Shown here: in pieces, positions 1-64,000 of the stretch | Layout: every line of letters starts with the position of its first letter | Position numbering within the stretch: position 1 is the first letter of the stretch | Assembly: GCA_002897735.1 (NCBI GenBank) | Contig: BDTW01000061.1 | Coordinates: 1-64,000 of the forward strand | Direction: 5' to 3' | Source of the DNA: a bacterium BMS3Bbin13 | Lineage (GTDB): Bacteria > Pseudomonadota > Gammaproteobacteria > 21-64-14 | DNA: 64,000 bases | Translations under genes and position numbers: made by a program | Notes under the pieces: generated by a model | What the model saw: the letters and a program-made list of their open reading frames with translations, nothing else | Told to the model about the DNA's origin: nothing | Databases searched by the model: none

Positions 1-552
1 GAAATCGGCGTCGCCGGGAACGCCGTGCTTGTAGCCGAAGGACTGGAACAGCAGCGACAGCGCGCGTGGGGAGCGCCGCTCGACGCGCTCGCGTACCAGG
101 TCGCGGAGCTGGTGCACGTTGGTGCGGGTGGTGTCGATCTGCAGGTCCGCGCGCTCGGCGATCGGCGAGAGCAGACGGCGCTCCAGCGCGATCGCCTCGG
201 CGAGCGTGATCCCGTCACGGGTGAGCGGGTGTTTGCGCCGCGTCTCGCTGAAGCGCTGGAGGAGCGTTTCGTCGCCGGCGTGGATGAAGAAGATCTCACA
301 GTCCGGTCCGCTGTCCTCGAGCTGTTCCACGATCTGCGGGAAGTGTTCCAGGGCCTGCGGTTGGTTGCGGGCGTCGATCCCCACCGCGGCCTTTTCGACG
401 TGCAAGCCGCCCTGCGCGCCGAACTGCTCGGCGAGCGCCCGCAACATGCCGATCGGCAGGTTGTCGATGCAATAGTAGTTCAGGTCCTCGAGCGTGTGCA
501 GCACGATGCTCTTCCCGGAGCCCGACAGGCCGCTGACGATGATGAGCCTCAC
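1..552 (-). CDS. rapZ: RNase adapter protein RapZ (partial; C-terminus runs off the window start)
   Basis: Reverse-strand reading gives VRLIIVSGLSGSGKSIVLHTLEDLNYYCIDNLPIGML...; P-loop GxSGxGKS and YYCIDNLP typical of RapZ; GTG start overlaps the hprK stop. Confidence 0.93.
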   Translation of the reverse strand, partial: MRLIIVSGLSGSGKSIVLHTLEDLNYYCIDNLPIGMLRALAEQFGAQGGLHVEKAAVGIDARNQPQALEHFPQIVEQLEDSGPDCEIFFIHAGDETLLQRFSETRRKHPLTRDGITLAEAIALERRLLSPIAERADLQIDTTRTNVHQLRDLVRERVERRSPRALSLLFQSFGYKHGVPGDADF

Positions 553-1493
553 GGCCGCCCCCGCTCCATGAAGCGGCGCTGGCGTTCTATGAAATCGCGC
601 CCGGAATCGTAACCGTTCATATATAATACGTGGCCGCGCACCGCGGCCTCCACCAGGACCGCGAGGTTGCGTCCGGGGGCCACCGGCAGCGTGATCTCCG
701 GCACCTCGACGCCCAGCACGCGGCGCATGCGCCGGTACGGGGAGAGGCGATCCATGTCGCGCAGGTTGCGGTGGCCGGCGGGCTGCAGATGCACCAGCAG
801 GCGCAGGTACTTGTTGCGTCGTATCGCACCGTCGCCGTACATGGCGCGCACGTTCAGCAGCCCCAGCCCGCGTACTTCCAGGAAGCCGCGCAGCATCTCC
901 GGGCACGTCCCGTTGAGGACGTCGGGGGCGATGCGCGAGAACTCGGGGGCGTCGTCGGCGATCAGCCGGTGTCCGCGGCTGACCAGTTCCAGGGCGAGTT
1001 CACTCTTGCCGATGCTGCTGTCGCCGGTGATCAGCACGCCGATCCCCATGACCTCCATGAACACCCCGTGCAGTACGACCTGCTCGGCGAACAGGTGCGC
1101 GAGGTGGTGGCGCAGGTTGCTCACCGCTTCGTCGCCGGAACGGGGACTCGCCAGGGCCGGGGTGTGTGATTCCTCGGCGAGGCGCCGAAGGTCGTCGGGG
1201 ACCGGGCGGGCGTCGGCCACGATCAGGGCCGCGATGCCGGATTTGAAGATCCCGGACAGGGCTTGCGCTCTGGAATTGCCCTGCAATCCGTCCAGAAAGT
1301 CCATCTCCCGCGCCCCCAGGACCGGCAGGCGGGCGGGTTGGACCGGATTCAGGCGATCGACCAGCGCCGTACTGGCATTGTCGCCGGCCGCGCGCAAGGT
1401 CTGCTCGCCGCCGGTCGCGCCCGCCACCCATTCCAGGTCGAGGCGCTCGCGCAGCGCCTCGTAGAGCTGGCGAATCGTGATGGAGGTGCTCAT
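549..1493 (-). CDS. hprK: HPr kinase/phosphorylase
   Basis: GVLITGDSSIGKSELALELVSRGHRLIADDAPEF and EVRGLGLLNVRAMYGDGAIR motifs of HprK; start set at ATG 1493 inside the longer ORF. Confidence 0.93.
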   Translation of the reverse strand: MSTSITIRQLYEALRERLDLEWVAGATGGEQTLRAAGDNASTALVDRLNPVQPARLPVLGAREMDFLDGLQGNSRAQALSGIFKSGIAALIVADARPVPDDLRRLAEESHTPALASPRSGDEAVSNLRHHLAHLFAEQVVLHGVFMEVMGIGVLITGDSSIGKSELALELVSRGHRLIADDAPEFSRIAPDVLNGTCPEMLRGFLEVRGLGLLNVRAMYGDGAIRRNKYLRLLVHLQPAGHRNLRDMDRLSPYRRMRRVLGVEVPEITLPVAPGRNLAVLVEAAVRGHVLYMNGYDSGRDFIERQRRFMERGRP

Positions 1494-1960
1494 GACGCGG
1501 CCTGCCGCCGTTCCCAATCCGCGACGGCGGCCGGCAGTTCGGCGCCGGTAGCGCAGCCGCGCAGGGTCTCGCACAGCCGTGCGTCGCTGAACAGCTTGGC
1601 CAGCTGTGCCAGGATCTGCAGGTGCTCGTCGGTGTAGTGCTCCGGCACCAGCAATGCGAACAGCAGATCGACCGGTTGCCGGTCGGGGGCGTCGAAATCG
1701 ATGCCTTCCTTGAGGGTCATGAGCGCCCCGATCGCGCGCCGGCCGCCCTTCAGACGCCCGTGTGGCAGGGCAACGCCGTGTCCGAGTCCGGTGCCGCCGA
1801 GGCGCTCGCGCTCGATGAGGCTGTCGAAGGCCTCCGCGGCGGTGAGGTCGGGCACGTCCGCCACGGCCAGCTCGCCGAGCAGTTCGAGGACGCGCTTCTT
1901 GCTTCCGGCCTCGACGCCGCAGGCAACCCGGGCCGGTGTGATCAGTTCCGAAATCCGCAT
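1490..1960 (-). CDS. ptsN: PTS IIA-like nitrogen regulatory protein PtsN
   Basis: IIA-Ntr pattern ...FDSLIERERLGGTGLGHGVALPHGRLKGGRRAIGALMTLKEGIDFDAPDRQPVDLLFALLVPE; ATGA overlap with hprK. Confidence 0.93.
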   Translation of the reverse strand: MRISELITPARVACGVEAGSKKRVLELLGELAVADVPDLTAAEAFDSLIERERLGGTGLGHGVALPHGRLKGGRRAIGALMTLKEGIDFDAPDRQPVDLLFALLVPEHYTDEHLQILAQLAKLFSDARLCETLRGCATGAELPAAVADWERRQAAS

Positions 1961-2014
1961 CGCATGGTGACCGTTATGAGATGTGGCGGCGGGACGGTGC
2001 GGTGCGTGCCGCGC

Positions 2015-2329
2015 TCAGGCGTTGCGCGACACGCCGTTGCCGCGATGGGCGCCGATCTTTTCCTTGTGCCGCTTGAGCTGGCGGTCGAGCTTGTCCGCCA
2101 GCGCGTCGATCGCGGCATACATGTCCTCGTCGGTGGCATCGGCATGGAGCGTGGCGCCGCTGATCTGCAGCGTCGCTTCGGCCCTGTGGCGCAGTTTCTC
2201 GACACTCAGAACGACGTGGGTGTCGGTCACGTGGTCGAAGTGCCGCTCCAGGCGCTGCATCTTGCTGTCCACATACTCGCGCAGTGCCGGGGTGATGTCG
2301 ATATGGTGTCCGGTGAGGTCGATCTGCAT
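2015..2329 (-). CDS. hpf: Ribosome hibernation promoting factor (short form)
   Basis: MQIDLTGHHIDITPALREYVDSKMQRLERHFDHVTDTHVVLSVEK; located next to rpoN and ptsN. Confidence 0.9.
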   Translation of the reverse strand: MQIDLTGHHIDITPALREYVDSKMQRLERHFDHVTDTHVVLSVEKLRHRAEATLQISGATLHADATDEDMYAAIDALADKLDRQLKRHKEKIGAHRGNGVSRNA

Positions 2330-2368
2330 ACGTCGGCTCCTGGGTCCAAGGAAGATTCGCAATACGTT

Positions 2369-3835
2369 TCAGCGCAGGTGCTTGCGCTCGTTTGAGGGGG
2401 GCAAGGATATCGCCTCGCGGTATTTGGCGACGGTGCGCCGGGCAACCGGGATCCCTTCGCGGGACAGCAGTTCGGCGATCTTGCTGTCGCTCAGGGGATG
2501 AACCGGGTCCTCCGTTCCGATCAGTTTCCTGATCTTGGCACGGATCGCGGTCGCCGAGCATTCGCCGCCGTCCGCGGTGCCGACATGGCTCGAGAAGAAG
2601 TACTTGAATTCGCAGATCCCGCGCGGAGTATGCAGGTACTTCTGAGTCGTGATCCGCGAGATCGTCGATTCGTGCATGCTCACGGCGTCGGCGACCTCGC
2701 GCAGCACGAGCGGCTTCATCGACTCCTCGCCGTACTCCAGGAAGGCGCGTTGTCGCTCGACGATGCAGGACGCCACCTTGAGCAGGGTATCGTTGCGGTT
2801 CTGGAGGCTCTTGATGAACCAGCGCGCCTCCTGCAGGTGGTTCTTCAGGTAGTTGTTGTCGGCACTGTCGTCGGCGCGTTTCACCAGCCCGGCATAATAG
2901 GGGTTCACCCGCAACCGCGGGGTGGATTCGGGGTTGAGTTCCACGCGCCACGCGCCGCGGTATTTGCGCACGAATACGTCCGGGACGATGTACGCCGGCG
3001 GCGGGCCGGCGATCTGGGATCCGGGGCGCGGGTTGAGGGAGCGGATGAGCGCCGCCGCCAGCTCCATCTCCTCTTCGCCGATCTTGAGCTTGCGCATGAT
3101 CTTCCCGTAGTCCCGCCGTCCCAGCGCATCCAGGTGCCTGGCGACGATCTCGCGGGCGCTCGCCAGCGCCGGGGTCTTGTCGGGGTCGAACTGCTGGAGT
3201 TGGGCGCTCAGGCATTCGCTCAGAGTGCGCGCGCCGCTGCCTACCGGATCGAAATTCCGGATGCGGTGCAGGACCGTCTCCACCTCTTCGAAGTCGATCT
3301 GCAGCGACGCGGGGAGCCCCTGGTGGATTTCCTCCAGCGGCAGCGAGAGATAGCCGTCCTCGTTGATCGCGTCGATGATCGCCATCGCCACCGCCAAGTC
3401 GATGTCGCTGAACGGCGTGAGATTCATCTGCCAGAGCAGATGCTCGCGAAGGGTCTCGCCGCCGCCCCCGAGGATCTCCATCTCCCGCGAGTTGTCATCG
3501 CCGGGTCCGGAGTAGGGCGTCGGGATGTCATAGATGTCCTCCCAGACGCTGTCGACCGGGAGTTCGTCGGGGATGCTGTCCCGGGTCCCGCCGGCTTCCA
3601 CTTCAGTGGCGGCCTCGTTGCGGGATTCCATCGCGCCTTCGGCGGCGCCGTTGCCCGGGGTCGGCGCCTCGTCTTCGGCCTCGTCGCCGGACTCCAGCAT
3701 CAGATTGGATTCCAGTGTGCGCTGGATTTCCAACTGCAGCTCCATCGTCGACATCTGCAGCAGGCGGATCGCCTGTTGCAGTTGCGGCGTCATCGCCAAG
3801 TGCTGGCCGAGACGGAGCTGGATACTCTGTTTCAT
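2369..3835 (-). CDS. rpoN: RNA polymerase sigma-54 factor
   Basis: N-term MKQSIQLRLGQHLAMTPQLQQAIRLLQMSTMELQLEIQ; C-term RpoN box VARRTVAKYREAISLPPSNERK. Confidence 0.98.
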   Translation of the reverse strand: MKQSIQLRLGQHLAMTPQLQQAIRLLQMSTMELQLEIQRTLESNLMLESGDEAEDEAPTPGNGAAEGAMESRNEAATEVEAGGTRDSIPDELPVDSVWEDIYDIPTPYSGPGDDNSREMEILGGGGETLREHLLWQMNLTPFSDIDLAVAMAIIDAINEDGYLSLPLEEIHQGLPASLQIDFEEVETVLHRIRNFDPVGSGARTLSECLSAQLQQFDPDKTPALASAREIVARHLDALGRRDYGKIMRKLKIGEEEMELAAALIRSLNPRPGSQIAGPPPAYIVPDVFVRKYRGAWRVELNPESTPRLRVNPYYAGLVKRADDSADNNYLKNHLQEARWFIKSLQNRNDTLLKVASCIVERQRAFLEYGEESMKPLVLREVADAVSMHESTISRITTQKYLHTPRGICEFKYFFSSHVGTADGGECSATAIRAKIRKLIGTEDPVHPLSDSKIAELLSREGIPVARRTVAKYREAISLPPSNERKHLR

Positions 3836-3961
3836 AATGAGAGTTGAGGGTTTCTTTACCGGAACGGGGTGTCAGGCTGCCGATGCCGAAGTCTACAGCA
3901 ATAGCAATTTCCGTACCAATGCAGTGGCAACGGGCGCCGGGCCCGGCTTGCGAACGCCCGT

Positions 3962-4687
3962 TTACAGTCGGAAGTGGTGCCCCAGGTACACTTCGCGCAC
4001 CTGCTTGTTGTTCAGGATCTCGTCGGGAGTGCCTTCGGCGATGACCCGACCGTCGTTGATGATATAGGCCCGCCCGCAGATCCCCAGGGTTTCCCGCACG
4101 TTGTGATCGCTCACCAGGACCCCGATCCCGCGCTCCTGCAGGTGCCCGATGATGCGCTGGATGTCGAGCAGGGACAGGGGGTCGACACCGGCGAACGGCT
4201 CGTCCAGGAGCATGAAGTGCGGCTCGGCGGCCAGCGCCCGGGCGATCTCCACGCGGCGGCGCTCCCCCCCCGACAGGCTCATGCCGGCCTGGTCGCGCAG
4301 GTGGGCGATGTGCAGTTCTTCCAGCAGGTCCTGGAGCCGGCCCTCGCGATCGGTGCGAGACAGTCCGCGCCGCGTCTCGAGGATCGCCAGGATGTTCTCG
4401 GAGACCGTGAGCTTGCGGAAGATCGAGGCCTCCTGGGGGAGGTAGCCCAGCCCGAGGCGCGCGCGTCGGTGCATGGGCAAGGGGGTGATGTCCTGATCGT
4501 CCAGTTGGATGTGTCCGCCGTCGCAGGGTACCAAGCCGACCAGCATGTAGAAGGAGGTGGTCTTTCCGGCGCCGTTGGGGCCGAGCAGTCCGACGACCTC
4601 GCCGCTCTCCACGCGCAACGAGACGCCGTTGACCACCCGCCGGCCGTGATACTCCTTGAGCAGGTCCTGTGCCGAAAGCCGGCTCAC
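3962..4687 (-). CDS. lptB: LPS export ABC transporter ATP-binding protein LptB
   Basis: Walker [18 protein letters not shown]; signature [27 protein letters not shown]. Confidence 0.97.
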
Positions 4688-5343
4688 GGCCCCGCGCCTT
4701 CCGGCGGGGCGGGTGTGCCCGGCGGGCCCCCCGGTTTCGTTCCCGGCTTGGCTTTCGGTTCGGCTTTCGACTTGGCTTCCGGTTTCGTTCCCGGTTTCGT
4801 CACTGATTCGGCTTCCGGGTTGCTTTCCGCCCCCTTCGGTTGCAGGGTGATTTCCACCCGCCCGCCCGCACCCCCCGCGGAGCCGGCCTTGACCACGTCC
4901 TGGTCACGGTCGTACTCGATGCGCGGTCCCTGGAAGCGGTTCTTGCCCTGCAGCAGTTGCGCGTCCTGTTCGAGTACGACGATACCGGCGCGCACATCGT
5001 AGTCGATCCGCCGCGCCGAGCCGGTGATCGGCCGGCCCTGCGCCTTGGGTTGCTCACGGAAGCGTGCCGGGTCGCCCTTCGCCACCATACGGGTGATCTT
5101 GTCCTGCTGGTCGTGGTGGACGGTCAGTGTGTCGGACCACAGCTGCATGCCGCCCTGGCTGAGGACCACGTGCCCGGTGAATACGCTCACTCCGGTATGC
5201 TCGTTGATGTCGGCGCGGTCGGCGGACAGGTGGATCGGCTGGTTGCGGTCGACGGGCGGGGCCGGTGCCGCCTGCACGGTGCACAGCGCCGCCGCCACCA
5301 CCGCGACCGCCGCCAGCAGCAGCTCAGGAATGCGCCTGGACAT
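4684..5343 (-). CDS. lptA: LPS transport periplasmic protein LptA
   Basis: [41 protein letters not shown]; followed by a K/P/G/E-rich tail; ATGA overlap with lptB. Confidence 0.92.
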
Positions 5344-5899
5344 AAGTACCCCGCACGCTGGAGAGCAGCACGACCCGGCCCCGCTTCAGATCGGCGCGCA
5401 TGCCGACGCCGCTCAGATCGATGCCGTCGCTGCGCAGGGTGACGCGCGCGGCGGTTTGAGCCAGATTGCGGCGGGGCCACACGACGAGGTCGCGGGTGAG
5501 GATGGCCACCGCGCGCCGCGTTCCGTGCGTCGCCCGGTCGATGTGTACCGTTCCGAGCAGGCGCACCTCGCCGCCGGCGTCCAGTACCTCGCCGCTCGCG
5601 GCGCGCACCACCCACGGCACTGCGTCCGGCTGCGGATACCAATGCAACAGCGGCATACTCAGCTCCGAGCGGTCCGGGGTAGGATAATGTACCAGTCGAT
5701 CGGCGCGCAGCCGGTAGTGCAGTGCGCCGGTCGCGTCGAACACGCGCAGGCGTACGCCCGAGAGCCGGTAGTCCGGCAGTTCCGGGCGTTGCGGCGCGCT
5801 CGGCACGAGACCGCGTTCGGCGTGCATCAGGAGCCACCCGGTCAGGGCCGCCCCGAGGATCAGCAGCAGGATCACCGGAAGGCCGCGGGAGTCGGTCAC
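5324..5899 (-). CDS. lptC: LPS export system protein LptC
   Basis: Single N-terminal TM segment followed by an LptC-like beta domain; position between kdsC and lptA; GTG start at 5899. Confidence 0.87.
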   Translation of the reverse strand: MTDSRGLPVILLLILGAALTGWLLMHAERGLVPSAPQRPELPDYRLSGVRLRVFDATGALHYRLRADRLVHYPTPDRSELSMPLLHWYPQPDAVPWVVRAASGEVLDAGGEVRLLGTVHIDRATHGTRRAVAILTRDLVVWPRRNLAQTAARVTLRSDGIDLSGVGMRADLKRGRVVLLSSVRGTYVQAHS

Positions 5900-6426
5900 A
5901 GGAACCGGCTCAACTGTTCGTCCAGCGTGCCGCGCGCGTCCATGATCAATTCGCACACCTCGCGCGCCGCACCGCGCCCGCCCTCGACGGCGCTCACCCA
6001 ATGGGCGTTGCGCACCACCAGCGGGTGGGCGTCGCGGACCGCGATCGCGAGCCCCGCGCGGCGCATCGCCGGGATGTCGACCACATCGTCCCCCACGTAG
6101 GCGGTGTCCTCGGCGTCCACGTGCAGTTCATCGAGGAGGTGCCGGAACGCCGCGGCCTTGTCGGTCCGGCCCTGCAGGACGTGTCGCACACCCAGGTCGG
6201 CCATGCGGCAGCGGACCACCTCCGATTCGCGCCCGGTGATGATCGCGATCTGTACGCCGCTGTCCATCAGCATCTTCATGCCGTGTCCGTCGCGCGAGTG
6301 GAACGCCTTGTACTCCCGCCCGTCGTCGCCGAGGTACAGACTGCCGTCGGTGAGCACGCCGTCCACATCGAAGACCAGCAGGCGGACCCGCGCGGCCCGC
6401 GTGCGCAGCCCGTCGGTCATTTCCAT
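5896..6426 (-). CDS. kdsC: 3-deoxy-manno-octulosonate-8-phosphatase
   Basis: VRLLVFDVDGVLTDGSLYLGDDGREYKAFHSRDGHGMKML HAD phosphatase motif. Confidence 0.95.
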   Translation of the reverse strand: MEMTDGLRTRAARVRLLVFDVDGVLTDGSLYLGDDGREYKAFHSRDGHGMKMLMDSGVQIAIITGRESEVVRCRMADLGVRHVLQGRTDKAAAFRHLLDELHVDAEDTAYVGDDVVDIPAMRRAGLAIAVRDAHPLVVRNAHWVSAVEGGRGAAREVCELIMDARGTLDEQLSRFL

Positions 6427-6517
6427 CCCGGCCCCCGGCGGTGATCGCGGCGCGGCGCATTCGGCGCCCCCGCGCCGTGCATGCTACCGCGCGGCGCGCG
6501 CGGCGTACACCGCGCGC

Positions 6518-7489
6518 TCATACTACCCCGGCCCGCAGCAGGTCGTGCATGTTCAGCGCACCGACCAGCGCCCCGTCTCCGCCGACCACCAGCAGGGCGT
6601 TGATCTTGTGAGTCTCCATGATCTGCAGTCCCTCCGCCGCCAGACGCTGCGGCGCCACCGTCACGCAGTCGCGCGTCATGAGCCGGTCGATGGAGGTGGC
6701 GTGGACGTCCACCCCCTTGTCGAATGCGCGGCGCAGGTCGCCGTCGGTGAAGATGCCCACGGCGCGCCCGGTCTCGTCCACCACCGCCGTCATCCCGAGC
6801 CCCTTGCGGGTCATCTCGACCAGCGCCAGGCTGAGCGGGCGGCCTTCGGGGATCTTCGGGATCCCCTTGCCCGAGTGCATCACGTCCTCGATGCGCAGCA
6901 GCAGGCGCCGTCCCAGTCGTCCGCCCGGGTGAGATCGGGCGAAGTCCTCGGCGGTGAAGCCGCGGCATTCGAGCAGCGAGATGGCGAGCGCGTCCCCCAT
7001 GGCCAGGGTGGCGGTGGTGCTGGCGGTCGGCGCGAGCCCCAATGGGCAGGCCTCGGTCTCGACGCTGACATCGAGGTTCGCGGTCGCGGCCCTGGCGAGG
7101 GTCGAGTCGGGGTTGCCGGTCAATGTGATCAGCGCCACCCCCAGGCGTTTGATCAGCGGCAGGATGGTGAGGATCTCGTCGGTCTCCCCCGAGTTGGAAA
7201 TGGCGAGCACCACGTCGCGGGCCGTGATCATGCCGAGGTCGCCGTGACTGGCCTCACCGGGGTGTACGAAGAACGCCGGTGTGCCGGTGCTGGCGAGGGT
7301 CGCGGCGATCTTGCCGCCGATATGACCGGACTTGCCCATCCCCAGGACCACTACCCGCCCCCCGCACTCGAGCATGTAGCGGCAGGCGCGCAGGAAAGCG
7401 GCGTCGATGCGTGTGGTGAGCGTGCGCACCGCCGCCGCTTCCGTTTCGAGTACCGCCAAGGCGAGTTTGCGTAACCTTTCCTCGTCCAT
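6518..7489 (-). CDS. kdsD: D-arabinose-5-phosphate isomerase KdsD (SIS + CBS domains)
   Basis: GRVVVLGMGKSGHIGGKIAATLASTGTPAFFVHPGEASHGDLGMI; C-terminal CBS pair; start ATG 7489. Confidence 0.95.
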   Translation of the reverse strand: MDEERLRKLALAVLETEAAAVRTLTTRIDAAFLRACRYMLECGGRVVVLGMGKSGHIGGKIAATLASTGTPAFFVHPGEASHGDLGMITARDVVLAISNSGETDEILTILPLIKRLGVALITLTGNPDSTLARAATANLDVSVETEACPLGLAPTASTTATLAMGDALAISLLECRGFTAEDFARSHPGGRLGRRLLLRIEDVMHSGKGIPKIPEGRPLSLALVEMTRKGLGMTAVVDETGRAVGIFTDGDLRRAFDKGVDVHATSIDRLMTRDCVTVAPQRLAAEGLQIMETHKINALLVVGGDGALVGALNMHDLLRAGVV

Positions 7490-7965
7490 CGTCCGCTCAC
7501 CCGCGCCCGTCGGCGGCGCCCGCCGTGCGCCGCGGCGCGCCCGCCCGGCGTCCGATCCGCCCCGCCTGCTCCGGCGTCCGGCTTGCGCGGGCCCGCGCGG
7601 ACGGGGCGACGCCCGGGGCGGGCATTGCCGGGAAGTCACGATCGGGAACTCCTTGCGGCCCAGGTCCCGATCGTAAAGCGAAGTCTAATCGCATCAGGGT
7701 GTCCATCGTGATGGTGATCGGTCATTATGAGTGCAAGCCGTGCCCGGGCGCCAACCCGAGTGCGCGGAGGGAGCCGATGCCTGCGCGGTTGACTCGCTCC
7801 GAGCGGTGGCGGACACTAAGTGCCCTTTGTAGAACGGATTTCCCCCGCATTCGGCGATTCGTGGCGGACGGCCCCCGGGCGCCGCGTGCGTGGAACGACG
7901 GATGGTCGGCGACGGGTGATCGTGCGCGCGCAATCGGCGCGGGAGCGTAGTGGTCCGCGAACCGA

Positions 7966-8802
7966 ATGGATGAGAAGAACCGCAAGGAGAACCGCAAGGG
8001 CCTGATGGTCCAGGTGCGCGGACTGCGCTTTCTGCGCGGAAGCAACGTCATCTTCGACGGGGTGGATCTGGATATCCGGCGCGGGCAGGTCACCGCGATC
8101 ATGGGGCCGAGCGGCACCGGGAAGACCACCCTGCTGCGTCTGCTCGGGGGGCAGTTGCGTCCGGATTCCGGGACCATCCTCGTGGACGGCGAGGAGGTTC
8201 CGAGACTCTCGCGCAAGCAACTCTACCGCCTGCGCCAGCGCATGGGGATGTTGTTTCAGAGCGGCGCGTTGTTCACCGATCTCAACGTGTTCGAGAACGT
8301 GGCGTTCCCGTTGCGCGAGCACACCGCGCTTCCCGAGCCGATCATCCGCGACCTGGTATTGATCAAGTTGCAGGCGGTGGGGCTGCGCGGCACCGCGCCC
8401 ATGATGCCGGCGGAACTCTCCGGCGGCATGGCCCGGCGCGTGGCGCTGGCGCGCGCCATTGCGCTGGACCCCATGATGATCATGTACGATGAACCGTTCA
8501 CCGGCCAGGACCCGACCTCGAAAGGGGTCATCGTACAATTGGTGCGGCTGCTCAACGATGCGCTCGGCATGACTTCCATCATCGTCTCGCACGACGTGAA
8601 TGAGACCGCCGCCATTGCGGACTATATCTACCTTATTTCGGAGGGGCGGGTAGTGGGCCAGGGTACGCCCGACGCCCTGCGCCGCGACCCCTCGCCGTGG
8701 GTGGACCAGTTCCTGAATGCGCTGCCCGACGGGCCGGTGCCGTTCCACTATCCGGCACCGGACTACGCCGAAGACCTGCTCGCCGGTGCGGATTTCGGAT
8801 GA
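7966..8802 (+). CDS. mlaF: Phospholipid ABC transporter ATP-binding protein MlaF
   Basis: Walker [51 protein letters not shown]; operon with mlaE. Confidence 0.96.
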
Positions 8803-9605
8803 GACGCCCGAGGATGGGGTTCATCGTCGGTTGGATCCGGTTCCTGGGACGCCGGGGCCTGCGGTTCTTCGCGCGCCTCGGGCGCGGTCACCTGTTCTTG
8901 CTGAACCTGCTGGCGGCGCTGCCGAGCCTGTTGCCGCGACCCGGCCTGGTGGTCCGGGAGCTGTACTCGACCGGCGTGCGCTCGATGTCGATCATCGTGG
9001 TCTCGGGCCTGTTCGTCGGGATGGTCCTCGGGCTGCAGGGCTACAATACGCTCTCCCGGTTCGGGGCGGCGGAGTCGCTGGGGGCCTTGGTGGCGCTGTC
9101 GCTGGTGCGGGAGCTGGGTCCGGTGATCACCGCGCTGCTGTTCATGGGCCGTGCCGGGACCTCGCTGACCGCGGAGATCGGCCTGATGAAGGCCACCGAA
9201 CAGCTCTCCGGCATGGAGATGATGGCGGTCGATCCGGTCAAGCGGATCATGGCACCGCGCTTCGTGGCCGCTTTTCTGGCGATGCCCCTGCTCGCCGCGA
9301 TCTTCAGCGCGGTCGGGGTCCTGGGGGGGTATTTCGTGGGGGTCGGCCTGCTCGGAGTGGACAGCGGCGTGTTCTGGTCCCAGATGCAGGCCAACGTGGG
9401 GTGGCGGCCCGATATCGTCAACGGCGTGATCAAGAGCGCGGTATTCGGTATCGTGGTCGCGTGGATCGCCGTGTTCGAGGGCTATGACGCAGTGCCGACC
9501 TCCGAGGGCGTGAGCCGTGCCACCACCCGGACGGTGGTCAACGGCGCACTCGCCGTGTTGGCGCTCGATTTCGTTTTGACCGCGTTGATGTACGGTGCGG
9601 GTTGA
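8799..9605 (+). CDS. mlaE: Phospholipid ABC transporter permease MlaE
   Basis: [46 protein letters not shown] overlap with mlaF. Confidence 0.96.
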
Positions 9606-9620
9606 CCTACGGGGTAGGAT

Positions 9621-10088
9621 ATGCCGGATACGAGGGCCGTCGAAATCGCCGTGGGGATGTTCGTGGCCGCCGGACTGGCGGCGCTCTTTCTGCTGGCCAT
9701 GAAGGTGAGCAACCTGAGCAGCTTCACCGCGCCTCAGGGCTACGTGTTGAGCGCGGAGTTCCAGAACATCGGCGGGCTCAAGGTGCGCGCCCCGGTGACG
9801 GTGGCCGGGGTTCAGGTGGGTCGCGTGATCGGCATCAGTTTCGACAATACGGACTACGAGGCGGTGGTCAAGATGGCCATCAATCCGAAATATGACAAGT
9901 TTCCGGTCGATACCTCCGCGGCCATCTATACCGCGGGACTGCTGGGGGACAAGTACGTCGCCCTGGTGCCGGGCGGGGCTGCGACCTTTCTCAAAGACGG
10001 CGCTCGCATTAAACTGACCCAGTCCGCCCTGATCCTCGAGCAGGTGATCGGCCAGTACCTGTTCAACCGGGCGGGCGGGCGGAAGTGA
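9621..10088 (+). CDS. mlaD: Outer membrane lipid asymmetry substrate-binding protein MlaD (MCE domain)
   Basis: VEIAVGMFVAAGLAALFLLAMKVS..., FQNIGGLKVRAPVTVAGVQVGRV. Confidence 0.95.
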   Translation: MPDTRAVEIAVGMFVAAGLAALFLLAMKVSNLSSFTAPQGYVLSAEFQNIGGLKVRAPVTVAGVQVGRVIGISFDNTDYEAVVKMAINPKYDKFPVDTSAAIYTAGLLGDKYVALVPGGAATFLKDGARIKLTQSALILEQVIGQYLFNRAGGRK

Positions 10089-10134
10089 CCCGCCGCGGGC
10101 GGGGCGCGCCCTGGGCCGGAAGGAGAGAGTCCGA

Positions 10135-10782
10135 ATGAGGCGTATGGCGGTGATCGGTGCGGTGCTCTTCGCCCTGCTGGCGGGGGTCGGGTTCGCGGCG
10201 GTTCCCGTCGCGCCCGTCGCCTCCGGCGTCGATCATACGACCCCGGAGGCGATGGTAAAGCGCACGGGGGACGAGTTGCTCGCCCGGCTGCGCAAGGACC
10301 ACGCGCAACTCAAGGCGCACCCGGATCGCATCTACGGTCTGGTCTCGGACCTGCTCCTGCCGCACTTCGACTTCACGACCATGTCGCGCTGGGTGCTGGG
10401 CCGCTACTGGCGCACCGCGACCCCGGCGCAGCGGAAGCAGTTTGTGAACGAGTTCCGCACGGTCCTCGTGCGCACCTATGCCACCGCGCTGCTGGAGTAT
10501 CGGAATCAACGGATCCGTTACCTGCCGTTCCACGGGGATGTCGCCTCGGGCGACGTGACGGTACGCACCGTGGTCTTGCAGCCGGGCGGGCGCGGCATCC
10601 CCATCGACTACCGCCTGGACCGCCGGGACGGGCGATGGATGATCTACGACGTGTCGGTGGACGGCGTCAGCCTCGTGATGACCTACCGTGGTTCGTTTGC
10701 CTCCGAGATCCGGCGCATCGGCATGGACGGCTTGCTCAACAAGCTGCGGCGGCGCAACCGGCAACTCTCGCAGGCGCGGTGA
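10135..10782 (+). CDS. mlaC: Phospholipid-binding protein MlaC
   Basis: LLPHFDFTTMSRWVLGRYWRTATPAQRKQFVNEFRTVLVRTYATAL. Confidence 0.95.
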   Translation: MRRMAVIGAVLFALLAGVGFAAVPVAPVASGVDHTTPEAMVKRTGDELLARLRKDHAQLKAHPDRIYGLVSDLLLPHFDFTTMSRWVLGRYWRTATPAQRKQFVNEFRTVLVRTYATALLEYRNQRIRYLPFHGDVASGDVTVRTVVLQPGGRGIPIDYRLDRRDGRWMIYDVSVDGVSLVMTYRGSFASEIRRIGMDGLLNKLRRRNRQLSQAR

Positions 10783-11087
10783 GCGAGGCCACCATCCAGC
10801 GCGATGCGACCGGTCGCCTGCTGATAAGCGGCGTCATGAGCCTGCACACGGTCCCACAGCTATGGCGGGCCTCGGAGGAACTGATCCGGGATGCCGGGCG
10901 CGTGGAGATCGATCTGCGCGGCGTAGTGCACTCGGACAGCGCCGGTCTGGCGCTGCTGGTGCAATGGATGCGCCAGGCGCGCCACGCCGGAAAGGAAATC
11001 CGCTTCCTGAATATCCCGCGCCAGATGCTGGCGATTGCGCGGGTAAGCAGCCTGGACCGCATCCTCCCCCTCGCCCGCGTGAGCTGA
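10779..11087 (+). CDS. mlaB: STAS-domain protein MlaB
   Basis: IDLRGVVHSDSAGLALLVQWMRQARHAGKEIRFLNIP STAS motif; GTG start overlapping mlaC. Confidence 0.9.
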   Translation: MSEATIQRDATGRLLISGVMSLHTVPQLWRASEELIRDAGRVEIDLRGVVHSDSAGLALLVQWMRQARHAGKEIRFLNIPRQMLAIARVSSLDRILPLARVS

Positions 11088-11120
11088 TGGTGCGGCCGAA
11101 GGCCGCTACAATCCCTCCCC

Positions 11121-11440
11121 CCGATCCTCGCCGGATCGCCCGCCGGATCCCGGCCCCATACGGGCATCCCCGGATTGCGCTACGCTTATCCAGGCCACTA
11201 CGTCCATGTAGCCCGGATGCAGGCCGAAGGCCGAAATCCGGGGAACCGATCCTCGCCCTGTTCCTCGCCGGATCGCCCGCCCGATCCCGGCCCCATACGG
11301 GCATCCCCGGATTGCGCTACGCTTATCCAGGCCACTACGTCCATGTAGCCCGGATGCAGGCCGAAGGCCGAAATCCGGGGAACCGATCCTCACCCTGTTC
11401 CTCGCCGGACCGTCCGCCCGATCCCTGTCCCTCCCGGCTG
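11121..11440. repeat. Tandem about 137-bp unit with embedded GTAGCCCGGAT...ATCCGGGG palindromes (2 copies plus a partial third)
   Basis: 'ggccccatacgggcatccccggattgcgctacgcttatccaggccactacgtccatgtagcccggatgcaggccgaaggccgaaatccggggaaccgatcctc' begins at 11152 and again at 11289; a third degenerate edge lies at about 11380-11440. Confidence 0.9.
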
Positions 11441-11545
11441 CCGCGCTTTTTCTATATCATGGGCCACCATTGCCATTGAATCCCGGTAACCGCCGTGCCG
11501 CCGGCACCGCCCGGGCGCACCGATCTCTCCGCAGGGACAGGATCC

Positions 11546-11782
11546 ATGGACCCAGACACGATTCGTCAACTCATTCAGCAAGGTTTCGCCGATGACCGGG
11601 TCGAGGTGACCGGTGATGGAAGCCATTTCGAGGCCCTGGTGGTCTCCCCGGCGTTCGCCGGCAAGTCGCTCCTGGAGCGCCATCGAATGGTGTACGGGAC
11701 CCTCGGTGACCGCATGCGCTCGGAGATCCACGCCCTCTCGATGCGCACCCTGACCCCCGAAGAATGGGCCCTGCAAGGGTGA
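11546..11782 (+). CDS. ibaG: BolA family protein IbaG
   Basis: GDGSHFEALVVSPAFAGKSLLERHRMVYGTLGDRM...IHALSMRTLTPEEW; between mlaB and murA. Confidence 0.93.
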   Translation: MDPDTIRQLIQQGFADDRVEVTGDGSHFEALVVSPAFAGKSLLERHRMVYGTLGDRMRSEIHALSMRTLTPEEWALQG

Positions 11783-13090
<1,308 letters not shown>

Positions 13091-13148
13091 CCCGGTGCGT
13101 GGCAACCTCCGCCGTTCAGGGAGCCTGCGGCGTCCGCGATACCCCGGC

Positions 13149-13345
13149 AGGGCCGGGCTTGCCCGGCCGGCGGTGTTGGGATTCGTAGCGGCGTCGCAAT
13201 CGCGGATGTCGTCGGCGGGCCGAGGCCTGCTCTACGGGGGGGTGTCGCCGCGGTGGCGGGGTTTGCCCCGCCCTACGCGCGTATCGGAGATCGCCCCCAC
13301 CGGTAGGGCCGGGCTTGCCCGGCCGGCGTCGTTGGGATTCGCGGC
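13149..13345. repeat. Cluster of REP-like GTAG/GC-rich hairpins between murA and hisG
   Basis: Inverted-repeat units at about 13149-13170 (agggccgggcttgcccggccgg), 13210-13235, 13251-13275 (ggcggggtttgccccgccctac) and 13303-13326 (gtagggccgggcttgcccggccgg), with 'ttgggattcg(t/c)(a/g)gcggcg' repeated after two of them. Confidence 0.8.
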
Positions 13346-13429
13346 GGCGTTGCAATCCCGGAGTCGCAAGCCCGCGTTCAGCGATCACCGGAAGGGGAGT
13401 GCCGCGGTCGCAGTGCTACAATCGCGCCC

Positions 13430-14116
13430 ATGATCGAGCCTCTCACCATCGCCGTCTCCAAGGGACGCATCCTTCAGGAATCGTTGCCGCTGCTCGCGCA
13501 GGCCGGTATCGTGCCCGTCGAGGATCCGGACCGCAGCCGCCGGTTGATCCTGCCCACCGGCCGGGCCGGGGTGCGGCTGGTGGTAATCCGTGCCGCCGAC
13601 GTCCCGACCTACGTACAGTACGGCGCGGCGGATCTGGGGATCACGGGCAAGGACGTGCTCCTGGAGCACGGCGGGGCGGGGCTCTACGAACCGCTGGACC
13701 TCGGGATCGCGCGCTGTCGGATGATGGTGGCGGGACTCCCGGACGCGGCCCGCGAGCCGGGTATCCGCTTGCGTGTGGCGACCAAGTACGTGGCCAGTAC
13801 GCGCCGCTACTTCGCCGCCCAGGGTCGGCAGGTGGAGATCATCAAGCTCTACGGGTCCATGGAACTCGCGCCCCTCGTGGGCTTGGCGGACTGCATCGTC
13901 GATCTGGTCGATACCGGCGGTACGCTCAAGGCCAACGGGCTGGTGCCCCTGGATCTGGTCGCGGAGATCAGCTCGCGGGTAATCGTCAACAAGGCGGCTA
14001 TGAAGATGAAACACGACCGGGTCAAGGCCCTGCTCCGCGAGTTGGAGGAGGCGGCGCGCCCGAGCGACCGGGATCGGCGCAGTCGGCGGCATGCCGGCGC
14101 CGGGGAGGGGCGGTGA
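13430..14116 (+). CDS. hisG: ATP phosphoribosyltransferase (short form)
   Basis: [47 protein letters not shown]. Confidence 0.96.
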
Positions 14117-15414
14117 GCGGGATTCGACGCCTGGATACCGGGGAGCCGGAGTTCTGGAGCCGCCTCGAGGCCCTGCTCGCGTGGGAGCCGGGGGCCGGCG
14201 AATCGGTGGAACAGACGGTGCGCGAGGTCCTCGCGGCGGTACGCCGGCGCGGCGATGCGGCGCTTCTGGAGTACACGCATCGCTTCGACCGCCACGAAGT
14301 GGCGTCACCCGCCGATTTGGAGCTGCCGGCGGAACGGCTGGAGGCGGCGCGCGTCGCCCTGCCGGTGGAGCAGCGCAGGGCCCTTGAGTCGGCGGCACGG
14401 CGCCTCACGGCCTACGCCGAACACCAGCGGCTCGCCTCGTGGAGCTACACCGAACAGGACGGCACGGTGCTGGGCCAGCAGGTCACGCCCCTGGATCGCG
14501 TCGGGATCTACGTCCCGGGCGGCAAGGCCGCCTACCCCTCCTCGGTGCTGATGAGTGCGGTGCCGGCGCGGGTTGCCGGGGTGTCGGAGATCGTCATGGC
14601 GGTGCCGGCCCCGGAGGGGGCGCTCAACCCGCTGGTGCTGGCCGCCGCGGCGATCGCCGGGGTCGACCGTGTCTTTACCATCGGCGGCGCCCAGGCGATC
14701 GCGGCCATGGCGTATGGCACCGCGACCGTGCCGCGGGTCGACAAGATCGTCGGCCCGGGCAACCGCTATGTGGCCACCGCCAAGGGGCTGGTGTTCGGCA
14801 CCGTCGGCATCGACATGATCGCCGGTCCCTCCGAGATCCTGGTGATCTGCGACGGGCGCACCGATCCGGAGTGGATCGCGATGGATCTGTTCTCACAGGC
14901 CGAACACGACGAGGACGCGCAGGCGATCCTCGCCACGCCGGACACGGCGTTCCTCGACGCGGTGGAGGACGCGGTGCGGCGCCTGCTGCCGCAGATGGAG
15001 CGTGCCGAGTTGATCGGGCGCGCGCTCGCCCGGCGCGGGGCGCTGATCCGCGTGCGCGACTTGGCGGAGGCGGTGGAAGTCGCCAATTTCATCGCGCCCG
15101 AGCATCTGGAACTGTCGGTGGCGGACCCCGAGTCGCTGGCCGGGCGTATCCGGCACGCCGGTGCGGTGTTTCTCGGGCGTTACACCGCGGAGGCGCTCGG
15201 TGATTACTGCGCGGGGCCCAATCACGTGCTGCCCACGGCGCGCACGGCGCGCTTCTCATCGCCGCTCGGCGTGTACGATTTCCAGAAGCGATCCAGCCTG
15301 ATCGGCTGCTCGGCGCAGGGTGCCGCGACACTCGGCCGGACCGCCGCGACGCTGGCGCGCGGTGAGGGTCTGACCGCGCACGCGCGCTCCGCCGAGTACC
15401 GGATGAAGAAGTAG
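14113..15414 (+). CDS. hisD: Histidinol dehydrogenase
   Basis: [64 protein letters not shown] start at 14113. Confidence 0.97.
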
Positions 15415-15423
15415 CGCCCGGCC

Positions 15424-16605
15424 GTGGGAGCCGCCGTGAACGATTCCCCAACTGAACCCGCGACGGAATCTTCGGGCGAATCCGCGCCCGCTGTCGAGGC
15501 GCGCGTCGCGCGTTGGATCCGGCCGGCCATCCGTTCCCTGAGCGCGTACTCGATTCCGGAGTGCGGCGCCCGGATCAAGCTCGACGCCATGGAGAATCCC
15601 TATCCCTGGCCGGGCGAGCTGGTCGATGGGTGGCTCGAGGCGCTGCGCCGGGTCAGCCTCAACCGCTATCCGGATCCCGACGCGCGTACCCTGAAGGGTC
15701 GGCTGCGCGCGGCCATGGGGTTCCCGCCGGGCGCCGCCGTACTGCTCGGCAACGGCTCGGATGAATTGATCCAGATGATCGTCATGGCGGTGGCGGAGCC
15801 CGGGCGGGTGGTCCTGGCTCCGGAGCCCACCTTCGCCATGTACCGGCTGATCACCCGGGTGGCCGGTCTCGAATACGTCGGTGTGCCCCTCGGGGAGGGG
15901 TTCTCCCTCGACCGGGCGGCGATGGAGCGCGCCATCGACCGCCACCGGCCGGCGGTCGTGTTTCTCGCTTATCCCAACAACCCGACCGGCAATCTGTTCG
16001 CGCCGGCGGATCTCGAGGCGGTGATCCGGCGCGCGCCCGGCCTGGTGGTGATCGACGAGGCCTATGCCGCGTTCACCGCGCCGGAGGGCGGGGAGGCCGA
16101 GGCGACCTGCCTGGACCGGATCGAGCGTTTCGAAAATCTGGTGGTGCTGCGCACGGTCTCCAAGATGGGACTGGCTGGGCTGCGGCTCGGCGTGTTGGCC
16201 GGACCGCAGGCGTGGCTCGCCCAGATCGACAAGACCCGGCTGCCGTACAACGTGAACGTACTCACCCAGGCGAGCGCGGTGTTCGCCCTGGAACACTGGG
16301 GGGTGCTGCGTGCGCAGACGGCGCGCATCCGCGCGGACCGCGCGGTGCTCTACGCCCGGCTGCGTGCGTTCCCGGGCATCGAGGTCTTTCCGAGTCGCGC
16401 CAACTTTCTGCTCTTCCGCGTGCCGTCGGGTCGCGCCGATCGGATCCACGGATCGCTTGCGCGCTCCGGAGTCCTGATTCGCAATCTGAGCGGCGCGGGC
16501 GGCGCACTCGCCGATTGTTTGCGGGTTACGGTGGGGACCCGCGAGGAGAACGAGGCGTTCCTGCGTGCCCTGGGAGAGGCGCTGGGCGCCCTGGACGAGA
16601 CTTGA
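15424..16605 (+). CDS. hisC: Histidinol-phosphate aminotransferase
   Basis: ANRYPDP-type motif (LNRYPDPDARTLKGRLRAAMG); LGNGSDELIQMIVMA; TVSKMGLAGLRLG PLP site. Start could also be GTG 15436. Confidence 0.95.
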   Translation: MGAAVNDSPTEPATESSGESAPAVEARVARWIRPAIRSLSAYSIPECGARIKLDAMENPYPWPGELVDGWLEALRRVSLNRYPDPDARTLKGRLRAAMGFPPGAAVLLGNGSDELIQMIVMAVAEPGRVVLAPEPTFAMYRLITRVAGLEYVGVPLGEGFSLDRAAMERAIDRHRPAVVFLAYPNNPTGNLFAPADLEAVIRRAPGLVVIDEAYAAFTAPEGGEAEATCLDRIERFENLVVLRTVSKMGLAGLRLGVLAGPQAWLAQIDKTRLPYNVNVLTQASAVFALEHWGVLRAQTARIRADRAVLYARLRAFPGIEVFPSRANFLLFRVPSGRADRIHGSLARSGVLIRNLSGAGGALADCLRVTVGTREENEAFLRALGEALGALDET

Positions 16606-16698
16606 TCGGGGCGTCGGCGGGTCGACGCGCGCTTTACCACAGTACCGGCCGCCGGGGGATCGGAGAAGCGGTACCGCGGGGTGGCCGGGGTATCCCAA

Positions 16699-17580
16699 GG
16701 GCGGGGCTCGCCCGGCCGACGCCGCCGCGCGGTTCCAACACCGCCGGTGCGCAGATCCACGACGCCGGCCGGGCGAGCCCGGCCCTACAGACAAGCGGAC
16801 CCGGCGGGCGAACCTTGGCACGTCGGGTTGCGTCAATCCGACGAACACCGCCGACAGACGTTCAGGCAGTCCCGGCCGGGCAAGCCCGTCGCCAACACCG
16901 GCCACCTGTAGGGCGGGGCTCGCCCCGCCGACGTCGCCGCGCGGTTCCAACACTGCCGGTGCGCAGATCCACGGTGTCGGCCGGGCGAGCCCGGCCCTAC
17001 AGACAAGCGGGCCCGGCGGGCGAACCTCGGCGCGTCGGGTTACCACGTCAACCCGACGAACACCGCCGACAGACGTTCAGGCAGTCCCGGCCGGGCAAGC
17101 CCGTCGCCAACACCGGCACCTGTAGGGCGGGGCTCGCCCCGCCGTCGTCGCCGCGCGGTTCCAACACCGCCGGTGCGCAGATCCACGGTGTCGGCCGGGC
17201 GAGCCCGGCCCTACAGACAAGCGGGCCCGGCGGGCGAACCTTGGCACGTCGGGTTACCGCGTCAATCCGACGAACACCGCCGGCGGACGTTCAGGCAGTC
17301 CCGGCCGGGCAAGCCCGTCGCTAACACCGGCACCTGTAGGGCGGGGCTCGCCCCGCCGACGCCGCTACGCGGTTCCAACACCGCCGATGCGCAGATCCAC
17401 GGTGTCGGCCGGGCGAGCCCGGCCCTACAGACAACCGGACCCGGCGGGCGAACCTTGGCATGTCGGGTTACCGCGTCAATCCGACGAACACCGCCGACAG
17501 ACGTTCAGGCAGTCCCGGCCGGGCGAGCCCGTCGCCAACACCGGGCCACGTGTACAAGGGTGGGCCTCGGCCCGCCGACG
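16699..17580. repeat. Tandem array of about 4 copies of a 212-214-bp composite REP-like unit plus a degenerate fifth edge
   Basis: 'gggcggggctcg' anchor at 16699, 16911, 17125 and 17339; each unit has three hairpins (GGGCGGGGCTCGCCCCGCC, GGCCGGGCGAGCCCGGCCCTAC, CCCGGCCGGGCAAGCCCG) separated by conserved spacer 'gcggttccaacac(c/t)gccg(g/a)tgcgcagatccac'. Confidence 0.93.
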
Positions 17581-17655
17581 ATGCCGGGAAACCCCCGATC
17601 CTGCGATTCCACGGTGCCGGACCGGTCCGGCGGTTCGCCGTGGGCGATGGACTGA

Positions 17656-18723
17656 TCAACGCACCCTTCGCAACGCCCACAATCCGATGACCAGAAGCAG
17701 CGTCGCCGGCGCCAGCGCGGTGACCGCGGGGTTGAGGCCGAGCAGCAGCCCCATGTATCCGGAGATCTGGCTGATCAGATAGAAGGCCAGCCCCACCGTG
17801 CCGCCGAGGGTTATGCGCAAGCCGGTGCTGACGCTGCGCAACGGACCGAAGAGGAACGGGATGGCCACGAGGATCATCGCCGTGGTGGCGAGCGGGATGG
17901 CGAGCTTGTTCCACAGGGCCAGTTCGTAGCGATCCGCGTTCTGCCCGTGCGCCTTCAAATAGCGCACGTACTCGAACAGGTCGGTCAGGGAGAGGCTCGG
18001 AATCGGCAGGATCAGCAGGTCCATCTGCTGTACGCGCAGGAACGAGCGCCACGGCATTCGCGGGATGTGTTCGACCGTGACGCCCCGACCCGAGAAGGTC
18101 TTGCGGACCACCCCGATCAGCATCCACCGGTGGCGGTTGAAGACGTCGGCGCGCCCGGCGTGGATGAAGGTGTGCAGTCGGCCTTCGGCGTCGAACTCGT
18201 AGAGGTCGATCCCCGCCGGGATGCGGTCGTGGCGGATGTCGCGAACGTTCAGGAAGCGTGTGCCGTCGCGGGACCAAAAGGCGTGTGCGGTGCGCAGATC
18301 GCTCGCCGCGCTGATCTCCAGCGTGCGCCGCGTCTGGGCGATCTGGTCGAGGGGCGGTGCCACGTATTGCGCCAGCGCCAGTGCGATCACCACGAGCACC
18401 GCACCGGCCTTGAGTACCGCCCAGCCCACGCGCCGCGCCGACACGCCGGTGGCCTGCATGGCGACCAGCTCGCCGCCGGAGGCAAGGGTCCCCAGCCCGA
18501 CGAGCGTGCCGAGCAGTGCGGTCACCGGCACCAGTTGCACGAGCCGCTCGGGCAGCGTGAGCGCGACGAACGCCAGCGCACTCAGCAGGTGATAGTGGCC
18601 GCGGCCGATATTGTCCAGTTCCTCCAGGAAGGTCTGCAGGCTGAACACCGAAGCCAGCAGGAGTATGACGATCAGCCAACCGCCGGCCACGCGCTCGATG
18701 AGGTAGCGGTCGAGCCGTCTCAC
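17656..18723 (-). CDS. lptG: Lpt-type ABC transporter permease, LptG family
   Basis: VRRLDRYLIERVAGGWLIVILLLASVFSLQTFLEELDNIGRGHYHLLSALAFVALTLPERLVQLVPVTALLGTLVGLGTLASGGELVAMQATGVS; GTGA overlap with lptF stop; 355 aa. Confidence 0.92.
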   Translation of the reverse strand: MRRLDRYLIERVAGGWLIVILLLASVFSLQTFLEELDNIGRGHYHLLSALAFVALTLPERLVQLVPVTALLGTLVGLGTLASGGELVAMQATGVSARRVGWAVLKAGAVLVVIALALAQYVAPPLDQIAQTRRTLEISAASDLRTAHAFWSRDGTRFLNVRDIRHDRIPAGIDLYEFDAEGRLHTFIHAGRADVFNRHRWMLIGVVRKTFSGRGVTVEHIPRMPWRSFLRVQQMDLLILPIPSLSLTDLFEYVRYLKAHGQNADRYELALWNKLAIPLATTAMILVAIPFLFGPLRSVSTGLRITLGGTVGLAFYLISQISGYMGLLLGLNPAVTALAPATLLLVIGLWALRRVR

Positions 18724-19814
18724 GGGTGCGCCTGCGCGGCGCCCGCGCGCCTGCGGCGTAGCGTGGCGAGCGGTTGGTGCCATGCCGTCAACGCCACCAG
18801 CGCCAGGGCCCCGGGGGCCAGCCAGACCCCGGGCAGCGTGCCGAGCACCCCTCGCCCGACCCAGACCTTGAGCATGATGTCGAGGCTGTAGTAGCCGGCG
18901 TAGACCAGCACCGCGACGAGCATCTTCGCGTAACGTCCCTGGCGCGGACGGGCGCGGCTCAAGGGGATCCCGAGGATCGCCAGGAGCACGGTGGAGAGGG
19001 GCGTCGAGAGTCGCCACTGGTATTCGGCGATATCGGGGGCGGTGCGCGAGGCGGCGAGCCGGCTCATGCTCGCCGCCTTGCGCTGGAAGCCGACCGGCTT
19101 CACGGGCGGTTCGTTCATGTGATAAGTGAGTCTCGCGACGCGCACGATGCGGTCGACTCCGCCGTCGCGCGAGAGGTCGTAGAGATGGACATCGCGCATG
19201 TGCAGCAGCGGCGCATCGTAGCGCGGATCGCGTTCCTGGGAGGCCCGCATCGCATACAGGACCTGCGTGCGACGGCCGTGTTCGCGCTGCATGAAGACGC
19301 GTTCGAGTCCGCCGGCCGCGGCGCGCCCGGCCGCGAAGATCACCCGCGTGCCCGATGCGTTTTCATTGAAGCTCCCGGGTTTGACGTCGCTGAGGCTGAA
19401 CTCCGCATTGGCCCGGGCCTTGAGTTGGTAGGATCGTTCATAGGACCAGGGCCGGACGTAGAAGGCCAGCACGGCGATCAGCACGGCGAAGGTCAGCGCC
19501 AGGTAGGAGACGGCACGCAGGACCTGGAGCGGGCTCACGCCGAGGGCGTGCAGCGCGGTCATCTCGCTGTCGGTGTGCAGGCGCCCGAGGGCGATGATCA
19601 CCGCGAGGTAGAGCGCGATCGGCAGCAGGACCTCCAGCGCGATATTGGTCTTGAGCGCGATCAGTTCCACCACCACGTTGGTGGGCAGCACGCCGTTGGC
19701 GGCCTGCGTAAGGAACACTGCGGCACTGTAGCCGGCGAAGATCGCGACCAGCGCCAGGGACAGGGCCAGCAGCGGCTTGTTGATCTCGCGGATCAGGTAA
19801 CGGGTGACGATCAC
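18720..19814 (-). CDS. lptF: Lpt-type ABC transporter permease, LptF family
   Basis: MIVTRYLIREINKPLLALSLALVAIFAGYSAAVFLTQAANGVLPTNVVVELIALKTNIALEVLLPIALYLAVIIALGRLHTDSEMTALHALGVS. Confidence 0.92.
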   Translation of the reverse strand: MIVTRYLIREINKPLLALSLALVAIFAGYSAAVFLTQAANGVLPTNVVVELIALKTNIALEVLLPIALYLAVIIALGRLHTDSEMTALHALGVSPLQVLRAVSYLALTFAVLIAVLAFYVRPWSYERSYQLKARANAEFSLSDVKPGSFNENASGTRVIFAAGRAAAGGLERVFMQREHGRRTQVLYAMRASQERDPRYDAPLLHMRDVHLYDLSRDGGVDRIVRVARLTYHMNEPPVKPVGFQRKAASMSRLAASRTAPDIAEYQWRLSTPLSTVLLAILGIPLSRARPRQGRYAKMLVAVLVYAGYYSLDIMLKVWVGRGVLGTLPGVWLAPGALALVALTAWHQPLATLRRRRAGAAQAHP

Positions 19815-19944
19815 GGTCCTGTCCGGTGGTGGGATCCGTGAGACGGACGCCGGTCGGTTTCCCGCCCCTATGCGCCTCGATCGGCGCGGTACCGCCGCCG
19901 GGCGCTATCGCATGCCGCCGGGGGCGGTTCCCGATCGGCGGATA

Positions 19945-21117
19945 CTACAGCGTCTTTTCGTAGACCCGGTAGCGTTTGTACGCGCTCGCCCCCATGTCCT
20001 CGAGGATGGCGCGCATGCGCCGGTTGGTCTCCAGGATCCAGGATAGCTCCATCATCCCGATTCCGCGCCGGCGTACCGGCGCGGCCAGCCCATCGATGAC
20101 CATGTAGGCCAGGGCCGGGCCCAGCAGGCTGTTCTGGTAGCATTTGCGCACACCGAGCAGCGGTACACGTCCGCTGGACGGGAACCGCACCTTGAGCCGC
20201 CACAGGAGCTTCAACCAGCCCAGCGGCAACAACCGGCCGTTCAGGTCGCGCGCCGCCTCGTTCAGGTTCGGAAGCGCCACCGCCATGGCCGCGGGGCGAC
20301 CGTCGACCTCGGCGATCTGGATGAAGTCGTCGTCGAGGAGCAGGCGCAGGTTGCGTCCCAGTTCCTCGAATTCCGCCGGCGTGAACGGGATGAACCCCCA
20401 GTTCTCCGACCAGGCGTCGTTGAAGATGTCGCGCAGTGTTTCGATCTCGCGCGCGAAGTCGCGCCGTCGCAACGGCCGGACCTGCACGCGCTTGTCGAGG
20501 CGTGCGGCGAGCGCGCGCAGGGCGGCGGGCGCCTCGGCCTCGGTGGTCAGCCGGTAGGCGAGCAGGTCCATGGCCTTGGCGTATCCGCAGGCCTCCACGC
20601 GCGGGCCGTAGTAACGGCGGGCGTGACCCATCATCACCATCGGCGGAGTCTCGAACCCCTCCACCAGGAGGCCCGATTCGTCGTTGATGGAGAAGCTGAA
20701 GGGTCCCCGTACCCGGCGCATCCCCTGCGCCCGCAGCCATTGCTCGGCGGTATCGAGCAGGGCTTGGAAGGTCTCCGCACGATCCTCCGCCTCGATCATC
20801 CCGAAGAAGCCGGTGGCGTCCCGATGGCGTTCCAGGTGCAGCCGGTCGACCTGCGCGGTGATGCGGCCCACCGTGCGTGTGCCGCGCCGGGCGATCCACG
20901 CGCGCCACTCGGCGTGCTCGAAGTAGGGGTTCTTCCGGGAGAGGTGCTCGCGGCGCTCCAGGATCAGCGGTGCGATCCAGGCGGGGTCGTCGCGGTAGAT
21001 CGCGTGCGGCAGGCGCAGGAAGCGCGCAAGACCGCGCCGCCCATCGACGGGCTCGATTCGCAGGGTGCCGGACTGGGTGCGCGATGTCGTCAATGCACGC
21101 CGGTCTGGGGCGGTCAA
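19945..21117 (-). CDS. bcerS: GNAT-fold N-acyltransferase, candidate bacterial ceramide synthase (bCerS-like)
   Basis: FLRLPHAIYRDDPAWIAPLILERREHLSRKNPYFEHAEWRAWIARRGTRTVGRITAQVDRLHLERH...GPFSFSINDESGLLVEGFETPPMVMMGHARRYYGPRVEACGYAKAMDLLAY, recalled as the family of the Caulobacter ceramide N-acyltransferase; adjacent to the other four pathway genes. Not confirmed by search. Confidence 0.72.
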   Translation of the reverse strand: MTAPDRRALTTSRTQSGTLRIEPVDGRRGLARFLRLPHAIYRDDPAWIAPLILERREHLSRKNPYFEHAEWRAWIARRGTRTVGRITAQVDRLHLERHRDATGFFGMIEAEDRAETFQALLDTAEQWLRAQGMRRVRGPFSFSINDESGLLVEGFETPPMVMMGHARRYYGPRVEACGYAKAMDLLAYRLTTEAEAPAALRALAARLDKRVQVRPLRRRDFAREIETLRDIFNDAWSENWGFIPFTPAEFEELGRNLRLLLDDDFIQIAEVDGRPAAMAVALPNLNEAARDLNGRLLPLGWLKLLWRLKVRFPSSGRVPLLGVRKCYQNSLLGPALAYMVIDGLAAPVRRRGIGMMELSWILETNRRMRAILEDMGASAYKRYRVYEKTL

Positions 21118-21448
21118 CGTGCGCGGGCCGGCGATTTCGGCGGGTCGCGGGGGAGATCGCGCGGGGCCATGCGGCCGAGGTGATACCGGCGCCCCTTCCA
21201 GAAACCGTTGACCATGTGCGTCCCGCCCCTCTCGTCGCGTGCCCGGTCCGGTATTCTACCGCGTACGCGAAGGATTGACTAAGATCGAGGGGCGGGATCC
21301 CCGGCGCCGCCATCGGTGCGCCCGGGAGGGGCGCCGGCCCGGTCATGGCCGCGAACCGGGTGTCCCGGCCGGCGGCCGCCCCGGGCGCGGTGGGGCGGGG
21401 GCTTGACCCGCTCGTATCGATCGTGAAAATACGTTGCTTCCCGGTAGG

Positions 21449-21478
21449 TTGGCTGACCTTGTATGGATATGCTACCAT
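21449..21478 (+). promoter_or_regulatory. Possible sigma70-like promoter upstream of the acyl-ACP ligase
   Basis: TTGGCT (21449-21454), 18 nt, TGcTACCAT extended -10 (21473-21478). Weak match. Confidence 0.3.
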
Positions 21479-21527
21479 CGCCTGCGGTTCTGCGAGGAGC
21501 AGCGGCGGGTTTTTGTCGGCGGGCGCC

Positions 21528-21550
21528 GCCTGCGGAGCGACTCCGCAGGC
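21528..21550 (+). other. Perfect 10-bp inverted repeat with 3-nt loop in the bcerS / acyl-ligase divergent intergenic region
   Basis: gcctgcggag-cga-ctccgcaggc; no U-tract follows. Confidence 0.6.
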
Positions 21551-21865
21551 CGATAGGAGGTCCGGGGCCGCTTCGGTGTGGATCCGCTCCGTGTCCGGTC
21601 CGGTGGGGCCGGGCGGCGGTGAGTCGGCCGAGGTGCGGCGAACAGGGAGCTTCGGGCATTTGTCAAACGGGTTTCGTGGTCTCGATTCTGCGCCGGTGGT
21701 ATGGTCTCGCTCCGACCGAGCGATCGCGCCGTGCATCCGGGGTCGTCCGGACCCGCTCGGCCGGGTCGCCCGGATCCGGGGGATTCAAGTTTCTGCGCGG
21801 GCCGTCGACCTATTCCCCGGCGTGCCGTATGCAAGCAATCGGAAGTTTTACAAGGAGAGCCGGAG

Positions 21866-23626
21866 GTGGGCGTAGAACCGACACCAACGACACACACATT
21901 GCCCTTGCGGGCGGCGGACTTCTCCAGCCTCGCCGAAGCCCTGGACTATGCGGCCGAGGGCGAAACCGGTGCCAATTTCTACACCGGCGGGGGGGAGTTG
22001 CAGACCGTACTCTCCTATCGGGAACTACGCCGGGAGGCGCGGCGCCTCGCGCGCCGGTTGTCGAGCCTGGGCCTCGAGCGCGGCGCGCGGGCGGCGCTGG
22101 TCGCCGTCACCGGCCCGGACTTTCTGCGCTTTTTCTTCGCCTGCCAGTACGCGGGCCTGGTCCCGGTGCCGCTGCCGGTCTCGATCCGCCTCGGCGGCCA
22201 TGGGGCCTATGTCGCGCAGCTTCGCAATCTGCTGCGCGGATGCCGTGCCTCGATCGCGATGGCTCCCGCCGGGCTGATGAAGTTTCTCGACGAGGCGGTG
22301 ATCGATGAGTTCGAGTTGCGCACCTACGGTGGCCCGGAGGTCTTCGATGCGTTGCCCGAGGCCGACGGGGTCCTGCGGCCGCTGGACCCGGACGAGATGG
22401 CCTACATCCAGTACACCTCCGGGAGCACGCGTTTCCCGCGCGGTGTGGTGATCACCCAGCGCCAGGTGCTCAGTAATTTGAGCAGCATCATCTGCGACGG
22501 AGTGCAGATCAACGCGCAGGACCGATGCATGTCCTGGTTGCCTTACTACCACGACATGGGGATGGTCGGTTTCGTGCTGGCGCCGATCGCCGCCCAGCGC
22601 TCGGTCGACTATCTGGACACCCATGATTTCGCGATGCGTCCGCGGCGCTGGTTGGAACTCATCAGCCGCAACCGCGGCACGATCTCGTTCAGTCCGCCGT
22701 TCGGCTACGAGTTGTGCGCCCGGCGCGTCTCCCGGGAGGATGCCGCGCGCTACGATCTGAGCACCTGGCGCGCGGCCGGGGTCGGGGCCGAGACCATCCG
22801 CGCCGAGACGCTGGAGCGCTTCGCCGAGGCGCTCGCCCCCAGCGGTTTCCGCCGCGAGGCGTTCCTGCCCTGCTATGGGATGGCGGAGTGCTCGCTGGGG
22901 ATCAGCTCCACGCCCCTGGGACGCGGTCTCGAGGTCGATCGGGTTGACGCGGACCATCTCGCCGCCGAGTACGTGGCGCGGCCGGCCGCGCCGGACACGG
23001 CGCGCGTCAGCGACTTCGTGAAATGCGGGCCGCCGTTGCCGGGTCACGAGGTGGTGATCCGCGATGCGCAGGGCCATCCCGTTCCGGAGCGCCATGCGGG
23101 CACCATTACCGTGCGCGGGCCGAGCGTGATGTCCGGCTATTTCGCGGATCCGGAGTTGACGCGTGCGAGTCTGTCGCCCGACGGTTGGCTCGACACCGGA
23201 GACGTGGGCTACATCGCCGACGGCAGCGTGGTCATCACCGGGCGCAAGTCCGACATGATCATCATCCGCGGGCGCAACATCTGGCCCCAGGACCTGGAGT
23301 ACCTGGCGGAGCAGCAGCCCGAGGTGCGCCCGGGCGACGCCTCCGCGTTCTCGGTCCCGGGACCGGGCGGGCGCGAGGTGGTGGTGCTCGTGGTCCAGTG
23401 CCGGGTCGGCGATCCCGCGCGGCGGGCGGCCCTGGTGCGGCGCATGCACCGGCTGATCCACGAAACTCTGGGGATCGACGGCGTCATCGAACTGGTCCCG
23501 CCCCATACCCTGCCGCGTACCTCCTCCGGCAAGCTCTCCCGCTCCGCGGCGCGTCGCGATTATCTCCAGCGCCTGGAGGAGAGCGAGCGCTCCGCGGGGA
23601 CCGCCGAAGCGGCCCTGGGCGGCTGA
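21866..23626 (+). CDS. Fatty acyl-AMP ligase / acyl-ACP synthetase (FAAL-like)
   Basis: YIQYTSGSTRFPRGVVITQRQVLSNLSSI, LPYYHDMGMVGFVLAPI, LPCYGMAECSLGISS, TGRKSDMIIIRGRNIWPQDLE; GTG start at 21866 preceded by AGGAG. Confidence 0.88.
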   Translation: MGVEPTPTTHTLPLRAADFSSLAEALDYAAEGETGANFYTGGGELQTVLSYRELRREARRLARRLSSLGLERGARAALVAVTGPDFLRFFFACQYAGLVPVPLPVSIRLGGHGAYVAQLRNLLRGCRASIAMAPAGLMKFLDEAVIDEFELRTYGGPEVFDALPEADGVLRPLDPDEMAYIQYTSGSTRFPRGVVITQRQVLSNLSSIICDGVQINAQDRCMSWLPYYHDMGMVGFVLAPIAAQRSVDYLDTHDFAMRPRRWLELISRNRGTISFSPPFGYELCARRVSREDAARYDLSTWRAAGVGAETIRAETLERFAEALAPSGFRREAFLPCYGMAECSLGISSTPLGRGLEVDRVDADHLAAEYVARPAAPDTARVSDFVKCGPPLPGHEVVIRDAQGHPVPERHAGTITVRGPSVMSGYFADPELTRASLSPDGWLDTGDVGYIADGSVVITGRKSDMIIIRGRNIWPQDLEYLAEQQPEVRPGDASAFSVPGPGGREVVVLVVQCRVGDPARRAALVRRMHRLIHETLGIDGVIELVPPHTLPRTSSGKLSRSAARRDYLQRLEESERSAGTAEAALGG

Positions 23627-23653
23627 TCCGGGCGGCGGGACCCCGACGGGGTT

Positions 23654-24610
23654 TTGGGTCGCTCTCCGATCATCGCGTTGACCGGCGCCACCGGATTCAT
23701 CGGTGGCGCCGTCGCACGCCGCCTGTTGCGCGAGGGGTGGGAGGTGCGGGCCCTGTACCGGCCTTCCTCCCGGAGCAACCCCGTGGCGCGCGCCGGGCTG
23801 TCCTGGATCCCGGGTTCACTGGAGGACGCCGAGGCCCTGGCACGGCTGGTGGCGGGCGCAGATGCGCTCGTACACTGCGCGGGTGCCGTGCGCGGTGCCG
23901 GGCGGGATGTCTTCGACCGCGTCAACGCCGAGGGTGTTGCCCGTATCGCCGCCCGCGCCGCGGCGGCGCGGGTGCCGCGTTTCCTGCTGATGTCCTCGCT
24001 GGCGGCCCGAGAGCCGCAGCTCTCGCCGTACGCGGCGAGCAAACGCGCCGGCGAGGTTGCGCTGGCACGGGCGGCGGGTGCGACGGCATGGGTCGCGCTG
24101 CGCCCGCCGGCGGTCTACGGGCCGGGCGATCGTGAACTGCGGGCGCTGTTCCGTTGGATCGGTCGCGGCCTGCTGCCGGTGTTGAGCGGTGCCGCCGCGC
24201 GCTTCTCGTTGCTCTACGTGGACGACCTCGCCGCCGCGGTGGCCTGCTGGCTGAGGGAAGGGGGTGGCGAGGGACATGCCTTCGAACTGCACGATGGGCG
24301 TCCCGGCGGCTATTCGTGGGCGGACGTGGCGCACGGTGCGCAGGACCTGCTCGGACGCCGGGTGCGTCGCGTGCCGGTGCCGGAGGCGGCGCTGAAGGTC
24401 GCGGCGGCGCTCAATCTGGCGCTGGCCGTAACGGGGTACCGCCCCATGCTCACGCCGGGCAAGGTGCGTGAGTTGCGCCATCCGGACTGGGTCTGCGACA
24501 ACGCCCCGTTCCGCGAGGCCACGGGTTGGCGCCCGGAGGTCGGGTTGGAGGAAGCGCTGCGCCGTACGTTTGGTTGGGGCGGGCGGTCCGGACCGGGGCG
24601 CGGCGCGTGA
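23654..24610 (+). CDS. cerR: NAD(P)-dependent epimerase/dehydratase (extended SDR), candidate ceramide reductase CerR
   Basis: IALTGATGFIGGAVARRLLREGWEVRALYRP (GxxGxxG Rossmann), YAASKRAGE (YxxxK), RPPAVYGPGDRELRALFRWIGRGLLPVL; TTG start. Function inferred from neighbourhood. Confidence 0.75.
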   Translation: MGRSPIIALTGATGFIGGAVARRLLREGWEVRALYRPSSRSNPVARAGLSWIPGSLEDAEALARLVAGADALVHCAGAVRGAGRDVFDRVNAEGVARIAARAAAARVPRFLLMSSLAAREPQLSPYAASKRAGEVALARAAGATAWVALRPPAVYGPGDRELRALFRWIGRGLLPVLSGAAARFSLLYVDDLAAAVACWLREGGGEGHAFELHDGRPGGYSWADVAHGAQDLLGRRVRRVPVPEAALKVAAALNLALAVTGYRPMLTPGKVRELRHPDWVCDNAPFREATGWRPEVGLEEALRRTFGWGGRSGPGRGA

Positions 24611-24701
24611 AACGGCCCGCGGCACCGGTCGCCGGTAGGGCGGGACGGGCGCACGTTATATACTGGCCCGGGCGCATTCGGCGTAATGGCGAGCGAATTC
24701 C

Positions 24702-24947
24702 ATGAGAGACTACGATGAAATTCTGACCGAGGTGTACCAGGGCCTGAAGGCCTCCGGTCAGGACGGGGTGCGGTTGGACGAGGATACCGAGCTGGTGGGC
24801 GATCTGGGCCTGGACTCCGTTCAAGTCATGGAGATGCTGCTCGAGGTGGAGGACCGCTTCGGTATCTCCATCCCGATCAACATCCTCGCCGACGTCGTCA
24901 CGATCCGTGATCTGGCCGTGCAGATCCGGCGCCTGACCGGCGACTGA
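24702..24947 (+). CDS. Dedicated acyl carrier protein
   Basis: LVGDLGLDSVQVMEMLLEVEDRFGISIP; phosphopantetheine Ser39 (codon 24816-24818). Confidence 0.93.
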   Translation: MRDYDEILTEVYQGLKASGQDGVRLDEDTELVGDLGLDSVQVMEMLLEVEDRFGISIPINILADVVTIRDLAVQIRRLTGD

Positions 24948-24951
24948 GTCG

Positions 24952-26205
24952 ATGGCCCTGTTCGACAAGTTCTCCCGCCTCGCCGCCGCGCGCCGCGACC
25001 TCGCCGGCTACGGGGTGAATCCGTTCGGCGTCGAGGTGGAACGCGTCCTCTCGGCGACCGAGGGTGAGATCGCCGGCCGGCGCACGATCCTGGCCGGTAC
25101 GAACAACTATCTCGGACTGAGCTTCGATCCGGAGTGTATCGCCGCGGCGCGCGCGGCGCTGCTCGCGGAGGGCACCGGTACCACCGGTTCGCGCATGGCG
25201 AACGGGACCTTCACCGGGCACTTGGCCCTGGAGCGCGAGCTGGCCGAATTCTACAGGCGCCGCGCCGCCATCGTGTTCTCCACCGGCTACCTCGCCAATC
25301 TCGGCATCCTCTCCTCCCTGACGGCCCCCGGCGATGTGTTGCTCGTGGATGCGGATTGCCACGCCAGCATCTATGACGGCGGGCGGATGAGCGGCGCGCA
25401 GGTCATCCGCTTTCGCCACAACCAGCCTGAGGATCTGCGCAAGCGCCTGTTGCGCCTCGGCGAGCGCGCCGCCGACGCGGTGATCGTCGTCGAAGGCCTC
25501 TACAGCATGCTCGGTGATCGAGCGCCGCTGGCGGCGCTCGCCGAGGTCAAGCGCGAGTGCGGCGGCTACCTGGTGGTCGATGAGGCGCACTCCCTGGGCG
25601 TCGCCGGCGAGCACGGCCGCGGCGTGGCGGAGGAGGCCGGCGTGGAGGCCGACGTGGATTTCGTGATCGGCACCTTTAGCAAGAGCCTGGGGGCGACCGG
25701 CGGGTTCTGCGTCAGCGACCGCCCGGAGTTGGACGTGATCCGCTATGCGAGTCGCCCGTATATCTTCACCGCCTCGCCCTCGCCGTCGGTGGTCGCCTCG
25801 ACCCGCGCCGCGCTCGGGATCCTGCGCCGGCGCCCCGAGTTACGCCGCCGCCTGTGGGACAACGCCGGGCGCCTCTATCACGGGCTCGAGGCGCTCGGCT
25901 TCCGGCTCGGCCCCGAACCGAGCCCGGTGGTGGCCGTGTTACTCGAGACCAAGGCCCAGGCGCTGGCATTCTGGGCGGGTCTGATCGAGCGCGGCGTCTA
26001 CGTCAACCTGATGATTCCGCCGGCCACCCCGAACGGCACGTCGCTGGTGCGATGCAGCGTCAGCGCCGCCCATGAGCCGGAGCAGATCGACGCGCTCTGC
26101 GCCGCGTTCGCCGAACTGCGCGGGATCGCCGCAACGCCCGGGCACCGCGCCTGCGGGGCGGACCTCGCCGTCGCGTCGGCCAAGACGTCCCGCGGCGGCG
26201 GTTGA
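24952..26205 (+). CDS. spt: Serine palmitoyltransferase-like alpha-oxoamine synthase
   Basis: NYLGLSFDPE, GTGTTGSRMANGTFTGHLALERELAEFY, DEAHSLGVAGEHGRGVAE, PLP Lys244 in GTFSKSLGATGGF (25681-25683), RPYIFTASPSPSVVAS, and ERGVYVNLMIPPATPNGTSLVRCSVSAAHEPEQID C-terminal signature. Confidence 0.85.
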   Translation: MALFDKFSRLAAARRDLAGYGVNPFGVEVERVLSATEGEIAGRRTILAGTNNYLGLSFDPECIAAARAALLAEGTGTTGSRMANGTFTGHLALERELAEFYRRRAAIVFSTGYLANLGILSSLTAPGDVLLVDADCHASIYDGGRMSGAQVIRFRHNQPEDLRKRLLRLGERAADAVIVVEGLYSMLGDRAPLAALAEVKRECGGYLVVDEAHSLGVAGEHGRGVAEEAGVEADVDFVIGTFSKSLGATGGFCVSDRPELDVIRYASRPYIFTASPSPSVVASTRAALGILRRRPELRRRLWDNAGRLYHGLEALGFRLGPEPSPVVAVLLETKAQALAFWAGLIERGVYVNLMIPPATPNGTSLVRCSVSAAHEPEQIDALCAAFAELRGIAATPGHRACGADLAVASAKTSRGGG

Positions 26206-26251
26206 GTGGCGTGGACCCCGCCCGGCGGCGGGATGAGGTTTTTCCGGAATC

Positions 26252-26276
26252 GTCGGCGGGCCGAGGCCCGCCCTAC
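26252..26276. repeat. Single REP-like hairpin (GTCGGCGGGCCGAGGCCCGCCCTAC)
   Basis: Palindrome of the same family as the 13.2-kb and 61.4-kb clusters; directly downstream of the spt-like gene. Confidence 0.75.
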
Positions 26277-26329
26277 AAGGATCCTCAACGGCGGATGTGC
26301 CCAAGGACCGGGCCGGTAGGGAGCGGTGC

Positions 26330-27088
26330 ATGGTTGCTTTACTCGAACTGGTTTCCTATACCGATCGGCTCCTCGATAGCGCCGCGTTCGCCGATTACTG
26401 TCCCAACGGCCTGCAGGTGGAGGGACGCGCGCAGGTGCGGCGGCTGATCAGCGGCGTGAGCGCGAGCCGCGCCCTGATCGAGGCGGGGATCGCCGCCGGG
26501 GCCGATTTGCTGTTGGTCCATCACGGCTACTTCTGGAAGGGGGAGGACCCGCGTATCACGGGGATGAAGCGCGCGCGCCTGGCGGCGCTGCTCGGCGCGC
26601 AGATGAGCCTGATGGCCTACCACCTGCCGCTCGATGCTCACCCGGAACTCGGCAACAACGCGCAACTCGCGCGCCGTCTCGGCCTGGAGGTCGCGGGCCG
26701 TTTCGGTCACGGCCCCGGTCCCGCGGTCGGCTGTCGCGGCAGACTGGAGCCCGGACTCGCACCTGCGGTGCTGGCGCAACGCATTACGGAAGTGCTCGGC
26801 CGGGCGCCGCTGCACGTGCCGGGACGCGCCGATTCGATCCGCACCGTGGCCTGGTGCAGCGGGGCCGCGCAGAGCTACATCGAGGAGGCCGCCGCGCTTG
26901 GGGTGGACGCCTATCTGACGGGGGAGGTCTCGGAGTCCACCGTACACGTGGCGAGGGAGACCGGTATGCACTTCTTCGCCGCCGGCCACCACGCCACCGA
27001 GCGCTACGGGGTACAGGCCCTCGGTGCGCATCTGGCCGGGCGCTTCTCCCTCGAACACGAATTCGTGGACATCGACAACCCGGCATGA
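26330..27088 (+). CDS. Nif3-like dinuclear metal center protein (YbgI family)
   Basis: DYCPNGLQVEGRAQVRRLISGVSASRALIEAGIAAGADLLLVHHGYFWKGED; GEVSESTVHVARETGMHFFAAGHHATERYGVQALGAHLA. Confidence 0.93.
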   Translation: MVALLELVSYTDRLLDSAAFADYCPNGLQVEGRAQVRRLISGVSASRALIEAGIAAGADLLLVHHGYFWKGEDPRITGMKRARLAALLGAQMSLMAYHLPLDAHPELGNNAQLARRLGLEVAGRFGHGPGPAVGCRGRLEPGLAPAVLAQRITEVLGRAPLHVPGRADSIRTVAWCSGAAQSYIEEAAALGVDAYLTGEVSESTVHVARETGMHFFAAGHHATERYGVQALGAHLAGRFSLEHEFVDIDNPA

Positions 27089-27125
27089 GGCCGCGGTGCC
27101 ATGGGCGCGTGCGGCTCCGTCAGTC

Positions 27126-27155
27126 TGGTCAATCGCCGCGTCGCAGTGGTATAGT
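27126..27155 (+). promoter_or_regulatory. Candidate sspA promoter
   Basis: TGGTCA, 18 nt, TGgTATAGT (extended -10 at 27150-27155), about 295 nt before the sspA ATG. Confidence 0.4.
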
Positions 27156-27450
27156 GGCGCCGCTTTCCGGCCGTGACTCGGGTCGGGCCGTCGAGCGCCC
27201 GGGTGCGCATGCCGCTTTCCGGGCCGGCGGCGGAGAGAGACGGCAGGGGCCGGGCAAGCGGGCGGGCCCTGCGAATGCAATCCGCGACGGCTGGGGGGCG
27301 CGATTCGGTTTGCGCGACCCGCTCCACTCCCAGATCGATGGGCTCACCCCGTTCCAGGTCCGCCGTACCTGACCGGGGGGGGCTGCGTTCCTCGTGGTAT
27401 CCTTTTCGACGGCACACGCACTTCGGCGGGAACGCCCTGGAACCACACCT

Positions 27451-28077
27451 ATGGCCCTGCTTGCCAACCGACGCTCGGTGATGACGCTGTTCTCGGCACC
27501 GGCGTGTTCGTTCAGCCACCGTGCGCGCATGGTCCTTGCCGAGAAGGGGATCACGGTCGATATCGTCCAGATCGATCCCGTCAGCAAACCCGAAGACCTG
27601 ATCGACCTGAATCCCTACAACAGCGTCCCGACCCTGGTGGACCGCGACTTGGTGCTCTACGACTCGCGGCTGATCATGGAGTACCTGGATGAACGTTTCC
27701 CGCACCCGCCCCTGATGCCGGTGGATCCGGTGTCGAGGGCGCGCTCCCGGCTCGCGCTCTACCGCATCGAGCGGGACTGGTACAGCCTGGTGGAGGATCT
27801 GGAGGCGCGTAGCGAGAAGAGGTCCGGAAAGGCGCGCAAGATATTGCGCGACAGCATCGCCGCGAGTGCCGAAGTGTTCGTCGCGAGGCCGTTCTTTCTG
27901 AGCGAGGAATTCTCCCTGGTGGATTGCTGCATCGCACCGTTGTTGTGGCGTCTGCCCTCCTACGGGGTCGATCTGCCGGTTCAGGCCAAAGCGGTGCGGC
28001 AATATGCGGAGCGCATCTTCGCGAGGGATTCGTTTCAGGCCAGCCTCACCGACGTCGAGCGCGAAATGCGCCGTTGA
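27451..28077 (+). CDS. sspA: Stringent starvation protein A (GST-fold)
   Basis: MTLFSAPACSFSHRARMVLAEKGITVDIVQIDPVSKPEDLIDLNPYNSVPTLVDRDLVLYDSRLIMEYLDERFPHPPLMP. Confidence 0.95.
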   Translation: MALLANRRSVMTLFSAPACSFSHRARMVLAEKGITVDIVQIDPVSKPEDLIDLNPYNSVPTLVDRDLVLYDSRLIMEYLDERFPHPPLMPVDPVSRARSRLALYRIERDWYSLVEDLEARSEKRSGKARKILRDSIAASAEVFVARPFFLSEEFSLVDCCIAPLLWRLPSYGVDLPVQAKAVRQYAERIFARDSFQASLTDVEREMRR

Positions 28078-28142
28078 CCGGCGTCCGCACCACGTGCCGC
28101 CGCCGCAGTAGAACCTCCCAAGTCCGACAGGTTCCCGGGGTT

Positions 28143-28514
28143 ATGACCGCCAGTACGCGACCGTACCTGATCCGCGCCATCTATGAGTGGACCCTGGACA
28201 GCGGCCTTACGCCCTACCTGCTGGTCGATGCCACGGCGCCCGGCGCCTGCGTGCCCGAACAGTATGTGGACAAGGGCAAGATCATCCTCAACATCGCACC
28301 CCAGGCGGTGCAGGGCCTGAAACTCGGCAACGATCAGGTGAGTTTCCAGGCCCGCTTCGGGGGGGCGCCCATGCAGGTGCAGGTTCCGACGCCCGCGGTG
28401 CTGGCGGTCTACGCCCGGGAGACCGGCCAGGGCATGCTCTTCGAGGAAGAGGAGGATTCTCCGCCGGCCCCCGAGGGCGAGCGCCGCAAGCCAAGCCTCA
28501 AGGTCGTCAAGTAG
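28143..28514 (+). CDS. sspB: ClpXP protease specificity-enhancing factor SspB
   Basis: STRPYLIRAIYEWTLDSGLTPYLLVDAT...VQGLKLGNDQVSFQARFGG; after sspA. Confidence 0.95.
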   Translation: MTASTRPYLIRAIYEWTLDSGLTPYLLVDATAPGACVPEQYVDKGKIILNIAPQAVQGLKLGNDQVSFQARFGGAPMQVQVPTPAVLAVYARETGQGMLFEEEEDSPPAPEGERRKPSLKVVK

Positions 28515-28555
28515 CGCATCGTCGCGTGCCGTTCCAGCGCGGACGGTGCCCGGCT

Positions 28556-30088
28556 CTATCGGGAAGTTCCGGAGCGGGGGGTTCCCGGGGACGAGACGCC
28601 CGAGGATGCCCCGGAGGCGGGTCCCTGATCCGGCGCGGGCGGCGGCAGGGTCTTGCCGGGGTTGAGGATCCCGTTCGGGTCGAACTGGGCGCGGATGCGG
28701 CGCATGAGTTCCAGCGCCGCCGGGTCCAGCTCGCGGGCGATGTAGTCGCGCTTCTGGATGCCGACACCATGCTCGCCGGACAGTGTCCCGCCGAGTTCCA
28801 GCACCAGCGCGAACACGCGGTCCAGGCACGGCTGTGCGGCGGCCATCTGCGCCGGGTCGTCCGGATCGACGAGCAGATTGACGTGGATATTGCCGTTTCC
28901 GGCGTGGCCGAAGTTCACGATGGTGACGCCGAATTCACCACTCAACCGCTCCAGACCGGCGATCAGGTCGGCCATCCGCGAAACCGGTACGACCACGTCC
29001 TCGTTGATCTTCTTCGGTGCGACGGTGCGTAGCGCCGGCGAGAGGGCCTTGCGCGCCCGCCACAGTTCGCGGACTTCCGCGGCGTTGCGTGCCGCGCGGA
29101 TCTCCACGAGGTCCGGCCCGCCGGCGGCGCGGCACACCGCCTCCAGCGCCGGTTCCATACACGCCTCGGGGCCGTCCACCTCGATCATCAACAGCGCCCC
29201 GGCATCGGCGGGCAGGGCGCTGCCGGCATAGTCCCGGATCATCCGGATCGCCCGCCCGTCCATGAATTCCACGGCGCACGGGATGACCGGCTGGGCCATG
29301 ATCCTCGAGACGGCGCGCGCCGCCCCGTGGATGTCGCGATAGATCGCGCGCAGCGTGCGTCGGCTCTCGGCCAGCGGGGTGAGCTTCAGCGTCGCCTCGG
29401 TGATGACCGCCAGCGTGCCCTCCGAGCCGATGAGCAGGCGCGTGAGGTCATAGCCGACGACCCCTTTCGTGGTGTAGACGCCCACGCGCAGTTCCTCGCC
29501 GGCGCCGGTCACGGCGCGCAGGCCGAGGGTGTTCTCGCGCGGCGTGCCGTATTTCACCGCCCGCGGTCCGGCCGAGTTGCAGGCCAGATTCCCACCGACG
29601 GTGCAGTAGCCCGAACTGGTCGGGTCCGGCGGCCAGAAGAAGCCGCGCGCCGCCGCCGCCTCCTGGACGGCCTGGTTGGTCGCGCCCGCTTCGACGACCA
29701 GCGCCCGGTTGTCCGGATCCACATGCATGAGGCGGTCCATACGCTCCAGCGAAAGGACCACGCCGCCGTGCAGCGGCACGCTCGCGCCGGTGGTACCGGT
29801 CCCGCGCCCGCGCGCCACCAGCGCCACGTGATGCGCGTTGCACAGGCGCACCACATCGCGTACCTGTTCGTGCCCGGTGGCGAGTACCACGGCATCCGGC
29901 AGGGCGTGACGGCGGCTGTTGTCGTAGCCGTAGGACCAGCGGTCGGCGGGGTCGGTGAGCACCGCGTCCGCATCGACCAGATCCTCCAGACGCCGGAGAA
30001 ATGCGGGCGAAGGCGCTTCCGGCAGGGTTCCCGGTCCGTTCGTGATCAATACCCGTGCCCCAACAGTTTCCGATCCACCAGGTCGCAC
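28556..30088 (-). CDS. FAD-binding oxidase (GlcD / D-lactate dehydrogenase-like)
   Basis: [101 protein letters not shown]. Exact start uncertain. Confidence 0.9.
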
Positions 30089-30639
30089 AGGCAGTGGATG
30101 ACCAGGATGTGCGTCTCCTGGACGCGGGCGGTGGAGGTCCCCGGGACGCGGATCTCCACGTCGCGCTCTTCGAGCAGGGTCGCAAGAGCGCCGCCGTCAC
30201 GTCCGTTCAGGGCGATGACGCTCATGTCGCGCTCGTGCGCCGCCTGCACCGCGCGCAGCAGGTTACGTGAATGGCCGCTGGTGGTGATCGCCAGGAGCAT
30301 GTCGCCCGGTTGACCCAGCGCCTCGATCTGTCGGGAGAAGATCTCGTCGAAATGATGGTCGTTCGCCACCGAGGTCAGGGTCGGGGCGTCGGTGGTGAGC
30401 GCCACGGCCGGAAGCCCCGGTCGTTCGGTCTCGTAGCGGTTGATCATCTCGGAGGCGAAGTGCTGGGTGTCCGCGGCCGAGCCGCCGTTGCCGCACGCGA
30501 GCACCTTGCGTCCGTCCAGGAGGCAGTCGGTGACGATACCGGCGGCGCGGGCGATCGCGGCGCCCGCCGAGTCCAGGGTCCGGCGTTTGACGGCAATGCT
30601 TTCTTCGAAGTTCTCGCGGATGCGGGACAGCGGGTCCAT
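30046..30639 (-). CDS. diaA: SIS-domain phosphoheptose isomerase-like protein (DiaA/GmhA family)
   Basis: [58 protein letters not shown]; between yraN and an upstream oxidase. Confidence 0.85.
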
Positions 30640-30649
30640 GTGTCGGTCC

Positions 30650-31018
30650 TCAGACATCGAAGGCGTTGGGGATCCAGAGGATCCGCGGGGCCTGCGGCGG
30701 ACCCGACATCGAGACGACATCGAGCCGGCTCGGGCCGCGTGCGGCCTCGCGGTGGCGCTGGAGGTAGTGTAGCGCAGAGGCCGCCAGCCGCGTGCGTTTG
30801 CGCGCGTCCACGCTGTCGGCACCGCTTCCGAAGTCGTCCCGGCGGCGATAGCGGACCTCCACGAAAACGGTCGTGGCGCCGTCGCGCATGACCAGGTCGA
30901 TCTCGCCCCGCGGGCAGCGGTAATTGCGGGTCAGCAGCCGCAGCCCGCGTGCTTCCAGATAATCGCACGCCAGCGCTTCGGCGCGTCGGCCGGTACTCGT
31001 GGGTGCCTCGCCCTTCAT
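30650..31018 (-). CDS. yraN: YraN family (UPF0102) protein
   Basis: [58 protein letters not shown] at 31018. Confidence 0.93.
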
Positions 31019-33006
31019 GGCGACGTCGTTGTCGGTACCGGCGGCGTTGCGGTTGTGATCGGTTCCGGCGCCGACGCGGCGGTCGGACCCGGTGCGGAGG
31101 TCGGCACGGACACCTGGTCCAGCAGCTTCGGTATACCGTTCTCGAATTGCGCCCAGGGCAGGCCCCGGTGGATTCGTCCGTCGGCGTCCAGGGACAGGCT
31201 GCCGGTGGCGCCCTCGAAGCGCGCGAACGGATTCTTGCGTAGCGCCGGCAACTGGGGGATCAGCCGGTAGGCGTCGACCCCGAGCGCTTCGAGGCGCGAC
31301 AGGTGCCGCGCCTGATCCGGCCACAGGTGCTCGAGTTCCGAACGCAGCGCCCGTTGCGCGGGACCCGGCGCCAGGATCCAGGGCATGTCGCAGAAACGTA
31401 TGCCGTCGAGGTCGCGGTTCCGGGACGGGTCCGGTGTCCCCGCGTAGACGTGGGAGGCGGCGTAGACCGGCAGCCGCGCGGCGTGGTGGAATCGGAGTTG
31501 GGGGCGGAGCAGGCGCGCCTCGCGCGGGAAGGCGGCCAGGAAGACGAAGTCCGCGTCTTTGCGCCGGCGCGGCTCGAATTGCAACTTCCGCTGCAGCAGG
31601 CGGCGTAGCGCGCGGTAGCGTGCGCGACTCCGGTCCAGATTGAGCAACCGGCGGATGGGACCCGCGAAGTCGGTTCGGGTCGGGTCGTAGCGTTGTTCGG
31701 CGAGGGTCGTACCCCCGAGTTGCTGCCAGCGCTGCTCGAAGGCCCGGGCCACCCGCTCCCCCCAGGGGCCGGTCGGCACCAGGACCAGGGCGCGGTTGCG
31801 CCCGTCCAGCCAGGCGCGCTCGGCCGCCTGGCGCGCCTCCTGCTCGGGCGAGAGGCCGAACTGATACAGATTTGCGGGGACCCCCGTCGCACCGGTCCCG
31901 AGGTAATTCAGTGCGAGTACCGGCACCGGGCCGGGCGCTTGGTGGGCGAGTGCCGCGACCGCTTCCTTGCGTAGAGGACCGACGATGAACCCGGCCCCGT
32001 CGCGGATCGCCCGGCGGTAGCTCTGCACCGCATCGGCCGGTTGATCGCCGGTATCGTAGACGCGGATTTCGACCGGCGCGGACCGGCCGGTGTGCGCGTA
32101 ATAGGCGGCGAGAAACCCGTCGAGGACCGCTTTCGAGGCCCGAGCGTAGGGCCCGCGCAGCGGCAGCAACAGGGCGATCTGTCGCGGATAGCCGCGTGCG
32201 GCGGCGAAATATTGGAGTAGTTGCGGCACCAGCACCCGCGTGGCGGGGTGATCCGGGTACCGCCGCTCCCAGTCGGCGATCCCGCGGCCGATCGCCCGCG
32301 GGTTGCCCGGCGTGGCGCGCGCCAACTCCGCCAGCGCGAGCCAGCCGCGCAACGCCCCCGGCTGCGCTGCGCTGCGCAGCCGTTCGAGTGCCGGGGTGGT
32401 CAGTCGTCCCAACGCCCGCCAGATCCGTTGCTGATTATCACGGATCGCCTGCGGCTCCCGGAGCAGTCGCCCGAGGGCGATCCGCGCGCGTGCGCTCTCG
32501 AGCGGGTTGCCCGCCTGGAGATAGGCCGCGGCGCGCAGTCGGTACAGACGTCGCCGGATTTCGGGCGGCAGTTGCTCCGCATGTGCGATGGTGCTGTCGC
32601 CGAGGGCCTGCAGGGGCCTGCGCTCGGCGAGGTCGATCTCGCCGAGCACCAGTCGGCGGCGCGCGTCGAGCAGGGTCGCGCCGGGCGGCACATGTACGGC
32701 GGCGAGTACGGTACGGGCCTTGGCCGGTCGGCCCGCGGCGCTCCAGGCGTGCGCCGCGCGCAGCAGGAAGTCTTCGCGTTGCGGTGTGGAGGCGCGCCGC
32801 GCGAGTTCCTCGTAGGCCTGTGCCGCCTGCCGATAGTGCCCGGCCTTTTCGAGGGCGCGGGTCTGGCGCGCCGAGCTTGCGCCCGGCGCCGTGCGCTGCA
32901 ACCCGGCGCAGCCGCCGAGCAGGGTCAGGGTGAGGAGCCAGACGATGGCGAGGAGGGGGATTGTAGCGGCCCGCGGCTGCGGCTGAGTGGGGGGGCTTGG
33001 TTGCAT
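31015..33006 (-). CDS. lpoA: Penicillin-binding protein activator LpoA (lipoprotein)
   Basis: Lipobox LTLLGGC; IALLLPLRGPYARASKAVLDGFLAAYYAH; periplasmic binding-like C-terminal domain; divergent from rsmI and next to yraN. Confidence 0.92.
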   Translation of the reverse strand: MQPSPPTQPQPRAATIPLLAIVWLLTLTLLGGCAGLQRTAPGASSARQTRALEKAGHYRQAAQAYEELARRASTPQREDFLLRAAHAWSAAGRPAKARTVLAAVHVPPGATLLDARRRLVLGEIDLAERRPLQALGDSTIAHAEQLPPEIRRRLYRLRAAAYLQAGNPLESARARIALGRLLREPQAIRDNQQRIWRALGRLTTPALERLRSAAQPGALRGWLALAELARATPGNPRAIGRGIADWERRYPDHPATRVLVPQLLQYFAAARGYPRQIALLLPLRGPYARASKAVLDGFLAAYYAHTGRSAPVEIRVYDTGDQPADAVQSYRRAIRDGAGFIVGPLRKEAVAALAHQAPGPVPVLALNYLGTGATGVPANLYQFGLSPEQEARQAAERAWLDGRNRALVLVPTGPWGERVARAFEQRWQQLGGTTLAEQRYDPTRTDFAGPIRRLLNLDRSRARYRALRRLLQRKLQFEPRRRKDADFVFLAAFPREARLLRPQLRFHHAARLPVYAASHVYAGTPDPSRNRDLDGIRFCDMPWILAPGPAQRALRSELEHLWPDQARHLSRLEALGVDAYRLIPQLPALRKNPFARFEGATGSLSLDADGRIHRGLPWAQFENGIPKLLDQVSVPTSAPGPTAASAPEPITTATPPVPTTTSP

Positions 33007-33192
33007 GCGGGCGGTTCCGGGGCCAGGATGGAATCGGAGCGTATCGCGCTACGGTGGGCGTGGAAGGGTTGTCCTCGGCCAAGGGGGAGTCCGCTTCCGT
33101 ACCGCCGCTGCGCCCTTCGCCCCGCGACGGACCCCCGCGCCAAGCGCGCCGGACACACCGATCGATCAGCGAAACACAGTATCTTGGCGGCG

Positions 33193-34050
33193 ATGGAAGT
33201 GTCAATCGAGAAGGGTGCGCTGTATGTGACGGCCACGCCGATCGGCAATCTGGGGGATCTCAGCCCCCGGGGCCGTGCCGTGCTGGCGGGCGTCGATCGC
33301 ATCGCCGCCGAGGACACGCGGCGCAGTCGGGCGCTGCTCGCGCACTTCGATGTCCACACGCCGCTCGTCGCATTGCATGAGCACAACGAGTTCCGCCGAA
33401 GTCCGCAACTGATCGAGCAGCTGCGCGCGGGTGGAACGCTGGCCCTGATCTGCGACGCCGGAACGCCTTCGATCAGCGATCCGGGCGGCCGGCTCGTGGC
33501 GCTGGCGCATGAACAAGGCGTGCGGGTGATCCCGATCCCGGGTCCGAGTGCCGTGATCTGTGCATTGTCCGCCTGCGGTCTGTCCACCGAGCGTTTCGCC
33601 TTCGAGGGGTTCCTGCCGGCGCGTGCCGCGGCCCGTCGCGCACGGATCGAGTCGTTGCGCGGGGAGGGGCGCACGCTGATCTTCTATGAAGCGCCGCACC
33701 GTTTGGCGGCGACCCTGCGCGATCTCGCGCAGATCCTCGGGGCGGGGCGTCCCGCGACGCTGGCGCGCGAACTGACCAAGGTCTTTGAGACCATTCGTCG
33801 TGACGCCCTCGGATCGTTGGCGGAATGGGTGGCGGCGGACGCGGACCAGCGCAAGGGGGAGGCGGTGATCGTGGTGGGGGGTGCCGCCGATGACCGGGAG
33901 GCGGCGGCCGATGCGGCGCGGCGCGTTCTCACCCTGCTGCTGGAGGAACTGCCGCTGAAGCGCGCCGTGGCCCTGGCGGCGGCGATCACCGGAGAGGGTC
34001 GGAACCGGCTCTACGAACTGGCCCTTGAGCTTCGCGGCCCGCTGCGGTAG
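33193..34050 (+). CDS. rsmI: 16S rRNA 2'-O-ribose C1402 methyltransferase RsmI
   Basis: ALYVTATPIGNLGDLSPRGRAVLAGVDRIAAEDTRRSRALLAHFDV; LICDAGTPSISDPGG. Confidence 0.96.
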   Translation: MEVSIEKGALYVTATPIGNLGDLSPRGRAVLAGVDRIAAEDTRRSRALLAHFDVHTPLVALHEHNEFRRSPQLIEQLRAGGTLALICDAGTPSISDPGGRLVALAHEQGVRVIPIPGPSAVICALSACGLSTERFAFEGFLPARAAARRARIESLRGEGRTLIFYEAPHRLAATLRDLAQILGAGRPATLARELTKVFETIRRDALGSLAEWVAADADQRKGEAVIVVGGAADDREAAADAARRVLTLLLEELPLKRAVALAAAITGEGRNRLYELALELRGPLR

Positions 34051-34094
34051 AAACAGGGGGCCGGGGCAACCGTGCCCCGAGGGCAGGGAATGCC

Positions 34095-34568
34095 ATGGTC
34101 ATGACTTCCGGCGGTCCGGACGGACCGATCCATCCCGATTTCCTCCGCGGCCTGGCGCGCTGGCGCGCCGGCGACTACCAGGGCGCCGCGGTGTGTTTCC
34201 GCAAGGCCGAGGGCGCCGCCGATCGCCGCCATCGCCAACGCCACCGCTATGCCTCCTTCCATGGACTGGCCCTGGTCCATCTGGGGGATCCCGGCGGGCT
34301 CGCATTGTGCCGCGGCGCGGCGGCGGTCGACGAACTGGACGTGGTGCTGCTGCGCAATCTTGCCCTGGCGGAGTTGCGCGCCGGCCACCGGCGCCGGGCG
34401 CTGGCGGCGCTGCAACGGGGGCTGGCGGTCGACCCGCGTGAGCCGGAGCTGTTGCATTTGCGCCGCAGCCTCGGGACGAGGCGTCGCCCGGTGCTGGGCT
34501 TTCTCGGCCGCGATCATCCGCTGAACCGTCTGCTCGGGTGGGCTACCTATCGGCGCCGTGCCGGGTGA
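34095..34568 (+). CDS. Small TPR-like protein
   Basis: LARWRAGDYQGAAVCFRKAEG and LALAELRAGHRRRALAALQRGLAVDPREPELLHLRRSL look like TPR units; in-frame ORF in a coding-like gap. Confidence 0.6.
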   Translation: MVMTSGGPDGPIHPDFLRGLARWRAGDYQGAAVCFRKAEGAADRRHRQRHRYASFHGLALVHLGDPGGLALCRGAAAVDELDVVLLRNLALAELRAGHRRRALAALQRGLAVDPREPELLHLRRSLGTRRRPVLGFLGRDHPLNRLLGWATYRRRAG

Positions 34569-34586
34569 AGTTTCGTGCGATGTCGA

Positions 34587-34595
34587 TGCTATACT
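34587..34595 (+). promoter_or_regulatory. Extended -10 promoter of rnpB
   Basis: TGcTATACT ending 8 nt before the predicted RNase P RNA 5' end. Confidence 0.6.
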
Positions 34596-34602
34596 GGTAA
34601 AC

Positions 34603-34950
34603 AGAGTCGGCCGGGCAGTCGCTGCGTCTTTCAGGCGTGGAGGAAAGTCCGGGCTCCATAGGGCAGGGTGCCAGGTAACCCCTGGGGGGCGCGAGCCCAC
34701 GGAAAGTGCCACAGAGAATAGACCGCCTAAGCGCCCACGGGCGCCGGCAAGGGTGAAACGGTGCGGTAAGAGCGCACCGCGCACGGTGGCAACACCGGCG
34801 GCACGGCAAACCCCACCCGGAGCAAGACCAAATAGGGGGGCGATGGTGCGGCCCGTACCGCCCCCGGGTAGGTCGCTAGAGGTGCGCGGCGACGCGCATC
34901 CCAGAGGAATGACTGTCCTCGACAAAACCCGGCTTACAGGCCGACTCTCC
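34603..34950 (+). ncRNA. rnpB: RNase P RNA (type A)
   Basis: CR-I GAGGAAAGTCCGGGCTCC (34640-34657), AAGGGTGAAACGGTGCGGTAAGAGCGCACCGC, GCAAACCCCACCCGGAGCAAGACCAAATAGG, CR-V AGAGGAATGACTGTCC...GACAAAACCCGGCTTACAGGCCGACTC; 5'/3' ends pair (GAGTCGGCC / GGCCGACTC). Confidence 0.97.
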
Positions 34951-34996
34951 TAATCACTGTGGCCGCAGGTCGCCACAGACCCGAAAGTGATCGGAT

Positions 34997-35031
34997 CCCC
35001 TCTCCCCGGCCCTCCTCCGGAGGGGAGGGGA
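34997..35031 (+). terminator. GC-rich hairpin downstream of rnpB (terminator-like/REP-like)
   Basis: tcccctctccccggccctcctccggaggggagggga; no clear T-tract. Confidence 0.4.
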
Positions 35032-35152
35032 TGCCCGACTCAACAGTACCGCTATCCTTCGGGCGGACCGCCCGAACGGCGGTTCCCCCGACCTGCGTCC
35101 GTGCCCCACTCGGTTCCCCGCCGTACCCGGCCGCCGCGCCGATTCCCGGTCC

Positions 35153-35182
35153 TTGACAGTCCGACTCGCCCGGCAGTATCGT
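35153..35182 (+). promoter_or_regulatory. mra/dcw promoter
   Basis: TTGACA (35153-35158), 18 nt, TATCGT (35177-35182). Confidence 0.55.
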
Positions 35183-35186
35183 CGCG

Positions 35187-35211
35187 GTGGGCTATCGTGG
35201 GTTTTTGTGGG
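35187..35211 (+). promoter_or_regulatory. MraZ-binding boxes (three GTGGG direct repeats at exact 10-bp spacing)
   Basis: gtggg at 35187, 35197 and 35207, just downstream of the candidate -10 and upstream of mraZ; matches the known GTGGG-repeat operator. Confidence 0.8.
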
Positions 35212-35236
35212 TACACGGTGGATAATTAGAACCATC

Positions 35237-35707
35237 ATGGAGGTTGCGGGGGTGGCCATCTCCTTCCGGGGGGTCAACGTCGTCACGCTGGACGTCAAGG
35301 GTCGCTTGGCCGTCCCTGCGGTGCATCGTCAAAAGCTGGCCGACCACTGTGATGGCCAGGTCGTCGTCACGCTCAACCGCGAGACCTCCCTGCTCCTGTA
35401 CCCCCTGCCGGAATGGGAGGAGGTGGCCCGCCGTATCCTGCGGCTCCCGGAATCCGAATACGCCAGCAGCCTGCGCGCGGTCATGGTCGCCAACGCCACC
35501 GATTGCCGGCTCGACGGCCACGGGCGGGTGCTGCTCCCGGCACTGCACCGTGAACTGACCTCGATCACCAAGACGGCGCGCGTCATCGGCATCGGCGGGC
35601 GCCTGGAGATTTGGGATGAGGCGACCTGGGACGAGAAGCTGCGTCGCAGCCTGGATGTGGTGAGGGAGGAGCCGCCGCCGAGCGTGGGGGAGATCCTCAT
35701 CAACTGA
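35237..35707 (+). CDS. mraZ: Division/cell wall cluster transcriptional repressor MraZ
   Basis: VTLDVKGRLAVPAVHRQKL, DGHGRVLLPALHRELTSITKTARVIGIGGRLEIWDEATWDEKL; start may be downstream (GTG 35252). Confidence 0.95.
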   Translation: MEVAGVAISFRGVNVVTLDVKGRLAVPAVHRQKLADHCDGQVVVTLNRETSLLLYPLPEWEEVARRILRLPESEYASSLRAVMVANATDCRLDGHGRVLLPALHRELTSITKTARVIGIGGRLEIWDEATWDEKLRRSLDVVREEPPPSVGEILIN

Positions 35708-35713
35708 CCGCCG

Positions 35714-36649
35714 ATGGCGCGCGACGACACCCATCGGGCAGTGCTGGTGGCGGAGGTGGTGGAGGCGTTGCGTCCGCGCCCGGGTGGACGCTACGTGGAC
35801 GCCACCTGCGGGTGGGGCGGGCACGCGGGCGCGATCCTCGAGCGGATCGGACCGCAGGGTCGGCTGCTGGCCGTCGACCAGGACCCGCGGGCGGTCGCCG
35901 CCGCCCGTGAGCGCTGGCGTGACGATGCGCGTGTGAGTGTGGCGCACGGGTGTTTTTCGAGGCTGGAGGAGCTGGTGGAGACGCACGGATTCGCCGGCGG
36001 CGTGCAGGGGATCCTTCTGGATCTGGGGGTTTCCTCGCCCCAGCTCGATGACCCGCAGCGCGGATTCAGCTTCCTGCGTGACGGTCCCCTGGACATGCGC
36101 ATGGATCCGGGTCGCGGCGAGAGTGCCGCCGACTGGCTGGCACGGGTATCCGAACGGGAGCTGGCGCAGGTGATCCGTCGCTACGGCGAAGAGCGCTACG
36201 CCCGCGCGGTGGCGCGGGCCGTCGTGCGCGACCGTGCCACCGCGCCGTTGAGGCGTACCGGGCGGCTGGCCGAGATCGTGGCCGCCGCGGTGCCCACGCG
36301 CGAACCGGGCAAGCACCCGGCGACGCGCACCTTCCAGGCGATCCGGATCTTCGTGAATCGCGAACTGGAGGAACTGGAGGTGTGTCTTCCCCAGGCGATC
36401 GCCGCCCTGGCCCCCGAAGGGCGGCTGGCGGTGATCAGTTTTCACTCCCTGGAGGACCGTATCGTCAAACGCTTCCTTCGGGATCAGGCACGCGGGGATC
36501 GTTTTCCGCCGGACCTGCCGGTGGTGTACGACCGGCTCAGTCCGACGCTGAGCCTGGTGGGACGGGTGCGTCGCCCCGGGGCGGCGGAGATCGGGCGCAA
36601 CCCGCGGGCGCGCAGTGCGGTGCTGCGGGTGGCGGAGCGGCTGTCATGA
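35714..36649 (+). CDS. rsmH: 16S rRNA C1402 N4-methyltransferase RsmH (MraW)
   Basis: HRAVLVAEVVEAL..GGRYVDATCGWGGHAGAILERI; ILLDLGVSSPQLDDPQRGFSF. Confidence 0.97.
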   Translation: MARDDTHRAVLVAEVVEALRPRPGGRYVDATCGWGGHAGAILERIGPQGRLLAVDQDPRAVAAARERWRDDARVSVAHGCFSRLEELVETHGFAGGVQGILLDLGVSSPQLDDPQRGFSFLRDGPLDMRMDPGRGESAADWLARVSERELAQVIRRYGEERYARAVARAVVRDRATAPLRRTGRLAEIVAAAVPTREPGKHPATRTFQAIRIFVNRELEELEVCLPQAIAALAPEGRLAVISFHSLEDRIVKRFLRDQARGDRFPPDLPVVYDRLSPTLSLVGRVRRPGAAEIGRNPRARSAVLRVAERLS

Positions 36650-36912
36650 AGGGCCCCGGCGCGGGTCCCGTCCTGCTGGTCCTGGTGCTCGCCTCCGCCA
36701 TGGGCGTGGTCTACGCCAAGTATGAGAGTCGTACGCTGTTCGGGCGCCTGCAGCACCTGCGCGCCGAGCGCGACGCCCTGAACGTCGAATGGGGGCGGTT
36801 GGAACTGGAGGAGGGCACGCTGGGGACTCACAGCCGGGTCGAGCGCCTGGCGCGCATCCGGCTCGGGATGCACAGTCCGGCCATCGGCTCCGTGGTGTTC
36901 GTGAGACCCTGA
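36646..36912 (+). CDS. ftsL: Cell division protein FtsL
   Basis: Short TM protein: VVYAKYESRTLFGRLQHLRAERDALNVEWGRLELEEGTLGTHSRVERLARIRLGM; between rsmH and ftsI. Confidence 0.93.
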   Translation: MKGPGAGPVLLVLVLASAMGVVYAKYESRTLFGRLQHLRAERDALNVEWGRLELEEGTLGTHSRVERLARIRLGMHSPAIGSVVFVRP

Positions 36913-38620
36913 TGGCGCCGCACGGGCACAGGCCGAATCCCGGCCCGCATCCCGCGCGACGCGCGACGGTGCTGCTATTGTGCGCGGTCGCCGGGGCGCT
37001 GCTCGTGGCGCGCGCCGTGGACCTCCAGGTCCTCGACCGGGGGTTTCTGCAGCGCCAGGGTGATCTGCGTTCTCTGCGCGTGATCCCGATCCCCGCGCAC
37101 CGGGGCATGATCACCGATCGCAACGGCGCGCCCCTGGCGATCAGCACGCCGATGGATTCGGTGTGCGCCGACCCGCGGGAGCTGGGCGGCGACCGCGCCG
37201 GCCTGGCGCATCTGGCGCGCATGCTCGACCTGAACCCCGTATCCCTGGCGGCACGGGTGAGGGCCGATTCGACCAGGCAATTCATGTACATCGATCGGCA
37301 GATCCCGCCCGAGGCGGGGCGGCGCGCGGCGGCGCTGGATCTCCCCGGGGTATTCCTCCGGCGGGAATACAAGAGTTATTACCCCACCGGCCCGGTCGCC
37401 GCCCAGGTGGTCGGCTTCACCAACATCGACAACGTCGGGCAGGAAGGTTTGGAGCTGGCGTATAATAAATGGTTGCATGGGGTTCCGGGGAGCGAGCGGG
37501 TACTCGAAGACCGGCTCGGTCATGTCGTGCAGGACGTCGAACTCCTGCGCGCCCCGCGTCCCGGCAAGGACCTGGCCCTCAGTCTCGATCGGCGGATCCA
37601 GTACCTCGCCTACCGGGAACTCAAGGCGACGGTGCAGCGCCGGCACGCACGCGCCGGTTCCCTGGCGATGCTCGATGTGCGCACCGGCGAGGTGCTGGCG
37701 ATGGTGAACCAGCCCTCCTACAACCCCAACAACCGGACCCAGCTCCAGCCCGCTCGCTATCGCAACCGGGCCGTAACCGACGTCTTCGAGCCGGGTTCCG
37801 CCATCAAGCCGTTTACGATCGCCACGGCGTTGCTGTCGGGGCGCTATCGCCCGGACACCGTCATCGATACGAGCCCCGGCTGGTGGGTGGTCGGCGGCGA
37901 CACTATCCAGGACGTGAGTGACTTCGGCACGATAGACGTGAGCACGGTGATCGAAAAGTCGAGCAACGTCGGGGCGAGCAAGATCGCCCTGTCGCTGTCG
38001 CCGCGTGCCCTGTGGACGGAGTTTCGCAAGTTCGGCTTCGGCGTCGGCACCGGGAGCGGCTTCCCGGGCGAGTCGCCGGGCTGGCTGCCTTTCTATACGA
38101 ATTGGAACCGCGTGGATCAGGCGCACCTGGCCTTCGGCTACGGGATTTCGGTCACCGCCCTGCAACTCGTGCAGGCCTATGCCGCCCTCGCCGACGACGG
38201 CGTGATGCATCCCGTCCGCTTTACCAAGGCCACGCAACCCGTGTCGGGCATCCGGGTCCTGCCCGCGCGCATCGCCCGCGAGGTGCTGGCGATGATGGAG
38301 CGGGTGGTCAGTCCCGAAGGCACCGGCTACCGCGCGCGTGTGCCCGGCTATCGGGTGGCCGGCAAGACCGGGACCGTGCACCGTGCGGTGCCGGGGGGAT
38401 ACTCCCCGCATCACTACAACGCGATCTTCGCCGGCCTGGCACCGGCCGGCGACCCGCGCCTGGCGATGGTCGTGGTGATCGACGATCCGCAGGGCGAATA
38501 CTACGGCGGCCAAGTGGCCGCACCCCTGTTCGCCAAGGTCATGGCCGGTGCGCTGCGTTTCCTGGACATCGCACCGGATGCGATCCCGCCCCGCCGGTTC
38601 GTGTGGGGAGGGAGGCGGGC

Positions 38621-38624
<4 letters not shown>
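36912..38624 (+). CDS. ftsI: Peptidoglycan D,D-transpeptidase FtsI (PBP3)
   Basis: HRGMITDRNGAPLAISTPM; EPGSAIKPFTIATAL (SxxK); SSNVGASK (SxN); AGKTGTVHR (KTG). Confidence 0.97.
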
Positions 38625-40173
<1,549 letters not shown>

Positions 40174-40177
<4 letters not shown>

Positions 40178-41532
40178 ACGGCATGCGCCTGAGCGAGACC
40201 GCGCGCCTGCTCAAGGCGCGCCATGTCGGCGGCGACGCCGTATTCCGCAGCGTCGGCATCGACAGCCGCGCGCTGGAGGTCGGGGCGCTGTTCGTGGCAC
40301 TGCGCGGGCCGCACTTCGACGGCCACGACTACGTGGTCGAGGCCGGAGGTCGGGGCGCGGTCGGCGCCATGGTGGCGCGCGCACTCGATGTCGAACTCCC
40401 GCAACTGGTGGTGCGTGACCCGCGCACCGCGCTCGGGACCCTGGCGGCCCATCACCGCGGGCGCCTGCGGATTCCCGTCGTCGCGGTGACCGGAAGCAAC
40501 GGCAAGACCACGGTCAAGGAGATGCTCGGTTCGATCCTGCGCTCCCTGGGCGAGGTGCTGATCACCCGCGGCAATCGGAACAACGATCTCGGGGTCCCCC
40601 TGACGCTGTTGCAGATCGACGACCGCCACGCGGGGGCGGTGATCGAGATGGGCGCCAATCACCCGGGCGAGATCGCCGTGTTGAGCCGCATGGCGGCGCC
40701 GACGGTGGCGCTCATCACCAATGCCGGATCGGCGCACCTGGAGGGTTTCGGCGCCCTGGAGGGCGTGGCGCGCGCGAAGGGCGAGATCTTCGAGGGTCTC
40801 GCGGCGCAGGGCACGGCGGTGATCAACGCCGACGACCCGCACGCCGCGCTGTGGCGGCGTCTGGCGGGCGCCGGTCGCAACGTGCTGACCTTCGGTATGG
40901 AGCGCGCCGCGGACGTGCGCGCCGGCGACTTGACCGTGCTCCCCGACGCCTCCTCCCGTTTTACGCTCGAGACGGCGCAGGGCACCGTCCCCGTGACGCT
41001 GCCGCTGCCGGGCCGCCACAACGTGCTCAACGCGGCCGCCGCCGCCGCCGCCGCGCTCGCCGCGGGTGCGGACCTGGATTCGATCCGCACCGGTCTGGCC
41101 GCGGCGCACGGCGCGCCGGGACGCCTGCAGGTGCGGGCGGCGCGCGCCGGGGCCCGTATCCTCGACGATACCTACAACGCCAACCCGGCATCGCTGGCGG
41201 CGGCGCTCGATACCCTGGCCGTCCTGCCGGGCGCCCACTGGCTGGCGCTGGGCGATATGGCCGAACTCGGCCCCGAGGCCGAGGCCCTGCACGCGGAGGT
41301 CGGGCGGCGTGCGCGCGCGACCGGTGTCGAACGGCTCTATGCGACGGGGACGTTGAGCCGCGGTGCGGCGCGGGCGTTCGGCACCGGCGCACGGCATTTT
41401 TCCGACACGGTCTCATTGGCGCAGGCGCTCGAGGCGGCGCTGCGCCCGGGTGTCACCGTGCTGGTGAAGGGGTCGCGCTCTATGGTCATGGAACGGGTGG
41501 TCGGCGCCCTGATCGCGGAGGAGGTCGCATGA
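40174..41532 (+). CDS. murF: UDP-MurNAc-tripeptide--D-Ala-D-Ala ligase
   Basis: VAVTGSNGKTTVKEMLGSIL; LDDTYNANPASLAAALDTL. Confidence 0.96.
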
Positions 41533-41615
41533 ACCGGTGCGTGTGCGGGACGACGGCGTTCGGGCGTGCCGGGTGCGGTGTGCGCGTGTCGCGAATCTCC
41601 GGGCGGGCATGAACC

Positions 41616-42698
41616 ATGCTTTATGCCCTCGCCGAATATCTGACCCGTTTCTACAGCGGCTTCAACGTATTCCACTACCTGACCCTGCGCGCGATCCTGG
41701 GCGTGCTGACCGCGCTCACGATCTCGTTCGTGATCGGGCCCTATATCATCCGGCGCCTGAGTTTCCATCAGATCAGCCAGACCGTGCGCGCCGACGGCCC
41801 CCCGACCCACCTCGCCAAGGCCGGCACTCCGACCATGGGCGGCTTGCTGATCCTGGCGTCGATCGCCGTCAGCACGTTGCTGTGGGCGGATCTGCACAAT
41901 CGCTACGTGTGGCTGGTGCTGCTCGTGACGATGTTGTTCGGCGTCATCGGCTGGGTCGACGACTATCGCAAGCTGGTCCTGCGCGATTCGCGGGGGCTCT
42001 CGGCCCGCAACAAGTTCTTCTGGCAGTCGGTGGTCGGTCTGGGCACCGCCGCGTTCCTCTATTTCACGGCGGTAACGCCCGCGGAGACCGAGTTGGTGGT
42101 GCCGTTCTTCAAGCACGTCTACGTGCCCCTCGGCTGGCTGTACATCCCGGTCGTGTACCTGGTGATCGTGGGTTCGAGCAATGCGGTGAACCTGACCGAC
42201 GGCCTCGACGGCCTGGCGATCCTGCCCGCGGTCCTGGTCGCCGGGGCGCTGGGCATCTTTGCGTATGCGACCGGGCACGTGAAGTTCTCGGGCTACCTCG
42301 GCATTCCCTACATCGCCGGGGTCGGCGAACTGATCGTGGTGTGCGGCTCGCTCGTGGGCGCCGGCCTCGGCTTCCTGTGGTTCAACGCCTACCCGGCGCA
42401 GGTGTTCATGGGCGATATCGGCGCCCTCGCGATCGGTGCGGCGTTGGGCTTGTTGGCGGTGATCGTACGCGAGGAACTGGTGCTGCTGATCATGGGCGGG
42501 GTGTTCGTGATGGAGACCGTCTCGGTGATTTTGCAGGTGGTCTCCTACAAGCTCACCGGCCGGAGGATCTTCCGCATGGCCCCGTTGCACCACCACTTCG
42601 AGTTGAAGGGGTGGCCGGAGCCGCGCGTCATCGTGCGCTTCTGGATCGTCACGGTGATCCTGGTCCTGATCGGCTTGGCGACACTGAAGATCCGATGA
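41616..42698 (+). CDS. mraY: Phospho-MurNAc-pentapeptide transferase
   Basis: [55 protein letters not shown]. Confidence 0.98.
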
Positions 42699-42788
42699 CC
42701 GGGGAACGGACAGGGCCGGGCGGGGCGGCGGCGGATTCGGCGGCGGGGCCGCCCGTGCGCCGCGCATCGAACGGGATCGAGTAACGGT

Positions 42789-44150
42789 ATGGTGGCCGGT
42801 CGCGCGCATATGGCAACGCTCGAACAACCGCATCGGGTGCTCATCGTCGGTCTCGGCGCGACCGGGCTGTCGTGCGCGCGCTTTCTGTCGGCCCACGGAG
42901 TGGCGATCGCCGTGACCGACACGCGGTCCCATCCGCCGGGTCTGGAGGCGTTGCGCGAGACCCTTCCCGACGTGGCGGTGTTCCTGGACGGACTCGATGA
43001 GCAGGCGTTGCGCAGTGCCGACGAGGTGGTGTTGAGTCCGGGCGTCGCGCGGCGCACCCCGCAGATCGCGGCGGCGCTCGCCCGCGGTACGCCGGTGGTG
43101 GGCGACGTGGAGATCTTCGCGCGCTACGCACGCGCGCCGGTCGTCGCGGTGACCGGCTCCAACGGTAAGAGCACGGTCACCACGCTCATCGCCGGGATGG
43201 CGCGCGCCGCCGGGCGCGACGCGCGCGCGGGCGGCAACCTCGGCACGCCGGCGCTGGACCTGCTCGGCGACGGCGTGCCGGACCTCTACGTGCTGGAACT
43301 CTCCAGTTTCCAGCTCGAGTGCACCGAATCGCTCGTCCCCGAGGTCGCGGTGGTGTTGAATCTGAGCGCGGACCACATGGATCGCTACCGGGACCTCGAT
43401 GAGTACGCGGCCGCCAAGGCGCGTATCCTGCGCCGCGCGAAGGTGCAGGTGGTCAACGCCGACGACCCGGTGGTCGCGGCGATGGCCGATCCGGCGCGTC
43501 GCGTGATCCGGTTCACGTCGGCGGTGCCGCAGGCGGATGAATTCGGGCTGCGGGAATACGCCGGCGAGGACTGGCTCGCGCACGGCGCCGAGCCGCTGGT
43601 GCGTGCGGCCGCGCTACGCCTGCCCGGGCGTCACAACCGGGCCAACGCCCTCGCCGCCCTGGCGGCGGGTACGGCCCTGGGCCTGGCCCCGGAGGCGATG
43701 GGAGAGGTCCTGGGCCGGTTCTCCGGGTTGGCGCACCGTACGCAGTGGGTGGGCGAGCGCGACGGGGTGGTCTGGTACAACGATTCCAAGGGCACCAACG
43801 TGGGCGCCACCACGGCGGCGCTCGAGGGTTTCGATGCGCCGGTGGTGCTGATCGCCGGCGGCGACGGCAAGGGGGCGGACTTCTCCGCGCTGCGCGCGCC
43901 GGTTGCGGCCCGCGCCCGCGCGGTGGTGTTGTTCGGGCGCGATGCGCCGTTGATCGCGCGCGCGCTGGAAGGGACCGTGCCCCTGCATACGGCGGGCGAT
44001 CTCGATGAAGTGGTCCGCACCGCCGGTACGCTCGCCCGTCCCGGCGACGTGGTGCTGTTCTCGCCCGCGTGCGCGAGCTTCGACAGGTTCCGCAACTACG
44101 AGGAGCGCGGCGCGCGCTTCATGGAGGCGGTGCGCAGATGGCTGCAGTGA
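42789..44150 (+). CDS. murD: UDP-MurNAc-L-alanine--D-glutamate ligase
   Basis: VLIVGLGATGLSCARFL; VAVTGSNGKSTVTTLI; YNDSKGTNVGATTAAL; start may be ATG 42810. Confidence 0.96.
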   Translation: MVAGRAHMATLEQPHRVLIVGLGATGLSCARFLSAHGVAIAVTDTRSHPPGLEALRETLPDVAVFLDGLDEQALRSADEVVLSPGVARRTPQIAAALARGTPVVGDVEIFARYARAPVVAVTGSNGKSTVTTLIAGMARAAGRDARAGGNLGTPALDLLGDGVPDLYVLELSSFQLECTESLVPEVAVVLNLSADHMDRYRDLDEYAAAKARILRRAKVQVVNADDPVVAAMADPARRVIRFTSAVPQADEFGLREYAGEDWLAHGAEPLVRAAALRLPGRHNRANALAALAAGTALGLAPEAMGEVLGRFSGLAHRTQWVGERDGVVWYNDSKGTNVGATTAALEGFDAPVVLIAGGDGKGADFSALRAPVAARARAVVLFGRDAPLIARALEGTVPLHTAGDLDEVVRTAGTLARPGDVVLFSPACASFDRFRNYEERGARFMEAVRRWLQ

Positions 44151-45376
44151 ACGCCTTGGGGGTGACGGCACGGACCGCGGCGCCGGCGCGGCCGCAAGGG
44201 CGCGCGCCCGCATCGGCGGTGGACCTGGACCTCCCGCTGCTGATCGCGGTGATCGCCATTGCATCCCTGGGGCTGGTGATGGTGGCCTCGACCTCCCTGG
44301 GCCTCGCCGAGCGCCAGTTCGGCGACCCGTTCCATTTCGTGATCCGGCAGGGAATCTTCCTGGTGCTGGGCGCCGGCGCGCTGGGCATCGTGCTGCGCGT
44401 GCCGCTGGTGGTCTGGGAGCGGCTCGCACGCCCCCTGTTCTTCGTCACCCTGGCGCTGCTTGCGGCGGTGCTGGTGCCCGGCGTCGGCTGGCAGGTGAAC
44501 GGCAGCGTGCGCTGGATCCCGCTGGGGCCCCTGCACCTGCAGGTCTCGGAGCTGGCCAAGTTCGCCGCCGTGGTGTACCTCGCGGACTACGTGGTGCGGC
44601 ACGCAGAGGCGGTGCGTACCACCGCGCGCGGCTTCCTCACCCCCATGGCCCTGTTGTGTGTGGCCGGGTTGTTCCTGTTGCTGGAACCGGATTTCGGCTC
44701 TACCGGCGTGTTGATGGCCACGGCGCTCGGTCTGCTGTTTCTGGCCGGCGTGCGGTTGTGGCAGTTCGGCCTGCTGTTTCTGACGGTGTCGACCGGACTC
44801 GGGCTGCTGGCGGTCCTCAGCCCGTACCGTCTCGCACGGCTGACCTCATTCCTCAATCCCTGGGCGGATCCGTTCAGTTCCGGCTTCCAGCTCACCCAGG
44901 CGCTGATCGCGATCGGTCGCGGGGGATGGCTCGGCGTAGGGCTCGGCAACAGCATCCAGAAGCTGTTCTATCTGCCCGAGGCCCACACCGATTTCCTGTT
45001 CTCGATCCTCGCCGAAGAACTGGGCCTGCTCGGCGTGGTGGTGGTGGTGGTGCTGTTCGGCTTCGTGGTATGGCGGGCGTTTCGCATCGGTCGGCGGGCC
45101 GAACGCGCCGGGCAGGCGTTCGGCGCCTACCTCGCCTACGGCATCGGCCTGTGGGTCGGGTTGCAGGCGTATCTCAACATCGGGGTGAATCTGGGGGTGC
45201 TGCCGACCAAGGGCCTGACCCTGCCGCTGATGAGCTACGGCGGCAGCAGCCTGCTCATGAACTGCGTCGCGATCGGACTCCTGCTCCGGGTCGATCGCGA
45301 GACACGCCGGATCGGGGTCGGGGCGCGCCGCGTGGCCGCCGCCGTCGCCGCGCGTGGCCGGGGGGGGCGCCGATGA
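44138..45376 (+). CDS. ftsW: Lipid II glycosyltransferase FtsW (SEDS)
   Basis: QVNGSVRWIPLGPLHLQVSELAKFAAVVYLADY; EAHTDFLFSILAEELG; GLTLPLMSYGGSSLLMN. Confidence 0.96.
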   Translation: MAAVNALGVTARTAAPARPQGRAPASAVDLDLPLLIAVIAIASLGLVMVASTSLGLAERQFGDPFHFVIRQGIFLVLGAGALGIVLRVPLVVWERLARPLFFVTLALLAAVLVPGVGWQVNGSVRWIPLGPLHLQVSELAKFAAVVYLADYVVRHAEAVRTTARGFLTPMALLCVAGLFLLLEPDFGSTGVLMATALGLLFLAGVRLWQFGLLFLTVSTGLGLLAVLSPYRLARLTSFLNPWADPFSSGFQLTQALIAIGRGGWLGVGLGNSIQKLFYLPEAHTDFLFSILAEELGLLGVVVVVVLFGFVVWRAFRIGRRAERAGQAFGAYLAYGIGLWVGLQAYLNIGVNLGVLPTKGLTLPLMSYGGSSLLMNCVAIGLLLRVDRETRRIGVGARRVAAAVAARGRGGRR

Positions 45377-46461
45377 ACGCCGCACGCCCGGTGCTGATCA
45401 TGGCCGGCGGGACCGGCGGGCACGTCTTCCCGGCACTGGCGGTGGCGGAGGTGTTGCGCGCCGACGGGATCCCGGTGCTGTGGATGGGGACCCGCCGCGG
45501 GCTGGAGGCCCGGGTGGTGCCGAAGGCGGGAATCCCGATGATCCGGATCCGCGTCGGCGGGCTGCGCGGCAAGCGCGTGACGGTGCGGCTGGCGGCGCCG
45601 TTCATGCTGGGACTGGCGCTGTTTCAGGCCCTGCTCGTCATGGTGCGCCGCCGGCCCTGCGCGGTGCTCGGGATGGGCGGCTACAGTGCGGGACCGGGCG
45701 GCGTGGCCGCGTGGTTGCTGCGGCGCCCGCTGTTGATCCACGAACAGAACGCCGTGCCCGGGTTGACCAACCGCTGGCTGGCGCGGCTCGCCGGCCGGGT
45801 CATGGAGTCGTTCCCGGGCACCTTCCCGGCGCGCGTGGGCGCGGTGGCCACCGGCAACCCGGTGCGCGCGGCGATCGTCGCGCTGCCGCCGCCCGAGGAG
45901 CGGTTCGCCGGGCGCGCCGGTCCGCTGCGGCTCCTGGTGTTGGGCGGGAGCCTGGGCGCACGGGCCTTCAACGAGGTCGTGCCCCGCGCACTCGGGCGGC
46001 TGTCGCCTCGGCGCCGCCCGCACGTGTGGCATCAGGCCGGGCGGCGCACCTTCGATGCGGCACGCGCCCGCTATGAAGAGGCGCGGATCGCAGACGCACG
46101 GGTGGATCCGTTCATCGACGACATGGCCCGGGCCTACGGTTGGGCGGATCTGGTGCTGTGCCGCGCGGGCGCGATGACGGTCTCGGAACTGGCGGTGGCG
46201 GGGGTGGCGGCGATCCTGGTCCCGTATCCCCACGCGGTGGACGATCATCAGACGCGCAATGCGCAGTATCTGGTGGAACGGAGGGCGGCCCTGCTGATCG
46301 CGCCGGCGGACTTCGGCGAGGCGCGGCTGCTCGATTGTCTCGATGCGCTGCACGGCGAGCGCGCGCACCTGCTGGAGATGGCGCGCGCGGCGCGCGCCGC
46401 GGGTCGCCCGCGCGCGGCGCGCGTGGTCGCGGACCTGTGTCGCCGGGCGGCGGGGCTGTGA
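45373..46461 (+). CDS. murG: Lipid II synthesis N-acetylglucosaminyltransferase MurG
   Basis: [72 protein letters not shown]. Confidence 0.97.
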
Positions 46462-46492
46462 GCGGCGTGCGGAGCGGGGCGGATCACGGATC

Positions 46493-47965
46493 ATGACGAG
46501 CGACGGACGACGGGTGTCACGGATGGGTATCGAGAGCGAAACCGGCATGGGCCGTATCCGCCGCATCCACCTGGTGGGGATCGGCGGCGCCGGTATGGGC
46601 GGGATCGCCGAGGTGCTCATCAACCTCGGCTATCGGGTCACCGGTTCCGATCTGCGGGAGAACGCGGTCACGCAGCGCCTGCGCGCGCTCGGCGCCGGCG
46701 TGGTCATCGGCCACGATGCGGCGCACATCGAGGATTGCGATGTGGTGGTGGTGTCCACCGCGGTCGGGCCGCAGAACCCGGAGGTCGCGGCCGCGCGGGC
46801 GCGCCGCGTCCCGGTGGTCCCGCGCGCCGAGATGCTCGCCGAGCTGATGCGTTTCCGTTACGGGATCGCGGTCGCCGGGACCCACGGCAAGACCACCACG
46901 ACCAGCCTGATCGCGACCCTGCTGGCCGAGGCGGGGTGCGACCCGACCTTCGTCATCGGCGGGCGCCTGAACAGCGCCGGCAGCAACGCGCGCCTCGGCG
47001 GCGGGCGCTACTTGGTCGCGGAGGCCGACGAGAGCGACGCCTCGTTCCTGTATCTGCAGCCGATGATGGCCGTGGTCACCAACATCGACGCCGATCACCT
47101 GGGTGCCTACGGGGGCGATTTCCGGGCGTTGCGTCGCAGCTTCCTGGAATTTCTGCATCACCTGCCGTTCTACGGCCTTGCGGTGCTGTGCCTCGACGAC
47201 CCGGTGGTGCGCGATCTGCTGCCGGAGATCGGGCGTCCGGTCTTGACCTACGGGTTCGGCGAGGAGGCCCGCGTGCGCGCCGTGGACCTCCGGCAGGAGG
47301 GCGCACGGACCCATTTCGCGGTGCGTCGCGACGGGATGCGCGAGGGGCTCGAGGTGACGCTGAACCTCCCGGGCCGGCACAACGTGCAGAACGCCCTCGC
47401 CGCCGTCGCCGTCGCCCACGAACTGGGCGTCGGCGACGGGCCCCTGCTGCGCGGGCTTCAGGGGTTCCAGGGGATCGACCGGCGTTTCCAGGTCTATGGG
47501 GAACTCGACGGCCCGCGCGGTCGGGTGTTGTTCATCGACGACTACGGCCATCACCCCCGGGAGATCGCCGCCACCGTGCGCGCGATCCGGGACGGCTGGC
47601 CGGAGCGCCGCCTGGTGGTCGCCTTTCAGCCGCACCGCTACACCCGGACCCGCGACCTGTTCGAGGATTTCACCCGGGTGCTCTCCGAGGTCGACGTGCT
47701 GCTGCTCGGCGAGGTCTACGCAGCGGGCGAGGCACCGATCGCCGGCGCCGACGGGCGCACCCTGTGCCGCGCGATCCGGGCGCGCGGCCGGGTCGACCCG
47801 GTATTCGTGGAGCCGCTGGAAGAGCTGCCCGCGGTCCTGGAGGGGGTGCTGGAGGACGGCGACGTGCTGCTCACCCTCGGGGCCGGCGACATCGGCGCAC
47901 TGGCGGCGAGCCTGCCGGCGCGCATCGGGCGCGGCGGCGCCATGGGCCTGGGGGGCGGGACATGA
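46493..47965 (+). CDS. murC: UDP-N-acetylmuramate--L-alanine ligase
   Basis: [64 protein letters not shown]; true start may be 46547. Confidence 0.96.
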
Positions 47966-48894
47966 TGCCGGCGCCGGCGAGCCCCGGTCTGCGCGGCACG
48001 CTGCGTCGCGACGAGCCCATGGCGCGGCATACCTCGTGGCGCACCGGCGGCGCGGCGCGGTGTTTCTACGAACCGGCCGACATCGCCGATCTCTCGGCCT
48101 TCCTGCGCCGGCTCCCGCCCGACGAACCGGTATTCTGGATCGGACTCGGCAGCAACCTGCTGGTGCGCGACGGCGGGCTCCCCGGTACGGTGATCGCCAC
48201 CGCTGCGAGGCTCAAGCGCCTCGATCGCGACGGGCCCGAACTGGTGCGCGCCGAGGCGGGCGTGCCCTGCGCCGTGTTTGCGCGTTTCTGCGTGCGCCAC
48301 GGGTTGCTCGGGGCCGAGTTCCTGGCGGGGATCCCCGGCACCATGGGCGGGGCGCTGGCGATGAACGCGGGGGCCTTCGGCGGCGAGACCTGGGAGCGGG
48401 TCGAGGCGGTGGAGACCGTGGACCGTCACGGCGAGGTGCGGGTGCGCGGCCCGCGGGATTTTCGGGTCGGCTACCGGAGTGTGGCGGGACCGCCGGGGGA
48501 GTGGTTCCTGGCCGCGCACCTGCGGCTCGCGCCCGGCGAGGCGCGTGCGGGTGCCGCCCGGATCAGACACCTGCTGGCCCGTCGCGGGGCCGCCCAACCC
48601 ACCGGGCAGGCGAGCTGCGGATCGGTGTTCCGCAATCCCCCGGGCGATCACGCGGCGCGGCTCATCGAGGCCGCCGGACTCAAGGGGGCCTGCGTCGGCG
48701 GCGCCTGTGTCTCGGCCAAGCACGCCAACTTCATCGTCAACTCCGGAAACGCCGGCGCCGCCGATATCGAGGCCCTGATCCGCCACGTGGCGGACACCGT
48801 GGCGCGTACCCAGGGCGTGTCCCTCGAGTTGGAAGTCCGGGTGCTCGGCGACCGGGCGCCGGTCCCGAGGCCGGCGGCGGAGGCGCGTCGATGA
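47962..48894 (+). CDS. murB: UDP-N-acetylenolpyruvoylglucosamine reductase
   Basis: [87 protein letters not shown]. Confidence 0.96.
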
Positions 48895-49871
48895 ACGTCG
48901 GGGTCTCCGATCGGTCCCGGCCGGCGGCCGACTGCGGCAAGGTCGCGGTGCTGATGGGCGGGCGCTCGGCCGAGCGGGAGATCTCGTTGTGCACCGGGGC
49001 CGCGGTGCTGGCCGCCCTGCAGCGCCGCGGCGTGGACGCGCACGCCGTCGATCCGGCGGAATACACCGTCGCGCGGTTGCCGGAGGACGGGTTCCGGCGC
49101 GCGTTCATCGCCCTGCACGGGCGCGGCGGCGAGGACGGGGTGATCCAGGGGGCGCTGGAGACCCTGGGACTGGCCTACACCGGGAGCGGTGTGCTGGGTT
49201 CGGCCCTGGCCCTGGACAAACTGCGCGGCAAGCAGGTCTGGATCGGCGCAGGCATTCCGACGCCGGCCTTCGAGGTGCTCGGCGCGGAGTCCGATTTCGC
49301 GGCGATCGCGCATCGCCTGGGACTGCCGCTCATCGTGAAGCCGGCCCTGGAAGGTTCGAGCCTCGGCATGACGAAGGTGGAGCGCGCCGGGGACCTGGAG
49401 GCGGCCTATGCGGAGGCCGCGCGCTTCGACCGTTGCGTACTGGCCGAGCGCTGGATCCGCGGGTCCGAATACACCGCGGCGATCCTCGGTGAGCGCGTGC
49501 TGCCCCTGATCCGCGTGGAGACCCCGCGCGCCTTCTACGATTACGAGGCCAAGTACCGGGCCGACTCCACCCGGTATCACTGCCCGTGCGGCCTGACGGG
49601 CGGGCGGGAGGAGGCGTTCGCGCGCCGGGCGTGGGAGGCCTTCCAGGCCCTGGGGGCCTCCGGTTGGGGCCGTGTGGATTTTCTGATCGACGAGGAAGGG
49701 GCGCCGACGTTCATCGAGGTGAACACGGTCCCGGGCATGACCGATCACAGCCTGGTGCCGATGGCGGCACGCGCCGCCGGTATCGACTTCGATGAACTGG
49801 TGCTCGGTGTGCTCGCCACCAGTTTCGCCGATGCGGGCGCCGTGGCGGGGAGAATCCCATGGCCGGCGTGA
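48891..49871 (+). CDS. ddl: D-alanine--D-alanine ligase
   Basis: [66 protein letters not shown]. Confidence 0.97.
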
Positions 49872-50656
49872 TCACGATCCCCCTGGGCGGTGCGCGGCGG
49901 CGCCGGGCCGCGGGGGCGTCCGCCACCGCGCGGCGCGGACTGCGGGTGGGCGTGGTGTGCGCGGTGCTGGCGCTGGCGGCCTGGGCGGGCCTGCGCGGCT
50001 GGGACGGGCTGCGCGACCCGCGCCTGTTCCCGGTGCGCCGGGTGCAGATCGCCGGCACCTTCCACCACCTGAGCCCCTCGCGGCTCAAGGCGGTGTTGGG
50101 CGGCGTGATCTCCGGGAGTTTCTTCACCGTGAATATCCAGGCCGTGCGTGCGGCGGCGGATGCCCTGCCGTGGGTGCGGAGCGCCACCGTGCGGCGCGTG
50201 TGGCCGGCGACGCTGGTGGTGCACGTGCTCGAGCGCGTCCCGTTCGCCCGCTGGGGGACCGACGCCCTGATGAGCGCCGGCGGCACCGTGTTCCATCCCC
50301 GGGAGATCGGCGACCTGCCGGGGCTGCCCGAGTTGCATGGTCCCGCGGGGACCGGGGTCCTCGTGCTGCGCCGCTATCGCGAGTACGCCCCGCTGCTCGC
50401 CGCGCTCGGCCTCAGGCTGAGGCGGCTGAACCTGGATGCGCGGCGCTCCTGGCGGATGGAACTCGCCGGAGGTCTGCGCATCCGGCTCGGGCGGGGGCAT
50501 CCCACGCGGCGGCTGAAGCGCTTTCTGAGTGTCTATCCGGTGGCGTTCGCCGGACGTGTCCATGATATCCAAACGGTGGATCTGCGCTACACGAACGGCT
50601 TCGCGGTGCGCTGGAAGCCGTCCGCGGTGGCGTTCGCCGGGGCCGGGAGGGGCTGA
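49859..50656 (+). CDS. ftsQ: Cell division protein FtsQ
   Basis: POTRA-like [76 protein letters not shown]. Confidence 0.95.
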
Positions 50657-50662
50657 CGAAGC

Positions 50663-51898
50663 ATGGTCAAAAAACCTGAGAAGAACCTGATTGTCGGTCT
50701 CGATATCGGCACCTCCAAGGTGGTCGCCATCGTCGGCGAGATCCCACCGGACGGGAGCATCGAGATCATCGGCATCGGGTCCAATCCCTCACGCGGCCTG
50801 AAGAAGGGCGTGGTGGTCAACATCGAGTCGACGGTCCACTCCATCCAGCGGGCGGTGGAGGAGGCCGAGTTGATGGCCGGCTGCCAGATCCACTCGGTGT
50901 ACGCGGGGATCGCGGGCAGCCACATCCGCAGCCTGAACTCGCACGGCATCGTGGCGATCCGCGACAGGGAGGTCGGCACGAGCGATATGGAACGCGTGAT
51001 CGACGCGGCGCGCGCCGTGGCGATCCCGGCCGATCAGCGCATTCTGCACATCTTGCCCCAGGAGTTCATCATCGACGGGCAGGAGGGAATCCACGATCCG
51101 GTCGGGATGTCGGGCGTGCGCCTGGAGGCCAAGGTCCACATGGTCACCGGCGCGGTCAGCGCGGCGCAGAACATCATCAAGTGCGTGCGCCGTTGCGGGC
51201 TGGAGGTCGACGACGTGATCCTCGAGCAACTGGCCTCCAGTCAGGCGGTGCTCACCGAGGACGAGAAGGAACTCGGGGTGTGCCTGGTGGACATCGGCGG
51301 CGGTACGACCGACATCGCGGTGTTCACCGAGGGCTCGATCCGCCACACCGCCGTGATCCCGATCGCGGGCGATCAGGTGACCAACGATATCGCGGTGGCG
51401 CTGCGTACCCCCACGCAGCACGCCGAGGACATCAAGATCAAATACGCCTGCGCGCTGACCCAGTTGGCGGGCGCCGACGAGACCATCGAGGTCCCCAGCG
51501 TCGGCGAGCGCCCGGCTCGCCGGCTCGCGCGTCAGACGCTCGCCGAGGTCGTGGAACCGCGCTACGAGGAGTTGTTCACGCTCATCCAGGCGGAACTGCG
51601 TCGCAGCGGTTTCGAGGAACTGATCGCGGCGGGGTACGTGCTCACCGGCGGCAGTTCGCGGATGGAGGGCGCGGTGGAACTGGCCGAGGAGGTCTTCCAC
51701 ATGCCGGTGCGCCTCGGTACGCCGCAGTACGTGGCCGGGCTGGTCGACGTGGTACGCAACCCGATCTATGCGACCGGCGTCGGGTTGCTGCTGTTCGGTC
51801 GGCAGAATCGCGGCTCGCGGGGCGGGGCGCCGGGCGTCGGGCGCGGCCTGCACGGGGTTTGGGAACGCATGAAGAGCTGGTTTCAGGGGAATTTCTGA
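50663..51898 (+). CDS. ftsA: Cell division protein FtsA
   Basis: LIVGLDIGTSKVVAIVGEI; GVCLVDIGGGTTDIAVFTEGSIRHTAVIPIAGDQVTNDIA. Confidence 0.98.
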   Translation: MVKKPEKNLIVGLDIGTSKVVAIVGEIPPDGSIEIIGIGSNPSRGLKKGVVVNIESTVHSIQRAVEEAELMAGCQIHSVYAGIAGSHIRSLNSHGIVAIRDREVGTSDMERVIDAARAVAIPADQRILHILPQEFIIDGQEGIHDPVGMSGVRLEAKVHMVTGAVSAAQNIIKCVRRCGLEVDDVILEQLASSQAVLTEDEKELGVCLVDIGGGTTDIAVFTEGSIRHTAVIPIAGDQVTNDIAVALRTPTQHAEDIKIKYACALTQLAGADETIEVPSVGERPARRLARQTLAEVVEPRYEELFTLIQAELRRSGFEELIAAGYVLTGGSSRMEGAVELAEEVFHMPVRLGTPQYVAGLVDVVRNPIYATGVGLLLFGRQNRGSRGGAPGVGRGLHGVWERMKSWFQGNF

Positions 51899-52017
51899 GA
51901 CGGGAGCGGACCGGACGGAGATTCCGGTGCGCGATAGGGATCTACAACGGAAGTGGTGTGCGAACGGGACGAGGTTCCGCCGCGGGCGGACTTCGGGACC
52001 ACTAGAGGAGATCGGAC

Positions 52018-53184
52018 ATGTTTGAACTGATGGATGCATACAGCCAGAACGCGGTCATCAAAGTCATGGGTATCGGCGGCGGCGGCGGAAACGCCGTTCA
52101 GCACATGCTCACGCAGAGCATCGAGGGAGTGGACTTCATCTGTGCCAACACGGACGCGCAGGCACTCAAGAACACCAAGGCCCGCACGGTCCTGCAATTG
52201 GGCAGCAACATCACCAAGGGGCTGGGGGCGGGCGCCAACCCCGAGGTGGGCCGTCACGCGGCGATGGAGGACCGCGACCGGATCACCGAGGTCATCGAGG
52301 GGGCCGACATGCTCTTCATCACCGCGGGCATGGGCGGCGGCACCGGCACCGGCGCCGCGCCGATCGTCGCACAGGTGGCCAAGGAACTCGGAATCCTCAC
52401 GGTGGCGGTGGTGACCAAGCCGTTCCCCTTCGAGGGCGGGAAGCGGATGCAGGTCGCCGCCAGCGGCATCAAGGAGCTGTCCCAGTACGTGGATTCGCTG
52501 ATCACCATTCCCAACGAGAAATTGCTGAGCGTGCTCGGCAAGAACATCAGTCTCCTGGACGCCTTCAAGGTCGCGAACGACGTGCTCCTCGGTGCGGTGC
52601 AGGGCATCGCCGAACTCATTACGCGCCCGGGGCTGATCAACGTGGACTTCGCCGACGTGCGCACCGTGATGTCCGAGATGGGCATGGCCATGATGGGCAC
52701 CGGGCGCGCGAGCGGCAAGGAGCGCGCCCGCGACGCGGCGGAGGCGGCGATCGCCAGTCCGCTGCTGGAGGACGTGAACCTCGCCGGCGCACGCGGGATC
52801 CTGATCAATCTCACCGCCGGTCCCGACATGGCCATCGGCGAGTTCGAGGAGGTGGGCAACACCGTCAAGGAGTTCGCCTCGGAGAACGCCACGGTCGTGG
52901 TGGGGACGGTGATCGACCCGGAGATGAGCGACGAACTGAGGGTGACCGTGGTCGCCACCGGACTGGGTGTCCGCGAGCGCACCGCCGCATCGCCCGCGGA
53001 ATCCGCGGTGGAACCGCCGGTCAAGCTGGTGCAGCGCAACAAGAACGGTGAGATCGACTACGGTCGGCTCGATCGTCCCACGGTGATGCGCAAGCAGGCC
53101 GTGCACGGGGGCCAGGCACTGCCCAGTGAATCGGACCTGGACTACCTGGACATCCCCGCGTTCCTGCGTCGCCAGGCCGACTGA
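52018..53184 (+). CDS. ftsZ: Cell division protein FtsZ
   Basis: [38 protein letters not shown]-terminal peptide [14 protein letters not shown]. Confidence 0.99.
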
Positions 53185-53302
53185 AGGCCTGCGGCCGCCG
53201 CGGTGTCCGCCCCGGTCCGCCTGAGCAGGTTTCCTGCTCGGTTGTGCGGGCCGGAGGCCGCCGGAGGGTCGGATGGGAATTCGGCGATGGGAATCCGGTG
53301 CC

Positions 53303-53316
53303 GTGAACCGGTTCAC
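53303..53316. promoter_or_regulatory. Perfect 14-bp palindrome upstream of lpxC
   Basis: GTGAACC|GGTTCAC, 76 bp before the lpxC ATG. Confidence 0.45.
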
Positions 53317-53391
53317 TTTATGGGCTACGGGGGCTGTGCTAGCATCCGAACGCTTTTACACCGTACCGAGCACCGGGGATTTCCACCGCAC

Positions 53392-54303
53392 ATGATCCGA
53401 CAGCGCACGTTGAAGAATCCGATCCGGGCCACCGGTGTGGGGTTGCACACCGGTGAGAAGATCTACCTCACGTTGCGGCCCGCGCCGCTCGACACGGGGA
53501 TCGTCTTCCAGCGGGTGGATCTCCCGGAGCCGGTGGCGATCCGGGCACGACCCGAGAACGTCGGCGAGACCCGATTGTCCACCACGCTGGTGCGGGGCGA
53601 TGTGCGCATCTGTACCGTCGAGCACCTGCTCTCGGCGTTCGCCGGCCTGGGGATCGACAACGCCGTGGTGGACGTCAGTGCCGCGGAGGTTCCGATCATG
53701 GACGGCAGCGCCGGTCCGTTCGTGTTCCTGATCCAGTCGGCCGGGATCGAGGAGCAGGACGCACCCAAGCGGTTCGTGAGGATTCGCCGCCGCATCGAGG
53801 TCGAGGACGGCGACAAATGGGCGCGATTCGAGCCCTTCGACGGCTTCAAGGTCTCCTTCGATATCGAATTCGACCATCCGGTGTTCAAGGACCACACCCA
53901 ACGGGCGGTGATGGACTTCTCCACCACCTCGTTCGTGAAGGAAGTGAGCCGTGCGCGCACCTTCGGGTTCCTGCGCGACCTCGAACTGCTTCGCGAGCGG
54001 CGCCTGGTCCTCGGCGGGCGTCTGGACAACGCGGTGGTGGTGGACGACTACCGGATCCTGAACGAGGACGGCCTGCGCTACGAGGACGAGTTCGTCAAGC
54101 ACAAGATCCTCGACGCCATCGGTGACCTCTACCTCCTCGGCGCCAGCCTGATCGGTGCCTTCAGCGCCCACAAGTCCGGGCACGCCCTCAACAACCGATT
54201 GCTGACCGCGCTGCTGGCGGACCGCGAGGCTTGGGAGATCGTCACCTTCGAGGGCACCGAGCGCGCCCCGATTTCGTTCACTCAGCCCGTGGAAGTGGCC
54301 TAG
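53392..54303 (+). CDS. lpxC: UDP-3-O-acyl-N-acetylglucosamine deacetylase
   Basis: [60 protein letters not shown]. Confidence 0.98.
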
Positions 54304-54334
54304 CAGCCGGTCGGACTTAGGGGCGTCCCCTCTT

Positions 54335-54592
54335 CCCGGATTTCGCTACGCTATATCCGGGCTACGAGATGGGGGATGGATCCCTGTAGCCTGGATGCAG
54401 GCCGAAGGCCGAAATCCGGGGTGTTGGATTGGTGGTGGGTTTCCCCCGGATTTCGCTACGCTGTATCCGGGCTACGAGATGGGGGATGGAGCCCTGTAGC
54501 CTGGATGCAGGCCGAAGGCTGAAATCCGGGGTGTTGGATTGGTGTGTGGGCTTCCCGGATTTCGCTTCGCTGTATCCGGGCTACGAGACTTG
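54335..54592. repeat. Tandem about 110-bp palindromic repeat (about 2.3 copies) between lpxC and the DUF721 gene
   Basis: 'cccggatttcgc(t)acgct.tatccgggctacgagatgggggatgga.ccctgtagcctggatgcaggccgaaggc.gaaatccggggtgttggattggtg' begins at 54335, 54445 and 54554. Confidence 0.92.
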
Positions 54593-54648
54593 GAAGGTCG
54601 TCGCGCTCGTAGCCGGGGAAACGGGTCGGCGGGCATCTCCCTTCTCCT

Positions 54649-55113
54649 TCATCGCGCCGGCCCCCCGCGCCGGCCCGAGAGCCGTTCCAGGGCCGCCCGC
54701 AGCGCCGGGTCGTGCACCGTGCGTGCGTAGTCGCGGATGAGCCGGGCGCTGTCCGCGGACAGGCGTGCGCGTCGCGCGGTCCCGCGCTCCGGCATCGTGC
54801 CGGTCCGCGGGGGTGCCACCCGGATCTGGATGTGCGCGACGCTGTGACCCGACCGGATCAGGCACGCCAGCAGGTCGGCGCACTGGTAGCGCAGCCGGGC
54901 GGACCAGGCCGGGGAATCCGTCACCAACCGCAGGCGACTGTGCTCGAGTCCGGCCACACGTACCTGCTGGCCGCCCGGAACGGACCCCAGGCAGCGCTGC
55001 ACCTCGCGCTCCAGGGCGCGGAGGTGGCGGACCCGGCGGACCAGGTCGCGGCAGACGCCGTTTTCCGGGTCCAGGAGTCGGCGCATCGGTGCTGGAAATC
55101 CCTTGTCCGCCAC
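54649..55113 (-). CDS. DUF721 (DciA-like) protein
   Basis: LRALEREVQRCLGSVPGGQQVRVAGLEHSRLRLVTDSPAWSARLRYQCADLLACL; convergent with lpxC and divergent from the M23 gene upstream of secA. Start may be ATG 55086. Confidence 0.8.
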   Translation of the reverse strand: MADKGFPAPMRRLLDPENGVCRDLVRRVRHLRALEREVQRCLGSVPGGQQVRVAGLEHSRLRLVTDSPAWSARLRYQCADLLACLIRSGHSVAHIQIRVAPPRTGTMPERGTARRARLSADSARLIRDYARTVHDPALRAALERLSGRRGGPAR

Positions 55114-55170
55114 AGTATCCTCCGGCGCTATGGACCCTGCGGATCGCAGTGGACTCTATAATCCGGGATC

Positions 55171-56163
55171 ATGCCATATAACGACCCCGCGCACGACACC
55201 GGAGCACTGTCTAAACTCCGTGCCGCAATAGCCGATAAGGCGAGCATGATCAATATCCTATGCTTCTCACGCCGGGTCCGCCGCCCGTTCTGCCTGGACT
55301 TGGCCCGGCCCCGGTACGCAGTGGCGCTCCTGCTCGCCCTGACCGCGCTGGGCGCGGTCGCCGGCTACGGCGGCTACCGGCTCGGGGTCGAGCGGTCCCG
55401 GGTGCTGACCCGGGCGATGGTCCGGGAGGTGGCCTCCCAGCAAGAGGAGATCCACCGCGCCGAGCGCGATGCGCGTGCCAACATCGACGCACTGGCCCTG
55501 CGACTCGGGCGGATGCAGGCCGACGTGATCCGCATCGACGCCCTCGGCCAGCGCCTGGTCGAGATGGCCAAGCTGGACAAGGGGGAATTCGATTTCGACC
55601 GGCCTCCGGCCCGGGGCGGTCCGGGCGACTCTTCCGAACTGGAATCGGTATCGACGCCGGATTTCATGGCCTCGCTGCGCAGGCTCTCCGCGCAGCTCTC
55701 CGATCGCGAGCAGCAACTCCAGGTGCTGGAGACGTTGCTAATGCACCGCAGGCTCCGGAAGGAGGTGCAACCGGCCGGTTGGCCGATCGCGCACGGCTGG
55801 ATCTCCTCCTATTTCGGACGCCGGACCGATCCCTTCACCGGGCGCCCGGAGTTTCACCCGGGCGTGGATTTCGCGGGACGCGAGGGCAGCGCGGTGGAGG
55901 CCGTGGCCGCCGGCATCGTGACCTGGGCGGGCTCCCGCTACGGCTACGGCAATCTCGTGGAGATCGACCACGGTAACGGCTATGTCACGCTGTACGGCCA
56001 TAATGAGAAACTGCTGGTGCGCGTGGGGGAGAAGGTCGCGCAGGGCCAGGAGATCGCGTTGATGGGGTCCACCGGTCGCTCCACGGGGCCGCACGTGCAC
56101 TTCGAAGTACACGATCACGGCAAGCTCATCGATCCCGTCCGACTGGTGCGGAACCGGCGCTGA
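55171..56163 (+). CDS. M23 family metallopeptidase (NlpD/EnvC-like LytM domain)
   Basis: GWISSYFGRRTDPFTGRPEFHPGVDFAGREGSAVEAVAAGIVTWAGSRYGYGNLVEIDHGNGYVTLYGHNEKLLV..GSTGRSTGPHVHFEV; start may be ATG 55246. Confidence 0.95.
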   Translation: MPYNDPAHDTGALSKLRAAIADKASMINILCFSRRVRRPFCLDLARPRYAVALLLALTALGAVAGYGGYRLGVERSRVLTRAMVREVASQQEEIHRAERDARANIDALALRLGRMQADVIRIDALGQRLVEMAKLDKGEFDFDRPPARGGPGDSSELESVSTPDFMASLRRLSAQLSDREQQLQVLETLLMHRRLRKEVQPAGWPIAHGWISSYFGRRTDPFTGRPEFHPGVDFAGREGSAVEAVAAGIVTWAGSRYGYGNLVEIDHGNGYVTLYGHNEKLLVRVGEKVAQGQEIALMGSTGRSTGPHVHFEVHDHGKLIDPVRLVRNRR

Positions 56164-56300
56164 GTCCGCGCCGCCGTCCGCCGCCCCGCGTCGTCCCCGG
56201 TCCCGCGCCGATGCCGGTGTGCGGCGGGTGGGGCAGTTGCGTTATCATAAAAGACTATATCTCACCCGCCCTGCGCACCCGGACCGAGACCCCGTAAAGA

Positions 56301-59021
56301 ATGGCCGCGAACTTCGTCAAACGCATCTTTGGCAGCCGTAATGAGAGGCTGGTCAAGCACTACCGCCGCACAGCCCACCGCATCAACGCACTGGAGCCCT
56401 CGGCCCAGGCCCTCTCGGATGAGGCCCTGCGCGCCAAGACCGACGAGTTTCGCAAGCGTCACCAGGGCGGCGAGAGCCTCGACGACCTGCTCCCCGAGGC
56501 CTTCGCGGTGGTGCGCGAGGCGGCGCGGCGCACCCTGAGCATGCGCCACTTCGACGTCCAGCTCATCGGCGGCATGGTGTTGCACGAGGGCAAGATCGCC
56601 GAGATGCGCACCGGCGAGGGCAAGACGCTGGTGGCGACGCTCGCCGCCTATCTCAACGCCCTTCCCGGCCGGGGCGTGCACATGGTGACGGTGAACGACT
56701 ACCTGGCGAAACGCGACTCGGCGTGGATGGGCGAGATCTACGAGTTTCTGGGGTTGACCGTGGGGGTCGTGGTGTCGGACATGCCGCCCGAGGAGAAACG
56801 CGTCGCCTATGAGGCCGATATCATCTACGGGACCAACAACGAGTTCGGCTTCGACTACCTGCGGGACAATATGGCGTTCCGCCTGGAGGACAAGGTCCAG
56901 CGCGATCTCCACTACGCCATCGTCGACGAGGTCGATTCGATCCTGATCGACGAGGCGCGCACGCCCTTGATCATTTCGGGGCCGTCCGATGACAGCGCCG
57001 GCCTGTACAAACAGCTCAACGAACTGGCGTCGAAGCTCACCCCCCAGGAAGAGGAGGACGGCCCCGGCGACTACAGCGTCGATGAGAAGCAGAAGCAGGT
57101 CTACCTGACCGAAGATGGGCACCAGCGCGTCGAGGAGTTGCTGGCGGAGATGGGGCTGCTGGACGAAGGTCAAAGCCTCTACGATGCCGCCAACCTCGCC
57201 CTGATGCATACCCTGAACGCCGCGTTGCGCGCCCATGCCCTTTACCACCGGGACGTGGAGTACATGGTTCGGGACAACGAGGTCATCATCGTCGACGAGT
57301 TCACCGGCCGTACCATGCCCGGGCGCCGCTGGTCGGAGGGCCTGCACCAGGCGGTGGAGGCCAAGGAGGGCGTCCCGATCCAGAGTGAGAACCAGACGCT
57401 CGCCTCCATTACCTTTCAGAACTACTTCCGCCTCTACGACAAGCTCGCGGGCATGACCGGGACCGCCGACACCGAGGCCTACGAGTTCCATAGCATCTAC
57501 GGTCTGGAGGTGACCGTCATCCCGACCCACAAGCCCATGATTCGTGATGACAAGGGCGATCTGGTCTATCTCACGGCCCGCGAGAAGTTCGAGGCGATCG
57601 TGGCGGACGTGTGCGAGTGCTACGAGCGCGGCCAGCCGGTGCTGGTAGGGACCGCGTCCATCGAGGCCTCCGAACACCTCTCCGCCCTGCTCAAGGAGGC
57701 CGGCGCCACCTACGAGGTGTTGAACGCCAAGTTCCACGAGAGGGAGGCGCACATCGTGGCCCAGGCCGGCCGGCCCAAGGCCGTCACCATCGCCACCAAC
57801 ATGGCCGGGCGCGGCACGGATATCGTACTCGGCGGCAACCTGCAGGCGGAGTTGGCGGAGATCGACTCGGCCGACGAAGCCACGGTGCGGCGGATCCGCG
57901 AGGACTGGCAGCGCCGCCACGATGAGGTGCTGGCGCTCGGCGGCCTGCACATCGTCGGGACCGAACGCCACGAGTCGCGGCGTATCGACAATCAGTTGCG
58001 CGGGCGCTCCGGGCGTCAGGGCGATCCGGGTTCGACCCGGTTCTACCTGTCCCTGGAAGACAACCTGATGCGAATCTTCGCCTCCGATCGCGTTTCGGCG
58101 ATCATGCAGAAACTCGGCATGCAGGAGGGCGAGGCCATCGAGCACCCGTGGGTGAGCAAGGCGATCGAAAACGCCCAACGCAAGGTCGAGGCGCACAACT
58201 TCGATATCCGCAAGAACCTCCTGGAGTACGACGACGTCGCCAACGACCAGCGCAAGGTCATCTACGGCCAGCGCAACGAACTGCTCTCGGAAGAAGACGT
58301 CTCGGAGACGGTCCAGGCGATCCGCGGCGACGTGGTCAACGCGGTGATCGACCAATACATGCCCCGCCAGAGCATGGAGGAACAGTGGGACCTGCCGGGG
58401 CTGGAGGAGGCCCTGGATCGCGAGTTCGCCCTGCACGTCCCGGTCCGCGAATGGCTGGAAGCCGATGAGCATCTCGACGACGAGGGGGGGCGCGCGCGCG
58501 TGCTCGAGGAACTCGAAAAGGTCTACGCGGAGAAGGAAGCGGCGGTCGGGAGCGAGGTCCTGCGTCACTTCGAGCAGGCGGTGCTGCTGCAGGTGCTCGA
58601 CTCCCATTGGAAGGAGCACCTGGCGGCGATGGACTACCTGCGTCAGGGTATCGGGCTGCGCGGCTACGCGCAGGTGGACCCGACCCAGGAGTACAAGCGC
58701 GAGGCCTTCGAGATGTTCTCGGAGATGCTCGAGCGCATCAAGCAGGAGACCATCGCGATCCTTTCGCGCGTGCAGGTGCGCGCCGAGGAGGAGGTCGAGG
58801 CGATGGAGGAGCAGCGCCGCGCGAACATGCCCCCGCACATGCGCTACGAGCATGCCGAGGCCTCGGCCCTTGCCGCGGGCGAGGCGGCGGACGCCGGTGC
58901 GGAACCGGCGGAGCCGTCGCATACGCCCTTTGTGCGCGGCAGCCGCAAGGTGGGGCGCAACGAGCCCTGCCCGTGCGGATCGGGCCGCAAGTACAAGCAG
59001 TGCCACGGCCGGCTCGCGTGA
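56301..59021 (+). CDS. secA: Preprotein translocase ATPase SecA
   Basis: [37 protein letters not shown]-terminal zinc site [14 protein letters not shown]. Confidence 0.99.
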
Positions 59022-59054
59022 ACGCACCGGCCGGGGTCGCGGGCGCCTGAACCC

Positions 59055-60263
59055 ATGACCGTGCGAGCGCCGGTTACGCTCGCCCTCGAGCCGGTGGCGG
59101 GGGTGCGGCTGGGCAGCACCGCTGCGGGTATCCGGCGCCCCGGCCGCCGCGACCTGGTGGTCCTGGAACTGGCCCCGGGGAGCACCTGCGCCGCGGTATT
59201 CACCCGTAACGCGTTCCAGGCGGCGCCTGTGCGGGTGGCCCGCGAGCACTTGGCGAGCGCCGCGCCGCGATACCTGTTGATCAATACCGGCAACGCGAAC
59301 GCCGGCACCGGCGCCGACGGGATCCGCGATGCGCGCACCTGCTGCGCCGCGCTGGCGCGAGAGGTCGGCTGTGCGCCCGGGCAGATCCTGCCCTTCTCGA
59401 CCGGCGTCATCGGCGAGCCGCTGCCGGTCGATCGGGTGACGGCCGCGCTGCCCGAGGTCGTGGCCGCCCTGGCCGCCGACGGCTGGGCGCACGCCGCCGA
59501 AGGCATCATGACCACGGACACGATCCCCAAGGGCGTCTCGCGACGGGTGGACGCCGACGGCGTCGTGCTGACGGTCACGGGCATCGCGAAGGGCGCCGGC
59601 ATGATCCGCCCGGACATGGCCACGATGCTCGCCTTCGTGGCGACCGACGCGGCGGTGGAGCCCCCCTGGCTGCAGGCGTGCCTGGAGCGCGCGGTGGCCG
59701 AATCGTTCCATTGCATCACCGTCGACGGCGATACCTCGACCAACGATGCCTGCGTGCTGGCGGCCACCGGGCGGCAGCATCTACCGCCCGGTGCGCAGGC
59801 GCTGGAACGTCTCGAGGCCGCGGTGCGCGAGGTGTGCATCGAACTGGCTCGGGGGCTCGTGCGTGACGGCGAGGGCGCCACCAAGCTCATCACCGTCGAG
59901 GTGTGCGGCGGCGCCGATGCGCCCGAGTGCCGGCGGGTCGCCGATGCCGTCGCGCAGTCGCCGCTGGTGAAGACCGCGTTCTTCGCGGGCGATCCCAATT
60001 GGGGGCGGATCCTCGCCGCGGTGGGCCGGGCGGGCGTTACGGCGCTGGATATCGCGCGGGTGACGATTCACCTGGATGACGTGTGTATCGTGCGCGCCGG
60101 CGCCCGGGCGCCGGAGTACCGCGAGGAGCGGGGGCGCGAGGTGATGGCCCTCGACGAGATCACGGTACGCGTGGACCTCGGTCGCGGGGAGGCGGGCGTG
60201 CGGCTTTGGACCTGCGATCTCTCCTACGACTACGTGCGCATCAACGCCGAGTATCGTACGTGA
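59055..60263 (+). CDS. argJ: Glutamate N-acetyltransferase / amino-acid acetyltransferase ArgJ
   Basis: [51 protein letters not shown] (autocleavage K-G-AGMI..P-MATML); [18 protein letters not shown]. Confidence 0.97.
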
Positions 60264-60290
60264 TCGGCGCGGCGCGGGTGTCCGCCGCCT

Positions 60291-60384
60291 CGTAGCCCGG
60301 ATACAGCGAAGCGAAATCCGGGAACAGACATCATCGTCGATCCATTCCCCGGATTTCGGCCTTCGGCCTGTATCCGGGCTACGG
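60291..60384. repeat. Paired REP-like palindrome (CGTAGCCCGGAT...ATCCGGGCTACG)
   Basis: cgtagcccggatacagcgaagcgaaatccggg...ccccggatttcggccttcggcctgtatccgggctacg; same family as 11.1 and 54.3 kb. Confidence 0.88.
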
Positions 60385-60428
60385 GGGCACGATCTCCAGG
60401 TCCGGCAGGCCGGGCGATCAGGGCGACC

Positions 60429-61373
60429 ATGATGGAATCCATTCACGTGGCGGCGGCGGCGATACTCGATGCGCGCGGGCGGGTGTTGATCGCCCGCCGC
60501 GCGCCCGATGCCCCCCAAGGTGGCCTGTGGGAGTTTCCGGGCGGGAAACTGGAGCCCGGCGAGTCCGTGGAGCAGGCCCTGCACCGCGAACTCGACGAGG
60601 AACTCGGGATCGGCGTCGAGGACGCGCGCCCCCTGATCCGGATCCGCCATGCCTATCCGGATCGGACGGTCCTGCTGGACGTCTGGCGCGTGGATCGCTA
60701 TCGCGGCACGCCGAGCGGCCGGCAGGGGCAGCCGTTGGAGTGGGTGTTGCCGCAGGATCCGGGCGCACGGGTCTTCCCGGCCGCCGATCGCCCGGTGCTC
60801 ACCGCCCTGCGCCTCCCCGATCGCTACCTCATCACTCCGGAGCCGGGGCCGGACGCGGCGCGGTTCCTGGACACCCTGGAACGGCGCGTGGCCTCCGGTG
60901 CGGCCCTGGTCCGGTTGCGCGCCCGATCCCAGGCGCCGGACCGCTTCCGATGGCTCGCCGCCGAGGCGCTGGAGCGCTGCCGGCGCCATGGGGCGCGACT
61001 GCTCATCAACGGGCCGGCCGATCTGGCGCGCGAACTCGCGGTGGACGGCGTGCATCTCACGGCGCACGCCCTCGGATCCCTGTCCGCGCGCCCGCTGCCG
61101 GAGGGGTACTGGGTGGGAGCGTCCTGTCACGATGCCGCCGAACTGAGGCGCGCCGCGCATTTGGGTGTCGACTTCGCCGTGCTCTCCCCGGTGCGATCCA
61201 CCCCGAGCCATCCCGATGCGCGCGCGCTGGGTTGGGAGGAGTTCGCCAAGCGGGTCGACCCGGCACCGTTCCCGGTCTATGCGCTCGGCGGTGTCGGGCC
61301 GCGGGACCTGGAGTCCGCGTTCCGGCACGGCGCCCAGGGGATCGCCGCGATCCGGGGCCTGTGGAACGGCTGA
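60429..61373 (+). CDS. MutT-type Nudix hydrolase fused to a thiamine-monophosphate-synthase-like (TenI/ThiE) domain
   Basis: Nudix box GKLEPGESVEQALHRELDEELGI; C-terminal RLLINGPADLARELAVDGVHLTAHAL...VGASCHDAAELRRAAHLGVDFAVLSPVRSTPSHPDARALGWEEFAKRVDPAPFPVYALGGVGPRDLESAFRHGAQGIAAIRGLW. Confidence 0.94.
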   Translation: MMESIHVAAAAILDARGRVLIARRAPDAPQGGLWEFPGGKLEPGESVEQALHRELDEELGIGVEDARPLIRIRHAYPDRTVLLDVWRVDRYRGTPSGRQGQPLEWVLPQDPGARVFPAADRPVLTALRLPDRYLITPEPGPDAARFLDTLERRVASGAALVRLRARSQAPDRFRWLAAEALERCRRHGARLLINGPADLARELAVDGVHLTAHALGSLSARPLPEGYWVGASCHDAAELRRAAHLGVDFAVLSPVRSTPSHPDARALGWEEFAKRVDPAPFPVYALGGVGPRDLESAFRHGAQGIAAIRGLWNG

Positions 61374-61423
61374 TCCGGTACGCCGCAGGCGAGGCGAGGT
61401 TGACCGCCCTAACCTGATCGTCG

Positions 61424-61566
61424 CCGGCCGGGCGAGCCCGGCCCTACGCGGCCGCGGGTGCGGCGGGACCCGGTAGGGCGGGGCTCGCCCCGCCGACGAC
61501 ATTGGAGATTCCCCATGCCGCGCGGATACGGTTCCGCGTTGTGTCGGCCGGCCAAGGCCGGCCCTA
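61424..61566. repeat. Cluster of three REP-like hairpins between the Nudix gene and yacG
   Basis: ccggccgggcgagcccggccctac (61424-61446), gtagggcggggctcgccccgccgac (61473-61497), tcggccggccaaggccggccctac (61543-61566). Confidence 0.88.
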
Positions 61567-61614
61567 CAGGCGCCCTCTCATCGAGAGGAGCCGGCGGGCC
61601 TTGGCCCGGCGCGG

Positions 61615-61836
61615 TCAGTGCCCGGTCTCCTCGTCCGGTTCCGCGCCATGACCCGAATCGGGCGCCAAGTCGCCATCGGCGGGTTCGCCGGGGATCGAGC
61701 GTGTGCCGTCCAGCCAGGCCCCCAGGTCGATGAGCCGGCAGCGCTCGCTGCAGAACGGGCGCCATCGGCTGCGCGACGACCATTCGACGGGTCGTCCGCA
61801 GGTCGGGCATGGGACATGGCGCGGCGTGGATTCCAT
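61615..61836 (-). CDS. yacG: DNA gyrase inhibitor YacG (zinc-binding)
   Basis: [37 protein letters not shown]. Confidence 0.95.
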
Positions 61837-61880
61837 GCGTTACCTGCCGGGCCGTGGGGCCGGGTCGTTGCGTACCGGGC

Positions 61881-62669
61881 TCAGCACGTGCAACAGGCGA
61901 GTTCGAAGTGTACGTCGCGGTCGGCCGGCACCGCGCGCGCCTCGGGGCTCGCCTGTTCCAGGAACCGAATGGTGTATCGGTGCCGGCCGGCGCTGATCTC
62001 CGGGAAGCAGCCGGCCCCGTCGGGCAGCGCGACGCGCATCATCTGGTACGGGAGGCTCGGATCGAGGTTCTGCTGCAGGAATCCGCGTTCGGCGCACATC
62101 GCAATCGGCCGTGCACTCTGGCGGATCAGGAACAATATCAGAGTGATCGGCCGGTACAGGGGCTCGAAGGCGTTGAACCACCCGCTGAGGTGTCGGTAAC
62201 GCGTCTCCGGATCCTGCTGCAACCAGAAGTGATAGCCCGGCAGGTCGAATTCGCAGGTGCCCCCGGGAATCGCGCTGCGCTGGCGGATGCTCGCGAGAAA
62301 ATCGTTCTCCCGCAGATCCTGTGCGAACTGGGCGCTGGATCCGTAGAGGTGCTCCATGAGAGCGTCCAGTTCCTGCAGCAGATTCACCAGGCGCTCGCGG
62401 TCCACGCCGGGGCGCTCCTTGAGGCGCGCGAGATGCGAAGCACGGCGCTCCAGTTCCTTGATCAGTTCGGCCTTGAGGTCATTGCGGCCGAGGATGCACA
62501 GGATCTCCAGGATGCCTTGCAGCGTGGCCCGGCTGTCCCATGCCGTGTGCCCGCCGAGGCAGTGAAGCGTGTTCTTGAACAAGAACTCGAGGCGCAGAAA
62601 GGCGCGTATCCGCTCGTTGAGCGGGTATTCGTAATAGAGCTTCGATGAGGCTTCCTCCGTGGCCGTCAT
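61881..62669 (-). CDS. zapD: Cell division protein ZapD
   Basis: YYEYPLNERIRAFLRLEFLFKNTLHCLGG; RLLLP-type C-terminus; between coaE and yacG; start ATG 62669. Confidence 0.95.
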   Translation of the reverse strand: MTATEEASSKLYYEYPLNERIRAFLRLEFLFKNTLHCLGGHTAWDSRATLQGILEILCILGRNDLKAELIKELERRASHLARLKERPGVDRERLVNLLQELDALMEHLYGSSAQFAQDLRENDFLASIRQRSAIPGGTCEFDLPGYHFWLQQDPETRYRHLSGWFNAFEPLYRPITLILFLIRQSARPIAMCAERGFLQQNLDPSLPYQMMRVALPDGAGCFPEISAGRHRYTIRFLEQASPEARAVPADRDVHFELACCTC

Positions 62670-62713
62670 GTCGCGTCCCGGCGCCTCCCGCATCCGTTGC
62701 CGCGTCCCGCTGC

Positions 62714-63346
62714 TCACCCCGGCCGGTCCGCGGTCCCGGGGTGAGCAGCGCACGCCCGGGCGAGCTGCAGATAGCGCCGGTGCAATGCCTCCACCCGGCG
62801 CTCCAGCGTCGGCAGGTCGCGGTCATTGACGAGAACATCATCGGCGGCGGCGAGGCGCCGTTCGCGGCCGACCTGAGCACTCATCACGGCATCCACCTGC
62901 GCCCGGGAGAGCCCGTCGCGGGCGCAGGCCCGTTCGCGCTGCACGGACTCCGGGACATCCACCACCAAGACCCGCTGCACAAACGACCACTCCCCACTTT
63001 CGAGCAACAGCGGAACCACTACGATAGCATAGGGCGCGGCCAGATCCGCAAGCCGTTTCCGGGCCCGGGCGCGGATTTCGGGGTGCAGGATCGCCTCCAG
63101 GCGCCGTCGTTGCTCCGCGTCCGCGAATACCCGCGCACGCAGAGCGGCGCGGTCGAGGGTCCCGGCCGGGGTGAGGACCGCGCGCCCGAACTCCTCCGCG
63201 ATCCGCGCCAGGGCGGGGGTCCCGGGTTCGACCGCCTCGCGCGCGATTGTATCGGTATCGATCACCGGCACGCCGCGCGCCGCGAAGAAGCGCGCCGCGG
63301 TGGACTTGCCGCTACCGATACCTCCGGTCAGCCCGACGATCAGCAT
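62714..63346 (-). CDS. coaE: Dephospho-CoA kinase
   Basis: MLIVGLTGGIGSGKSTAARFFAARGVPVIDTDTIAREAVEPG; start ATG 63346. Confidence 0.97.
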   Translation of the reverse strand: MLIVGLTGGIGSGKSTAARFFAARGVPVIDTDTIAREAVEPGTPALARIAEEFGRAVLTPAGTLDRAALRARVFADAEQRRRLEAILHPEIRARARKRLADLAAPYAIVVVPLLLESGEWSFVQRVLVVDVPESVQRERACARDGLSRAQVDAVMSAQVGRERRLAAADDVLVNDRDLPTLERRVEALHRRYLQLARACAAHPGTADRPG

Positions 63347-64000
63347 GGACGAACCTCGTGGTGGAACGGATCCCGGGGGGGGCCAGTGTAGGGCCTCCGG
63401 CAGGGGATCCGTAACCCCCCTATCTCGCCAAGCAAAGGATAAGGGCCATGAGATCCAATGGTGCATTGGGCTCTATCGGGCGGGTTTGAACACAGGGACC
63501 TTCTCCGAGGGAGAAGGACAGGATGAGGGGATCCAGGAGCGAAGCGATACGGCTTCTCGCGTTCGATGTGCGCCGATGCCCCGTGGCCGAATACTTTCGG
63601 CGTGAGCGCCTCTCCGAGCTTTGCGGGACCACCTTTTTCGAGGTGCCGGCGTCGACGGTGTAGGGTCCGATCTGCAGAATTAAGCGCGTGCTCCGGCAGT
63701 GCTCACTATGCTGCGTTACGGGGCACTTCGAACGAAAGTCGAGCGACCGTTCATACATAGACCAGACGTTGTCCAGGGTCAGGCGCGCCCGGTCGCGGCG
63801 GTGGGCGCCGGCATACCGGCGATAGGCGGCTCGCGCCTTTGTAAGTCCAAATTCGGGCGCCGATGGATGCAATATCGGCCGCAGCAACTATTTTTTCGGC
63901 TTCAAAAACAGCGGATCAGAAGCATGGCCGATGACTGAAGATCCCCGTGTCGGTCGTTCGATTTTGTCTCTGACTACCATATAAAACAATAGGTTAAATC

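Follow-up and report, generated by a model that had tools for sequence, protein, structure and literature searches.

Here, we identified a second LptFG permease pair, encoded by lptF2 and lptG2, that is embedded in a cluster of ceramide synthesis genes and belongs to a separate clade, which is referred to as S-type. It is probable, judging from gene content, phylogeny and residue comparisons, that this alternative permease, LptF2G2, loads a ceramide-based lipid onto a shared Lpt bridge while a separate LptFG carries LPS. The DNA analyzed (the window) is the whole stretch of 64,000 nucleotides from bacterium BMS3Bbin13.

Gene organization of the ceramide locus

The features of the window considered in this study are as follows:

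3962..4687, minus strand: lptB, ATPase, presumed shared partner (coding model; gene order)
4684..5343, minus strand: lptA, periplasmic bridge, presumed shared partner (coding model; gene order)
5324..5899, minus strand: lptC, presumed housekeeping bridge subunit (coding model; gene order)
17656..18723, minus strand: lptG2, S-type (sphingolipid-linked) LptG permease, 355 aa (PF03739, E=1.4e-69; S clade)
18720..19814, minus strand: lptF2, S-type LptF permease, 364 aa (PF03739, E=3.2e-65; S clade)
19815..19944, minus strand: bCerS-lptF2 gap, 130 bp (site-pattern scan)
19945..21117, minus strand: bCerS, GNAT-fold acyltransferase (bacterial ceramide synthase; yghO in E. coli), true start perhaps 21093
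21118..21898, no strand: divergent intergenic region (promoter-like sites, both strands)
21899..23626, plus strand: aasR, fatty acyl-AMP ligase / acyl-ACP synthetase (PF00501, 4e-61; coding model), in an open frame that runs from 21701
23654..24610, plus strand: cerR, NAD-dependent epimerase-like ceramide reductase (PF01370, 8.8e-29)
24702..24947, plus strand: acpR, dedicated acyl carrier protein, 81 aa, with a GLDSVQ motif
24952..26205, plus strand: spt, serine palmitoyltransferase (alpha-oxoamine synthase; PF00155, 2.7e-52; context)

All five ceramide genes are present, and the order of the locus is lptG2 < lptF2 < bCerS facing aasR > cerR > acpR > spt. A preliminary description of this DNA had placed lptG, lptF and the GNAT gene on one and the same strand, and the three open reading frames were verified at exactly the positions given there, on the minus strand. 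The lptF/lptG overlap claimed there was read directly at the junction (...CCCGTGAGACGG), where the GTG start and the TGA stop share the letters GTGA. The interval of about 130 bp said to lack a terminator proved to be 130 bp long, and neither terminator-like nor promoter-like sites were found on its minus strand; in the sister genome (G001) the corresponding gap is 48 bp. Two promoter-like sites (0.4 expected) were found in the divergent region, at 21281-21253 on the minus strand and 21403-21430 on the plus strand.

Both permeases are full-length matches to the Pfam family LptF_LptG (PF03739), far over the cut-off (model positions 1-353 and 1-349 of 353), and over nearly their whole length they resemble solved LptF and LptG chains, 9doh_F (5e-39) and 6mjp_G (1e-64), respectively. 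The bCerS gene is single-copy in each genome, and the window protein is 45-83% identical to bCerS proteins of ceramide clusters, the values being 45-62% for homologues located in aasR/cerR/acpR/spt clusters. E. coli yghO has been given as the counterpart of CC_1154 (PMC9386255).

The window also holds one lptC-lptA-lptB set (3962-5899), 12 kb from lptF2-lptG2, whose members were assigned from the gene order kdsD-kdsC-lptC-lptA-lptB-rpoN-hpf. Some features of the surroundings were also observed. Directly downstream of lptG2 (16691-17544) there are four tandem copies of a 214-bp unit, three of them at least 94% alike, and the interval from the mla operon to the bolA/murA genes contains two to three tandem 137-bp repeats (11114-11431). 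Downstream of lptG2 in the sister genome (L008 12138-13298) is a gene for a protease of the Trypsin_2/PDZ type (DegP/HtrA-like).

A paralogous pair in a ceramide-linked clade

Two alternatives had been left by the preliminary description: the only lptFG copy of the genome had been relocated beside the ceramide genes, or the pair is a sphingolipid-linked paralogue. The former could draw on pepA, which was reported absent from the locus and indeed sits on another contig (C12). We carried out the proposed search for a second lptFG in the window genome (2.69 Mb in 62 contigs, 97% complete) and found three PF03739 matches: the window lptF and lptG, and a further lptG at the start of contig C9, where only the contig boundary cuts it short, followed by a GGDEF/EAL gene. 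The sister genome, which belongs to the same genus and is the only other genome of the order, has two complete lptFG pairs, one after bCerS (C5) and the other beside pnp, rpsO, truB, rbfA, infB and nusA, then a GGDEF/EAL gene (C53). Since the C9 gene and this canonical pair share the same following gene, the C9 gene is the housekeeping lptG, whose lptF partner was presumably lost in an assembly gap. The window pair is thus a paralogue. The relocation of a sole copy was ruled out by the C9 gene and the two full pairs of the sister genome, and we assign it practically no probability.

We reconstructed phylogenetic trees for both permeases. In the LptF tree, 46 ceramide-linked sequences were split from 24 housekeeping ones by one branch (support 100/99, 100% of bootstrap trees). 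The ceramide-linked LptG set also split off cleanly (support 99/98, all bootstrap trees) in a tree that left out three rows (a truncated one and two long ones, of which one, from Desulfobacterales, was extremely long); with all rows included two changes were needed, which were traced to this Desulfobacterales row, and a smaller LptG tree gave the same split. The S clade is set apart from the pairs beside pepA, holC and valS, and the housekeeping pair of the window's genus, adjoining pnp, lies outside it as well. Members of the S clade span Proteobacteria (including Nitrosomonas, Nitrosospira, Azotobacter, Pseudomonas, Erwinia and E. coli), Nitrospirota, Nitrospinota and Desulfobacterota, with Desulfobulbaceae and a Rokubacterium also represented. 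The breadth of the clade fits horizontal spread together with the ceramide genes. Clusters of ceramide and S-type lptFG genes were noticed in genomes of Desulfobulbaceae, Nitrospirota and Nitrospinota (L137, L142, L126 and L129), which suggests the presence of sphingolipids in these groups.

Homologues of bCerS were detected in 24 of 387 genomes of the class, and 19 of these had a close homologue (at least 45% identity). An lptFG pair was located within ~7 kb of bCerS in 16 of the 18 close-homologue genomes with testable contigs, and at ~14 kb in one more; the others were a genome with bCerS at a contig edge and G295, in which no lptFG pair is nearby. Among 80 named bCerS loci, 57 contained an lptFG pair, with a median separation of 0.9 kb, and no canonical-type LptFG was found in these 80 stretches; of the 49 loci whose flanks are full, 39 contained a pair. 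The housekeeping pairs of the same close-bCerS genomes adjoin pepA, holC and valS. The linkage between bCerS and lptFG is not due to chance. On the other hand, G295, Rhodanobacter and Salinisphaera have bCerS and only canonical LptFG, which means that the S-type pair is not required for ceramide makers. We also noticed a third lptFG pair in G262 (L062 5307-10323), which lies beside its own LptB-like protein (62% identity) and forms a long branch next to the S clade.

Relation to known systems and headgroup genes

The LptF2/LptG2 concept is not new. LptC2, LptF2 and LptG2 have been named in the Caulobacter cluster and proposed as phosphosphingolipid movers (Olea-Ozuna et al. 2024, PMC11324152), a paper in which the LptF2/LptG2 idea covers N. 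eutropha, A. vinelandii and P. luteola as well as Caulobacter. As in the window, the ceramide gene cluster of Caulobacter crescentus contains an additional LptFG pair (CC_1156/CC_1155). Two of the published examples, N. eutropha (L107) and A. vinelandii (L125), are represented in the S clade; by gene content, and by clade through these two organisms, the window pair is, at the level of sequence, of the LptF2/LptG2 kind. In contrast to Caulobacter, neither LptC2 nor a dedicated flippase is found beside the window pair, and the locus lacks the phosphoglycerate headgroup genes, just as the genus lacks an orthologue of the headgroup NTase.

The NTase gene usually follows bCerS and is present in 18 of 18 other close bCerS genomes (at least 318 bits), while the best match in G000 and G001, representing the window's genus, was below 20 bits. 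No other phosphoglycerate headgroup (CPG) genes were found at the window locus, a statement that concerns the locus content only. Elsewhere in our sample, S-type lptFG without headgroup genes was observed only in enterobacterial loci, within the stretches seen.

In E. coli, 4044 of 5426 complete genomes (~75%) carry at least 80% of the lptF2-lptG2 / spt-acp-cerR-aasR / yghO cluster, the RefSeq labels of which are LptF, LptG, serine palmitoyltransferase and YghO. Like the window pair, the E. coli (BL21-type) lptF-lptG falls in the S clade and lies beside spt-acp-cerR-aasR and yghO with no headgroup genes; unlike the window pair, which directly follows bCerS, it is next to spt, beyond YghQ-like and YtfJ-family proteins. 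The cluster with its own lptF-lptG is located between yghQRST and glcC (L168 6357-14138). One sampled E. coli genome has yghO only, with an IS1 element beside it, and another has only 0.3 kb of yghO. For E. coli BL21, AasR, AcpR and Spt have been characterized and yghO was listed as an acyltransferase (PMC9386255), in a paper in which the words 'lptF' and 'transport' do not occur.

Compared with the LptB2FG(C) LPS exporter (E. coli, Klebsiella, Pseudomonas and Vibrio; PDB 6mhu, 6mit, 5x5y and 6mjp), the window pair has the same fold family over the full length, the tandem lptF-lptG arrangement and the coupling-helix glutamates, but it differs in belonging to a separate clade and a different operon and in changed residues at the LptF R212, R223 and K30 and LptG K40 positions. 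In the comparison with canonical LptF/G that the preliminary description had called for, these positions differed, whereas the LptB contacts were kept. The glutamates LptF E84 and LptG E88, which are needed to bind LptB in E. coli (PMC5082905), are conserved in 45 of 46 and 46 of 46 S-type sequences, respectively, and the window pair has Glu at both positions. Their conservation favours the sharing of LptB by the S-type permease. At the jellyroll exit site, LptF R212 is Arg in 19 of 23 canonical sequences and in none of the 46 S-type ones, with Leu in the window LptF2. R223 is retained in 17 of 23 canonical versus 6 of 46 S-type sequences; position K30 is basic in at least 16 of 23 canonical sequences and Ser in 35 of 46 S-type ones, including the window LptF2, which also carries an Arg121/Tyr125 signature. 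The housekeeping pair of the genus shows the canonical signature residues LptF R30, R212, Y222 and R223. At the LptG position K40, where E. coli LptG contacts the lipid A 4'-phosphate (PMC6744409), all 46 S-type sequences have an acidic residue, Asp or Glu (Asp in the window), a point made weaker by the variability of canonical LptG at K34/K40 outside enterobacteria. Substitutions of R212 have been found to allow E. coli LPS export without LptC via direct LptF-LptA contact (PMC9972910). Because R212 is naturally absent from the S-type permease, a reduced need for LptC is predicted.

Retention without lipid A synthesis and the proposed function

Ammonia oxidizers offer a test case for the substrate. 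A complete genome (G340), taken as Nitrosomonas from its closest named loci, was searched for LpxC and LpxB, and neither was found; it keeps LptD, and its only lptFG pair is of the S-type and adjoins bCerS. LpxK is present in this genome even though LpxC and LpxB are gone. It was reported previously that, among the lipid A genes, N. europaea has only lpxK and Nitrosospira multiformis only lpxA (PMC3087551). Nine more ammonia oxidizers (five Nitrosomonas and four Nitrosospira) have two PF03739 matches each, i.e. one pair, and all five that were included in the tree were S-type. Keeping a permease and an outer-membrane translocon without lipid A synthesis is expected if the pair carries another lipid.

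We also considered the idea that LPS has been lost wherever a single S-type pair occurs, which was rejected since G157, G278 and G140 keep LpxC and LpxB. These three genomes, which also have LpxK, contain the S-type pair as their only LptFG, and it is possible from their gene content that S-type LptFG may carry LPS as well. Of the possible dedicated sphingolipid export module put forward in the preliminary description, the paralogue and its ceramide linkage held up, and its strict dedication to sphingolipids is made less certain by these genomes. In G133 and G360, LpxC and LpxK are present and an LpxB match is absent; they were not used as LPS-less cases owing to the presence of LpxC and LpxK. 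A possible substitute for LpxB in G133 is offered by ELM1-like proteins (PF06258) encoded in its ceramide locus.

The S branch travels with ceramide genes and is the sole branch kept in LPS-less bacteria, and for these reasons it most likely ships sphingolipids. The competing idea that the S-type pair is a second or bifunctional LPS exporter, co-inherited with ceramide genes and moving LPS, perhaps in a variant form, in addition to a sphingolipid or in its place, appears unlikely to us: it would account for the three genomes that have lipid A genes and S-type LptFG only, and for a fold and LptB contacts that are those of LptFG, but it has to face the fact that bacteria without lipid A synthesis have kept the S-type pair and no other, the systematic loss of basic residues of the LPS path and the tight ceramide-gene linkage across phyla. 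Still less probable, and in our opinion quite improbable, is that the pair exports not ceramide itself but another lipid whose synthesis depends on the ceramide genes or on genes next to them (e.g., a glycolipid or aminolipid). The lack in the window's genus of the NTase found in all other close bCerS genomes, and the enterobacterial clusters that likewise show no headgroup genes, would agree with such a lipid; yet the only constant partner of the pair is the ceramide pathway itself.

In the sphingolipid loading route that we prefer, LptF2G2 would assemble with the shared ATPase LptB. CerR would act first, at the periplasmic leaflet of the inner membrane, from which LptF2G2 would extract the ceramide-based lipid and hand it over to the LptA-LptD bridge for transit to the outer membrane, and LPS would be carried by the separate housekeeping LptFG. 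This route is built on the paralogous pair, its clade and ceramide linkage, the LptB-contact residues, the changed LPS-path residues and the retention in LPS-less bacteria; from these we infer the substrate, the use of shared LptB, LptA and LptD and the reduced need for LptC. A broader reading is offered only tentatively: the S-type pairs could represent an ancient second class of Lpt permease that was spread horizontally with ceramide genes, delivers sphingolipid onto shared LptB/LptA/LptD without LptC, and is the sole Lpt permease left after lipid A loss, for example in ammonia oxidizers.

Apparently new with respect to the open-licence literature are the cross-phylum clade, the residue signature, the version lacking headgroup genes and the ammonia-oxidizer test case. 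The route of bacterial sphingolipids to the outer membrane has been stated to be unknown (PMC11324152, PMC11087976), and a permease clade that is tied to ceramide genes and kept after lipid A loss is a concrete candidate for this route. If this is true, the Lpt bridge would serve for lipids in general, with loading permeases that can be exchanged.
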